64,000 bases of DNA from Boothiomyces macroporosus (taxonomy: Eukaryota; Chytridiomycota; Chytridiomycetes; Rhizophydiales; Terramycetaceae): positions 186,001 through 250,000 of the forward strand of contig JADGKB010000006.1 in assembly GCA_027604185.1 (NCBI GenBank). Reading direction: 5' to 3'. The position numbers were made by a program, and so were the translations under genes. The notes under the pieces were generated by a model. It saw only the letters and a program-made list of their open reading frames with translations. It ran no database searches and was not told where the DNA came from. This document shows, piece after piece, positions 1-64,000 of the stretch; the stretch's first letter is position 1; the number at the start of each line of letters is the position of its first letter.

Positions 1-523
1 TGGGTGTGTGGTAGGCCAATAAATTATTACTGGACGACCACAGGGATATTCACGGATAAGCGTGCAAACAAATATACCTTCCTCAGAATTAATTTACCGC
101 AGTCAACAGATCGTCTGGTAACTTGCGAGAAACTACTTTATCATGGCGAAGAATAAGAGAAATTTACCCGATTGAAGGGAATCGCTCTTTACCTTTCGAA
201 ATTACAATTTGGTGATTTCTTCTGTCGTTTTTAGTTAGTTGAGACGTCATAGTACTAGTAAAAGATGCACACACGACCACTTTTCTGTGGGTACAGACAC
301 ACCTGATCTGAATTGTCAGATCGCGTCTTTTCCCACCAAAATAATGGATGAACTGTCAACTCTCTTATCATACTAGATGGTAAACTACTATCGAAGGTCA
401 TTGTTAGATTAACCGCTCACAGATTCGAGAGCATCTTTTACTGTTCAATTTGTGAAAGACACTCTAATTTCCGAAATGTTCCCCCAACTTTCTGGTCTGG
501 ATACACGCAGTGACAATTAAAAC
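1..523. other. Intergenic, upstream of first lipase
   Basis: No reading frame, RNA gene or repeat could be supported here on either strand. The right end leads into the TATA element of the first lipase gene, so the distal part is probably its promoter. Confidence 0.5.
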
Positions 524-530
524 TATAAAT
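524..530 (+). promoter_or_regulatory. TATA box of lipase 1
   Basis: TATAAAT lies 30 bp before the start codon at 561. The position implies a very short 5' leader. The second lipase has a weaker TTTAAATAG at about the same distance. Confidence 0.5.
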
Positions 531-560
531 ACAGGCATGTGGAGAGCACTTTAAAAAGAT

Positions 561-1586
561 ATGTCTATTCTCTTTCTCATTGCAACTGCCCTCTCTGCTC
601 CTGCTGTAGATTCAACTTGGGCGACTCCTCCAGCTAATGAAGACCTTAGTGCACCAATGTCTTATGAAGAGTACTCTCAAAGAATGGCTCCTTCAACCCA
701 CACTTTTGTTCCTCAGGATAATAGTGTGGTAAAGCGAGACTGGGCTGGCCAAGTTGATTCAACCACTGCATCAAACTTCGCGTTGATGATGCAGTATGCA
801 ACTGCTGCCTACTGCCCGAGCACCACCAACACTAAAACATGGAACTGTGGGGTTCGATGTGGGGGATCTACCTCTAATACCGTCATTACTGCTTCTCATG
901 AAAACTACTTGACTGGTGCTGCTGGTTATGTTGGTTATAACGATGATCATCAAGCAATTATTGTTGCAGTTAGAGGTACTGCAAATATCCAATCTGCGGT
1001 TCAAGATATCCAGCTGTGGCAAACACCCGCAGATATGGGTGGATTTACAAACTCCAAAGCTCCATCTTCTGCTCTTATCCACCAAGGTTTCAAAAATACA
1101 TACTTGGATTTACAGGCAACTATTCAATCTGCGTTGAGCGCATTGGTTGCCAAGTACCCAAACTACAACATTCTTTTCTCTGGCCACTCTTTGGGAGGTG
1201 CAGTTGTATCTTTGGCGGCTATGGATACTTACAACATCATGGGTGATGCAGTCGCTGACAAAATATCTGTCTTTACTTTTGGAGAACCTCGAGTTGGTAA
1301 TTTGGACTTTGCAAACTACATTGATAGCCTCCCATTTGCATCTAGAATCTATAGAGTAGCAAAATCTGGCGATTTAGTGCCTCACATTCCACCTGAAAAC
1401 TTTTTTGGATTCACTCATCACGTAGACAACTACGAAATCACCAGATTCGGCAGTGCAACAAACTACTGTGTTACTACCGGGCCTGGCGGAGAATCAAATA
1501 GTTGTGGGTCAGACCTGATCTTGTTGAATGTAGTAGATCACATCACCGGATACTATGGGTGGTATACTTACCCATGGGTTTGCTGA
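561..1586 (+). CDS. Secreted class 3 lipase (copy 1 of 3)
   Basis: Triacylglycerol lipase of the Rhizomucor/Rhizopus type, 341 residues, no intron. A short hydrophobic signal peptide (about residues 1-15) is followed by a Pro/Ser-rich propeptide ending at Lys58-Arg59, a likely kexin site. The mature domain starts DWAG and carries YCP..TWNC near residue 84. The nucleophile elbow is GHSLGG with Ser210. Asp271 in SGDLVPH and His327 in DHITGYYG complete the triad. Extra cysteines suggest disulfides. It heads a tandem array of three lipases on the same strand, which points to external lipid or ester digestion. An AATAAA follows about 20 bp after the stop. The family call is secure; substrate is inferred. 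Confidence 0.93.
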   Translation: MSILFLIATALSAPAVDSTWATPPANEDLSAPMSYEEYSQRMAPSTHTFVPQDNSVVKRDWAGQVDSTTASNFALMMQYATAAYCPSTTNTKTWNCGVRCGGSTSNTVITASHENYLTGAAGYVGYNDDHQAIIVAVRGTANIQSAVQDIQLWQTPADMGGFTNSKAPSSALIHQGFKNTYLDLQATIQSALSALVAKYPNYNILFSGHSLGGAVVSLAAMDTYNIMGDAVADKISVFTFGEPRVGNLDFANYIDSLPFASRIYRVAKSGDLVPHIPPENFFGFTHHVDNYEITRFGSATNYCVTTGPGGESNSCGSDLILLNVVDHITGYYGWYTYPWVC

Positions 1587-2139
1587 ATTGTTCCATTATT
1601 GTTAGAATAAAGATTGAATTTATGTTGAATTTGGTGATAGACAACTGACTGGAACAGATCTATTTGATCAGCTGCCATACAGAGGAAACTGTAGGGCGGA
1701 GAAACCCCAGCTGGGACATTGAGAAAAGACTCGTTCCGAAAACACGGCGTCCAAGATTTGTGGAATATGCGAATAATGAACTCTGATTTATCTTTTATTG
1801 TTCACTAATTCATCACCGGTCATGAACAACTTTATTCATGACATTTGCTTTTAGGCTGAATTGTGTCTTGCTTTTGTACTACATTGCGGAAGGCTGGGAC
1901 TGATGGTCCGTGTCCACTTGAGCGTGCCATCCTCTTCATGCAAAGAATGTTTAGTATTCCCCAACAACTGCAGCAAAAATCTCCAGGCAATAAAAAAGGT
2001 CAGAGGTTCGAGCACCTTTTCAAAGTATTTTGAATTTCAATTATTTTCAGAGAAAATCGGAAGAGAACCGTTACGGTCGTGTGGTCCTTGATGCGCTTTG
2101 ATCTTAATTTAAATAGACGATAGAGAGCAGCATACTCCA
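1587..2139. other. Intergenic between lipases 1 and 2
   Basis: Contains the lipase 1 polyadenylation signal (about 1606-1611) and the lipase 2 promoter, with TTTAAATAG around 2107. No other gene could be supported; frames here lack family motifs. Confidence 0.5.
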
Positions 2140-3165
2140 ATGTCTTTTGTATTCCTAGCATCTCTGTTACTTGCTGCTCCACAAGCTGTAGACAATTCAT
2201 GGCCAGCTCCTCCTCCAAATGAGGATCTGAATGCAAACATGACTTATGCCGAATATTCCCAGCAAATGGATCCATCATCTCACACATACGTACCAATCCC
2301 AAACTCTGTTAGCAAGAGAGATTGGAACGGACCAGTAGACACCACCACGGCAAACAACTTTGCTCTAATGATGCAACTGGCTGTTTCGTCGTATTGTCCT
2401 AGCACAACCAACTCTAAAACTTGGAACTGCGGAGTTAGATGCCAAGGCTCGCTTTCTGGAACTGTAATCGTTGGTTCTCATGAAAACTATGCGTCGGGTG
2501 CTGCTGGATTCGTTGGCTATAATCCAGATCAAAAAATGATTGTCGTATCCGTCAGAGGTACAGCAAACATCCAATCTTGCATTCAAGATATTCAATTATG
2601 GAAAACTCCAGCTGATTTCGGTGGTTTCCCAAACAACCAGGCTCCTTCAAGTGCGCAAATCCACCAAGGCTTCAAGAATACTTATATTGACTTGCAACCA
2701 ACATTACAATCCGGATTGGAAACACTGGCTGCTCAATATCCAGACTATCACATCATCTTTTCAGGCCATTCTCTAGGCGGGGCTGTTGTAAATCTTGCTG
2801 CACTCGATTTTTACCAAAACAATCCACAATACGCCGATAGAATCTCAATCTATACTTTTGGAGAGCCTAGAATTGGCAATCTCGACTTTGCCAATTATAT
2901 AGACAGTCTACCTTATGCTCAGAGGATCTTTAGAGTGGCAAAATCAGGCGATATCGTTCCTCACTTGCCTCCAGAATCATTCTTCAACTTTGCCCACCAT
3001 ATTGACAACTTTGAAATCACCAGATTTGGCACTACTACAAACTTTTGTGTTACTACTGGGCCAGCTGGAGAAAGTTCTTCTTGCAGCTCAGACACTACTT
3101 TGTTGAACCTGGTTGATCATATTACTGGATACTACGGATGGTGGACTTATCCATGGTTCTGTTGA
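2140..3165 (+). CDS. Secreted class 3 lipase (copy 2 of 3)
   Basis: Second tandem paralogue, 341 residues, single exon. Signal peptide of about 13 residues, propeptide closed by Lys59-Arg60, then the lipase domain. Catalytic residues read directly: Ser211 in GHSLGG, Asp271 in SGDIVPHLPP and His327 in DHITGYYG. It is closer in sequence to copy 3 than to copy 1, for example in the shared FYQNNPQY stretch and LPPESFFNFAHH. Same orientation as its neighbours with its own upstream AT-rich element, so separate transcription is likely. Probably secreted and kexin-activated. Confidence 0.93.
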   Translation: MSFVFLASLLLAAPQAVDNSWPAPPPNEDLNANMTYAEYSQQMDPSSHTYVPIPNSVSKRDWNGPVDTTTANNFALMMQLAVSSYCPSTTNSKTWNCGVRCQGSLSGTVIVGSHENYASGAAGFVGYNPDQKMIVVSVRGTANIQSCIQDIQLWKTPADFGGFPNNQAPSSAQIHQGFKNTYIDLQPTLQSGLETLAAQYPDYHIIFSGHSLGGAVVNLAALDFYQNNPQYADRISIYTFGEPRIGNLDFANYIDSLPYAQRIFRVAKSGDIVPHLPPESFFNFAHHIDNFEITRFGTTTNFCVTTGPAGESSSCSSDTTLLNLVDHITGYYGWWTYPWFC

Positions 3166-3739
3166 TACATTTTAGACTTTTACATTGAAATACATTCTTT
3201 TTGCAAGTGAGGTTTTTGACATCTGTGCCCTTGCACAACAGACTAAAAGTGGTCAAGTGACTAGTTTCTTTTCTCCATCATAGGCCGAGAGGGAACCCAG
3301 GATAACTAAAAATCCCTTATTGTGCAAGGAATATCACTGCATAAACGTGATTATATAATTGTTTAGCCGCAATCAGCTTGGTTGAACTTTTTCGTGCGCT
3401 AGGTTTGATCTCATTGACCCTTTGATAACGGCGTGTTTGTTTTTGTACCACCAGCGGCAGGGAACAGGTGTTCTTGGCCTCGATTCAATTAAAGAACCAA
3501 AATGTGCCGGGAGCATGCAGTTTTTCCTCATCCACTGTAAATAACTGCTACGAGCCTAGTTTCTATACTCACAGCCAAAGAGAAAAGTAAAAATCTAGTT
3601 TCATACATGTAGAATTTCGGATGATTTTCAAAATAGCTGGGCATTTTGTTTAAGTTTAGATTTTAGTAATGTGGTCTTGTGCTCCTCACTTGACGCTATG
3701 ATTTTGGTTTAAATTGGAAAAGGTGGCAGGACTGGATAG
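3166..3739. other. Intergenic between lipases 2 and 3
   Basis: No additional gene seen. The last 30-40 bp contain TTTAAATT (around 3708), a plausible core promoter for lipase 3. Confidence 0.5.
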
Positions 3740-4762
3740 ATGTTATTCCATCTTTTAACAGCACTAACAACCGCCTTGCCGCAATCTGTTGACAACAGTT
3801 GGCCATCCCCACCTCCAAATGAAAACCTCCATCCAAACATGACTTACTCGCAGTACTCTGATCAAATGACCCCATCTTCGCAAATCTACGTACCTATTCC
3901 AAACAACTCAAAGAGAGATTGGGCTGGAGTCGTTGATTCACAATTGTCGTCAAATTTTGCACTGATGATGCAATTCGCCGTTGCTTCTTACTGTCCAAGC
4001 ACTACTAGTTCCAAAACATGGAATTGCGGTGTGCGTTGTGAAGGTTCAACCGCTGGTACTGTTATTGTTGGTTCATATTCAAACAGTGCAACAGGTGCTG
4101 CTGGCTTTGTTGGTTACAATTCAAACCAACACATGATTATTGTATCTGTTAGAGGGACCGCAGATATTCAGTCGTGTATCCAGGATATTGCTTTGTGGAA
4201 AACTCCAGCAGATTTCGGTGGGTTTTCAAACAATAAGGCTCCATCCAGTGCGCAAGTCCATGCAGGCTTCAAGAATACTTATATGGGTCTCCAATCCACT
4301 TTACAATCAGGTCTGGTTTCGCTTGCTGCTCAATACCCTTCGTTTGACATTGTTTTTACTGGGCATTCATTAGGAGGCGCGGTTGTAAATCTAGCTGCCA
4401 TGGACTTTTACCAAAACAATCCACAATACGGATCTAGAATCGCCATCTATACTTTTGGAGAACCTAGAGTAGGTAATGTTGACTTTGCCAATTATATCGA
4501 CAGTCTGCCTTATGCTCAAAAGATCTTTAGAGTAGCGAAATCAGGCGATATCGTTCCTCACTTGCCTCCAGAAAGCTTTTTCAACTTTGCACACCATATA
4601 GACAATTATGAAATCACCAGATTCGGCACTACTACTAATTACTGTGTTACTACTGGACCAGCAGGCGAGAGCGATTCATGTAATTCTGACACGATTGCAA
4701 TCAATCTGCTTGATCACATTACTGGTTACTACGGGTGGTACACTTACCCATGGTTTTGTTGA
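3740..4762 (+). CDS. Secreted class 3 lipase (copy 3 of 3)
   Basis: Third tandem paralogue, 340 residues, single exon. Signal peptide about residues 1-14, propeptide ending at Lys58-Arg59, mature domain from DWAG. Triad Ser210 (GHSLGG), Asp270 (SGDIVPH) and His326 (DHITGYYG). The C-terminus WYTYPWFC is almost identical in all copies and the final cysteine is conserved, suggesting a terminal disulfide. An AATAAA lies about 9 bp after the stop. Same function as copies 1 and 2 is inferred; chain-length preference cannot be read from sequence. Confidence 0.93.
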   Translation: MLFHLLTALTTALPQSVDNSWPSPPPNENLHPNMTYSQYSDQMTPSSQIYVPIPNNSKRDWAGVVDSQLSSNFALMMQFAVASYCPSTTSSKTWNCGVRCEGSTAGTVIVGSYSNSATGAAGFVGYNSNQHMIIVSVRGTADIQSCIQDIALWKTPADFGGFSNNKAPSSAQVHAGFKNTYMGLQSTLQSGLVSLAAQYPSFDIVFTGHSLGGAVVNLAAMDFYQNNPQYGSRIAIYTFGEPRVGNVDFANYIDSLPYAQKIFRVAKSGDIVPHLPPESFFNFAHHIDNYEITRFGTTTNYCVTTGPAGESDSCNSDTIAINLLDHITGYYGWYTYPWFC

Positions 4763-4782
4763 TTTTTGTAATAAACGAAATG

Positions 4783-5034
4783 TATTCTAGAACTACGTCC
4801 GAATTATTCTATTTGGTTTCTGAGTTGAAAGTTCTTAAAGTCGGAAAGGACAATTCAAGCTCTTGGTTGTCTGAAATCCTTCGTTGGTTTATGACTGCCA
4901 TCAAACCTGTTTCTCCCAGATCGGCCAATGATTTAACCGCGTTAAATACTGATGATTCCCTTGCTGAACTCAGGCGTTGCTTTGGACCAGTGTATCCAAT
5001 CTCAAGCAAGAAAATTAAAACCCGCCAGCAGTGA
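4783..5034 (+). CDS. Possible small ORF after lipase 3
   Basis: An ATG-initiated frame of about 84 codons starts 20 bp after the lipase 3 stop and ends just before a tandem repeat. It matches no family I recognise, has no signal peptide, and the opposite strand is also open over the same stretch. Its start coincides with the lipase 3 polyadenylation signal region. It may be noncoding. Confidence 0.2.
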   Translation, partial: YSRTTSELFYLVSELKVLKVGKDNSSSWLSEILRWFMTAIKPVSPRSANDLTALNTDDSLAELRRCFGPVYPISSKKIKTRQQ

Positions 5035-5043
5035 AGAATAATA

Positions 5044-5169
5044 TTTCCAACCAACTCTAAATGTAGCGCTTTTCTTTTATTTCCAACCAACTCTAAATGT
5101 AGTGCTTTCTTTTATTTCCAACCAACTCTAAATGTAGTGCTTTCTTTTATTTCCAACCAACTCTAAATT
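5044..5169. repeat. 35-bp tandem repeat, about 3.5 copies
   Basis: The unit TTTCCAACCAACTCTAAATG followed by TAGTGCTTTCTTTTA is repeated head to tail. Anchor CC dinucleotides fall at 5047, 5083, 5118 and 5153, so the periods are 36, 35 and 35 bp. The first copy has one extra T and a G-to-C change; the last is truncated after CTCTAAAT. It lies between lipase 3 and the p24 promoter. Confidence 0.9.
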
Positions 5170-5214
5170 TTATACTCTTGAAATGTCTAGAGAAACTCAT
5201 TTTGCTTTTTTCAA

Positions 5215-5886
5215 ATGAGAATCATCGCTCTTTTGACAACACTCGTCCAAGCTTTCCATTTCTACGCAGAGACAGCAGAGCAGCGATGCTTCACTGAAGA
5301 ACTGGGACAAGAAACTCACATAGTCGGTGCATACAAAGCAGTGTTCTACGATTCCGCTACAAATTCCTATACAAGCTTATCAGGAGCTTCATTAGCAATC
5401 AACGTTTATTCTGAAGTATCGAATACAAATTTAGTAGATATTAATGCTTCAGATAAAGGCAAATTCTCGTTTATTGCTGCTGAATCTGGTAAACATCGTA
5501 TTTGTTTGACACCACATTCGTCAGGATGGAGCAAACCTAGGGCAAAGATATACCTGGATATTCAGGATAAGGATGATGATGAAGTAGAAAAGAAGGAGCT
5601 TTCAAAAAAAGAAGGATATATTAATGAATTGAAATGGCGAACAAAGGATTTATTGCGAAGAGTGGAAACAATCAGAAATGAACTAAAAGCACAAACAGTA
5701 ATTTTAACTAATGCAGGAACGTGAAGGTGAATTGAGAGAAGAAAGTGAAATCTTGAATTCTCATGCTTACAGAGTTACCCTAGTCCAAATCTTTGTTCTT
5801 GGTACTTTTAAATTAACCTAGTAATGACTTGCGCATGGCAATTAACGCAGTTGAAAAAGTTTTTCATTTCCAAAAAGCTAGTCTAA
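5215..5886 (+). CDS. p24/emp24 family (GOLD-domain) cargo receptor
   Basis: Type I membrane protein of early-secretory vesicles that cycles between ER and Golgi in COPI/COPII carriers. Two introns, 5698-5716 (19 nt) and 5802-5821 (20 nt), must be removed; spliced length 210 residues. Signal peptide about 1-14, then a GOLD domain with the conserved cysteine pair (RCF and RICL), a coiled coil (WRTKDLLRRVETIRNEL), one transmembrane helix and the cytosolic tail LKKFFISKKLV, a typical COPI/COPII sorting tail. Without splicing the transmembrane helix and tail are lost, which confirms the introns. The stop is fused to an AATAAA. It converges with HOG1, stops 21 bp apart. Subfamily not resolved. Confidence 0.9.
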
Positions 5887-5907
5887 ATAAACAGTTGATC
5901 TCAATGT

Positions 5908-7003
5908 TTATTGAAGGTTATTGATTACATGAATGACACGTTGCTTCCATTCATCGGTAGAAATGTTTTGTTCCATAAAAGACCAATCAAACGGAGCCAC
6001 ATTCAATTCTTCTTCCTCTCCATCTTTGTATTCATCAAAGTACGGATGCTCCAAAGCTTCTTTGGCAGTAATACGCTTCTTTGGATCCCACTGAAGCATC
6101 TTTGAAAGTAAATCGCGATCTACGTTAGCAATATGAACCTTCATCTGGTATATGGTTGAATTTATCATAAAAAGCAGTGCTACTACTAAAGTTTTTCAAT
6201 GATTGAACAAATTTCAAAGTCTAATTAGATAGTAATTACATTTTCACTAGCGATAGATTGAACAACGTCTATTGGCGGACTACCCAATAATTCAGCGATA
6301 AACGTAAACTGATCTACGTGGTCTTTGCCTGGAAACAATGGTTTCTGTTTCCCTTCCAACATTTCACCAAATATACATCCCAAACTCCACAAATCTACTG
6401 CTTTATCATAATGCTGCCAAGTCAACATAATCTCTGGTGCCCTATAATATCTAGTGGACACATATCCAGTCATGACTTGTTCACTAACCCTAGCTAATCC
6501 AAAATCACAAATCTTCAAGTCGCAATTCTCATTAACGAGTATATTTGCCGGTTTCAAATCTCTATGAATCACTCCTGCTTGATGAACGTATCGTAATCCA
6601 TGCAACATTTGAAAACAAAAGAATTTAATGTATTGCGGCTCTAATGGCTTCACACTCAGCAATCGATGTAAATCAGCTCCAAGTAGCTCTGTAACAAAGT
6701 ACAAGTCGTCATTCTGCAAAAAAGCGTCTTTTAAACAAATGATATTCTCGTGCTGTAAATGGGCGAGTAGCATTAATTCTCTAAATGCTCGTTTTGATAG
6801 GGTTGGGTTTGTAAATGGTTGAGCAATCTTTTTAATGGCTCGCTGCTGGTTGGTTTTTGAATCTGTTGCTGAGCTGGATTAGGGATAGTTACCATACTAG
6901 ACCAAATGCACCCAAGCCAATAGGTTGCAGATTGAGATATCTTGTTAGTGAAAGAGTACCTGGTGGGGCAGTGGAAAGTGGTTCCCATAATTTCAACATC
7001 CAT
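5908..7003 (-). CDS. HOG1: HOG1/p38-type MAP kinase
   Basis: Stress-activated MAP kinase. Four 19-nt introns (6941-6959, 6874-6892, 6221-6239, 6120-6138) are removed to give 339 residues. Visible: glycine loop GLGAFGLV, catalytic lysine in [15 protein letters not shown] catalytic loop, DFG in ICDFGLAR, and activation loop TGY followed by [10 protein letters not shown], which marks the p38/HOG1 class rather than TEY kinases. [16 protein letters not shown] and SENTLKFV match Hog1 closely, and FDWSF lies in the C-terminal extension. Expected role: osmotic and stress signalling downstream of a Pbs2-type MAPKK. The stop codon overlaps an AATAAA on the minus strand. Confidence 0.95.
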
Positions 7004-7141
7004 TTTTAGCTTTTTGGTGAAAAACATGTTTGTATTTTTCCATGGATTAAAGCCCAGTGTTTCAAGGGTAATGGTCTTCATTAGTGGCACATGGGAGCTA
7101 GTTTAAGGGAAAGACATAATATCTCGAACCAAAACAATTCT

Positions 7142-7639
7142 TTATTTCTTTTCTTCTTCTGCTGCAGGAACCAAGAACAGAACTACTAGCGGTACAATGT
7201 AATACCAATATTTGCTCCAAAACGATTGCTCTTCCTGCTTCTTTTCCTGCTTTTCAGTCGGTTCAAACAACGGTGGTCTCATTAATTAATATTACCTTGG
7301 CACTAGACTCTGTTTTCTAATCTTAACAGTTGAATTAAAGGAATCTCCGCTATAACCGCACTCCCCACTAGTAATGTAATTAAAGTAAAACGGATCAGTG
7401 AATATTTCTATTTGCTCATTAAATCCATTTTGAAGCAAGCAAGTCTTTACAGTCCTTTTCAATCTCTGGTTTTCGTAAACTAGTTCCACAGTGTAGTATG
7501 GATAATCCTTTTTTAGAAACGCTGGGATTTCGTTTGATGAGAAGGTTGAATCAAACTGTCTGATGAATTTCTCTTTTCCTGCAGTGTAGATTAATTCATG
7601 TCCAAAAACTGTTAGGAAAAGCAACGAGATTAAAAACAT
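7142..7639 (-). CDS. EMC10: ER membrane protein complex subunit 10 (EMC10)
   Basis: Lumenal/membrane subunit of the EMC insertase. An 18-nt intron (7278-7295) is removed; 159 residues from the ATG at 7639, where MFLISLLFLTVFG forms a signal peptide. A TTTATAAA about 25-30 bp upstream supports this start. The lumenal beta domain has a cysteine pair (TCLLQ and GECGY). The second exon gives the hallmark C-terminal helix SFWSKYWYYIVPLVVLFLV, matching the KYWMYIIPVV end of animal EMC10. The stop overlaps an AATAAA. Divergent from the metaxin gene. Confidence 0.85.
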
Positions 7640-7811
7640 TTGGAAAACATTTTCTAGAGACAAGTTTATAAATAAAGCCTAACCTTAATTTAGCATAAAT
7701 AGGAGCAAAATTAGATTTGAAATTTATAAACAAATCTCATATTCACCTGATTGCACACACTGATTACCACAATACTAGAAACCATCTTGCAAATTACGGC
7801 TATTCAAATAG

Positions 7812-7819
7812 TATAAAAG
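7812..7819 (+). promoter_or_regulatory. TATA box of metaxin gene
   Basis: TATAAAAG lies 33 bp before the metaxin ATG at 7852, a good core promoter match within the 212-bp divergent region shared with EMC10. Confidence 0.5.
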
Positions 7820-7851
7820 AATTTAAAATCCAATTTTTTTCTAATCCAAAA

Positions 7852-8691
7852 ATGTTGCGCTGCAAACCAGTCTACAAAGAACCGGAGCAAAACGAAGAAG
7901 CAATCCTATTCGCATTCCCAGTAACAAAGAACCTATCAACTTGCATGGAAGTAGAATGCTTAAAAATACAGACAACATTGATATTCTCTCACTTTCCATT
8001 TTCACTGAGCGAAATTCATGAACACAACTTTTCACCTTCTGGAAAACTACCTTGTTTGCTAGTTGATGGAAAAGTATATGCCGGAAGAGATATTATTATA
8101 CAAGCTGCCCAAAGAGTACGATTGGTTTTATATAGGGGCTTGATATCGATTCGTTCTTGTCTCCAACACAAAAAAGTTCAATGAATGCATTCAAGAGCCA
8201 AGTAGAATCTAAAATAGGATTTTGTTTAGATTTGGAATTATGGTATGACTCACACTTCAATTCAATTACTTTGCTACAGAGAGGGATTTCTTATCCTTGG
8301 CCATTGAATTTGATTATTCCTAGGTTGGAAAGAAATCAGAAAATCAAAGAAATGATGGCTTCTAGACCAGTGTTGAATACTAGAGATGTATCTTTATTTA
8401 ACGTAGATTTATGGACAAGCTCAAATCTGTTTGGATGGATTATCTTTACTACTAGGAGATCAACAGTACTTTTACGGAACCAGGTAAGCTTTTGCTAACA
8501 GACCAACTACTTTAGACGCAGTTGTATTTGCTTATATCCACATTATCCTTTCTCTCTTGTCTAAATCAAGCACAGATTCAAAGCTGCGTAAATTTGTGTT
8601 GCAGCACGATAATCTGGTTCAGTATAGTAGAAGGTTATGGCAGAATTGGTATGCTAGAGTAGATTCTGTTGCATCTTCACTTCAATCATAA
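7852..8691 (+). CDS. Metaxin/SAM37-like mitochondrial outer membrane protein
   Basis: Component of the mitochondrial sorting and assembly machinery with a glutathione-S-transferase-like fold. Introns at 8116-8135 (20 nt), 8388-8406 (19) and 8485-8502 (18) are removed to give 260 residues. The thioredoxin-like half contains SGKLPCLLVDGKV. The helical half contains ISYPWPLNLIIPR, the metaxin W...FPLN segment, and after splicing the GST-C signature GDQQYFYGTRPTTLDAVVFAY. No C-terminal membrane anchor is obvious. The stop overlaps an AATAAA. Metaxin 1 versus 2 was not resolved. Confidence 0.82.
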
Positions 8692-8822
8692 TAAACCATA
8701 AATCTATCTATGGATGAGTGTATCATTAATCCAATGCACTTCAACATTTTCATTTGTTGGGCTTGTATAATATTCACGTGACTAGAAAGGTTTGAATTCA
8801 AGTTTCAAAAAATGCTTTCTAA

Positions 8823-9110
8823 ATGCCAGTGAAATTAGAAAAACTAAACCAGCAAGCACAGCTGGATTTAACAAAGAAATACTTTTACTTGGGCTTCCTC
8901 TTCCTCCCATTCTTCTGGTTTGTCAATCTAATATGGTTCTACCCGTTCATCAAAACAAACCCACAGCTCAAACCATATGTGCTAATGTCAGGAATTGGAT
9001 CACTGTTTTATCTTGTAGTAATAATATCATGGATGAGCTTGTATTTTGTTAATAGAAATGTGTGGGGGTTTGCGGATTTCTTGACTGTAATTATACCAAA
9101 AGGACAATAG
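8823..9110 (+). CDS. PSENEN: PEN-2 gamma-secretase subunit
   Basis: Smallest subunit of the gamma-secretase complex, which matures presenilin for intramembrane proteolysis. Single exon, 95 residues, close to the usual 101. Diagnostic features: LTKKYFYLGFLFLPFFWFVN (human KYYLGGFAFLPFLWLVN), IWFYPF, two hydrophobic hairpin segments, a third helix SGIGSLFYLVVIISWMSLYF, and the conserved end WGFADFLTVIIPKG (human WGALGDYLSFTIPLG). An AATAAA follows the stop by about 5 bp. No presenilin, nicastrin or APH-1 lies in this window. Presence of the complex in this organism is inferred. Confidence 0.9.
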   Translation: MPVKLEKLNQQAQLDLTKKYFYLGFLFLPFFWFVNLIWFYPFIKTNPQLKPYVLMSGIGSLFYLVVIISWMSLYFVNRNVWGFADFLTVIIPKGQ

Positions 9111-9328
9111 GGTTTTAATAAAGTTAAAGTATAAATATGGTCATATTAAACTTTATCGAAAAGAATACATTTAGCCATGTAGCGGAACCGACAGTTGACA
9201 TCTTCAATACTGACACTGTTTATTCCTCAATACTAGCCTTTAATTAATCCATGGATTTAACGCCAAAACAAATAACTCACATGGGCCATGAGCGCGGCAA
9301 ACCCAAACAAAAAAAGCATTTTTAATTT

Positions 9329-12113
9329 ATGGTTTTCAGAGCAACCAACTCTACCTGTCCAGTATGTTTTAATTGCAACGACACTGTAATTGTTATTAAC
9401 ATAGCCCTGTCAAAACTATGGAAGTTGTGGTACGCAACTATGTACCTGTCTGCCAGGATTCGGATCTAACGACTGCTCACAGCCAACATGTGGATCGCTA
9501 GCTGACACCAATAGACCATTACTTGCAAGTGGAAATTGTACATGTACAAACGGATTTACCGGAATTAACTGTAACATTTGTACCAGCGACAACTCTTGCT
9601 CGTATTTGCCTACATCTGCATTAGGAGCTGCGAATATTTGCAACAAGTCACCCTTAGCTTGGTTAGATAAGCACTACTCTTCTTGTACAGTCAACAGTAA
9701 TTATAACTAATACAGACGCATTATTAAGTGCTGCGTTTCCGTATCCAGCAACAGCAACTTTTTACAAGGACAATGTAAATTTAAACTCTGTGGCTACCTT
9801 ATGGCTGGACAACAACCCCCAGTTCTCTTGTAATGCATCTGTATGTACTCAGTCACAAACTGACACTAAAACACTGTGGAGTTGCAGTAATTTACAGTGT
9901 AAATGCAATAAGGGAAGCAAAATGTGTGGAGGATCAATGATTGATTTAACTGGTCAAGTCAATGGAGCAAAAGGAGACATGTCGTTTAATTGCGATGGAA
10001 CAACCAATTGTGTGCTTAGTTTTGGATTTCTATCTGCTCTATTTCCAAGTGGAGTAGCTTTGAATCAATGTGTATTTGGCGAATGTGCTAACGAGTTTGC
10101 CAAACCGAACGTGGCTAAAAGTGATTCAGTAAGTTGTGCTAATATAGTTTTCTGGATTGGATTCTAGCGGCATTGCAGCAATCACGCTTGTATGCTCTTT
10201 TGGATTAATCTGTCTTATATTATTGGGATATGCATTTATTGAAAAACAAAAGAAACAGCAGCTGCCAATCAGACCTGATATTCCTGGTGTCAAACTTTCG
10301 TATTCTAAATTATCGTATGTTATTGGAGATAAGACTATCTTGAGTGAGGTTAGTGGTGTAGTTTATCCTGGCCAAGTTTTAGCTATTATGGTAGCTATTT
10401 TTAATACAGGGTCCATCTGGAGCAGGTAAATCTACTTGTCTTGATATGCTTGCAATGAAAAACAAAGGCGGGGTGTCTTTGGGATCGATTCTAGTGAATG
10501 ATGAAGAGATGGATCATAAAACATTTACAACAATCTCAGGATTTGTAGATCAAGAGGACGTTCATCTTCCAAACCTGACCGTCCGTGAAGTCCTAATGTT
10601 TTCTGCTAGTCTTAGATTACCAGAATCCATGTCCCACAAGCAAAAAGTAATTAGAGTTGAAGATATTATACTGCAGCTGGGATTATCAAAAGTTGCAGAT
10701 TCTAGAGTTGGGGATACTCTAACGAGAGGAATCAGTGGAGGCGAAAAACGGCGATTGTCTATTGGTGTAGAATTAGTAACCAATCCAGCAATTTTATTTT
10801 TGGATGAGCCTACTTCTGGACTAGATAGTTATAATGCACTTCAAGTAATTCAAGCGCTTTCCAACCTTGCAACTATTCACAAAAAAACTATTATATTCAG
10901 TATTCACCAGCCTAATTCGTCAATATTTGCCAAATTTGATCAATTATTACTTTTGGCAAAAGGAAAAATAGCCTATTTTGGACCTGCATCTGGAGCGATA
11001 GGTTTCTGTAAATCAAAGAGTATGCCGTGCCCAGATGATGTACATATCGCAGATCACATTCTTGATTTTGCAATCGATGTATCTTCTAGAGCCAGCGATG
11101 TTACAAATTCTGATATGGATCATGGAAGTGAGATTGAATTGAGGCAAAGAAAAAGAACATCTGTTGGATCGCAACTTGAAACTGGAAATGAATCATTGTT
11201 GGTACTTCGACAGTCAATCAGTAGCTTTACTTTTGATCCAAATGATTTCACTGGAAGCAGTTCTTTAAATCAATTACACCATGTATTTGCAAGATCATGG
11301 AAGGTATTTTGGAGGTCGCCACTATTATTCTGGTCTCATTTGGGGCTGGCAATTGTATTAGGTACATTTATTGGATTTTTGTATTTCAAATCTGATCCTA
11401 CTTTTGGTGGTATTCAAAATAGACTTGGCGCAGTCTTTTTCACACAGTCATTACTTGGATTTGCTGGACTTAGTGCAATTGCTTCGCTGAACAAAGATAA
11501 ACTTTTGTTTGTTAGGGAGAGATCAAACGGATTCTACGGTCCATTCCCATACTTTTTATCCAAAGTAATTTAATCTTTATTTTAGGTTTTGTTTGACATA
11601 TTACCATTGCGAATCTTGCCTGGATTTATTATGGGAACGATATCTTTTTATTTGATTGGATTTTCCTCTGATCCAATTGTTTATTGCAAGTATATTATTA
11701 TTATGGTAATCTTTTCAGCCAACTGTGGGTTGTACTGTTTGATGATTGGTTGTATCATTAATGATGTTTCTACGTCTACACTGGCAGCCTCCATCTCATT
11801 GCTGTTCCAGATGCTGTTTGCTGGTATTCTTGTCAATCAAGTATCTATTCCAGCCTACCTGGGATGGCTTCAGTACTTGTCGTTCTTCAAGTATGCTTAC
11901 GAAGCGTGTGTAGCAGATATTTCTGCCACTTTGAACTTATCAGATCAAATCTCTGGTGTAAAGTTTGTAGTGCCTGCTAGTTCAGTATTAAGCAAGTTTG
12001 GTTTGGATGTGAATGCGTATAATCGCGATATGGCGGTAACTGTAGGATTATTTTTTGGTTTTCTGTCAATTATTTGGATATTGGTGAAATTCAATATTAG
12101 AGAAAAGAAATAA
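9329..12113 (+). CDS. ADP1: ADP1-like ABCG half-transporter with EGF-like ectodomain
   Basis: ABC transporter in reverse order (NBD before TMD). Five introns: 9386-9404, 9697-9715, 10129-10147, 10391-10409 (19 nt each) and 11565-11585 (21 nt). Spliced length from the ATG at 9329 is 895 residues. The N-terminus is a Cys-rich ectodomain (TCPVCFNC, CLPGF, CTCTNGF, CSNLQCKCN) aligned with yeast Adp1. Then a TM helix, Walker A GPSGAGKS (split by an intron), signature SGGEKRR, Walker B ILFLDEPTSGLDS and a C-terminal membrane domain. No signal peptide precedes the ectodomain at this ATG, so a first exon may be missed. The stop overlaps an AATAAA. Confidence 0.9.
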
Positions 12114-12131
12114 AAATGGTTTATTATTTAT

Positions 12132-12987
12132 CTAGTCCTTACTTCTTCCTAGCGTAGATATGAATTTAGATACACTCTTGCTGCGTTTTCTTAATTTGCT
12201 AACAAAAGACTCTTCATTTCTGCCTCTTGTTTCTTCTGGCTGTGGTTCTTCTTTACCCAGGAAAAGCGCCTTCATCTTGGAGAACAGAGAGTTTCTTCGG
12301 TTCGTTTGCGGACCAACATCTGAAGCCCCTCTTTCAATTAACGACTTTCTTCTACTATTCACAGAGTTTCTTGAGCTAGATCTATTCATAGAAAGGACTC
12401 TATGTGCCTCAATGTAATCTTCTGGATCTCTTGACAGTTGGGAAACTGGTCTAGGCAAGGACGATAGCTCTGGAGACATGGCTCTGTATGCACTGGTGGA
12501 AGTATTCATATTTTCAAACGCTCTAGTTAATGCCCCAACCCATTTCTGATAATCCATTGATGTCTCGCTGAAAAACCTGTATTCAGACTGAGCAGTCAAC
12601 AGCGAAAAGCAACAAGCACTTTTCAAGTCCTGTTCGTCGTAAAGCCCTTGAATTTGTGAAAAATGAATGAATGTTCTAGCATTGGTTCCGACAACTAGCA
12701 GCGGAAAGCCTTTAAATTAAATTAAAATTACCAGAAATTGCTGAGAGGGCAATGTGACCGAAAACCTCCATGTCCTTTTCCTTCAAAGCTTCCAATTGAT
12801 CTTCCGGTAATGTGCTCACATTTGCATTAGCTGTGCCCAACAAGTGGTGAATAGCTTGAATGTCCTCAATGGAGTAAGGGAGACACAACATAACTTGCCT
12901 CTTTGATTTCGCTGTTAGTTTTTTCTGGGTTAATTTTCCTTTGAAAACAACTCCACCGCTCGGCAAATCGAATATTTCAAATGCCAT
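12132..12987 (-). CDS. PH-domain protein
   Basis: Probable membrane-associated adaptor, 277 residues after removal of a 22-nt intron (12710-12731). The N-terminal half looks like a pleckstrin homology domain: a first strand GVVFKGKLTQKKL, and after splicing a late strand YRFFSETS followed by the C-terminal helix DYQKWVGALTRAF with the invariant Trp. The C-terminal half is Ser/Arg/Lys-rich with basic clusters (SRRKSL, KLRKRSKSVSKF) that could be phosphorylated or bind membranes. The ATG at 12987 was chosen because it sits just before the PH domain. It converges with ADP1, stops 18 bp apart. Ligand and ortholog unknown. Confidence 0.7.
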
Positions 12988-13356
12988 AGTTTTTTTCCTA
13001 AGCTTGTTTTGGGAGTAACGAAAGTTTTCAAGGTGCGCCACTCCTGCCTTTCTTGTCTCAAAATCGATGAAACAAGGAGTACTGTTAAAAATAGTAATAA
13101 TTCAATGCGGAACTATTGTGGAATTAAATCATGAGGCGGTGCTGCAAATGCGCGACTGGTGAGTTACCACCGAGTGAAATTACGTGATCCGAATTACATT
13201 GAGACAAGAGAAAAATTCCAAATATCATTCACGTCTAAAGTGGTAAGCAATATGAATGCGCAGAAATATTGTTAATGATCCAACTGCTATTTCATATTTT
13301 TACAGAGAAACTATTTTAAGAATGAACACGAAACGTGGGCAATCTGATGGATGTTT
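12988..13356. other. Intergenic
   Basis: Holds the promoter of the minus-strand PH-domain gene and the 3' flank of the first S28 peptidase. In-frame open sequence extends upstream of the PH-gene ATG as far as an AACAG acceptor-like site near 13087, so a 5' exon is possible but unproven. No other gene seen. Confidence 0.4.
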
Positions 13357-14838
13357 TTAATGTTTATTTGGAATGGCAGCAATCAATTTATCCCAAGTAG
13401 CAAGAATTTCCTTGTTGGCTTCTAATTGCCCTGGAGTATAGTATTCTGGGTGATCTTCATAGACAAATAAATCATCGCAATGATGGCCAAGCGCTACAAA
13501 TACAAAATAGTTTGGAGTTGAAGGTTGGAAATTGATTCCTAGCCAATGCCAAGGATCTAACATCAATGCTAATTACCGATTTCACCGTTAACGAAAACAA
13601 TGTTTGTTGCTAGATTGACAATATCCAAACCACCAAATTTCTTGTTTGTGTTATGATAACCAGAAATGTGATAGCCATCAGGGAAAGCAGCAGCGCACGA
13701 CTTTCTCCAATATTCGACTGAAACGTATTTCGAGTAAGCAGTAGTGTTTTTTCTTGCATAATCTTGGAAATAGCCAAATTCAGTACAGTATTGGTAATTC
13801 CAGCCGACATTTACAACAATGTTATCTTCTTGCGGTTGTGCTGGAGCAAGGGTTGAAAATTCGATATAGTCGTGCAATAGTTGCTTGTCGGAAGATTTTG
13901 GGTCAATAAAGGAAGTGTAGTTGTTTCCAGAGCAAACAATATCAATGTCGTTCAAGGTTTCGTTTTTGTAGATTAGTTGAGTAGGGTAACCATATTGAAC
14001 AAATCCGGCAAAATATGAAGAAATACTGGCTGCGTCACCAAGAGCAGTGATATTGTGAGCAAGAGTTTTGTTTTTGGAGAGGTAATGATCATAAAGCTTC
14101 ACGGCTCTTTTCCAACCGGTTTCACAAGCTTCGTTTCCTCCATTGGTCTTTGGTAATCCAACACTAGCTGTTAAAGATAACTTACTCTACAGCATGTCCG
14201 TACTCCCAAAAGTTTTCCTTTGCCAATACTGGGGCAGACGAAGCATGCGCGGCATAAACTAAATCAGGATACTTGTATCTCATCCAGGCAGATAATGCTC
14301 CGGAATAAGAGCCACCAAATGTGATCCAAGCGGAAGCATTTTTAGAGAGCTGATAGTGTCTGATAAAGTTTGCAGCATCTTCTAATGCTTGTTCAGCTGT
14401 CAAATATTTGAACTGGGCTTTTTTTGGGTTTTGATAATCAATGTTCTGGACAGGCTGAGATGAATTGGTGCCATAGTATCTATGTTCTAGGATAATGTGC
14501 AGTCCATTGTATCGTTTAGCAAGTTGGGTTTCTAGCTGGTAATTGACATAACGACCGCTGATTGGACCTTCGCCCCCCAATTCCAAAAAGACTGGGCCGT
14601 TATCTTGAAAGTATCTATCGTCCACAAAAAACTTTTGTTGCCAAGTATTCTTGTTCCTTTTGTCAAAGTGGTCCTGAGGTTGAGTAAAGTACTGGTAGTT
14701 GGTCAATGGAGCATGGTTCATGATGTTTTTGCCATCGTCAGCTTTCAGAGCGAATGCTTCCAGCTGTTGGACTTTGTCATGTCTAATTGGTTTCAGCGCA
14801 CATACCGATAATGCTAGTACAGCAAGTGAAAGATGCAT
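13357..14838 (-). CDS. Secreted S28 serine carboxypeptidase (copy 1)
   Basis: Lysosomal Pro-X carboxypeptidase / DPP7 family. Two introns (14164-14185, 22 nt; 13557-13576, 20 nt) are removed; 479 residues. Signal peptide about 1-14, then the family motifs FTQPQDHFD, FLELGGEG, LEHRYYG, TAEQAL and the nucleophile elbow GGSYSGALSAWM. The second splice restores NGEIDPWHWLG (catalytic Asp) and the last exon gives ALGHHCDD (catalytic His). Several N-glycosylation sequons occur. Likely secreted or vacuolar, cleaving Pro-containing peptides. Tandem paralogue follows upstream on the same strand. Confidence 0.92.
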
Positions 14839-15325
14839 GTAATTCTATTACAGTTTCATTTAGGAAATATCGTTTATGAATCCGTTTGGGGGGAGAGCAT
14901 GTGTGAATTCCAAAAATATCCAAAGTGGTGCAACAAACCGCAGCTGCGTAACTAAATAGCGATCATCTGGACAGCATTGAATGGAGGAATGAACACGAAA
15001 ACATCCGCGACAAGCTACAGCAATCACCATCTTCAAACCACCATTTTACCGATGAATTTCATTTACCAATTGGTGTCTTTCCAAATAGAGAATTTTTTTC
15101 CAAAGTGGAAAAAGGAAATTGGACATTTCAGTCACGCCATACTTAATGAACGAATTGTAATCGCTCCACGGATCTAATTGGTTTTAAAGAAAGTTTTAGT
15201 GGTTATTGCAAACGGCGTTTCATAGTTTAGGCGTGATATTCTCGAGTGACTCTCGCTTCTATATTTGGAAACTCGAAAGACATTGATGACGGTCAGTTAA
15301 TTTCAACAGTCGTGGTGATTTTATT
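14839..15325. other. Intergenic between S28 copies
   Basis: Promoter of S28 copy 1 and 3' flank of copy 2. No further gene or repeat recognised. Confidence 0.5.
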
Positions 15326-16856
15326 CTAGAGATTCAAAAGTACAAGCAAGATGGAACTGACGCCAAATAGCTTTGTAGCAGATGAAGGATATGGGGCCAG
15401 CAACTTGTCGTAGATAGATAAGATCTGCTTGTTTGCGGCAGTTTGACCATCAGTCATACTCCCATCAGTGGAATAAAACATGTCATCTACAATTAAAAAT
15501 AGTTGTACCGCAATGGTGCCCGTTTTCCACGAAAACAAAAAAGTTGTTTGTGGATGGTTGCGAATTGATGCCGAGATAATGCCATGGATCAATCTAAATT
15601 AGTTAATATTACATCTCCATTTGCAAATATTATGTTGGTTGCGTTATTGACGATATTCAACCCTCCGTACATGGTGTTAGTAATAGACTTGTTAAATCCT
15701 TTGTATGCATCAGGAAAAGATGTTGCGCACTCTTCTCTCCAAAAGTCTAGGGTCAAATAGCTCGAGAATGAAGTCGTGTTTTTGGATGTGTAGTCTTGGA
15801 AGAAACCAAACTCCATACAGAATTGATACTGCCAGAAAGCATTTGCGTAAGGATCTTGTGGAGGTGGATTAACCGGCTGTAAGTTGCTAAACTCCATATA
15901 GTCATTCAGCAAAGCCTCATCTGTAGAGTTTGTATCAATAAAGGTAGTGTAGTACTTTCCTGAACATACAAGATCAACGTCATTCTTGTGCTTTCCGTGA
16001 TATATAAGAGGGGTTGGTTGTCCGTATTGAACTAACTGCCCCCAGTACGCTGAAATTCCCGCGGCATTACCAAAGGATAGAGTTTCATTCAAGGAATTGG
16101 TTTTGTTAAAAGTAACACCCAGCTCTGTAGCATTGGTTTGCAATTTCTTGTCAAACAGCTTCACAGCTCTTCTCCAGCCTGCTGCACAAGCTTCAGTTCC
16201 ACCAGTTTTGGGAATCCCAACATCAACAGCATAGCCGTATTCCCAAAAGTCTTCCTTTGCTAATATAGGAGCTGACGAAGCGTGGGCGGCAAAAACCAAA
16301 TCCGGGTATTTGTCCCTCATCCAAGCGGATAATGCACCTTGATTAACATTGAAATACCAGCATAAGACCCGCCAGTAGTTATCCATACCGAAGGTTTTTT
16401 CGAAGGAGTGTAGTTCTTTATGAAATTAGCCGCATCAGCAAGAGCTTGTTCTGAAGACAAGTATTTCAGCTGAGAGTAGGTTGGATTATCAATATCCACG
16501 TCTTGAACCGGTCTAGAGTGGTTCGAATAATAGCGGTGTTCAAGAATGATATGAACCCCATTGTATCTTTTCGCCAACTGAGTTTCCAACTGATATTGCA
16601 GATAAGATGGGTCAATTTCTCCTTCCCCACCAAGTTCAAGGAACACCGGGCCGTTATTGTGAAAATTGCTGTCGTCTACGTAAAATCTTTGTTTCCAAGT
16701 ATTTGTGTTTGAAGGATCGAAATGGTCCTGCGGTTGTTCAAAGTATTGAAAGGAAGCACTTGCTTTTTGTACTTTTACTTTACTAAACGTTCTGTGTTTT
16801 TCATGTCTGATTGGCGCAAGTCCAAATACAGCAGCTACAAGCAGGGCAATGTGCAT
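15326..16856 (-). CDS. S28 serine carboxypeptidase, possible GPI tail (copy 2)
   Basis: Second S28 peptidase, 489 residues after removing introns 16338-16357 (20 nt), 15594-15612 (19) and 15487-15508 (22). Signal peptide MHIALLVAAVFG, then FEQPQDHFD, FLELGGEG, LEHRYYS, the nucleophile motif TGGSYAG joined to ALSAWM by splicing, NGDIDPWHYLG and the catalytic His in NGHHCDD. Unlike copy 1 it ends in a hydrophobic tail (LFGVSSILLVLLNL) preceded by small residues, resembling a GPI-attachment signal. It could therefore be wall- or membrane-anchored while copy 1 is soluble; that is inference. Confidence 0.9.
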
Positions 16857-17455
16857 TCTAAAATCTCTACAATTTTTGTTTGTTTAAATACGAAACTCAA
16901 GGCTGGGAGCCCGCACCGCTTCCATGTGGTGGACTCTGAAAAAGTTCACAAAACTGGTATATGTTTCAACTGTACTTGATAGGCCCTAGATAATTGAGCG
17001 CAGCCTTTATCTGATACTATTAGCCGATCGTTGGGGGAACTTGGCCTTCTCCTAACTTGCATGGCTGTGTATCGTGTAGTGAGAGACCTGTAATTCCTCG
17101 TATTCCAAAAAGGCAAGGACAAAGTTTAATCACACGAAGGAATTTATCTCTTGTTTATTTGTTGTTATTACGTACTTTTGCTCCGCCCAGCCAATTAACC
17201 ATTCCGCAAAACATCATCATGAGCGCACTATTGGAAAGCTGATACTTTATCACTGATACCTACTACGCAGAGTACTTTTTCTAATTGGTTTACAGTCAAG
17301 TAATGAAGTTCGTCGCAATCTGCGGAGCCACGGCCGTCTTACTGTGTACTCTGACTGGCAGTGCTAAAGGCGGAGAATATCCACCACTAGGTTAATATGT
17401 TTCCTTGGTTCATATTAGAATTTCAAGTTGCAGAGTAAATTTTTACTTGTCCGAA
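16857..17455. other. Divergent promoter region
   Basis: Separates S28 copy 2 (minus) from the Mis14-like gene (plus). A 30-codon ATG frame at 17303 starts like a signal peptide (MKFVAICGATAVLLCTLTG) but ends at once and joins nothing by a normal short intron, so I do not call it a gene. Confidence 0.4.
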
Positions 17456-18224
17456 ATGACCAATCAGAAAATCCAACTTGAAAGCAAGAGTCAGTTCGAT
17501 TCCATAAAACAAACCTTCCAGTCAATGGTATTAAAATCACTGGAAACAAAAAAGAGTGCGATAAGCAACGTGGCAAAAACAGGCAGACCGGCGGAAGTTA
17601 TTACTCAGGAAATAGTCGATCGCATGGATATATGGTTTCAAGATTTAATGGCGCTTGCTGCAGATAATATTGAAATTAATGGAATCCCATTAAATCAGGT
17701 CACAGAAGGTATTTTTATATTTACAAGATCATGAACCTGTCGATGAACAGCTACTGAAAGAAGCTGATGCGCTACAGCAAATGGTTCAAGATAAACTGGT
17801 TCAAGTCGCTTTACTGCGCAAACAAATTCCGTCAGAAATCGACAAGCTAAACAAGGAAACTTTGGAAATCATCACGAAAAATACTCAGGAAGCACATCTA
17901 GAATTTGGTAATCGATAGCTAAGGTAGAAAAGGAAAATTACGAGATTAAACAAGTAGATCTAGATTTTGATTACTCGAGATTAGTTAGAGAGGCGCAAGA
18001 GTTGAAATCAGTATATAATGCTAACGTAGATTGTTCCTGATTTGCTGGACCAATCCAATCAAGTAAATTCCCTTTTAGATGACTTGAAAATTCCTCTTGT
18101 GCCTGTTAAAAGAGAGCGAAGAAGAAAGAGCTCGATGGGTCTGGGTCTGTACAAGACCAGTCCTAGGAAGGCGCAGATCGGGCTGTTGGAGCGCTTGGAA
18201 GCAGAGTCAAAGAAATCGTTTTAA
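17456..18224 (+). CDS. Mis14/NSL1-like kinetochore protein
   Basis: Probable subunit of the MIS12/MIND complex that links the inner kinetochore to microtubule-binding proteins. Introns 17709-17727 (19 nt), 17908-17927 (20) and 18011-18029 (19) are removed; 236 residues. The Mis14-type core reads HEPVDEQLLKEADALQQMV then a coiled coil with VALLRKQIP, similar to the PFD...L..KVDALQ pattern of the family. The tail is basic. Start at 17456 is the first ATG in frame with the conserved region. The assignment rests on pattern similarity, so it is less certain than most here. Confidence 0.6.
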
Positions 18225-18270
18225 TGTTCTCTTTTTGTGTTTTTTGCTTTTTCCAGCCACAGTTTTTCTA

Positions 18271-18986
18271 ATGAAATTACCCTATGGCAGAGATTTATAT
18301 GCGTCACTACAGCATCTAATCTACGTTCATATCGTTTACATTTACCTACTGGACACTTCCTTCTCCATGTTGGCATTCCGAGTGATTTTCTTTAACGTAA
18401 TTCTCACTAATTCCAGCTCCAAAAACCACTCCAGCAAACACAATCAATCAGATTCGCAGCAATAACCATAATATTAGTCAATGCGATACTAGGAATAACT
18501 CATCTGTATTCGCCGCAACCGCCTTCATTCATCATAGACTTTTTTGCCAGGGAATTTATGATGCCCAGCTCTACATATTTGATTATACTTGAAATAATAA
18601 CTACGATGCTGGAGCTAGCTATAGGGATCGTATTGCCGTACAATACTACGCAGGATACAGTTGAACCACACCCGTTTATCAGATACACTGTGTCGGAAAA
18701 CAGACTATTGGATAGAAGAGTAGCAGTAGAAAATCTTCGGTTACAGGATGAAATATCTACACTGCCGACGTTTGAACTGGATTTGATTGAATATATTTCC
18801 GGAGTGCTTAATGGTATGAGGTCTACTGGACAGGCGCAGAGTACCGTTAGTAGTTTAAATGAGCTGCGGACAAGCTTTAGATGGCGTTTGATGAGGTTAA
18901 ATTCACAGTTACGAAGAAGTGCTAGTGTGCTGGGTGACGATAGGCTGTTTGATCCCAATCAGAACTCAAGAGGGTTACCTGTATAA
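18271..18986 (+). CDS. DUF1746-like membrane protein
   Basis: 231 residues after removal of a 20-nt intron (18397-18416), which joins two hydrophobic exons in frame. Three to four likely membrane segments occupy the first half: HLIYVHIVYIYLLD, FAAITIILVNAILGI and YLIILEIITTMLELAIGIVL. The C-terminal half is hydrophilic. The first part, L..LIYVH.VYIYLLD.S....AFR, resembles the fungal DUF1746 family as I remember it. Starts 46 bp after the Mis14-like stop. Function unknown. Confidence 0.5.
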
Positions 18987-20337
18987 TTGTAATATAAAAT
19001 TGCTTGTTTTCAGCTCAAAGTAGGTGCTGCAAGTGTATGTGATGTAAAATCTGATGGTTGCCAATATTGGGTAATTAAATTTACAGTTGGAAGCGAGTTG
19101 AGGCAAAGGATTAGGCATAAATGATGAGATGGATAAGATAATTTATGGCTATAGAATTCAGACTCCTAATTGAAAGATGGGCACTGGTCATGCTTAGGCT
19201 AGTTGTTCAACGTGTATAATGCTGCCTAGTGTTTCACCAACTGATGGTGTCATGACTATTTTAGAATCTCTTTGATAGATGAAACCCCTTTGAAACTTCC
19301 GCAGATTTCCTAGTGCAGTGATAGGCTAAACTTTGGCGCCGCTGCCGGCTAATTTAATTGTAATAATCCCATATTCAACATGCAGCATGGAAAAACAAAA
19401 GTCATCAGGCATTTCTAGAGACCTATGGTGTCTCTATTCGCTAAGGGTGTGCACTAATGAAGGTGGCAAACAAAGTGTAAAAATGATAAAAAACAAGTGG
19501 CCAAAGAACAGCCTAAATGACTTGGCGCGATTAGATTAACATCTAGATCATAGGTAGTATAGTTACTCAACCGGTGCCGGTATTTAACATATGACTTATA
19601 ATAATTGGAGCAAAAGCGACCGAGAACCAAGCTGCTTTTCGATTGGTCTATCTGATTCCGCAGCGGCGAATGAACAAAAAATTGGGTGCTGAATCTCTTT
19701 TATATTCAATCAGAGTGACTCACTTTCAACTGGAAACTACTGATATACGCAAATTATACGAGTTCTGTTTGTCGTTCTTTGTCTGGGTACGAAATATGTA
19801 GTTTCTATTGTAAAACACAAGACGGTCAAAGTCAGCCTTTCTTAATTTAGGCTAAACAATTCCCGGTTCCACGTCCATCAATAAGTCGCACAGACGAAAA
19901 CCAAGTAGAGTATGCATTAGAATTGCTTTAATTTGATGGGTATCCATGATATGAGGCTCAGATCGATCAAATCGCTTTTCAAGGGCCCAGTTATTATGAT
20001 GTAACTTGGCGGTCCCCATTGGTTTCATGAGAATTTGGCCAAATTTAACGAACAAAGGAAAAAAAAGTTGCAGGGGGCAATATACATTTAGCGCTCTATG
20101 ATTTTATACTTTGGCCGATATAATGGAGAAAATGTCTCTAGTTGACAGGTACTGGGTTTACTTTGGTGCCTAAATTATTACTTTATCAAGGTAGTTTTTC
20201 CCTTCAAAAGCTCACGTTTCAAGCGCTCTTCCCTGTCCATTTTGGGTAACAGGAGCCTGTCACATCCACTCAGCCACCGCTCAAGAGATATAAAAAAAGA
20301 GACACTTAAAATTTGCCTAAACTTTGATCTTTTTCTG
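18987..20337. other. Long intergenic region (1.35 kb)
   Basis: The longest gene-free stretch of the window. I found no protein family, tRNA or repeat on either strand. The right end is the promoter of the Zn2Cys6 gene, so an extended upstream regulatory region is a reasonable reading. An undetected noncoding RNA cannot be excluded. Confidence 0.4.
20289..20296 (+). promoter_or_regulatory. TATA box of Zn2Cys6 gene
   Basis: TATAAAAA lies 49 bp before the ATG at 20338, the best core promoter element in the long upstream region. Confidence 0.45.
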
Positions 20338-21953
20338 ATGAGCGAACCTGAAAAAGAAAAGAAAAAAAGGACATCCAAAGCCTGTAATAACTGCTCCAAG
20401 AAGGTACTCGTTTCTAACCAAAGCGAAGAAAGTGCAGCGGTGAATTCCCTTGTGCAAACTGCGCAGCAAACAATATTGAATGCAGTTATTCCAACCCATC
20501 CAAAAAAAGGGGACCGTCGATCGGCACAAAGTATTCCGCATTTGAAGTTCCGACACCGCCAATCACTCCACAGCAATCCCTTCCGCCTTCTCCAGAACAT
20601 AATCCCGGACAAATTACTTCTTACAATATGAAGCCGTTGGTGTACAGCTCCAGTTTTCCCAGCAATGTGTCGATAAATGCTCTCGTGCCAAATTTCGAAT
20701 CCTGGACCCATGATTCATTTCCTCCTATATCGTCTAGCTATGGACAGAACCTTCCTTGGCTACAAGTATATTTCTCGTGGGTTCATCCAAAATACCCAGT
20801 CCTATCACCACAATGGGTAATCGATAACTATTATGATCTTCCTCTCTTCCTGCTACACGCAATGTATGCACTATCCCTCACATCCCCAATAGAAGGCAGA
20901 CAGACTGGCGAAGCGGGAAATTTGCATTTCAGGTACTGCAAGTTGCTGCATGAAGAAAACTTGGACAATCCAAACCCTTTCACAGTTTTTGCCAGTTTCT
21001 TGACAGGTGCCTACGCATTACTTGCAAACCCTTCAACGATTTCCACAGGGATTTCCTTTATCTCAGTTTCAATTAGATTAGCCCAACAAATCAGGCTAGG
21101 AGAAGAAGGACCGATATACTGGGTGTCAGCAAGAGGCAATATCCTCGGATCGCAGCAAGGAACTGGAAAGGAATTCTGCACATTGCTTTACTATTGCTTA
21201 TACGAAGTCGATTTCTATTGCGCATATGTCAGAAAGCTTCCATTTGTATTACCATCGGAATTCCAACTTGATGCAGCTCCAAACTTTCAACCAAACACAC
21301 ACAATTCATTCTACGGCTCAAATATCTGGAGATACTATATACCATTACTAAAGCTAAGCAGAAAGATTGCCGATTCAATGTGGCAAAAACCTAAAGATTC
21401 TTTAGTGCACAATCTCAGAGAAAAAGAGTTTTACAATACACAGCTGTACCGATGGTTTGATTCGCTGCCTCAATGGATGAGGACTGTATCCAATGATTAT
21501 ACGTCCGACTTGCTCTCTCAAGAACCTGCTCCTTGGTATGTAGCATATATTCAATGCTTTTACTTTTCAGCTTTGATAGTGTTGAACAAGACTGCATTTG
21601 TAGAGATTATGCAAACCAATCCAAACCCTGCAACTCACCCTGTTGTGCTCAACTGCATTGAAAACGCAAACAACATCATCAAAATTACAAAAGTATTTTT
21701 ACAATCCAACCCAATCTTCTCCAATATCCCACTATATATATACTATGATATTTTCATGGCAGGTGCTGTCCATTGCATTACTCTAAGACTTTATGGGCCT
21801 AGACCAGAAGTTATAGACTCGATTAATGTTGCTATTTCAGCGCTATCTACTCTAGCATTAAACGTCAGCGTCGTTAATGAAAGAATTAAACTGTTACAGC
21901 AATGGATGACGGATCCAATCTACGGAACAAAAGCATTTGGTGAAATAATATAA
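20338..21953 (+). CDS. Zn2Cys6 fungal transcription factor
   Basis: Sequence-specific regulator, 531 residues after removing a 20-nt intron (20404-20423, acceptor AAG). The intron splits the zinc cluster; splicing restores Cys16, Cys19, Cys26, Cys32, Cys35 and Cys42 in the spacing C-2-C-6-C-5-C-2-C-6-C with basic SKKRRK between. A Pro/Ser-rich linker follows, then a long helical region starting LPWLQVYFSWVHPKYPVL, typical of the fungal middle homology region. Zn2Cys6 factors are essentially fungal, which is the strongest lineage marker here. Targets unknown. Confidence 0.9.
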
Positions 21954-22299
21954 TTAATTGGTTTAATATTTTTGCGTACACATCAAAGGTTGATTGACGA
22001 GTCCATACGCGCGACTACTGAGCAGATACACATGTTGCTAATCCTGGAGGCTTGAAATATCTACCGATTTGTGTCCATTCGAAAATGAACCGCACAGGTC
22101 CAAAAACGGAAAGGACCCTCGAAATACAGAGAATCAAAAGCAACAAATTCCAAAGCTCACTTTTGAATTCCAATATAGACAATGACCACAATTCTGGTAG
22201 CTTCCGCAATTCTCATAGTCAAAGGTACGTAAGTTTTGACTTTTTTCAGAAACCCGACGCCGAAACAAAATTGCAGCAGACTTGGCTTTTGAAAAGGAA

Positions 22300-24353
22300 A
22301 TGATGCAGTCTTCACCTTTATTTCAAAGCGTACCAAGCGATATCTGGGAGCGTATATTTATCTTTCTGGCTGATGAACCTGAAGACTTGAAGAGTATAAA
22401 AGCTACTTGTCGATATTTCAGCAAGCTGACCAAAGGGTATGTCCTGCAAGCACAGAAATGGATACGAGAGTAAGTCGCATTGATGCTAGGTATGGTAAAT
22501 TTCAAGTATTTGGAGAGCTGTATCGGAATAACCCAGAGTTACTGGTTTTTGAATTGGTAGACAACCTCCTCAAGCAAAAGGCTTACTTGCCAAAGCTGTT
22601 GATTGAACATGCGTATGAGAACCAAAATGAAATCAAGTTACCGCCTGGAACTAGCGAAATATTTCTGGCAACTGGTTTCAAGTCATTCAAAAGCCAGCTA
22701 ATGATCAAAGAATTCCAAGCCGGAGATGTTTGTAATCTCAATTAATTGTAGTGGATCCGGAGACTGGAAGAGTTGTAGAAAAGGATGATGTCGAATTCAT
22801 GAAATCTGTAAAGGATGAGATCTGTGATATCAAGACTGTACACCACCTGGTGAATACGAATTACTTTACTCCTTCGCTATTTCATTTGAATCCTGATACA
22901 AATTGGGACACGATCTGGGATGTAATTGCTTGTATATCAATTGATGATCCAGAATTGGGCTATTTGTTGGCTTCAAACAGCGGGTTTTCATTATCATCAG
23001 CAAACAGGGAAGTATTCCATAGAGTTGCGCTGTCCAAAAGAGTAAACAAGAATATCTTGATAGATATGGTTAATGCCCAATTTCAATTTTCTGACGATGT
23101 GATACTACTTACTTTGTCAGACAAGGCCATCGTTGATAACCACAATACTTGTAACATACTCAAAGATTCTGTATTGGAAATAACCGCTTTTGCAACTACT
23201 GCTCTATCTAGATTGTTTACCAAAAACACTGAAGAAGCCTTTGAAATTTCACACTTTTTAATCGACGAATTTGATTTGGCCGATCATTTAGTAGAAGAAG
23301 TATTTGCTGCCGATGAAAAATCAATCCTGAAATTCTCTTCAAATAGAAAATATAGACTACCAATGAAAACTAGATTTGGATTGGCGCATCACGGAATGAA
23401 TATAGAGTTTTTAAACAAAATCCGTGAAAGATACGGAAATAATCACAGATTTGTAAAGTACTGCCTGATGGATCTAATTATTGGAGGCGTTGTAGATTTC
23501 AAACCAGCAAGCGAAGAAAGGTTTAAACGCCGAGCTTCCGTTACTGCATTCTTAAACGGATGGAATAAAAGAGAACCTATCCCAGAGCTCGACAATAATG
23601 CAGAACTGGCCTCTGAACTAGCAATCAAATCTCTGTTAGAAGAAAAGCTCTGGGTCGATTCAGAAATTATACCTTCCGTTGCAGCAACTGTATTGGAATC
23701 TAGGGCCCCATCCCAAAGATTTATATTCTACATGGCAAAGGTGGAATCATTCTTGTATGATTCAAAAAAAGCCACCAGAGAACCATGGATCGCAGCTTTC
23801 AAGGAAATATTGGAAAACCAAGATTGGAAAAGTATTCTAGAACCAGAAGTTACATCTCCACAAAAGAGAGTTTCAAAGAGACTGTCGTTCTCACAACTCA
23901 GCACAGCAGTGTCTGAATCTGTAAAATCATTTGATCCGAAAACCAAGGAGCTTCGAAGATTTTATTCTTCTATTGAAGAATTGGTTAAAGAGTTGGAGTC
24001 TGAAGGTAATTTTGTATTTGATTGTAGGGCCTACTTCTCCTTTCAATAAGGAATCGCCTCTTTTGGTGGGAACTGCTGATACAGTGGCGATTGAAACTAA
24101 AATTGAGAATATCGTCGAGTCGATCGTATCAAAAGCCGAAATGGAAATCCAAGATAGAGATGCTCAACCAAGGTCGTCCATTATTGTTACAGACGAGGTG
24201 CAAATGGAGGACATGAAAACTTTGATCCTCAATACAAAATCAGTCAGCACACCGTTCAATTTGTGGAATATTGAATTGCACAATCCAATTGACTACCAAC
24301 CGCAGACTCCTGGCGGAACCTGGAGAGGCTGGCTTCCAACCTTTGGACAATAA
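22300..24353 (+). CDS. F-box protein
   Basis: Likely substrate adaptor of an SCF ubiquitin ligase. From the ATG at 22300, introns 22470-22489 (20 nt), 22732-22751 (20) and 24006-24027 (22) are removed to give 663 residues. The F-box is near the N-terminus: SVPSDIWERIFIFLADEPE then L.SIKATCRYFSKL. The rest is alpha-helical with no repeat or domain I recognise. The reading frame is open upstream to an acceptor at 22249, so a 5' exon beginning with the ATG at 22085 may exist; joining requires either one 53-nt intron (22197-22249) or 22- and 25-nt introns around a 6-nt exon. Confidence 0.75.
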
Positions 24354-24400
24354 ACTGTTTTTAAATTTTGCATTTTTTCGCTACATTTTTTTGACTTTCC

Positions 24401-26447
24401 ATGAAGAAATCAGACCTGACAACTTGGTAGAATCTCTCTAATTCCAGTCCTATTTGCTGGGAAACAATGAAGCAAGGTAAAGTTTCGCTAACCAAGTATA
24501 CATGACAAAGTGCGGTCATGTAACCGATAGTTAATTTTAGAATTTTTGTTTTGATTGTATATCCACTCACCAGCAGGAACAGAACCAATGTCCAGTGTGT
24601 AATCTGGAAATAGAAGGAATCTTTCCCAACTTTTCTTGTACAAATTATTTAATCCCAGTGGACGAGCTGATCCAGCGCAACTTTACACAGCCTTCATTCT
24701 CTATTAATGAACTGGACAGCACAGGTTGATTATTTCTTACCCAGCAATGGAAACAATTGTAGAAGCGATTCGGAATAAAAGGAAGGCGAATGAAATGGAT
24801 GAAAAGTTGTTGGAGGCACTGCTTTTACAAAACTTTTTGGTGCAAACCAAGAATGAAAAAATCAAGTTGCTGGAAAAGTTGAAGGGTGAAATCAATTTTA
24901 TTTCCAATGATTTGAATGCTGTTCAATCTTCTATTGATAGCCAGCTGCCAAAGCCAACCAGCTTGCCAGCACAAGTGCCTGAGCCTGGCGAAATAGACTC
25001 AACATCAAGAAAGAGGGTACACTTGGATGTCGAATTAGTTCAAATCGAATCGGAAGTAGGAGATAAACATTCTCAATATATTTCACCAGTCTTTCAGCGT
25101 GCACAAAAAAGTTATAATTCACGTATACATAGACATATCAAAGATCTTCAAGATAACTACTTTAGCTGGCGGTACAAAGGTAAGCGATGGCTAAAGCCAG
25201 CAAATGTTGATGAAACAGGAGGTGCAATCAGTGGCATGGAAGAATTCTCATCAACACTTGTAAATTGCTCAAAGTACTCATCGTTCAATACGTTGGCAAC
25301 CGTCAAATATGTTGATAGCTATTTCAACTATGCCCTTTCAATTGTGTCTTCTATTGAATTCGACAAGGATGATGAATACTTTGCAACAGCTGGTGTTACA
25401 AAGAGGATCAAGATATTCAATTATGAGACTGTTGTTTCAGATTTTGGAGGGATATCATCTCGATTTATATCTGGGAAAAGCAGAAATGTCAGCGAGAATG
25501 AAAGTTTGAGCGACAAGCACCATTCGAGACTCAGAATTCCAAGATATCCAGAGAGAGAGATTCCGTGCGAGTCTAAAATAAGGTAAGTTTTGGTAACTGT
25601 AGTTGTTTATCGTGGAACACTTATATGAAATCAACAATCGCTTCATCGGATTATGAAGGTGTTGTTTCATTGTGGGATGTAATCAGAAATTAAAGGTTAG
25701 GTATCAGTGGGAAAAAAAGTGCTTAATCTGGTTGAACACGAAAAGAGGACTTGGACTGTAGATTTTTGTGAATTGAATCCGACATTGTTTGCCAGTGGTG
25801 GGGATGACGCAAAAGTCAAGTTGTGGTCCACAAATCAAAAGAATTCAGTCGGTACAATCGAATCAAAGGCAAACATTTGTTCAGTAAAATACCATCCGTG
25901 CAATGGGGAGCAATTGATTTTTGGATCAGCAGACCATCATTTGCATTATTATGATCTAAGAAACACTAAATCCCCACTGTATATTTTTAAAGGGCACAAA
26001 AAGGCAGTCTCTTATGTGAAATTTTTAAATTCAGACGAAATTGTATCCGCTTCGACAGATTGCTCTTTGCGATTGTGGTCGCTGAAAGAGTCCCTAAACT
26101 CTCCATCTAATCAAGCTATCTCTAGTTTAAGAACTTATTCGGGCCATGTCAATGAAAAGAATTTTGTCGGTTTATCAGTGAATTCGGATGGCAAATACAT
26201 TAGTTGCGGAAGCGAATCTAATCAGGTTTACGCATACTACTCACAACTCTCTAAACCAATTGCCACACATAAATTCGGGGCGTCTTATGATTCTATTACA
26301 GTATCAACTTTTTAATGTTAGGGCACAGAAGGACCAGACGAAGACTCGTCAACATTCATCTCTTCAGTTTGTTGGAAACGCAAAACTCCCAATACCTTGG
26401 TTTGTGCAAACAGCCAAGGCACTGTAAAAGTATTGGAAATGGTATAA
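24401..26447 (+). CDS. COP1: COP1 E3 ubiquitin ligase (RING, coiled coil, WD40)
   Basis: Seven introns (24427-24447, 24477-24496, 24520-24540, 24725-24744, 25583-25602, 25679-25700, 26301-26321; 20-22 nt) are removed to give 633 residues. A C3HC4 RING is assembled from four exons: Cys9, Cys12, Cys24, His26, Cys29, Cys32, Cys43, Cys46. A coiled coil follows ([19 protein letters not shown], like COP1). The WD40 propeller contains [55 protein letters not shown] and ends [12 protein letters not shown], nearly identical to animal and plant COP1. It targets transcription factors for degradation; substrates here are unknown. Confidence 0.97.
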
Positions 26448-26486
26448 TTATTGTAAATAGATATTATTGCACTTACATTACTTTAT

Positions 26487-28519
26487 TCATAAATCCACTT
26501 GTTCATATTCCACTGGGTTGTCATCAATAATTTTCGATCTCTTGCTTTCTGCAACTATATCTTGAATTCTTTTCAGTTCCTGATTGATGTCTTCGTTATC
26601 AAAGCTCTGTCGTGGCTCTTCTGCTTCTGTTGGCGGAGCTGCTTTTTGTCCCCATTGCATCTTTTTCAAGTTGTACCATGTAGAAACATTCTGAAGTAGC
26701 TGACCGGGAACATTTTCAGCTGGGGTTTCCGAAACCGACTGCACGGCATCTGATACTGTCGATGTAACAGCTGCGGTAGCACTTGATATTCCTTTGGATA
26801 TTGGCGTCATGTTTTTACCGAGCACTGTTAGGGAAGCAACCAACGAGTTCTGCACAGCTCCAAAGATGGTGTGGCCATGGCAAGGATGACCAGGATTAAT
26901 CATTCCCACGTATTCTTTGTCATGGATAGTGTTCCATAGTTCAAAAGATTTGGAATTCTGCCAAGCTTTTACCCAAGCGGTGTTGTATTCTGATATATAG
27001 TCAATTTTTTCTAAATCAAGATAAAATTACTTGCGTTAGGTTCTAAAGGGGGAGGATTTAGCTCGTACTCCATACTAGCAAATAGCTGTGTTGTGTACTG
27101 CTCAAACCTAGCTCTAATGTCGTCATCGCTTCCTTCAAAATCAATTTCTTGTATCTGAGACATATCATTATCCGGCTGCCAACTAGCTGTTACTGGCTTT
27201 ATTATATCTATATCTTAAAGGTAATATACCGTCGATAAACTTTCTATCAGCCGCAGTTAATGAAAGCAGTGGGGCAACAGCAGGATTGATAATTTCTAAA
27301 TTTCCATCGTCTGCGTTCGCCACTACATCAATGGCACAGGCTTTGTGATGGGCAAATATTGCATTACTGGTTCCTGCAAGAAATGTTTTTGTGTTTGGCG
27401 ACGTCAAGACATCGATTTGCTGGAGTGGGATATATGGTTGAAAAAATGCACCCTATCATGAGAAAATTGTACTTGTCCGAATATTCTTAATGGGTGTCCA
27501 ATTTTGTGCAATTTAATCTTTTGTGAATCAGCTTGGTAGGTGCGTAGATTATCCATTGATCGGTGTTTATCCTCTAGCGATATTGAGTGCCTCCTTGGCG
27601 CTTCAATCAACGCATTTGGTAAATCTGGAGATCCCACATCCTGAAGGTGTCGCAGAAGCTCTGAAATTAAAATAGAGTCAACCTGGAAACAATGAGACCA
27701 AACTGTACTGATATGCTGATAATCTTTCTACTTTATGCCCAAAGAATAAAATCTACCATCAGTATCGAGTACTCTCTTTCCCAAAAACATTAGTTTGAAA
27801 AGCTGTAGTGTCTTTTGTCTGAATTTGAAAATCAACTCCCTCAGCGAGATTCCCATAAATATCGTAGAGTCAGTCAATGGCATCCTGATGTTTGTGCATA
27901 GATTGTCAAATAGATTCTGCTGTTAATTATGTTGTACATCGATGATTTCCACTTTGCTGAAATCGCGCTGTGCAAAATAAGCTTGTGTAACTAATCCCAG
28001 TTTACTCCTAACTGAACCCAAGATACATTGGTTCGCCAAGAGCACGACTGACTTTTGCACTTTTGTTCTGGTTACGTCTCCATGTTAGTTTGTTAACACC
28101 TGCCGTTTTATTAATCAAATCCTGAATCAGAAATTCGTTACCTTTGCATCAATTTGTCTAAAGCAAGCGAGTCCAAATAATGTCTGTTTACTATATGCCT
28201 CCCATGATGCGACTGGTGGAAGGTGGAAATATATGAATTCCTCTTCCCTTTCGTGTGCCCCGTCTGGCAAGCACATAAATGGCATAAATGACCATTCGTC
28301 AGGGAGAGGCACTGCATCGTTTGGAGAATCCGTTTGTTTTTGTGAATTTGGAAATGGTGGGTTGCAGTATTCCACCTGTGGTCCATTTCTAATTATTAGC
28401 TACAGCAACCTGTGATGGAACGAAACAACCATGACTGCTGATTAGATATGCTTACCGTGGAGAATTACGGCTTCTGGCGGTCTATTTATTGACAAGCGCT
28501 CCTCTGTATTTTGGCTCAT
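26487..28519 (-). CDS. AVL9: AVL9 DENN-domain secretory protein
   Basis: Late secretory pathway protein, 609 residues after removal of ten introns: 28438-28455, 28389-28409, 28122-28141, 28078-28099, 27920-27937, 27753-27772, 27661-27682, 27453-27472, 27208-27229 and 27011-27030 (18-22 nt). Splicing yields VVSFHHRNGPQVEYCNPP, LPDGAHEREEEFIYFHLPP, TLFGLACFRQI, GLVTQAYFAQRDFSKVEII, FYPLQQ-like PYIPLQQIDVL, GTSNAIF, LSLTAADRKFID and FEGSDDDIRARFEQY, the succession found in AVL9. The C-terminus is hydrophilic. Divergent from DSK2 with 36 bp between start codons. Confidence 0.88.
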
Positions 28520-28555
28520 AATGGTTTCGCGAAGCAAGATTTTTCACAACTTCAA

Positions 28556-29730
28556 ATGCATCTTCAGGCTCGTCTTTCTAACGGAACAACTCTTCCAATT
28601 AATACCAGCGATAGCGAAAATACCACAGTGTCGGATTTGAAAGATTTAATTGCAGCAGCCAGCGGAGAGTCTGTAGAAGGAATGAGGCTGGTCTGCAAAG
28701 GGAGAATTTTAAACGGAGACCAGGACTTGCTTTCTATTTATTCTGTTTCAAATAACGACATCATTCATGTGGCAAAAGCCAGACAAAGCGAGCAACGCAC
28801 TACACCAGTGACTCCAAGAGCCAATCGTAACTATACGTTAAATTTAGCGATGGAAGCCTTGACGCAATCACCAATGGTACAATCACTTCTTTCCAACCCT
28901 CAATTTCTTCAATCAATGCTTCAATCAGATCCAAGGTTTCAACAACTCGCACAGGATAATCCTGAAGTCCAAAGAGCAATGACAGACCCATCGTTTCTTA
29001 GAGAAATTTCTGCAGCTGCTAGAAATCCTCGTTTAATGCAGGAAATGATGAGGAATCAAGGTAATTGGTTTTAATCCAGATCGTGCCCTTACAAATATCG
29101 AAAATATCCCTGGTGGGTTTCAGCAACTCTCATCCATGTTCAAATCTTTGCAGGGCCCTTTATCTAATCCTGACCCTTCCACAGGTTTAATTTGCTAATA
29201 CTAGAAGAAGCCAATAAATTGATGGCAGAAAGGCTTGGTGCTGTCTCTCCAAGTAAAAGTGACGGACCAAATACACTTGCTTTGCCAAACCCATGGAACC
29301 CACAAAGAAATATTACCAGCCCAAGTAATATATCACTAATTGTAGCTAATAGAACTAATTTAAGCCCAAGCACTGCGTCCCCAGCTCAAGGAATGCCATT
29401 CAGTCCGATGGGCTTTAATCCATATTTAATGAATTTCCCTCCATTAAGCCAAGCAACTGCTCAACCACAAACTCAAACTCAAGCTGCAAACCCACAAGCA
29501 ATGTTCCAACAAATGGCAATGATGCAGCAAATGATGAGGCCAGTTCAGTCGCCAGCACCAGTCAGTCAAGAGCCCGTTGAAGTAAGATATAGAGAACAGC
29601 TAGCCACATTGCGAGAAATGGGATTTACTGTAACTGTTACTAATCCTAGGATGAAGAAAAGAACAAACGAGCTATTTTAGCCGCTGGCGGGAATACTGAT
29701 GCAGCGATAGAGTTTATCTTGAATCAGTAA
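28556..29730 (+). CDS. DSK2: Ubiquilin/DSK2 proteasome shuttle factor
   Basis: Carries ubiquitinated clients to the proteasome. Introns 29061-29079 (19 nt), 29185-29204 (20) and 29630-29649 (20) are removed; 371 residues. N-terminal UBL (VSDLKDLIAAASGE, RLVCKGRILNGDQ), STI1 repeats (LLSNPQFLQSMLQSDPRF), DRALTNIENIPGG after the first splice, a Gln/Ala/Met-rich middle, and a C-terminal UBA restored by the last splice (MGFTDEEKNKRAILAAGGN..AAIEFILNQ). The ATG at 28556 begins the UBL; the next upstream bases belong to the AVL9 start region. Confidence 0.95.
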
Positions 29731-29767
29731 CTGTCTTGTAATAAAAAACTAATTTCGTATCATTTAT

Positions 29768-30668
29768 TTAGTGAAAAGCTGATACCAACTGCTCAAAGAG
29801 AGCGTCATTCTTTGCGGAATCAGCAACCAACTTGTGATTTGGTGCCAAATCTTTCAATTGCCTATGTTAACAACATTTACGAAAAGTATTGATCAATAAC
29901 ATTCTGCGGTTTGTGCAAAAAAGTAGAATTGACAATCAAGTTGGCCAGGGTGTCCACGTCATTTGGATTCTTGTTTAATGCTTCAAGCAATAAAGCTTCC
30001 GCTTGTTCATAGCTCTTGATTTGCATCAAACACACTGCTTTTGCAGTCAATATCTTTGCTGATGGTTGATACGTGGCAGCTAATTCTTCGTAAAGGTAAA
30101 ATGCCTCTTGGAATTTCTGTGGAGAACCGGAATAGACTCCAGCCCATGATTCAGCAAGCTGCGCTAGTACTGCGTCATCCGCCCAAGTTTTAATTTTTTC
30201 AATTTCTTGGTACGCAATATCAACTCTGTCAATCAAACATAATAATTGAATGAAGATTGAAACGCATTCTAAATCGCGAGGGAATTTGGATACCAGTTTC
30301 AACGCTTCGTCGTATAGTCCAATTATGGTGAGGATGGTTGATAAAACAATGTAAACCTGGGCGTCTGGCTCGATATGATTAATCATTTGTTGAACATGGT
30401 GTGTTATTTCCGGAGCTTTTGCTGGCTGTGCAAGTACAGTTGCTAGTAACTGGATAGCAATAAGAACATCCGGATCACTTGATTTGATATCCTGTATGAC
30501 CAAATTGTATCTTCCATGAACCAAGTAAGAGCGGTGTAACAGAACCCTTTGTTCAAGCTGTTGCTGAGGATTCAGATTTGCTACGAATTGTGGGTTTGTG
30601 GCTTCGTTTATTACTGTTTGGTATTGGCCAACGTAAAACTGGTTTTTCAGTCCAAGCAATTCTGCCAT
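29768..30668 (-). CDS. COPE: Coatomer subunit epsilon (COPE)
   Basis: COPI coat B-subcomplex protein for Golgi-to-ER transport. One 19-nt intron (29862-29880) is removed; 293 residues. N-terminus LLGLKNQFYVGQYQTVINEA matches the COPE start, followed by TPR-like helices and SWAGVYSGSPQKFQEAFYLYEEL (human A W..L..GG.K.Q.A.YI..E). The splice yields IDQYFSQLKDLAPNH near the end. The stop overlaps an AATAAA. It converges with DSK2, stops 37 bp apart. Confidence 0.93.
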
Positions 30669-30922
30669 TGCGAGATTAAGTCTACTTTTTTCAACAGTGA
30701 AATTTGCCCTTTACTGGAACGTATCGTCTCATCAAATCAATTGATTACATTGGGATGCCTAGGCAGTGACTTGGTACGAGGTGTCCTAGTAGAGTTGTCC
30801 CAACTTTCCTCTCCTATTTCATCCCCGTAAGGTGGCTCACAGTATCTTTATGCTACAGACTATTGTCCCTCAAACTAGAATATTCAGTGCATAAAATTTT
30901 CGTTTTGAGCTTTCCAGATCAC

Positions 30923-32339
30923 ATGCAATCCGTAACTGTGGAATTCGAGTCGTTTCCAATCAAGCGATTTGTAACTAAAGCGTCGCCAGCAACAACGCTT
31001 CAATCGATCATTGATCAAGCATGTGAAAAATTCGATATAAAGTCTTCGCAAGGATACGTATTATAGTAATATTGAAGTAACCAGTCATAAAAAAGATTTA
31101 TTGCCAAATTCCACCTCAATTAGATTCGCTAACCTACCGCCAGGAGCTAAACTCAATTTGAAATTTATCGGAGTTGGTAAAAGCACTTTGGTACAAGTAG
31201 CGCTTCAAACAGAGGAACACGGAAGACTCGTTGCGACTTTTCCGTCGAATATCAGATTGTGGGGAATCCTAGTCTATTTTGAACAAAAGAATGGAATTAA
31301 TCTCACTAGACAATCCAAAGGAAACTATTTGATGCCTGTGATTGTATTCATGAACAAGGAGGTAATTATTATTCAACCAAGTATTCCTCCATTACGTTAC
31401 TAAGGGAAAAGAGCCTGAGGGATTTAGGATTGGAGTCTGGATCTGGTAGCTTGCGACTATTCCTACACGCTGCACTTAACCCGATCGAATTCTATTTGCA
31501 GGAAATAGAAGAAGCAACGAAAGAGTCAATTGATGATATTAGTGATGTAGTTTCTACTCCGTCTGCTACTCCAAAACCAATTCATACACCTGCTCCAACT
31601 CCAGCTCAAGTTCCAATTACAAATGAACAAAAACCTACAGAAACCCCAACAGTTCCAAATGCACAAGATCAAAAAATTGAACTGGTTGGAAATAATATAA
31701 AGCTGTATCGTCCTCCTCCTGACTCCATGTCAGCGCATAAAAGTAAGCTCCATTAACATTAGTTGAATTACCTCCTTCATTTTTTGAAATCACATCCGCA
31801 GAGCTAAGAATGGCTTTTGAATCCCAGAAATCACAAGCCGCCTATCATGAAAATAGACCATTAATGACACAAAAGATGCGCGAAAGAGAGGAAAAGTTGA
31901 AGCAAGAGAAATATCCAAAGACAATGATTAGGATAAGAATGCCAGACCGATCAATCTTTGAAGCTACATTCCTATCTACTCAGAAAGGTATTTTTGCTTT
32001 TATGCAGTATCTGAATTGTTTGATATCGTAAAGAGCAAACTCGACAAAGTAGGAAACTTTAGGCTGTTTATCACACCACCAGTACAAAACCTTGATCCAA
32101 ATCAAACATTCTTCAAGCATGGTCTAAGCCCAGCTTCCTTGGTTCATTTCCAAAGTGACTCTGGCGAGCCATGGTTTGCCCCTGAATTTTTAGCAGAAAT
32201 ACAAGATTATCCTGTAACTGCCACAAATCAAACAAGTATGGAAGTAGAGGAGGAGGAACAAAGATCTTCTCAAGTAAGGCAGCAACAACAACCTGAAAAG
32301 AAGGATAAAAAGTTTCCAAAGTGGTTTAAACCGTTTTAA
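30923..32339 (+). CDS. TUG/ASPSCR1-type UBX protein
   Basis: p97/Cdc48 cofactor related to ASPSCR1 and yeast Ubx4. Introns 31066-31084 (19 nt), 31362-31381, 31743-31762 and 31988-32007 (20 each) are removed; 445 residues. The ubiquitin-like N-terminus ends in NSTSIRFANLPPGAKL (human LSLQWRFANLPNNAKL). Later: ELPPSFFEITSAELRM (human ELPDSFFEVT), YPKTMIRIRMPDRSIFEATF opening the UBX domain and FRLFITPPVQNL (human FYLFITPPK). The middle is Pro/Thr-rich. The stop overlaps an AATAAA. Likely regulates Cdc48 assembly and membrane trafficking. Confidence 0.92.
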
Positions 32340-32646
32340 TAAACAATGTAATCATTCAAGCACATAATTATCTAGTTTGCATCGACCAGCAGTTTGCTAA
32401 TCAGGAGCCTATTGTTGGCATGACACGGTATCATGTAGCACAATGATAGGTTCATTCTCCGTCGCGAATACTAATATCCACGGCAACCAATATTTAATGT
32501 TGTCTCACCTTCCATCTCCACCCTGTGCCAACTTCATCCATTCCTTACCAAGCCCCTATGTTTCACTTCATAACCTGTTCCCACCCTAGCGCCACCTGTA
32601 CAAAATCAACGGGAGCCACAGTCTGTGCAAAAAGTTTTAAACAAAA
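32340..32646. other. Intergenic
   Basis: Pyrimidine-rich stretch between the UBX gene and the next plus-strand gene. Nothing further recognised. Confidence 0.5.
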
Positions 32647-34011
32647 ATGTCATCCGCAAGTGATTCGCCATTAAACATGCTTGCTTCAGTAATCACAAAT
32701 CCATCGTCCAAGCAGGTGCAAGGTAATTATAATTCAACGCTAGTCAAAGTTACTCCAATTGGTATGATACAAGGAAAGCCGGTCGATATTTTTACTTTTC
32801 CATCAGGAACCTACTTTACTTCAGACGCTCTAAATTTGCTGTTCTTTAAAACCGCTTCAGTAGTTCGCCATTTATCGTCTGTGCAATCTATTGTTTATCA
32901 GGATGTACAGACCAAGACCATTTATATCCCAAGCGAAGCTTTGAAACAAATTGCAGAGACAATTGGCAATCTACAACTAGGAGCACTGGCAAAGATTTCT
33001 GCTGATGATGTAGTGAAAGGAGGAGCGAAATTGTTTTTATCTTCGCTAGATGGATTGGTGTTGCACACTAAAAACGAAGCTACAATTACAATGACAGTTT
33101 CTCAATACATTCCGGAACAACGAACAAACGTTTCAGAGTACTCGCCTGAAAGAGGGTAACAGGCTCATTAATCGTAGCACAAAGAGACCCGCAACAGAGT
33201 CTGAGAACGGAGAAGAAAAGGAACCAAAATCAGCAAAAACTAGAAACAAGCGATTGTCAATTGATACAAGGTTCAGTGAAAAGTTGGAAAATAACTCTGT
33301 AATTTTGGAGCAAATGAAGTCGAGCTACAAATTAAAACAACAGCAGCAGGCAATAATTGATTCGAGAACTAGTAATTAGTATTGACGCTAGGAGGCTCTG
33401 CTGTATCTGCCCATCCTGATTCTGGTCAATCAGGGCTCAGATTAAATATCAAGAAACCGCAAAATGGTCTCAACAGCATTGAACAATTGGTTTCCCCAAG
33501 GTCAGAGTTCCCAACTCGTGAATTGCCTAGACCTCGAGGGTATGAAATGCAAACACAGTCTGCTCATCCATTGTCTCAGCCTTCTCGCCTTCCATCGCCA
33601 ACAGGCAGTAATACAGCTCAAAAACAACAGTTTATGGGCATGATGGAGCAAATTTATGAAAGTAGCGAGCAAACAGCAAGATTACAGTCGCAGTTGAAGG
33701 AACAAATAAGAAAGTCCGCGACTTTGCTGTACACATTATCTTCCAGTGGGCAGATGATTGAAGGTTTGGTGCGATCGCATTTCAGAGATATGCAAACTCA
33801 GTACAGTGAGAAATTTGGACTTGCATTAACAGATTTGAACAGGAGATTAGTCGCAATTGAACAACGCACTTTTGGAAGCAGTAAATCCGATGCATTCACA
33901 CCATCCGGTGCACTAAAAAGTTTACCAAAAGATGAATCGAATAATTCGCTATCTTCAATTGCTGACAGGGTCGAGAATCTCGAAAGATCAAACTATGCAA
34001 ATACCGAATAA
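32647..34011 (+). CDS. Unrecognised conserved-looking protein, 440 aa
   Basis: Introns 33156-33177 (22 nt) and 33372-33391 (20 nt) are removed to give 440 residues. The first 165 residues look globular: TFPSGTYFTSDALNLLFF, then a turn and KTIYIPSEALKQIAETIGN. This recalls, weakly, the APSES/KilA-N DNA-binding layout, which would make it a nuclear protein. A basic stretch (KSAKTRNKRLS), a Pro/Ser-rich linker and two helical coiled-coil segments (LQSQLKEQIRKSATLL; LNRRLVAIEQR) follow. The stop overlaps an AATAAA. I do not recognise the family. Confidence 0.7.
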
Positions 34012-34057
34012 ATGATAATAGATTAGTGTTCCAGTAAATCATAAACATAAAAACAGT

Positions 34058-35535
34058 TTATTTCAAGTAAAAAACATCTCCATCCTGCACTTGATAAAAG
34101 TCCAAATCTCTCAATTCATCAACCGGCATTTCCATATCACCTTGGACCAACACCAACTCTTTCTTCATTACTTTCTGCCACTGAGTGTAGCAGCTTCGCG
34201 CAAGTACACTTTTGAGCATTCTTCCCGCCAATTTCTTGTGTACTTTTTTCTCTACTTGTTTGTCACCTTTAAGTAGCACGCTAATTAACCCGTCGCCAAC
34301 AGTTTTTTCGATTTTAACTGAAGCAGGCGTGCCGTGGGTTGCACATAGTTCGTCGTACCTTGGATGTAGATCTTTAAAGTTTGGTTTGTCTATATCTTCA
34401 TGTGCTTGGTTGAGATAGTAGCATTCAGCGTCTCTTCGGTCAAGTGCGGTTATCAAGCTACCTTCCAAGACTTTGACTTTTGATAGCCTGCCAGTAAGAA
34501 TCATCAAGCGAGAAGTAAAGCTAACGGTTTCGGTAATTGGATTGAACCCTATTCGGAGTTCAATTACATTGTAGAAATTGAGCATATTTACATCTTTCCA
34601 TTCGCAAATATTGTTCCGTTTTAGATTCAGGATTTTTAGGTCTTTGAATGCACTAGTGGCATGTATTTGACCAATTTGATTGTTTTGAAGAGAAAGAGTG
34701 CCAATAGACAAATCTTGAAGTTTCAAAATTTCACCCCAATCTTGCAGAGAATTGTCTTCCAAATTCAACACCTTTAGGTTCATCAATTGCCCCTCTTTTG
34801 GGACGGATAGCTTGGAAATACCATTCGAACCCAAGTGTAATTCTTCCAACATTGGCATTTGCGGCTCTACAGATAAAACATTATCCCATTTACAGTTCGT
34901 GCCGATTAGAGTAAGAATCTTTACATTTTTCATTCCATCACTGACCAAGTCAAACAATAGTCTATTTCTATTCAACCGTAATATTTGGATATTTGGTAAA
35001 TCTTTGACAATGTCTTGGATGACTTCCATTGATTGGAATAGATTTCGGGACAAATCCAAGTCTTCTACATTTGGCAAGTCCAAAGCATCTCCCTTTTCTT
35101 GTATATTTAAACCAGCCAAGCCAACTTCTCTCAACTCTTTCAAGTTGGATATCTTGGCATTCATCTTATTCCAGCCAACAGTCTCTACCACTTTATTGCC
35201 CCATTTCATTTCTTTGCTCTGTTCCGTTGCCAGATATTTCTGAACCAGAGCTTTGCTAAACGATACGCCAAATTGAAATGATTTGGATCCAGCCAGGAAC
35301 GAACCAGCATTTTCAGCAAGCGTTTCAAAATATTTAACTCCGTTGAATGTGCCAGAGTGTTTACCTGGTATTAATTTCAAGAACCTCGGGTGCTATCATC
35401 CCACTCTACGCCAAACCAAGTGCCTCTCTTCCCTTGAATTTCTCCTACGTACTTTACCGTACACACATATCCGTCTACTAGGACTCGGTCGTTTACTACC
35501 GGCTTTCTGTCTACATGGAGAGATTCAATTGTCAT
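34058..35535 (-). CDS. TBCE: Tubulin-folding cofactor E (TBCE)
   Basis: Tubulin chaperone of the cofactor pathway. One 20-nt intron (35365-35384) interrupts the CAP-Gly domain; splicing restores GTWFGVEWDDSTRGKHSGTF NGVKYF. 485 residues: CAP-Gly (about 1-75), leucine-rich repeats (LDLSRNLF, ILRLNRNRLLF, LNLEDNSLQDW, LNLKRNNICEW), an LRR cap (FNPI, LDRRDAECYYLN, HPRYDEL) and a C-terminal ubiquitin-like domain (VSVLL..., DLDFYQVQDGDVFYLK). The ATG at 35535 is the first in frame. The stop overlaps an AATAAA. Confidence 0.95.
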
Positions 35536-35587
35536 TGAAGATCTGGACACTGAAGCCACAACAAATTCTTTCCTCAGAACCCTCTAG

Positions 35588-36380
35588 ATGGACGAAGAAG
35601 AATTTAACATTGACCAGCGAGAAAAAGCAGTGTGGCTAGTCAAGATACCATCCTTCTTGGCAGAGCGCTGGCAAAATGTTCAAGATGCGGGAGTAGAGCT
35701 GGGAAGGATACGGATATACAATGAAAACCAAATGACCATCTCTGTTCCAGAATTCGGAGAGGGCGACTATCCAGTCCCAAAGAGTTACAACTTGGTACTT
35801 TTATGTTAATGAGAAATTGAACGACATCAAGCCAAAAAATGAATATGTATTCACTGAAAATAGTCAGGGAAAGGCGGTAGAGGCAAGTGTTGTTAATATC
35901 AGATTGCAGGAAAAGTTGAGCACGAAGCAACAATCACTCCAATCATTGACCAGGACTATAGACGAGTGATGAAAGCAAGAACGGAAATATCAGCGCAAGA
36001 AAAGAAGCGAAAGATTGTTACGATTGATGATCGCGAAGCAAAGAAGAGCAATCTTGTTGCTACTGGCCAAGGCGGGTGGGAATCGCAAAAGTTTGGACCA
36101 AAGAAGAGAGGTTCTTTAGGCTAACTGTAGGTTTGGCAGATAAAAAAGAACGTATGGAAAAGGATGCCTTGTTGGATATTGTATTTAAAATGTACGAAGA
36201 GAAGCAGTACTATTCGTTCAAGCAACTCGCTGACAGGTGATAAAAGCTAATACCAGGACCAACCAACCCCATCAATATCTTAAAGAAATCCTTGCAGAGG
36301 TATGTGTCCTGAACAAGAAAGGTGAACATGCAGGATACTATGAATTGAATCCTGACTACGTGGCTCTGAAAGCGGAATAA
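35588..36380 (+). CDS. TFG2: TFIIF beta subunit (RAP30)
   Basis: General RNA polymerase II initiation factor, 236 residues. Introns 35795-35813 (19 nt), 35887-35909 (23), 36111-36130 (20) and 36237-36256 (20) are removed. N-terminal dimerisation domain with VWLVKIPSFLAERW, a linker with VEHEATITPIIDQDYRRVM, and a C-terminal winged helix DALLDIVFKMYEEKQYYSFKQLADRTNQP..YLKEIL.E, matching the RAP30 winged helix. Stop overlaps an AATAAA. Divergent from TBCE with 52 bp between start codons. Confidence 0.95.
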
Positions 36381-36431
36381 ACACATGTATAAAGCTCACT
36401 TTATTCTGGTATGAGGTTTTCAAATGAGATA

Positions 36432-37841
36432 CTAAGATAAAGTACTACACATTCTTTGATTTCGTTCTTGTTCAAGTAGAGCGCAAATACCAAGATGGCC
36501 ATTCCGCTTTGCATAAGAAATACTCTTTCTACTAGGGTATACTCTACCATCATCTAAAAGTACTTGTACAACATTAGAATGGCCGTTTTGACTGGCAGCC
36601 AAGAGACATAGATTCTTGTAATCACTCGGATGCACTCTAGGGTTCTGTAATAATTCATTAACTATCTGCGCATGACCGTATTTCGAGGCATACAATAGCC
36701 CATTATTAAAATTAATGCTAGGATCACATCCCTTTTTAATCAGTAGTTTAACGATTGCTAAATTTCCTTGCTTGCATGCTGATATTAAAGGCTGATTTGA
36801 ATGTGTGTTTGGATCAACCCTATGATCATTCAACAACACTTGAACTACTTTTTCATGGTTGTGCATTACTGCTAATCTCAGTGGGAGATTATCTTGGCAA
36901 CTTGGATCTACCCCATGGGATATTAGGAGGTTGACTATTTCTGCTTTTCCATTTATACATGCCTGTAAAATACAAGCGTTTTGGTTGTCGGATGGATTTA
37001 CCCTAGTATCTTGCAGGAGTATCTTTACATCTTCAAGCAACCCTAATTTACAGGCTAGATTCAAAATTTTGTTGTTTTGGATAGAAGGATCTACTCGACT
37101 ATCTTTTAGCAAGAGCGTAACGAAATTCAACCGTTCGTATTTGACTGCTAGCTTTAGGGCCTTGTTTCCATCCGCTGAAGGATCGATATGTTGAATAAGC
37201 TCTTTAAAGATTGAAAAATGGTTGTGCTTGATGGCTAGCTTGACTGCTTCCATAATCCTTTCCTGTTCCGATATCAGTCCAGTTGCCATAATAATTTGTA
37301 ATGGTTCCAGATATCCCATTTGAGAAAGGATTCTTATTGGGTAATTAAAGAAGCACGTAGGTGATCCCCAATCGTTTTCAACAAGCAACTTGATTATATT
37401 TGCATTTCCCACATTTGAAGCTCTGATCCAAAGTGTATATTTCCACCCTTCATCAATCAAGCCCATCCAGTCGTTTGAGTATAAAAGTTGCAGTATCAAG
37501 CCTGGGTGAAATGCATCGTCAGACCTCATACTTTGTTCCATGATCCGCCCTTTCATTTCTCCTGTCAAACGGTTCAATTTCAAGAGCCTTAATAACTGAG
37601 CAAAGTGTTTGTGCTCAATCAGTAATGCCACTAGATCAATGCTTACTTGGTTAGACTGTAGGATCATGTATTCTGATGGATCATTTGCGGTGATCATTTT
37701 GGAAGACTGCCAATACCCAATCGGATTTAGCTTTGGTGTTAACTGACACAGCTGCTTATCCGCCATTACTAACTGATGGTAATCGCATACAGTCAAATAA
37801 GCGGTAATGATCTCTATTTCGTTTGCTAGTTTCATAAACAT
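36432..37841 (-). CDS. Ankyrin-repeat protein with F-box-like N-terminus
   Basis: Single exon, 469 residues. From about residue 210 to the end there are roughly eight degenerate ankyrin repeats of the form DPS..NN..L..A...GH..VV..LL.D.RV, a style common in chytrid fungi, amoebae and large DNA viruses. The N-terminus (LANEIEIITAYLTVCDYHQLVMADKQLCQL) looks like a weak F-box, which would suggest a ubiquitin-ligase adaptor. Unlike its neighbours it lacks introns. Such genes are often expanded families. Function and partners unknown. Confidence 0.8.
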   Translation of the reverse strand: MFMKLANEIEIITAYLTVCDYHQLVMADKQLCQLTPKLNPIGYWQSSKMITANDPSEYMILQSNQVSIDLVALLIEHKHFAQLLRLLKLNRLTGEMKGRIMEQSMRSDDAFHPGLILQLLYSNDWMGLIDEGWKYTLWIRASNVGNANIIKLLVENDWGSPTCFFNYPIRILSQMGYLEPLQIIMATGLISEQERIMEAVKLAIKHNHFSIFKELIQHIDPSADGNKALKLAVKYERLNFVTLLLKDSRVDPSIQNNKILNLACKLGLLEDVKILLQDTRVNPSDNQNACILQACINGKAEIVNLLISHGVDPSCQDNLPLRLAVMHNHEKVVQVLLNDHRVDPNTHSNQPLISACKQGNLAIVKLLIKKGCDPSINFNNGLLYASKYGHAQIVNELLQNPRVHPSDYKNLCLLAASQNGHSNVVQVLLDDGRVYPSRKSISYAKRNGHLGICALLEQERNQRMCSTLS

Positions 37842-37937
37842 TCTGAGATTTCAAGTTTTTTAATTTAGCCAATTTTGGTCAAAGACTGTAGCGGTCAATC
37901 AAGTTAAGCAATTGCCGAGCGCATAATATATAGTTTA

Positions 37938-38928
37938 TTAATCATCTTCTACTTTGTCATCTTCTATTATTCCTTCCTTCCATCGCAACCATTGCATCGA
38001 TGGACCGGTAGGCGAAACAAGCGAAACCTTGAACCCAAATATTCTTGGGGTATACACAGAATATTTCGATATCGCCTGCGAAGGATCTGCAAAACTTTCC
38101 TGGTTGATTGAAGGGACAAGTTCTGGATAATTCAGGTATAACAGATGACAGAATGTTGTTCCGAAATTACACCCATCCACGGTATGGAATTTCATCTGGA
38201 TTAGTCTCAATTACATTTCGTGGCTTGTAAATATCTTGGCACCTTGGGCAGTAGAGCTTCATGCCACTAACTCCAGGCAAATCTGACATACCACATGGAA
38301 GTACTGGACATCCACCACATCCAATTCTTGGACACACTCCAAATTCCACTTCTTCCAGTCGCTCTTTGTAACAGTGCAGTCCCGCCTTCGTGATGATGAA
38401 TCTTTGATGCAGTAGAGAATACAGAGTCTGTGCAGAGCTTTCAACCATTCTGAATGAATATCGAATTACCTTAATTTCGATGCCTTTCCTGACTCGCTTC
38501 TAAAATTAACATTGATTACTCTTCAGTACTATTATCAGAGTTATCTTCATCCTCTAAATCCAGTATCATATCGATCGCAAGCGAATACAACGGAACCATT
38601 GAAGAAAGTCCAGTTAAATTAAATTCGTCCTCAATCCAGGCTACAGTTACAAATTTCTTACATTCTGGGATTTCCACAAGATATTCGTTTCCTTTGGTTA
38701 ATTTCTATCTACCTGGTAATGAGCAATGCCAAGCAATCCAGGAAACTGCAGAAGATGATGATCCAGTGTACGAAGATGGTGTTGCCGCAGTCACTGAGTT
38801 AACAAGGGTTTACTCTCCGCCGTCTCTATATTAGGGTTAAAATCCATAGAGTTCTGTGATGTAGGTCGGGATTCCAAGTTTGAGTCTGCTGAAAATAGAT
38901 GGGAATAGGCTGACCGTTTGGTATCCAT
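37938..38928 (-). CDS. CKB: Casein kinase II regulatory subunit beta
   Basis: Regulatory, zinc-binding dimer of CK2. Six introns (38794-38813, 38692-38712, 38641-38661, 38500-38519, 38450-38469, 38196-38214; 19-21 nt) are removed; 289 residues. Motifs: SSAVSWIAWHCSLPGNEYLV, WIEDEFNLTGLSSMVPLY, AIDMILDLE then an acidic loop, SAQTLYSLLHQRFI, CPRIGC, LPCGMSDLPG, LYCPRCQDIY, and FGTTFCHLLYL..YPEL. The four zinc cysteines are present. The N-terminal 45 residues are a lineage-specific extension. The C-terminal YTPRIFGFKV is conserved. Stop overlaps an AATAAA. Confidence 0.95.
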
Positions 38929-39018
38929 TTCTATTTTTTGATACCAGTGTTCAAGAGAAAAAAATGCAGAAAAATATTATATTTTTGATCGTCCAAATGA
39001 TAGTGATAATCAGCTGAT

Positions 39019-42000
39019 TTAGAGAGACTTGTTGTTGGCCGCTTCATAGAGATAATCATATTCGCCAGATTCCATGCACATGCTTTTGAAATAGCCCTCT
39101 TGACAAAGAAGATCCCTAGGTGATGAGAATTCAACCAATTCGCCTTTTTCTAAAACCAATACTTTGTCATAGTCAATGACTGTTCGCAGCCGGTGAGCGA
39201 TGCAGATTACCGTGCTTTCGGAAAATTCATGTCTGATTACATTTTGAATATGTTGGTCAGTATTATGATCAACAGATGCTGTAGCTTCATCAAGGATAAT
39301 GATCTTGTTGGATTGAAGTAGAGCTCTGGCAAGACACAGCAATTGTCGCTGACCTTGTGAAAAGTTGGACCCGTTCTCCATCACACTGCTTTCTAAAGTA
39401 AATGATTGATCAGAGTCACTAGTGATGCTTTGAACGGAATCTAAAAAGTTTACTCGATTTAGAGCTTCCCAGATCTGAGCGTCGGTATATTTTGACATCG
39501 GATCGAGGTTCGATCTAATTGTGCCAGTAAACAACACAGGGTCCTGTGGGATAATTGTCAACTTTGACCGCAAGTCAAATAGCCCAATCTCTGAAATATT
39601 AATTCCGTCAATGGTGACTGAACCAGCCGAGAATGGGAGAATTCGGAAGAATGCAAGCGAAAGAGTAGATTTGCCAGCACCGGTTCGTCCAACAACTGCA
39701 ATTTTTTCTCCACCAGCAATTGAAAATGAGAGATGTCGCAAAACGTCAGGCATGTCTGGAGAATACCGTAATGAAAGATCTTTGACTTCTACAGCACCAA
39801 TTTCAGGCCAGTTTTCCCCTGGTCTATTATCTTTAATAACCCCTGCAGGTTCTTGGGGGATTCCAATATATTCGTGTACTCTTTCGACAGAGTTCATGCC
39901 AATTTCTACATCTACATGCTTTCGCACCGCCCACATGAGTGCCTTTGACAATTCTAACGCATAGGTGATAATCATGGCAGCCGCACCAGCTTTTGTTGGG
40001 GTAAAGGTAATTCCAATGCCGACAAAGCATACCAGAATGGATGAAATAACATCGGTTTGAACAGAGATCCATCTAACCAACGCTCGAATGAAAAAACCAG
40101 GTTTTTGATTCTCATCAATATGAGCTAAATTGATTTCACAAAATCTCGAAATACAATCGTACGCCCTAATTGTGACTACTCCAGCCAGCGTTTCTGCAAA
40201 GTGTGAATAAATAGGACTGCGAGTAACAGAATTTAGGCGTTTCAATTCTCTAGCAGAAGCAAGGTAGTACTTTGCAATTTGGTAGTAAATCCAAAGCACG
40301 ATTGGTGTGATTAATAAAAACTCTGGGATAATGGAAGCAATAACGACAATCGTGGTGACAGAGAGTACAATTTTTTCCATGAAAATACGCATATAATCCA
40401 TTACTTCGGCATCGATACTTTCAATGTCCTTGGAAAATCTGTTCAATACTCTACCGATTGGAGTAACATCAAAGAAACGCAATGGTGAATATAATATAGA
40501 ACGAAGAAGTTCGGTGTGAAGATATCTAGATGCCCATAATGAACCAGTCAATACGGAAATAGTTTGAATGTTCTTGGCAACAACCACAGCTATACCGCAA
40601 AATGCATAAATCATAATATAGAATTGTGAGTCGCTGCTCGAGGGAGGATTTGGTTCTTTAGAAAGCGCAGAATTGTGATCAGTCCACACCTTTAGCCACC
40701 AATCGTTAAGCACTTTTGACCCAGAAGCGAGGAAGAAACTGATTACAAAAAAGGTAATAAACGTATAACCACCCGATCCTTTAAAGTAAAGGTAGTAAGT
40801 ATTCCATTCAACTGATCCTACGGCTTTCTTTTCTTTTTCAATGAGCTGTGTCCCACTATCTTGGTGAATGACATTTGGAAGGATTTCAGTTTCAAGCTCG
40901 CCAAGCTCTTTTTCCCCGCCTTCCACTGGTGAAAGATCCAAATCTGAGAATGTATTCGTGTCGTATGCTTCGAATGTTGTCCCTTTGTACTCTATTGTAC
41001 CATTTTTCATTAGGACAATATAATCTGAATAATGTGCCACAAGATTAACAGCATGGGAAACCAAAATAACAGTTCGCCCAGAAAGCAGCTCTAAAATTGT
41101 CTTCTTCAGGAGAATTTTGGCAGTTGGAGCATCAACGGCAGACAGTGGATCATCGAGTAACACAACAGATGCACGCGAGTAGCAGGCTCTAGCCAAAGAA
41201 ATACGTTGTTTTTGTCCTCCAGACAGATTAATTCCTTTTTCTCCGATTTCTGTAAGATCCCCACCAGGTAGGATTCTAAAATCTTGAGCTAGCGCACAGG
41301 CATACACTACCCTCATGTACCTCTCAAAATCGTAAGGTTCACCAAAAAGGATATTGTCTCTGATCGAAGCGTTGAGTAACCATGCAGTCTGTGCTACATA
41401 TGCAACTGGCGAGATTGTCTTATTTTTCAAGTTGAATGTTCCAGAAACCAACTCCATTTCTCCTAGCAATGCTTGCAGCATACTAGTTTTACCACTTCCA
41501 GTAGGCCCTGCGACCAGAGTCAATTTTCCAACCGGGAATTCAACATCCAAATTGTACAACTTGAACGGATCTGGACTTTGATCACCATAGTAAGCAAAAT
41601 CTGCGTTCTTGAATCCGATATACTCTGGTTGATCATTGAAAGCTTGCTCTTGGCAGAACTGCGGCAACTCTTCCTCTTCCAAATATTTCCAAACTCTGTT
41701 CATCGAAACCCAGGCTTTGAACCAATTCATGGTTTCTGATGGTAATTCTACAAGGAATTCATTCACGACTTTGAATAGATTGATTGCTGTGAATGCAGTG
41801 GCAGCATTAAGAGTATTGCCAGCAACCAATGTGTAAATTGCAAATGTTGAAAAGATTACCAAAATTCCACTGGCACTTCCGATTGTAGAAAACCCAATTT
41901 GGTATGACCATAATTGTACGTACGACTTTAATTCCTTTTCTCTACTTTCTGTTATCAGTTCTTGGAAATACGATTCCCATGCAAAGTACTTTACTATTCT

Positions 42001-43369
42001 TATCCCTGAGTTTAGTTCTAATTACCTTGGAGCAGTTCATTTATTTTAGTTACTCTTGAGTCTGTATTTCTAAGCAAAGCAGTTTGGTGCTTCAATATTC
42101 GTTTTCCAAGATGTGAAGTAGCTGGTGTGAGAATAATTATCAATAGTATTCCAACAATTGCAGACCAGCCCAAGACAAAGAATAGCGAAACGATAGCTAT
42201 GAGCAATGAGGACGGAAGGATCAACATCAAATTTTGGGACATACCAAAGAATTCACGTATGCGCTCCAAATCAACACTCATCAATGTGACAATATTTCCC
42301 AAGGACGCAGCTTCTGCATCAGAGGATTGGATTCGATGCAAGCATTTCTTGTAGATTTCATCCGTCATAACAATTCTTGCTCTTAATCCTATTCTTCTTG
42401 AATAAAAGTTCATTTGTCCATCAGTGACTGCTTTTAGCAGTGAACATCCAAAGAGACCAAAGACATAAGGTAGTAGACCCAATCTAGGTTCGTTAGAGTC
42501 GATATAAGAAACAATTTGATATAGATAGAACGGTGCAGAGAAAGTAAGGATGATGTTTGAAAGCGCGCAACCATACTGATAGAATATGTGGTGGGCATTC
42601 ATTCGAAAGATTTTATACATCAATCTGGATTAATTATATAGTACTTGTCTCCTTTCTGCTCTGCATATTCCTCTAGTACGGGTTTACATTCATCTTCTTT
42701 TGTCAATTGCCAAATATTTGCTTGCTCAACAGGTCGTTTATACCCATCGATGACCAATGGAGTGAGCCAACTAAAGAGAAAGAGAGAAAACAAAGAAGCG
42801 CCCTTTTCCTTTGAAATCTAGGGTTATTAATGGTCTACCTTTTGCTCATCATCCTCAGCCAATCGGGTATTGAATAACCCCAATACCACCAAATTGAGTA
42901 CATTCAGTATAATGATTGATAAAATAATAATTTGCAAATATTGTTCAAGCCCAGTGTAGGAATGGTAATATTGCAACACAACGGTACCACAATTGATCAA
43001 CAAGAACATGAATGTAGTCATATGTCCATTCACATTACTGCCTTGTCTATTCAGTCGATGAAATTGTGCACCCAAAATAAACTAGAATTAGACCAAAGGT
43101 ACCCAGCAGATAGGAAGCAACAGGGATGACGAGTTTACCAGCCAGTCGCTTGAAAACAACCGGAAAGTCAAATATCCATTCAAAGAAAGTTGCGTTGCTG
43201 AAAATACTAACTGGAAATAATACAATTTGCTTAATCGGCTCTCTATCTCTTGGCTTGGATTGGAATTGATTCTATCGTATCCTGCTGGCTTGTTCAATAA
43301 AATACCAGCAACAATGATAATGGATGATGCAAGTACATTGAGTGCAATCGCACAGTAATTGAGATCCAT
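39019..43369 (-). CDS. ABCC (MRP/YCF1-type) transporter
   Basis: Full ABC transporter, 1422 residues. Introns 43082-43102 (21 nt), 42818-42838 (21), 42625-42644 (20) and 42006-42025 (20) are removed. Layout: N-terminal TMD0 with about five hydrophobic helices, linker, TMD1, NBD1 (Walker A GPTGSGKT, signature LSGGQKQR, DDPLSAVD), linker, TMD2, NBD2 (Walker A GRTGAGKS, FSQGQRQLLCLARA, ILDEATASVD). The asymmetric NBD1 Walker B aspartate in place of the catalytic glutamate is typical of ABCC proteins. Likely vacuolar or plasma-membrane export of glutathione conjugates. Confidence 0.95.
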
Positions 43370-43821
43370 ACTAATTTGTCAAAAAATTTGTTTGTGATAT
43401 CTCTAATTGTCTGCCCGGCTTTTACCCGAACTGAATAAATCGACAGCTGGAATTCCCAAGCATAGAACTGCCAAAGGCTATATTTAAATACTGTGATCTA
43501 TAGACGATAGGCAAAATATTCCGGGCAGTTTTATCCTGGAATTTCTAATTTCTTTCAAGTAACTGCAAGTGGCTACTACTCGATAGACTTAACCTAAACA
43601 AGAGAGCCTGCTTAAGCGGAATATTCCCATTAGCCATCTACCAGCAATCTATATATTTTCTATCGCGTACCAAGCCAGAGTAATCTTTCCGTTCATTTCA
43701 ATATTCAGCATTCAGTTGCACAATCGTTTTTTCTCGCATACTATAATTCAAAGTAATTTTCCATTCTCGTTATTCACTTGGATTGCATAATCATTTTTTC
43801 TCCGCGTTTCTCATCTCCAAA
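43370..43821. other. Divergent promoter, ABCC / SOD
   Basis: Separates two divergently transcribed genes. No coding sequence or repeat recognised. Confidence 0.5.
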
Positions 43822-44511
43822 ATGAACACTTTCAAATCTGCAGTTCGCCGTGCACATATCCCGCTAGCCAGATCCAAGCATACGCTTCCTGACCTTCCTT
43901 ACGACTACAATGCCCTCGAGCCTTACATTTCCGGTAAGCTATTTCTAACAGTAAGCCGAAATCATGCAGCTTCATCACTCAAAGCATCACCAAGCTTACG
44001 TTGCCAATTTGAATGTTGCCGAAGAAAAGCTTGATAAAGCAATTTCCCAAAAAGATATTACATCACAAATCGCATTGCAAAGCGCATTGAAATTCAATGG
44101 AGGAGGTAAATATTTTTGACTTTAGGCCACATCAACCACAGCATCTTTTGGACCAACTTGACCTCTCACAGAAATGGAGGCGGTGACCTTTCCTCTGGAC
44201 CACTTTTGGATGCAATCAACAGAGATTTTGGCTCATTGGAAAAGTTCCAAACTAAATTCGCTGCTCAATCTGCTGCAGTACAAGGATCTGGATGGGGATG
44301 GTTAGGATACAATGCCGAAACCAAGAAACTCGAGATTGCAACTACAGCAAACCAAGATCCATTAACTCACTTGACTCCATTACTCGGTGTTGATGTATGG
44401 GAACACGCTTATTATTTGCAATACAAGAATGTAAGACCTGATTATTTGAAAGCAATTTGGAACGTTGTTAACTGGAAGAACGTTTCTGAACGCTTTGCTA
44501 AAGCTCAATAA
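43822..44511 (+). CDS. SOD2: Mn/Fe superoxide dismutase, mitochondrial
   Basis: Converts superoxide to peroxide and oxygen. Introns 43934-43955 (22 nt) and 44106-44125 (20) are removed; 215 residues. A basic presequence of about 20 residues suggests mitochondrial import, followed by [18 protein letters not shown]. Metal ligands: His in [13 protein letters not shown], His in [10 protein letters not shown], Asp and His in [19 protein letters not shown] is also conserved. The stop overlaps an AATAAA. Manganese is likelier than iron given mitochondrial type; not provable here. Confidence 0.95.
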
Positions 44512-44631
44512 AGCCTCTTTGCTATTATTCAAACCTACTAGGATATAAATTGATGGCTCAGATAATTAATAATATATTATACAGATTCTCTGAATTGAGT
44601 CAAGAAAATCAAGTTTTGGAATCTGTCGGCC

Positions 44632-45185
44632 TCATTTGAGCCAAACCCAGTCCAGTCCGCACCAGTCAACTCCGAAACAACTTTCTACCTTAGCAAGTAT
44701 TACATCTATATGCGGCTCAATAATAACCTTCTTATACCTCTCCCAATTCTTTACCGATAGCAAAAACATGGCATGTAAACTCCACTGTCGCAGTGTCAAA
44801 TTCTTGCTGTCCAATAGCTCTATCAACCGTTCCATTACATTCAATTCAAATAGTGCTTCAAGTAGTGGCGATTGTCCGTGACAGAATACACCCAATAACT
44901 TTGTCGCTTGGATCCTCAGAGCCATTGGCTCAGATTCTTCAATAGCTTTTAAACAGATTTCAATTATTCTGGGATCTTTTTTGATATACAATTGTTAGTT
45001 ATTAGTACTTGCTCGATAATTAGACCCCCAGTGTATACTCCTTGTTGGATATCGCGTAGCACTTTGATTTTTGTTTGTAGATTACCGTTTTGGTAGTTGC
45101 GCATCTGTTGGATTAGATGTACGACGTAGATGCTTGATCCGCCTTTCGATGGATCGAGTAAATCTAGATTATTTCTTCGTCGCAT
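44632..45185 (-). CDS. Armadillo-like protein with odd splice junction
   Basis: Two exons of an armadillo/HEAT-like protein, 177 residues if a 20-nt segment (44993-45012) is removed. The segment starts GTACTAATAACTAAC like other introns here but ends TTG instead of AG. Its removal joins GGLIIEQ to YIKKDPRIIEICLKAIEE in frame, followed by LRIQATKLLGVFCHG and LRQWSLHAMFLLSVKN, typical armadillo helices. Without removal the frame stops after IPE. Alternatives are a sequencing error, a recent frameshift, or a non-AG acceptor. Orthology unknown. Confidence 0.55.
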
Positions 45186-45214
45186 TGATTGAAATCGCGT
45201 TAAAATTATTTTCT

Positions 45215-45952
<738 letters not shown>

Positions 45953-46237
45953 GAAGCGTTTTTGAATTCGGATTATTTTTGATTTTTTTAAACTTTTTTC
46001 AAATTAGCCGCAATTGATGTTAGTTTGCCATTCATATAGTAATGAGCTGATAGACCATCATAGAGATTGAAGACTTGCTCTGGCCGCGTTTCTTTACTCT
46101 ATTCACGTGTTTCATTAATGGTAGACACAAATGTTTACACATTCAAGTGAGCATATATATAAACAATATCTACTTGTAAAGGAATCTTCTAGAATGGATT
46201 AAAATGAAAAAAAGTAACGCGCACTAGTTTACGCGCA

Positions 46238-47153
46238 ATGGTGGTTATCAATTTGAAGAGAGGAGAAGAAACAGCATTTTGCTATGAAACGACAGTGAAT
46301 ATCGAAATGCCTCAACTCACCAATCAACTGGTGGAACTGTATAACGATTACAAGCGATTGGATCGCCTAATCAATGGTAATTGTTTGTTTACCTAGCAAC
46401 TGAAGATTTAATCTTGTATGGTCCTGAAAAGCCAGAGATGGAAAAAGGATATACAGAAGAGCAGCTGGATGAAATTGCAAATAACAAGCCTAGTCAAAAA
46501 GTGCCGGTAGAGATGAACGGATTCACTTTTTACAAAGTCACTTGTCCAACTGGAACCAGGGTCGGGTTAGGTAATCTTTGTTAATGTAGAATGTGGACCG
46601 GAAGCGGCAGCTTGTATCAAATCAACACTGGAACAAGCCAAGCAAATTAAACAATTGAAAACGTTGACTAGAGATGATTTGAAAAAGCAATTTGACAATG
46701 TCAGTGCTGCAATCACAATAGTTTATCCGCAAGGATTGCCTTTGCATGATCCTACTAGAGCCGCATTAGATAATACAGAAGATTTGGAAGGAACCCAAGT
46801 ATATTTTGTTAATATAGGCTTCGAAAGACGTATTTGTCCCAGGTGAAACTTCTCTATGGTGGGCAGGCAAAGAGTTGAAATCAAACACACTTGCCTCCTA
46901 TGTTGGAAAGAATGACAAGACCAAAATTATGGTGAAAATGCAAAAAGCTGGACAAGGCCAACCTATTAGGGAACCAACACTCTCTGAACAGGAACAAAAG
47001 AACCTGATGGCTTATTATTATAGAAAGGAACAGGAAAACAAAGAGTTGTTGGAGAATGAAGAGGATGATTACTTGCATAGCGCTTGGGCGGACCCAAAGA
47101 GTTTGAAGCGTGCGTTTAATGGAATGAGAGATGTCAAATTTAACTTGAAATAA
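46238..47153 (+). CDS. CFAP298: CFAP298 (C21orf59) ciliary protein
   Basis: Cytoplasmic factor needed for dynein-arm assembly and ciliary motility. Introns 46377-46396 (20 nt), 46571-46589 (19) and 46799-46817 (19) are removed; 285 residues against about 290 in human. Conserved: start MVVINLKRGEE (human MVLLHVKRGDE), LTRDDLKKQFDNVSAAITIVYP.GLP.HDP, LWWAGKEL, YVGKNDKTKI, QKAGQGQPIREP, YYYRKEQE and a final WADPKSLKRAFNGMRDVKF. Its presence implies the organism builds a motile flagellum. Stop overlaps an AATAAA. Confidence 0.96.
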
Positions 47154-47435
47154 AGAGTCTTGCTAGACATTGATTCTGTCTAGTTAGCTGGTGTTGCTGC
47201 AGCCAATTGTGCTGCACAACTAGTACTTGTTGGTCTTGTGAGATATTTGGGGAGTTGTCCTCTAGTGATTGCGATAGAGCACATCGTCTAATATTCAGGG
47301 CGCTGTTTAGTAAATTCTGTGTACGAGTAACTGTGTTGAGGTTATATAACAAAATCGACTTTGAAAGCACTGCTTCGCCTTGGCGTTTATATTATATACA
47401 GAGGCAGTAGCAATGTTTCCCCTTTGGCCATTGTC

Positions 47436-48651
47436 ATGAATGACTCGATATTCAAGGCGTTAAACTTTTTTTCCGTCCGAATGTCGCACTCTATCCTAGA
47501 ACAGTTGTCCACACTGCTCCATAGCAATACAGAAACAATAAATCAAGGCGAAGCGAGGATAAAGGAATTGGAAGAGACTGTCGCTGGGCAACTGGAATCA
47601 ATAAACCTGCTCAAACAAAGACTCGCACACCAGGACCAAGAAATAACCAAGCTGACCTCGTTGGTCGAGCAAAAGGAAATCAATTCGAGAAGGATGGAGA
47701 ACCATGTACAAAAATTAGCAATGAGATGTTCTGAATTGTCAGAGAGATGCAGTTTAATGAAATTTAAAGACCCTGGAATAACGGAATGGGAGCAGATTAA
47801 AAACAAAACGATTCAGAAACTCACAATGGAAAACCTTAAATTATTCAAAAAGATTGGCGAAGAGCGGAGTAAATTCAATCTGGAAATTGAATGTTTGAAA
47901 AGAAAGATTGAAAGTAAACCAGAAAGCGATACAGAGACCGAATGCACGGCATCGCAACTCAGTAATATTATTGAAAAGCCTGATTTGACCAATGGGATGG
48001 ATTCTGAAAAGTCGGAAATGGCAAGCCTGGAAATATCTGATCTACCACCATTTAAAAACCAAGACAATTTAGATACTCCAAAAAATAGTAATTTTAAGGA
48101 ACAAGATAAACTGCAATCGAATAGCAAGTCTATTTCTTCAAGCGCTAATGGGAATGAAAGAATTTCGCCTATAAATAGTAGCAGCACTATAAAGATCATT
48201 GACATACCAAGTTCTCCATTTGATCTATTAAAGCCAAGTCCGCCTATCCAAATATCAAATCCAACCACTCTAGGAGAAAAAACAAATTCAACGACACCTG
48301 TAGAAACGTCAAATTTAAAAAGATCGTATTCATCAACTACTCCAAGAACTGCAGATAGACCTACGTTCAAGTATCAAGAAGTAGTAAGAGACAAGGAAAC
48401 GCGAAGAAAGATGCATGGAAGGGACTGTTCATGTTGTACAGATGTAATATCAACTAATTTAGTATTATCGCTTAACTGCTGATTTGAAACCATTAAGAGA
48501 ACTAGGTGCAGCTCATCGAGACAGACGGCAAGTGATATCTAGACACAGAGATTGGAGTAAAAAGCCAGATACGCCGCCTTGGTACTGGGATGTAGATTTC
48601 CCTACTACCCAAGAAATAGAAAGCACAAAAAAAAGAAAGGCTGGCAAATAA
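47436..48651 (+). CDS. SAE2: CtIP/SAE2 DNA end-resection factor
   Basis: Activator of Mre11 nuclease in double-strand break repair. One 19-nt intron (48444-48462); 398 residues from the ATG at 47436 (a second ATG at 47481 is also possible). N-terminal coiled coil for oligomerisation (about 20-110), a disordered Ser/Pro/Thr-rich middle, and the conserved C-terminus: FKYQEVVRDKETRRKMHG, CSCC (CxxC), YYRLTADLK, then VISRHRDW....TPPWYWDVDFPTTQE, matching the RHR and P.TP..FW..FP.TQ motifs. The splice joins CTD to YYRL. A TATATTATATAC lies 40-50 bp upstream. Stop overlaps an AATAAA. Confidence 0.93.
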
Positions 48652-48685
48652 AACTAATGTATGTTTTCAATTCTTTACGCGTCTA

Positions 48686-49073
48686 ATGATCAACCCAGCA
48701 CTGAAAAAGAACAAATCAATAGATTCGGAGCCAGATTATTCTATAAAAGACTTTAGTGACAGATACCCCGACTTTCAATCCCTAATTCCGCATTTGAAAC
48801 CACAGCTATACCAAATCTTGAACACTGACCCAATGATAAAACGCAAACTTAAACGCTTCACTTCCATAAACCAGAACGACATATGGAACAAGAAACTATT
48901 GGACAAAAAGCACGAAGAAATCGATAAAGTAAGTAAAGTTAATGTAGCTCGATGCTGAACAATCAATCAATACACGATTACTAAAAGCAATCGAGTTCTT
49001 GATGCTACAGAATAAACGTGAAAGAGAGTTAAACACAATTCGAGATGCTAGAAAAAGTCGTAGAGAGGTTTAA
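48686..49073 (+). CDS. Small charged helical protein, unrecognised
   Basis: 122 residues after removal of a 19-nt intron (48929-48947). Lys/Glu-rich and predicted helical; it contains DYSIKDFSDRYPDF and a C-terminal coiled coil (KHEEIDKLDAEQSINTRLLKAIEFLMLQNKRERE). Starts 34 bp after CtIP/SAE2. Its stop codon TAA (49071-49073) overlaps the stop of the convergent LRRC56 gene. The intron restoring a continuous coiled coil argues that it is real. No family recognised. Confidence 0.65.
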
Positions 49074-50170
49074 TATATTACATTTGGATTATTAGTTGGG
49101 TTCTTTTCCAGTTTTACAGGTTCGTTCAAGTATAGCTGTATCAATTTGTCTGGTTCTGATAGCCTGATTTTCCTTGGCGTTTTCCCTTCCTTTTTAGTTA
49201 TCGGAGGGATTGGATCCTCAAGGACGAGAATATCGGGTTTGTGGTTTGATTTTTTCTTGCGGAGCATTAGGATCGGGTTGCCTGCTAATGGCTGACCTAG
49301 ATTAAATGTGGTTACCCATTGTTAATGAGCTTGAAGCATCTATTACTTGTCCTAACGAGGAGCTTGGTCGGACATGCTCAGGTTTGATTTCATTAATTGG
49401 CGATTTCGCTCTTCTGCCATAAGAGGTGGAAGGTCTATTATCTACTATCAGCATCAATTACTCTTTTTAGGCTCAACTGGAACATCATCCAATACCTTTA
49501 ACTCTGGTAAAATAGCCAGTATTTGACCCCTAGCTTTAGTCTCATAGTCTGTTGAATCTGGTGGCAGGTTTGGGAATTCAATTGGATTCCCTTCAGTTGT
49601 CAAATTCTGCAAATTGTTGCAAAGCACCAGGTATTCTAACTCGCCTATATTTCTGATATTGTTGCTCAATTAGTAATAGAATACTTTTCTAAATCAAGAA
49701 TCTGAAGGTATTCTAGTCTGCTTAAATCTGAAATCTCTGATATCTGGTTATATGCCAAGTATAATTCTCGGAGATTCGTGAAAGAACCGATGCCGTCCAA
49801 ATCCCCTAAATTACATCTCGCCATCCAGAGTATTGTCAGGTTATTATATCCTGTTCCCAACTCCCTGGATTATTTGAACGCGTACCTAATCAATGGAACA
49901 TAGGAGTTATTAAGCTTTAACTGCTGAAGGCATTTTAGATTGATTCCTTACGTTACTTGGAATTACCTATTTCTCCCAATCCAGTCTTTCTACTATCAAC
50001 TCGTAACTCCAAATATTCTACACTGTCCAAATCGTCAGTCCTCGTAATTTGTTTCTGCATTAACAACAAACAACCAGTTTTTGCGGCGTTAAATAATTCT
50101 CAAACAAATCTTCTGCGTGATCCGTTGGTGTGTATGGTCTCGGATTGGTTGCCTCTGTAAATGTGAACAT
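49070..50170 (-). CDS. LRRC56: LRRC56/ODA8 outer dynein arm factor
   Basis: Leucine-rich repeat protein that works with intraflagellar transport to deliver outer dynein arms (Chlamydomonas ODA8). Introns 50055-50074, 49947-49966, 49865-49885, 49665-49684, 49442-49461 and 49297-49315 (19-21 nt) are removed; 326 residues. Conserved segments: LTPQKLKQITRTDDLDSVEYLELRVD, LQQLKLNNSYVP, LTILWMARCNLGDLDGIGSF, LRELYLAYNQISEISDLSRL, LQILDLENNNI, ILPELKVLDDVPV; human LRRC56 has LQVLWLARCGLADLDGI at the same place. The stop overlaps that of the neighbouring gene. Confidence 0.9.
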
Positions 50171-50270
50171 GAGTTTTCGCGCCAACTTTTTCAATCCCAT
50201 GAGCAGCGTAAGTCCTTGCTGACAACAGTCGAATGACAAGAACTTGAAATTCTTTCAGAATCACAATTCT

Positions 50271-53148
50271 ATGAACGGACTTGTCAATTTCATTGCCGAA
50301 ATGAGGACTTGTAATATGGTTTAATTCCAGGCAGGATTAGAGATTTGGAACAGAAGCGAGTCAACAAGGAATTGGCGAATATCCGAGCGAAATTCAAAGG
50401 TAACGCTTGATAGTAACCAAGATCCTAATTTGAACGGATACAACAAGAAAAAGTATATCTGCAAGTTGCTTTACATGTATATTATTGGATACGAGATTGA
50501 TTTTGGACACGTTGAAGCAGTAAATCTCTTGAATTCTACCAAATACTCGGAAAAGCAAATCGTACGAACGAGTTAAGTTTAGGGTTACTTGGCGGTTACT
50601 CTTTTGATCAACGAAACAAATGACTTGATTAAACTGGTGGTTCATTCCATTCGAAAAGATTTGATTGACTCCAATGAAGTGTTTTGCTGTTTAGCGCTTC
50701 ATGCTATTGCAAATATTGGTGGGAGGGATCTGTCTGAGACGCTGGTTGAAGATATTTTCAAACTGTTTACTTCAAAGTAATTTTTATTAACAACAGCTCG
50801 GTTTCTCCCTTTGTGAAGAAGAAGGCTGGGTTGTGTTTGCTCAAAATCTATAGAAGGTATCCTGAAATTGTACATGTGAATGAGTGGGCTGCAGAAATCC
50901 TTAAAGTATTGGATGATAGGAACTTGGTTAATGCTTGTTAACAGCAGGGGGTTTTGCATTGTGCTGCTTGTCTAGTTACAGCCTTGGTTCAAAATTATCC
51001 AGACCAGTTTAGCGGGTGTGTTACTAAAGTCATATCAAAACTAAACCAAATAGTTGTCTTTGGGGACTTTGACGCAAGGTACCTCTACTACAAAATTCCT
51101 GCTCCTTGGTTGCAAATTAGGCTATTAAGAATACTGCAGTACTATCCTCCACGTAAGTCATTGCTAAAATAGCTGCTGTTCCCACTGTAATGAATGAACT
51201 AGAAAGCGTATTGAAAAAGGTGATATCCTCATCAGATGTAACCATAAAAAATCACAATCAGCTCAACGCTTTGAACTCTGTACTCTTTGAAAGTGCCAAC
51301 TTGGCGTTACATGTGAATCCTACTTCGCCTCTGATTGAACAGGCTTGTAAAATATTTGGCACTTTTTTAAACGGCAAAGACACAAATTTGCGGTATTTGT
51401 CAATGGAAACTATGGCACACGTTGCTGCCACTGGAGATCCCCTTAAAGTGCTTGGCCAATATCAAAATCAAGTGATCCAATGTTTGAGCGAAAAGGAAGA
51501 TATTAGTATTAGAAGAAGGGCACTTGATTTGCTTTACAGTATGTGCAATAGGGAAAACGCTCGTGTAATTGTGGAAGAGATGCTAAATTACCTTTCAAAC
51601 TCGGACTATGAATTCCAGGAAGAACTAGTACTAAAAATTGCAATAGTTGCTGAAAAGTTTGTAACAGAGTATACTTGGTATGTAGATGTAATTCTGAAAC
51701 TTATTACAACTGCTGGGGACGCTGCTAGTGATTCACTATGGTTTAGGGTTGTCCAAATTGTTACAAATATTGTGGATTTGCGTGAATACGCTGCTTATAC
51801 AATTTTGCAAGCATTACGACAGCCTCATTGCCACGAAGTAACAGTTAGAATCGCTGGACATATATTGGGAGAATTCGGCCATGTAATAGTCGAATCGCCA
51901 GGGTGCTCTCCAATCGAGCAGTTTATGGCTTTACATTCCAAATTTGGATTATTCTCTTCTGCAACTCGATCAATTCTACTTTCGACCTATCTCAAATTTA
52001 TCAATCTTTTCCCAGAAATCAAAGGGGAAATCATCAAGGTATTTGAAGCGTATCAATATGTTCTTGATACTGAACTCCAGCAAAGGGCTTGTGAATATCT
52101 AGCAATTGCAAAAATGGACAATGAGCAGATTTTACAAACAGTGTGTGAAGAAATGCCACCTTACCCTGAAAGAGGCAATTTGCTCCTTAATCAACTCACA
52201 AAGAAGGTGAATGACACAGAGGATCTGCGTACTTGGACGATTGGAGGCAAGGAGGATCAAAAAGAACTAAAGGAAAAGAGAGAGCAGTTGGTAGTTCAAG
52301 ATTTGGTATCAGAACCAGTTCAAATGAAATCGGTGTCTAGAGTAGCTTCACCAACCTCAAAGCCAACCCAGAATCTATTTGATGATGTAAAATTACAACA
52401 CGCTCCAAGTACCCCAGAAGCAATAATAGCAAACTACAAGAAATTGCTAGCACAACCAAATGGTGTGTTGTACGAGGATAATTATATGCAGATTGGAGTA
52501 AAAGCAGAGTATCAAGGGCACCTAGGTCGATTAGCAGTGTTCTTTGGGAACAAAACCAAATTTCCATTTACCAACTTTTCTGTCAGAGAATCTTTTGATT
52601 CCATCGTGATAGAGGTTGCTGATCGTGTTGCATCAATCATCCCCGCTACTACCCAGCTACATCAAATGTACAACATCCAGTGCGATTCTCCAAAGTTCGT
52701 CTCACCATCGATCACAATCCAATTCAATTGCGATGGGGACTTTATCCAAATACCACTGACTCTTCCTATAATATTAACAAAATTCATGAGTAGCTGTGTT
52801 CTATCCAGCACCGACTTTTTCACACGTTGGAAACAGATTGGTGGGCCGCCAAAGGAAGTTCAACTAACAGTCACTACTACCGTCGTTGATATCGATAAAG
52901 TGTCGAAAGTTATTGGAGGAGCATCGTTCTCCATTTTGGAAAACCTTGATCCAAATCCGGATAATATCACGTTTGCTGGTATTTTCAGTTCGTCGAAAGG
53001 AAAGTTTGGGTGTTTAGGAAGAGTAGAGTCAAACAGGGAATACCAGGTATGTGATTTCTTAATCTAGATGTATCGAATAACCGTTAGGACGACAAACGAT
53101 GAAGTGTCAGAGTGCGTTTGCGCTCAACTAGTGGCATTGCTGTCCTAA
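50271..53148 (+). CDS. AP2A: AP-2 complex subunit alpha
   Basis: Large adaptin of the clathrin endocytic AP-2 complex. Introns 50311-50330, 50400-50421, 50562-50582, 50777-50796, 50927-50947, 51153-51172 and 53047-53067 (20-22 nt) are removed; 910 residues. Trunk motifs: MNGLVNFIAEMR, KRVNKELANIRAKFK, GYNKKKYICKLLYMYIIGYEIDFGH, PAPWLQIRLLRILQYYPP, DLLYSMC, DYTWYVD, YILGEFG-like HILGEFG; a hinge; and the ear with NGVLYEDNYMQIGVKAEYQG, F.RWKQIGGPP and a final MYRITVRT. An upstream in-frame ATG at 50169 (via intron 50208-50228) would add 28 residues. It is non-conserved, so I prefer 50271. Confidence 0.93.
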
Positions 53149-53210
53149 TATCTCTTTTAAAAATAAATAACACTGGCAGATTCAAAAGCTAAACACTATA
53201 AATTCTTTAT

Positions 53211-53991
53211 TTAGAAATCAGCAGCTTCAGTGGCAGCAGGGGCTGGAGCAGCTTGTGGTTGAGCAGATACGGTAACAGGGGCGGTGATTGGGGTTTCTTC
53301 CTTTGGTTCAAGGATAGTAACGAGGTCAGGCAATGGGTTCTTTGGTCCCAATTTACCAGTTGGATCCCAGTCGTGCATGATCTTGACCTTGACACCCAAA
53401 ACACCTTGACGGAGCAATACGTGACGTACGGCATAGTCAATGTAGTCTTTGGCTGGTTGACCAGAGTGGATCATGAATCCGTCTTGGAATTTCATGGACT
53501 TTGCACGAGCAGCACGAAGTTTACCAGAAACAACAACTTCGACACCCTTAGCACCAGATTCCATGACCAAACGGACAACAGAGTAACAAGCACGACGGAC
53601 AACCATACCGGCCAAAAGCTTGTATTTCAAAGATTCAGCTTGAGCAACAGCAGACAAACCTCTGTTGTTGACTTTTTCAGCGTATAATTCGACAGTGTTT
53701 TCTGCAAAGTTGAATCTCTTTTGAACGATTGAAGTAAGTTCACGAATTCTGCGTCCTTTGTCTCCTAATACGTTTTGAGTCTTGGTAGCACGGATAATAA
53801 TTTCAGTGCGAGCTGGAGTAACTCTGACTTCAACTCCAGAGTAACCTTCTTCAGCTAATTCTCTTTGCAAGAATTCGTTCAATTCGGCGTAGAAAACACC
53901 ATCAGCTACAAACTAAGATTAGAATCCGTCCATTTGAATCTTGATTTTTCTGACTTACCTTTCTCTTCTTTGAAATAACAATGTTGGACAT
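53211..53991 (-). CDS. RPS3: 40S ribosomal protein S3 (uS3)
   Basis: Small-subunit protein at the mRNA entry channel. One 46-nt intron (53913-53958), far longer than all others here, separates [11 protein letters not shown] from [15 protein letters not shown]. 244 residues. KH domain with [10 protein letters not shown], then [59 protein letters not shown]. The C-terminal tail is Ala/Pro-rich. The stop overlaps an AATAAA. Confidence 0.98.
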
Positions 53992-54129
53992 TTTAAAAGG
54001 TAACTTGAACTCGTAAATTTCAAAGTAAAAAAACCAGAAAAAATTCCGACCAATCAAATTCCTAGAAGAGTGTTGAACTTGTCTCTTAGTCACAATGTCA
54101 CAAATATGTTTGACAAAGTTTAACTGAAA

Positions 54130-54801
54130 ATGAACGACTTGCATGAAAATCTGCGAGAAGCTTCGGCAAACGGAAACACCAAGGCGGTTCTATTCTATCT
54201 TGAAAATGGGGCGGATATAAATAACCAGAACAAAATGAATGGATGGACGGCTTTACATTGGGCCTGCTCTAGAGGACAGGAAGAGCTCATTAAGATACTG
54301 CTGAATAGAGGGGCAGACGCCAATTTACTGGACAACAAACAACGCAAACCAATAGATTTGATGAAGAAGGAAAATAAGATTGATTTTGTCCCTAATTACA
54401 TTAGGGCTCCTGATGTGAGCAAGCTATGGGAAGAGCCAAAAATAGAAATGAAGAGAACAGAAGAGAGACAAGTTGAGCCTGTAAGGAAAGAGCTCGCGAT
54501 TCAAAAATCAAAGAGCATTTCGACTATTGCACCAAATTCTCCAGTGCCTTTCCGTCTGGACACTATCAAACATGAAATTGTCGTATTGCACAATCAAGAT
54601 GTTCTTGGCGCAGTGTTTATTACCGACACTTGTAGCATTAGCGAATTCGTCGAGCTAATCAAGAGCGAACTGCCATGCCCCTGCGATTTTGCTCTAGCAA
54701 GAAACAACGGGAAATTTGTGATTCCAATCAGCCCAAAGCAATACGGCCAGAACTGTAAGATGCACTTTGTGGACTCTTTCTGCATAATAAAAGATGTTTA
54801 A
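54130..54801 (+). CDS. ANKRD40-like ankyrin protein
   Basis: Single exon, 223 residues. Two N-terminal ankyrin repeats: GADINNQNKMNGWTALHWAC closely matches human ANKRD40 (VNSQNEVNGWTCLHWAC), followed by GADANLL. FVPNYI is also shared. The C-terminal half (FRLDTIKHEIVVL...ISEFVELIKSEL) corresponds to the ubiquitin-like C-terminal region of ANKRD40. Cellular role of the family is poorly known. It lies between RPS3 and the PP2A scaffold gene. Confidence 0.75.
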   Translation: MNDLHENLREASANGNTKAVLFYLENGADINNQNKMNGWTALHWACSRGQEELIKILLNRGADANLLDNKQRKPIDLMKKENKIDFVPNYIRAPDVSKLWEEPKIEMKRTEERQVEPVRKELAIQKSKSISTIAPNSPVPFRLDTIKHEIVVLHNQDVLGAVFITDTCSISEFVELIKSELPCPCDFALARNNGKFVIPISPKQYGQNCKMHFVDSFCIIKDV

Positions 54802-54879
54802 CCCCGTTTTTTCTATAGATCAAGGGAGCCTTTGAGCGTGGCTGCAAAAGATTTCAAACCGCGAAAAAATTCCATCTTT

Positions 54880-56801
54880 ATGATTGACGAAACCGACGAA
54901 GCTTTATATCCAATCGCAGTATTAATTGACGAGTTGAAACATGAAGATATTGTCTTGAGACTCAACGCTATCAGAAGGCTTTCAACAATAGCGCTCGCTT
55001 TAGGTCCTGAAAGAACCAGAACAGAATTAATTCCATTTCTAGATGGTAACCGGATAGTAACCGTAGAATCTATTGATGACGAAGATGAAATCTTGCTGGC
55101 GTTAGCGGAAGAGCTGGGTGATTTCGTCGAGTACGTAGGCGGAAAGAATCATGCCTTTTTATTGTTGGGACCTTTGGAGACTCTAGCCGGAGTTGAGGAA
55201 ACGGTTGTTCGTGAAAAGGTAGTTTGTTTTTAATAGCAGGCGATTGAATCTGCAGCAAAAATAGTGGTTGCGATGCCTCAACCTCATATTGAAGAATACT
55301 ACATTCCTATGGTAAAGAGACTTTCGTCTGGTGATTGGTTCACTAGCAGAACTAGTGCTTGCGGGTTGTATGCAGCTGCATATCCTTTGTGCTCGGATAA
55401 AGTGAAGGAAGAGTTACGAAAGTAGATCAAGTGCTAATTTAGATTATTTGGAACTCTTTGCAATGACGACACTCCTATGGTTAGAAGAGCTGCAGCAACT
55501 CATATGGCCGTAAGTTTACCATAACAGTAGAAATTCGCAAAGCAATTACCACCAGCGGTTATTATCTCTGACATTTTGCCATTATTCAACACATTATCAC
55601 AGGATGAACAAGTAACAATAATTTAAATTCAGGACTCTGTTCGTCTTTTAACTGTTGAAGATTTGATTGTCACTGCAGATATTCTCAAGGTTGACGGTGT
55701 AAAAACACACCTCTTGTCACAACTTAAAGCTCTTTGCAGTGATAAGTCATGGAGAGTTAGGTACATGATTGCCGACAAATTTGTTCAAGTAATTTCCATT
55801 TGATTTGTAGATTTCAAACATTGTTGGACCAGAAATTGTAAAGGAAGAACTTGTTCCTACTTTTATTCGTTTGCTCAAAGATAACGAAGCTGAAGTGAGA
55901 ACCGCTCTTTGCAATCAATTGCCAGGTTTCTGTGCTCTGATCAATCCTGAAGCTGTATTATTGGAAATTATGCCTTGCGTTAAAGATCTCACAACTGATA
56001 CTTCTCAACATGTCCGTGCTGCTCTTGCTGTAAATATTAGCGGATTGGCTCCTATCTTGGGTAAACCAGCAACTATCGAGCACTTACTGCCACTTTTCTT
56101 ACATTTGCTCAAAGATGAAACTAGTGAAGTTAGATTGAACGTCATCTCCAAGTTGGAGGGTGTAAATCAAGTAATTGGTATCCAACTTTTGTCTCAATCC
56201 TTACTTCCAGCGATTGTCGAATTGGCTGAAGATAAGCAATGGCGCGTCAGATTGGCAATTATTGAAAATATTCCACTGTTGGCTAACCAATTGGTAGGTT
56301 TTGCTTACGCTAGGGAGTAGCATTCTTTGATGAAAAGCTAGGAGCATTGTGTCTCTCATGGTTGAATGACGTTGTGTACGCAATTCGAGAAGCGGCTACA
56401 ACCAACATTAAAAGACTTATAGAAGTGTTTGGAATTGACTGGGCGAAACAAATGATTTTACCAAAGATTCAGGAAATGAGCAAAAATCCAAACTATCTTC
56501 AAAGAATGACCACAGTGATGGTATTGGCAGTACTACAGTTTTAATTTAGGCGATTTCACAAGCTGTCACACCAGAAGTGATTAGCAGCTATATTATACCT
56601 ATTGCAGCAGGTCTAGCTATTGATACAATTCCTAATATTCGTTTTAATGTTGCTAAAGCATATTCCACTATGATCCCACTGCTCAAGAATGGTCAAGAAG
56701 GTGTCTTGAATGAAAAAATCAAGCCAATCTTGTCTAAACTTGGAGAAGATTCTGATGTTGACGTTCGTTACTATGCCCAACGTGCAGCACAACTTTTATA
56801 A
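54880..56801 (+). CDS. TPD3: PP2A scaffold subunit A (PR65/TPD3)
   Basis: HEAT-repeat scaffold of protein phosphatase 2A. Introns 55046-55066, 55219-55239, 55422-55442, 55510-55530, 55612-55632 (21 nt each), 55789-55810 (22), 56294-56313 and 56530-56549 (20) are removed; 584 residues, the family length. Conserved: [128 protein letters not shown]. The first intron is in frame and stop-free, so its retention would only insert seven residues. Confidence 0.97.
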
Positions 56802-57043
56802 AATACTAGTTGCTTTTTACAATAATTTTAATGACTGATCTCTATTTTATCTACCAAGACCATCTGGGTGGTGCTCTGAAACAGCAAGCAAAGTCAAACC
56901 GACTAGCATCCTGAGGCGAACCCGAAGGGATAATTAGAATTTTCTAATCCAGCCATTTATCGTTTCATTCACAGATCAAATTTCTCAAGTGGCTTGAACA
57001 CCTACTCTGGTTTTTCGTTTTCTTCGTTTTTGATCAAACAGAA

Positions 57044-58782
57044 ATGTAAAAAGTAAATTAATTACAGGTCATCCGCTGCTCTTCAATTAGCTAATCCTAA
57101 AGCAGAAGTCGCTCGTAGAGGACAAGCGCTCCAGCACAACATTAACGCCGCCTTGGGTCTTCAAGAAGTTTTGAAGACTAATCTTGGGCCTAAAGGGACA
57201 ATCAAGATGTATTTCTTTTTAATTTCAGGCTAGTCGATGGATCCGGACAAATTAAATTGACCAAGGATGGAAAAGTGTTACTCTGCGAAATGGTAGATCG
57301 TTTGATCTAACGATAGCAAATCCAAAATCCAACCGCCACTATGATTGCAAGGGCCGCAACTGCTCAAGATGAAATTACAGGTGATGGAACTACCTCGAAT
57401 GTGTTGCTAATTGCTGAACTTTTGAAACAGGCAGACAGGTTTATTTCTGAGGGTTTACACCCACGCATTATCACCGAAGGATACGAACTTGCAAAACAAG
57501 CCGCTTTGGAGTATTTGGAGAAATTCAAAGTGTCGAAAAAGATGGATCGTGCAACTCTTTTGGACATTGCCAGAACTTCCTTGAGAACCAAAGTAAGAGA
57601 GGAATTAGCAGATTCGTTGATGGAAGCCGTTGTTGATGCAGTATTATGTATCCACACTCCTGGTGAACCAATCGATCTTCACATGGTTGAAATCATGAAG
57701 ATGATGCACAAAAATGACACGGATTCCCGCTTGGTTAAAGGCCTTGTTATGGACCATGGTGCTCGTCACCCTGATATGCCAAAAAGAGTTCAAGATGCGC
57801 TCATTTTGACTTTGAATGTATCTCTTGAATACGAAAAGAGGTAAAGATCAATCTAAAAAAAGTGAAATCAACTCTGGATTCTTCTACAGCAGTGCAGAAC
57901 AACGTGAAAAGTTGGTTGAATCTGAAAGAAAATTTGTTGATGCCAAGATCAAAAAAATTGTAGAATTTAAGAACCATGTCTGTGATGGCAACAAGAAAGG
58001 ATTTGTTATCTTGAACCAAAAGGGTATCGATCCATTGTCTCTTGATGTATTGGCAAAGAATGGAATTTTGGCTCTCCGTCGTGCAAAGAGACGTAACATG
58101 GAAAGGTAAATGCAAATTAAATCAGACTTCAATTGGCGGTTGGAGGTGTTGCTCAAAACTCTGTTGATGACTTGACTCCAGAAATCTTGGGACATGCAGG
58201 ATTAGTATATGAACATGTTTTGGGAGAAGATAAATTCACCTTTGTAGAAGAAACTCAAAATCCAAAGTCAGTAACCATCTTAATCACTGGTCCTAACCCA
58301 CACACTATTGCACAAACTAATGATGCAATTAGAGATGGTCTCCGTGCAGTAAAGAATGCTATTGAAGATGAATATGTTATTCCTGGCGCTGGTGCTTTCC
58401 AAATCGCTTTGCATTCTCACTTGATGAAATTCAAGGACACTGTTAAAGGAAAGGCAAAGTTGGGTGTTCAAGCTTATGCCGATGCTATGCTTATCATTCC
58501 TAAAGTTTTGGCACAAAACGGAGGATTTGACGTACAGGATGTAATTGTTTCTTTACAAGTAACTTTATCTAATATTAGGAAGAGTATGCTAATGGTCATG
58601 TTGTGGGTGTTGATCTCAACACTGGCGATACTTTAGATCCTGCAACTGAAGGTATCTGGGACAACTATCGCGTTCATAGACAAATGCTCAACTCTTGTTC
58701 AGTTATTGCCAGCAACTTTTTGTTGGTGGATGAAATGATGAGAGCAGGACGTTCTAGTCTTAAATCTGGCGGTGAAAATTGA
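57044..58782 (+). CDS. CCT6: CCT zeta chaperonin subunit (CCT6)
   Basis: Subunit of the TRiC/CCT cytosolic chaperonin that folds actin and tubulin. Introns 57046-57067 (22 nt), 57209-57228 (20), 57293-57316 (24), 57841-57862 (22), 58106-58125 and 58559-58578 (20) are removed; 536 residues. The first intron splits the start codon: AT at 57044-57045, G at 57068. Conserved: [120 protein letters not shown]-like [35 protein letters not shown]. Confidence 0.96.
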
Positions 58783-58974
58783 ATGAATTATTAACTTTTT
58801 TGACTAATGTTAATTTCGTACAAATAAAAAGAAGGTTTTTATTTTAGGCGGGTTTGACCATCGCATCTTATTATGGTATGGATTCTCAAGTCTCTGATTC
58901 AGGTACTATAATTACAGGTTTGAGCAAGAAATTTGCGGAATCACCCAAAAAAAATTACCAAACGCGAAGCTTTC

Positions 58975-61900
58975 ATGTTTCTTCTGCTGGTTTCCACAAT
59001 CTATGGTCTTTCTGACACAGGAGCTCCTGCAACAGGGTATCGGCCATTAAATGGGACAGGCAACAATATTGCGTATCCTGAATACGGTGCTTATCTAACC
59101 TTCTACTCCCGATACCATTCATCTCCTGGTTTCTCAGATGGAATATCTGCTTTACCGCTGAATAGACCTGAAGCAAAAATGGTCAGTAACACCCTATTTG
59201 GCGCTGAACCTTCTGTACAAAATTCTGATGCGATTTGCGATTTGCTTGCGTATTGGGGGCAATTTGTTGCTCATGATGTCGCACTTACCAAGGGTACCCA
59301 AATGCTGATTTAGGTAACTCTAGCGATAACATGCCTGTTAATGTAAATACTTGCGATTTCGTTGATTTTGGCGTTGAGTGTGGTGGAATTGTCCAGTACA
59401 ACATTTCCAGGGCTCTAAAAGCGCTACGGCCTCAAGGAGATTATACCCCAATCAACTTTCAAACATCTTTTATAGATGCCTCTACGGTTTATGGTCCCAA
59501 CCAGGCCCAGAATAACCTCGTCCGTGCGTTTTCCAATGGTTTGCTCGAAACATGGTTTGATCCAGTTTCTGGTGCGGAGCTCTTGCCTGTCGTAAATGTC
59601 AACAGTAGCGAATTCTCAGTGATGGACTCTGCTAGGGTTACGCCAAATACAAAAATCTTTTTGGCGGGAGATGTACGAGCAAACGTTCATCCAGCCTTGC
59701 AAACATTACACACTCTTTTTGTAAGAGAGCATAATAGAAGAGCCAGGGAGCTATATCAAAATAACACTTCCATGTCCGATGAAGAAATTTACCAACGAGC
59801 AAGGGCTTGGGTTATAGCTTTGGTGCAGAAAATTACCTACACACAGTACTATCCTACTCTTATCGGGTCTTCTCTGCCGACATACACTGGCTACAAAGAA
59901 CAGGTTGATGCTACCATCTCTGCTGATTTTATTGGTATGGCTTATCGATATGGTCATAGTGCAATCAGCAGTGAAATCTTGCGGCTAGATGAAAATGGAT
60001 TAGAAGATATGAAAGGGCACTTGCTGTTACGCGATCACTTTTTCAATACAGCAGGTATATTAACCACCAATGGCGATATTGAATCAATTTTGAGAGGCTT
60101 GGTATCGCAAAGAGATCAAGAGGCAGACAGTTTAATGGTGGATGACCTTCGAAAGCATTTCACAGATAAGCCATACGATCTTGCTACGATTAACGTCATG
60201 AGAGGAAGAGACTTTGGTTTGCCATCCTACAATGCTCTCCGAGAAGCGAATGGGTTAGCCCCTGCGATGACTTGGTCTGATATTACGAGCAATACAGCAG
60301 TCCAACAGCGTTTAGCGTCAGTATATAGTTCGGTTTGGGATGTTGATCCGTGGGTGGGTGGATTATGTGAAGATAAAGATCCTTCTTCTGGAAGTCATGT
60401 CGGCCCATTATTCACTACAGTAATCGCAAACCAGTTTACAGCTTTAAGGGATGGTGATAGATTTTGGTATGAGAGAGATGGAGTATTGACCCCTCAAGAA
60501 CAGCAGCAACTCCAATCTTGGACACTCTCCACAGTGATTCTAAAAAATACAAACATCAGCTACTTCCCTAGCAATGCTTTCGCGCTATATAATGGGCCAT
60601 TTACGCAAGCTTCAACTGTTAGCTCAAGTGGGTCTCAGTCCTATGTGGCAACGTCAGACTATACCATAAAGTGGAGTTTGGTCGGAACAACCGCGATTTC
60701 TTTCACACTTTGTGGCAATTTCCAAGGATGGATGGGTATTGGTCTGAATCCGAATGCAGTGTCAATGCTTGGAAGCGATTTTATGATTGCTATTCCTGAT
60801 CAAACTACTGGTGTATTCACTGTAAAGACTTACCATGGTTATGTAGATCAATCAGTTCCTAGCTTGTCATCTGTCTATTCTATCGACCCATCCACAGTTG
60901 TTGACGCAAAAAGCACTTGTGGAACCACTCAAGGAGTTACATTCCAAAGACCTTTAGCTCCGGGTGGTACAGCACAACTGCTGTCCTCAAATTCTTCGGT
61001 TTACCTAATCTTTGCCTACGGTGTAAACTACTACTCGCTATCAGCCCCTCATGGACCAGCGAACAGAGGAGGGACGCAGGTCAATTTCTTTGCTACATCA
61101 GCCAGTATTACCTCTGATCCATCGTTGGTTGATACCCTATTAAGTCTGGAGCTGAACTTGGTTGCTATGCATGGAGTTGTGCTGTTTACTTGCTTTGCAG
61201 TGGTTTTTCCCACTGGGATATTCATAATTCGATATATGAAATTGAACAAAAACTCGCTTGCAATCCACAAAACCCTAATGTCCATGGGGGTATACACATC
61301 TGAAATTACCATGCTTGCATTATCTTTGGGTGTAAGAAGCAAGTTTGGATACACACATGTCAAATTTGGAATTGCAATGTTTTGTGTATTAACCACAACG
61401 GCATTTCTTGGCAACCAATCAACTAGGTTGAAAACAATACGAAATATAAACAGAAGGCACTTGAAGCTTGCGCATAGAATTATGGGTGCCTGCGCTATGT
61501 GTCTAGGATATATAACTGCTGCCTTTGGAGTCCTTGACATTTCAGCTTACAACAGTTCTTTTGAAGGAATGCTAATATACATTTACCTAGCATGTATTGC
61601 TTTCGTAGTGGCAGTATTCTTTTTTGTTGGAGAATCTGGAATTTTCAACAGGATATGGGCAGAAAAGGCAGCTGCACAACAGAGCCAGCCTAGAGGATAT
61701 TACTGGAGTGAAATCATTCAAAGAATAGAAAATGGAGAAAATTGGATAATAATTGGAAGCTGTGTTTATGATGTTACAGAGTTTCGCTTCAAGCATCCGG
61801 GTGGAATGGAGCTACTAGATGAAGCCGTTGGTACTGATGCAACCCGATCATTTTTTGGAACTGTTGCTCCTTTACCAAAAGCGTTGAACGTAGTTGCGGA

Positions 61901-63074
61901 ATCCTCAGATACTGTGCAAAAAAGTGCAACAGTCACGCCATTGGTCAAAAGTCGACCAAGAGCAAAGTCTAGTTCTTTCAAAGCACCGAAAGAAAAAGTA
62001 CCCAAATTTCTTATCCCTGCACACAGCTCCTTTGCGATTCAACAATTACATTCAATGTTTGTGGGAAGAATTTTGGATTATATACCAACTTACGAAAAGC
62101 AGTTGCTTAAAAGACTACCGAATGAACTATCAATTACCTCTTCTACTCATGGAAAGAAAGCTATGACAAATTCAGCTTTCAGCGTAGCATCTTCAAGTGT
62201 TTCGATGGAAGATAGATACTTTTTTATTTCCAAATACCTTTCTGAGATGGAAATCAAAACAGCAGATGCCAATCCAGGAATATTTCCTTCTCATTACATT
62301 AACCTGAGAGTTATGGCAAAGTTTTTGGTTACTGGCCCAAATGCAAAATGCCCCGTATACAAGTTCCGACTTCATTTTGAAACCCCAGAATTGCAAATTA
62401 ACTTTTTACCTGGGGATCATATCATCGTTATGCATAGAATTCTGAATGAAAAATCCAACGAAGAAAAGCTGTTGCAGTGCATTTCGAGAAAGTACACGCC
62501 TATCAAAGTATCAAACCAAGGCTACATGGAATTGGTCATCAAGATATATAAAGACGGAGCCCTGACACCACACTTGGGACAGTTGTCCGTTGGAGACAAA
62601 GTCCGTGTCAGAGGGTATTTTGAAGGACAAAAAGTGTTGGGACCTGCTGTACCATCGTATCCACCTTATGAAACAGTACTATTGTTATGTGCAGGATCTG
62701 GTATAACCCCAATGCTGCTCTTGATTGATTACTTTATCAAGGCCTCGGTTTCCGTCAAACCGCCTAAAATTCTTCTGCTAACTCAAAATAGCACAGTCGA
62801 TGATATCATCATGGAATCAGAAATTAATGATATCATGTCTCGAAACATGGATATTTTGCATGTTGTAAACTATCTAAGCAACCCTCCACCAAATTGGAGA
62901 GGAGGTGTAAAAGGAAGAATCACCCCAGAAGATATCGAAAAGCTAAATCTGTTTACTGAAAATGTCCAGAATTATGGCATATTTATATCAGGCCCACCTG
63001 GATTCCAAGACGGTTTGAAAAAGTATTTCGTTTCGAGAAAGAACATGGACCCAGAGAGAGTGTTTGTTCTCTAG
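58975..63074 (+). CDS. Peroxidase-DOMON-b561-b5-reductase fusion
   Basis: One 20-nt intron (59294-59313); 1359 residues. Signal peptide 1-13. Animal-type haem peroxidase about 25-530, with distal His100 in YWGQFVAHD, Arg244 in VREHNR, proximal His321 in YRYGHS, and GPLF.....FTALRDGDRFWYE. DOMON domain about 548-702 (GWMGIGLNP, SDFMIA). Cytochrome b561 core about 712-880, five to six helices with His726, His758, His788 and His827. Cytochrome b5 about 900-1025 with HPGG (His934) and a second ligand candidate His1010 (AHSS). Cytochrome-b5-reductase-like module about 1100-1359 with RKYTP for FAD, GSGITP and SGPPGF for NAD(P)H. Expected topology: peroxidase and DOMON outside, b5 and reductase in the cytosol. 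Confidence 0.93.
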
Positions 63075-63296
63075 TTTTTATAAAAAATAAAATTTATCAA
63101 AATGATTAGTCTGGCGGTGTAATTTATGAAGCGTTTGGTTCTGAATGGCTGCTGGTGGTAAAACTTGTGAGCGTCGAGTTTAAATTTGGTTCTCAGGTGA
63201 ATAATATTGAGCAGCATGTAGAAATAAAAATCCTGCTAGCAAGAGTATTTGTAATGTAACTCTTTAATACGTATGTTATTTTATTGATTATTTACA

Positions 63297-64000
63297 TCAC
63301 GTTTTCATATCTGCCAACCCTTTGATTTGACTATCCAATTCATTGAGCATAGTTTGAGACTTTAGCACCTCATTTTTTATAAATGTAGGCTGTTCGTATT
63401 GTCCTACAGATATCTTTCTCAGACTTGTCTTGGAGCTTGATGGTGACTTTTTATGAATTGGAATCTGTGAAATAGACCTTTTTCTGGTGGGTGTATCGCT
63501 TTTAGTAGATGAAATTGAATTTTCTCTGCTGATAGTGGGATGGTTGACTTGGTCACTGACAGAATGGTATTTCTGCTTTTCTGGATTGGTTTCTCCCAAT
63601 TGAATGTGACTTGAGTGTACTGGAGTTGGACTAAGAAGTCGGGATGATTTTGGGGGAGAATTCAGTCGTTGTTTGGATGGTGGTTGAGCAGCAGTTGCTT
63701 TTGCCGGGTCTTCTATAAAAGTTCTTTGAAGAGATTCCCGCCTGTTTTTTTCCACATCTGTGGTATCCAAAAGCTTTTCAGATCCATAATTTTCAGATTG
63801 TACTATTTTATATAGTTCCTTTTGCTCTACCTTCTGTGAAAGTCTGTGCGACAAGTGTAGATTTGCCATGTTCTCCACCACATGTCCTTTTGAGTCTTTA
63901 CTGTCTGACGGGTGTAAATCTTTATATGTCTGCGACTCTTTTTGAGCGTGAAATCGCGTGTCAACCACTGGCTTGGACACTGCTTTTTCTGGGTATATGT
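63297..64000 (-). CDS. Ser/Lys-rich protein, 5' end beyond window
   Basis: About 234 codons open to the right edge of the window, ending with a stop at 63297. The start lies outside. Sequence is low-complexity, rich in Ser, Lys, Pro and Thr (SPPKSSRLLSPTP, RKRSISQIP), and therefore probably disordered and phosphorylated, with a short predicted coiled coil at the end (LNELDSQIKGL). It converges with the peroxidase fusion gene (222 bp apart). No family recognised. Confidence 0.6.
   Translation of the reverse strand, partial: IYPEKAVSKPVVDTRFHAQKESQTYKDLHPSDSKDSKGHVVENMANLHLSHRLSQKVEQKELYKIVQSENYGSEKLLDTTDVEKNRRESLQRTFIEDPAKATAAQPPSKQRLNSPPKSSRLLSPTPVHSSHIQLGETNPEKQKYHSVSDQVNHPTISRENSISSTKSDTPTRKRSISQIPIHKKSPSSSKTSLRKISVGQYEQPTFIKNEVLKSQTMLNELDSQIKGLADMKT

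Follow-up and report, generated by a model that had tools for sequence, protein, structure and literature searches.

DUOX enzymes join an N-terminal animal-type heme peroxidase domain (An_peroxidase) to an electron-transfer core in the membrane that is fed by NAD(P)H and built on a ferric-reductase/NOX domain. In the excerpted text of one paper, DUOX is reported to lack the proximal histidine and to have an inactive peroxidase domain, and the fungal linoleate diol synthases (Ppo) join a peroxidase domain to a P450 (PMC4420034). Plant CYBDOM proteins, among them HYP1 and CRR, place a DOMON cytochrome with Met/His ligands before a four-histidine b561 domain. According to excerpts on HYP1, it carries a trans-membrane electron current and reduces ferric and cupric acceptors, and its Met90 and His174 are modeled as DOMON heme ligands, about 20.9 Å iron to iron from the b561 heme (PMC10784544). 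In yeast, CRR did not raise ferric reductase activity, and yeast makes no ascorbate unless a precursor is supplied (excerpts of PMC10784552). The Caenorhabditis elegans b561 protein Cecytb-2 has measured heme midpoints of +67 and +126 mV (excerpts of PMC12563681). One eFRE clade, with members in Naegleria, Albugo, and Phytophthora, joins extracellular DOMONs to a ferric-reductase domain, a precedent within the ferric-reductase superfamily for a DOMON on a trans-membrane reductase (PMC3591440, in part).

The Boothiomyces macroporosus gene described here resembles each of these systems in part. Like DUOX, its product begins with an An_peroxidase domain, probably extracellular, that is followed by a membrane core apparently fed by NAD(P)H; unlike DUOX, that core is a DOMON-b561-cytochrome b5-b5-reductase chain rather than a ferric-reductase/NOX domain, and Pfam finds no EF-hand. 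It shares with the CYBDOMs the succession of a Met/His DOMON and a four-histidine b561, which was recognized by alignment and model, but a peroxidase is added at the N-terminus and cytochrome b5 and b5-reductase at the C-terminus, and NAD(P)H would take the place of ascorbate, the donor of plant CYBDOMs. Like the linoleate diol synthases, it is a fungal fusion starting with a domain of the An_peroxidase superfamily; unlike them, it has no P450 match in Pfam. Unlike the NADH-cytochrome b5 reductases CYB5R3, nitrate-reductase b5R, and Ncb5or, its reductase shares a chain with a DOMON and a trans-membrane b561.

Gene model and short introns

The gene lies in the window, the 64-kb stretch of DNA that was analyzed, with the following features.

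58975-63074, forward strand: whole gene, one B. macroporosus gene of 1359 amino acids
58975..59013, forward: probable signal peptide, residues 1-13, a short hydrophobic N-terminus
58975..59293, forward: exon 1, 106 codons plus one base
59294..59313, forward: intron, 20 nt, GT..AG, with a CTGAT branch-like site
59314..63074, forward: exon 2, 3761 nt including the stop
59038..60581, forward: animal-type heme peroxidase, residues 22-529, spanning the intron (Pfam E 2.7e-128)
59260..59274, forward: distal heme site, with Gln96 (59260-59262), Ala99 (59269-59271), and His100 (59272-59274)
59676..59687, forward: distal Arg228 (59676-59678) and Val231 (59685-59687), by alignment
59955..59957, forward: proximal heme His321
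60654..61064, forward: DOMON cytochrome, residues 554-690; predicted ligands Met591 (60765-60767) and His686 (61050-61052)
61119..61634, forward: b561 membrane domain, residues 709-880, five model helices
Within it, forward: predicted b561 heme ligands His726 (61170-61172), His758 (61266-61268), His788 (61356-61358), and His827 (61473-61475)
61704..62069, forward: cytochrome b5 with a loop inserted between its ligands (Pfam 3.6e-12)
Within it, forward: b5 ligands His934 (61794-61796) and His1010 (62022-62024), spacing 76, by alignment
62322..63071, forward: NAD(P)H:b5-reductase, FAD part RKYTP, NAD part AGSGITP

The product of the joined exons exactly matches the NCBI model HK103_006026, in which the modules run signal peptide, An_peroxidase, DOMON, b561, cytochrome b5, and b5-reductase. 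The initial annotation had proposed this order, within one long uninterrupted exon after one short intron; both points were borne out, the order by Pfam, alignment, and a structure model. Relatives P0002, P0004, P0005, and P0006 have similar hydrophobic N-termini. A Pfam scan of the protein gave no Ferric_reduct, FAD_binding_8, or EF-hand match at E 0.05, and NAD_binding_6 appeared only below the cut-off. Two genes or a missed stop are unlikely, because the same module order recurs across the family. A sequencing frameshift in place of the intron was also considered, since a one-base indel in GGG/CCC would equally restore the frame; this reading was rejected because the extra residues have no counterpart in relatives, the NCBI model makes an identical join, and 19- to 21-nt introns recur. 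One fused gene was seen in the genome (counts are lower bounds), and the other An_peroxidase match belongs to a separate gene (C22).

The 20-nt intron is the gene's only one, and 19 to 21 nt looks like the normal intron size of this genome. In 256,903 bases, comprising the window and 20 regions mostly from contig 6, GT[AG]...CTRAY...AG pairs peaked at 19, 20, and 21 nt (61, 51, and 43, versus about 21, 23, and 20 in ten Markov resamplings). Pairs with a GTA donor at 19 to 21 nt numbered 115, whereas 20 resamplings gave 31.9 on average and never more than 38. Over lengths of 12 to 120 nt, the excess was about 3- to 4.4-fold at 19 to 21 nt and 1.9-fold at 22 nt, with scattered other lengths reaching 1.6- to 2.2-fold; 81-nt pairs were in excess in the window alone (9 versus 3.3), an excess that the larger set did not show. 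GTA..AG joins that restore the frame, counted as pairs that sometimes overlap rather than as distinct introns, numbered 50, 61, 24, and 25 at 19, 20, 21, and 22 nt; none of the other lengths from 13 to 31 had more than 14. Five control dinucleotide pairs showed no peak at 19 to 21 nt. A further 15 loci from other contigs, 50,286 bases in all and including L039, which overlaps the first set, gave a count of 15 versus 5.7. In individual genes, joining across two introns of Pelota gives products that align gap-free. The joined product of a neighboring gene aligns with one single-residue gap, four residues past the join; CCT5 was rejected as its identity, since the alignment shows CCT zeta. Comparably short introns are listed for heterotrich ciliates (15 to 16 nt), mikrocytids (16 to 17 nt), and chlorarachniophyte nucleomorphs (18 to 21 nt) in the excerpted text of PMC10245619. 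Among the literature matches listed, no report of 19- to 21-nt introns in chytrids or any fungus was found.

Modules and heme ligands

The peroxidase domain matched 8s6c (named lactoperoxidase; E 1.1e-91) and peroxinectin A (6erc; E 1.6e-79) in the PDB. Q96, H100, R228, H321, and N400 all aligned with superfamily sites, and the profile, the distal Gln/His/Arg, and the proximal His/Asn, which are shared with lactoperoxidase, peroxinectin A, and bacterial relatives, place the domain in the peroxidase-cyclooxygenase superfamily. The two heme-site histidines that had been called from the initial reading are the distal His100 and the proximal His321. The arginine assigned with them, in REHNR, was the wrong one; the catalytic Arg228 sits in GDVRAN. 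In myeloperoxidase (MPO), Asp94 and Glu242 are the heme ester acids. Ala99 and Val231 occupy the positions that we take to be theirs, and N400 presumably corresponds to MPO Asn421. The domain thus does not belong with the mammalian-type covalent-heme peroxidases (MPO/LPO) and, unlike lactoperoxidase and peroxinectin A, has both ester-forming acids replaced and is tethered to a membrane.

In the structure model, the reductase, DOMON, and b561 folds were recovered (pTM of the long model, 0.53). Pfam did not match b561 in the Boothiomyces protein itself; the model has helices at residues 709-747, 754-779, 787-814, 817-850, and 859-880, four of which were detected by hydropathy alone at the chosen cut-off, the second being missed. 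A PDB sequence search with DOMON-b561 alone returned one weak, unrelated-looking match, to a chlorophyll-binding protein (E 0.0047). The cytochrome b5 has its heme histidines of HPGG and HS..A at H934 and H1010. The Pfam match stops at 55 of 74 positions, and absence of the second histidine was considered and rejected, the residue being merely displaced by the loop. The reductase has the RxYT FAD motif, the GxGxxP NAD motif, and the CYB5R fold and is CYB5R-like; the Cys of its CGPP motif is Ser in the five Terramycetaceae proteins.

The five model helices place the b5-reductase opposite the DOMON. Given the predicted signal peptide, the DOMON would lie outside and the C-terminus in the cytosol, and the position of the peroxidase at the N-terminus suggests that it too is outside the cell. 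This anatomy supports the inside-to-outside direction of electron flow that had been suggested earlier. Hydrophobic stretches 1 and 3 carry His726 and His788 close to their outer ends, and stretches 2 and 4 carry His758 and His827 close to their inner ends, suggesting that the pairs hold one outer and one inner heme. The protein appears built for moving electrons through five heme sites to an outside peroxidase.

Spread and ligand conservation of the family

The family sample comprised 200 distinct proteins from the best 120 of 1104 and the best 120 of 1287 matches. Precomputed Pfam joined An_peroxidase to DOMON or b5 in 53 of them, of which 52 were aligned; P0160 (partial) was left out, as was P0155 (peroxidase only). 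With at least half of each module covered, all six were present in 41 of the 52, Boothiomyces counted, and the remaining 11 were without some modules, mostly C-terminal ones. The 41 full members include records from Boothiomyces, Terramyces, Gorgonomyces, Quaeritorhiza, Cladochytrium, Powellomyces, Spizellomyces, Borealophlyctis, Geranomyces, Siphonaria (UNVERIFIED_CONTAM), Dinochytrium, Chytriomyces, Lobulomyces, Sorochytrium, Blastocladiella, Rhizophagus, and Cafeteria and from EukProt and metagenome (environmental) entries, with several genera counted repeatedly. We take these genera to be chytrids, blastoclads, arbuscular mycorrhizal fungi (Rhizophagus), and protists. The search for the same order elsewhere, which the initial annotation had called for, thus found it in chytrids, blastoclads, Rhizophagus, Cafeteria, and environmental sequences. 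Pfam order agreed in 12 of 12 members scanned, with a weak DOMON in Gorgonomyces (E 0.039) and NAD_binding_1 unmatched in P0030, P0032, P0038, and P0039; P0036 (EukProt) has three DOMON stretches and an Spt4 domain in front. Core identity to members outside Terramycetaceae was 18 to 29%.

Many of these records are named just "heme peroxidase" or "hypothetical protein." No NCBIfam model covered the whole chain in the three proteins tested, matches to the reductase part falling below the cut-off, and no catalogued family of identical order emerged there. Among the matches listed from the open-access full-text literature in PMC, no description of the six-module fusion was found; the excerpted text of PMC8027222 mentions a DOMON gene, but separately from a heme peroxidase. 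The statement that no protein of this order had been described accordingly holds for that literature and fails for the sequence databases. By sequence, the family consists of known modules in a conserved combination.

The nine predicted heme ligands were all present in 37 of the 41 full members, the exceptions being Siphonaria, Dinochytrium, EukProt P0036, and Blastocladiella. The DOMON Met was M in 40 members and L in one, and the DOMON His was present in all 41. The four spaced b561 histidines, as noted initially, were aligned and were kept, in order, in 40 (one gap), 41, 41, and 41 members. The b5 histidines were kept in 41 and 40 (one D), both together in 40. The proximal His was H in 40 of 41, with one gap in Siphonaria (FRYG-AINQ in the record), which argues that the terminal heme matters. 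Of the 29 readable members, 28 have another residue at the MPO Asp94 position, and 10 of 41 have Glu at the Glu242 position; most members should therefore form at most one heme ester, and the Boothiomyces protein none. At the Asn421 position, 13 of the 41 have Asn and 25 have Asp.

The distal site is less constant. Gln, His, and Arg were complete in 20 of the 29 members readable at the distal His column, Boothiomyces among them, and incomplete in Geranomyces, Siphonaria, Chytriomyces, four Rhizophagus proteins, Blastocladiella (which retains the distal His itself), and env45 (perhaps merely a faulty gene-model start). Paraphysoderma, outside the 41, has Phe at the distal His position. Of the nine members with an incomplete triad, eight have the proximal His, and the ninth is Siphonaria, with its gap. 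Peroxidase turnover therefore cannot account for the family as a whole. The wire that these nine members keep, and the ferric and cupric reduction by HYP1 (excerpts of PMC10784544), would suit a protein whose main output is reduction of metals or quinones, with the peroxidase as a heme-bearing electron outlet or peroxide guard. We judge this unlikely, given that 20 of 29 members, Boothiomyces included, retain the distal residues and that it offers no reason for keeping a 500-residue peroxidase.

Peroxidase-less paralogues and the proposed electron path

At C14 (L017, L018), where no An_peroxidase match was found, the same genome carries at least three peroxidase-less genes that have DOMON, b561, b5, and FAD parts. 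Their b561 was matched by Pfam in one and by alignment in the others; all three have Lys at the second b561 His position, and one also has Cys at the third. In a 27-row core tree they group with Blastocladiella and then Rhizophagus (98/98 and 100/98). A quick 45-row tree gave the same grouping, but long branches meet there at Blastocladiella and the B. macroporosus paralogues. The peroxidase was likely lost in the paralogue line, if the rooting, which is by midpoint only and arbitrary, can be followed. A single-protein search with residues 435-1247 matched five Terramycetaceae proteins only.

In a tree of peroxidase domains that set 24 rows of the fused family beside 20 others, the fused rows all fell on one side (SH-aLRT 84, not a starred branch), and the peroxidase-only Fimicolochytrium record P0155 fell among them, next to Powellomyces; long branches meet at Rhizophagus and Blastocladiella, and such joins are often false. 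The tree fits one old fusion. This grouping, together with an order unchanged across fungi, Cafeteria, and EukProt entries, weighs against the fusion being only a tether, with the peroxidase acting alone on external peroxide and DOMON-b561-b5R acting alone. Distal-site changes and peroxidase-less paralogues do indicate parts able to evolve apart, but we consider a mere tether very unlikely.

Because the genome has three peroxidase-less paralogues, the fused protein relates to the core without peroxidase as DUOX does to NOX, on a b561 chassis. NOX-type proteins (FAD_binding_8 plus NAD_binding_6) are encoded in the same genome (L013, L015), so the fused protein is not there to make up for the lack of a NOX.

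We propose a single chain in the plasma membrane, for which we infer the heme loading, membrane site, flow direction, and final step. Electrons from cytosolic NAD(P)H would pass to FAD and cytochrome b5, then to the inner b561 heme (His758/His827), the outer b561 heme (His726/His788), the extracellular DOMON heme (Met591/His686), and the peroxidase heme (His321). Set against the O2 and peroxidase couples as generally known, b561 hemes with potentials like those of Cecytb-2 suit Compound I/II and are too positive for superoxide. By that analogy, the hemes here would be able donors to Compound I/II or ferric chelates and poor donors to O2, and an NADH-fed peroxide reductase is favored where the distal site is intact because of this fit. 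The DOMON heme would most likely reduce the peroxide-oxidized peroxidase heme (Compound I/II), and cytosolic NADH would pay for the destruction or use of extracellular hydroperoxides. In proteins that have lost the distal site, such as those of Rhizophagus and the Chytriomyces type, the wire probably serves to reduce metals or quinones. We favor, though only tentatively, an NADH-fed wire that reduces peroxide-oxidized peroxidase heme, or ferric iron outside the cell, over one that makes superoxide. Since CRR did not raise ferric reductase activity in yeast, which needs a precursor to make ascorbate, an NADH module makes sense in fungi.

A DUOX-like output, in which the wire would form superoxide or H2O2 from O2 at the heme of the DOMON, the outer b561 site, or the peroxidase and the peroxidase would use the product to cross-link wall phenols or tyrosines, is unlikely, even though a peroxidase is joined to a trans-membrane reductase core as in DUOX, the genome has the core without it, and the Boothiomyces distal site is intact. 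The potentials of Cecytb-2, the NOX-type genes already present, and the proximal His kept in 40 of 41 members and reported absent in DUOX all speak against it. The earlier suggestion of a DUOX analogue built on b561 therefore stands for the architecture, with O2 reduction less likely.

The peroxide-reducing wire, taken across the family, may be the first described in which an extracellular peroxidase heme is hard-wired to cytosolic NADH in one polypeptide, with five hemes and a flavin. Such a trans-membrane NADH peroxidase on a b561 chassis, independent of DUOX/NOX, would occur in zoosporic and arbuscular mycorrhizal fungi and several protists, some lineages having lost the peroxide chemistry and kept the wire; we regard this as possible but doubtful. 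If true, it would be a second route, convergent with DUOX, linking cytosolic reductant to extracellular peroxidase chemistry in chytrids, blastoclads, and mycorrhizal fungi, groups with a poorly known surface redox biology. It would provide a single-gene system for studying electron passage through DOMON and b561 hemes, and the natural series of intact peroxidase, altered distal site, and no peroxidase would let the role of each module be asked.

Relatives of the fusion gene with and without the peroxidase

In the sister strain Boothiomyces sp. JEL0866, two relatives of the fusion protein, P0002 and P0004, are also encoded by fused genes. Their locus tags are adjacent (HDV06_006911 and HDV06_006912) and the contig is of equal size for both, which suggests that the pair is a tandem duplicate. 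The B. macroporosus genome itself carries paralogues of the core without the peroxidase:

Contig C14, 14-20 kb and 110-118 kb (regions L017 and L018): three DOMON-b561-b5-FAD paralogues without peroxidase

In the alignment, the second b561 heme histidine is replaced by lysine in all three, so that the inner heme of these proteins would, as judged from sequence, be one ligand short. In paralogue B, the join that preserves the conserved NGT|DISND excises 20 nt (L017:8578-8597) that begin with GT and end with CG rather than AG. Either splicing is non-canonical here, or the assembly is wrong at this point, or the gene has decayed.

Other redox genes and lipase frames

Contigs C182 (L013) and C12 (L015) encode NOX-type proteins that combine the domains Ferric_reduct, FAD_binding_8, and NAD_binding_6. 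A CYBDOM-type gene cluster lies at C22:50991-67278, where seven b561 matches fall within ~16 kb, interspersed with four DOMON matches. The same contig carries a second An_peroxidase gene, separate from the fusion (C22:80476-81072, L002; 495-aa open frame). On C29 (L019), a long open frame of 1032 aa contains repeated DOMON-like units and ends in b561. At window positions 561-4762, three open frames follow one another, each 340-341 aa long; both of the frames tested were identified as class 3 lipases.

Very short introns

Very short introns lie at these window positions:

Window 59294-59313: 20-nt intron of the fusion gene
Window 58559-58578: intron of the 19-21-nt class

Many more 19-21-nt candidate introns are spread across L017-L036; the pattern of the class is GTAAT..CTAAY..AG. 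Within 257 kb of this genome, 115 GTA-donor pairs spaced at 19-21 nt were observed, versus 31.9 expected, and homology runs across the intron join in the genes for CCT zeta and Pelota. On this sequence evidence, 19-21 nt looks like the normal intron size in the nuclear genome of B. macroporosus. Among the literature matches listed, no fungal report of 19-21-nt introns was found. These introns are possibly of greater interest than the peroxidase fusion.
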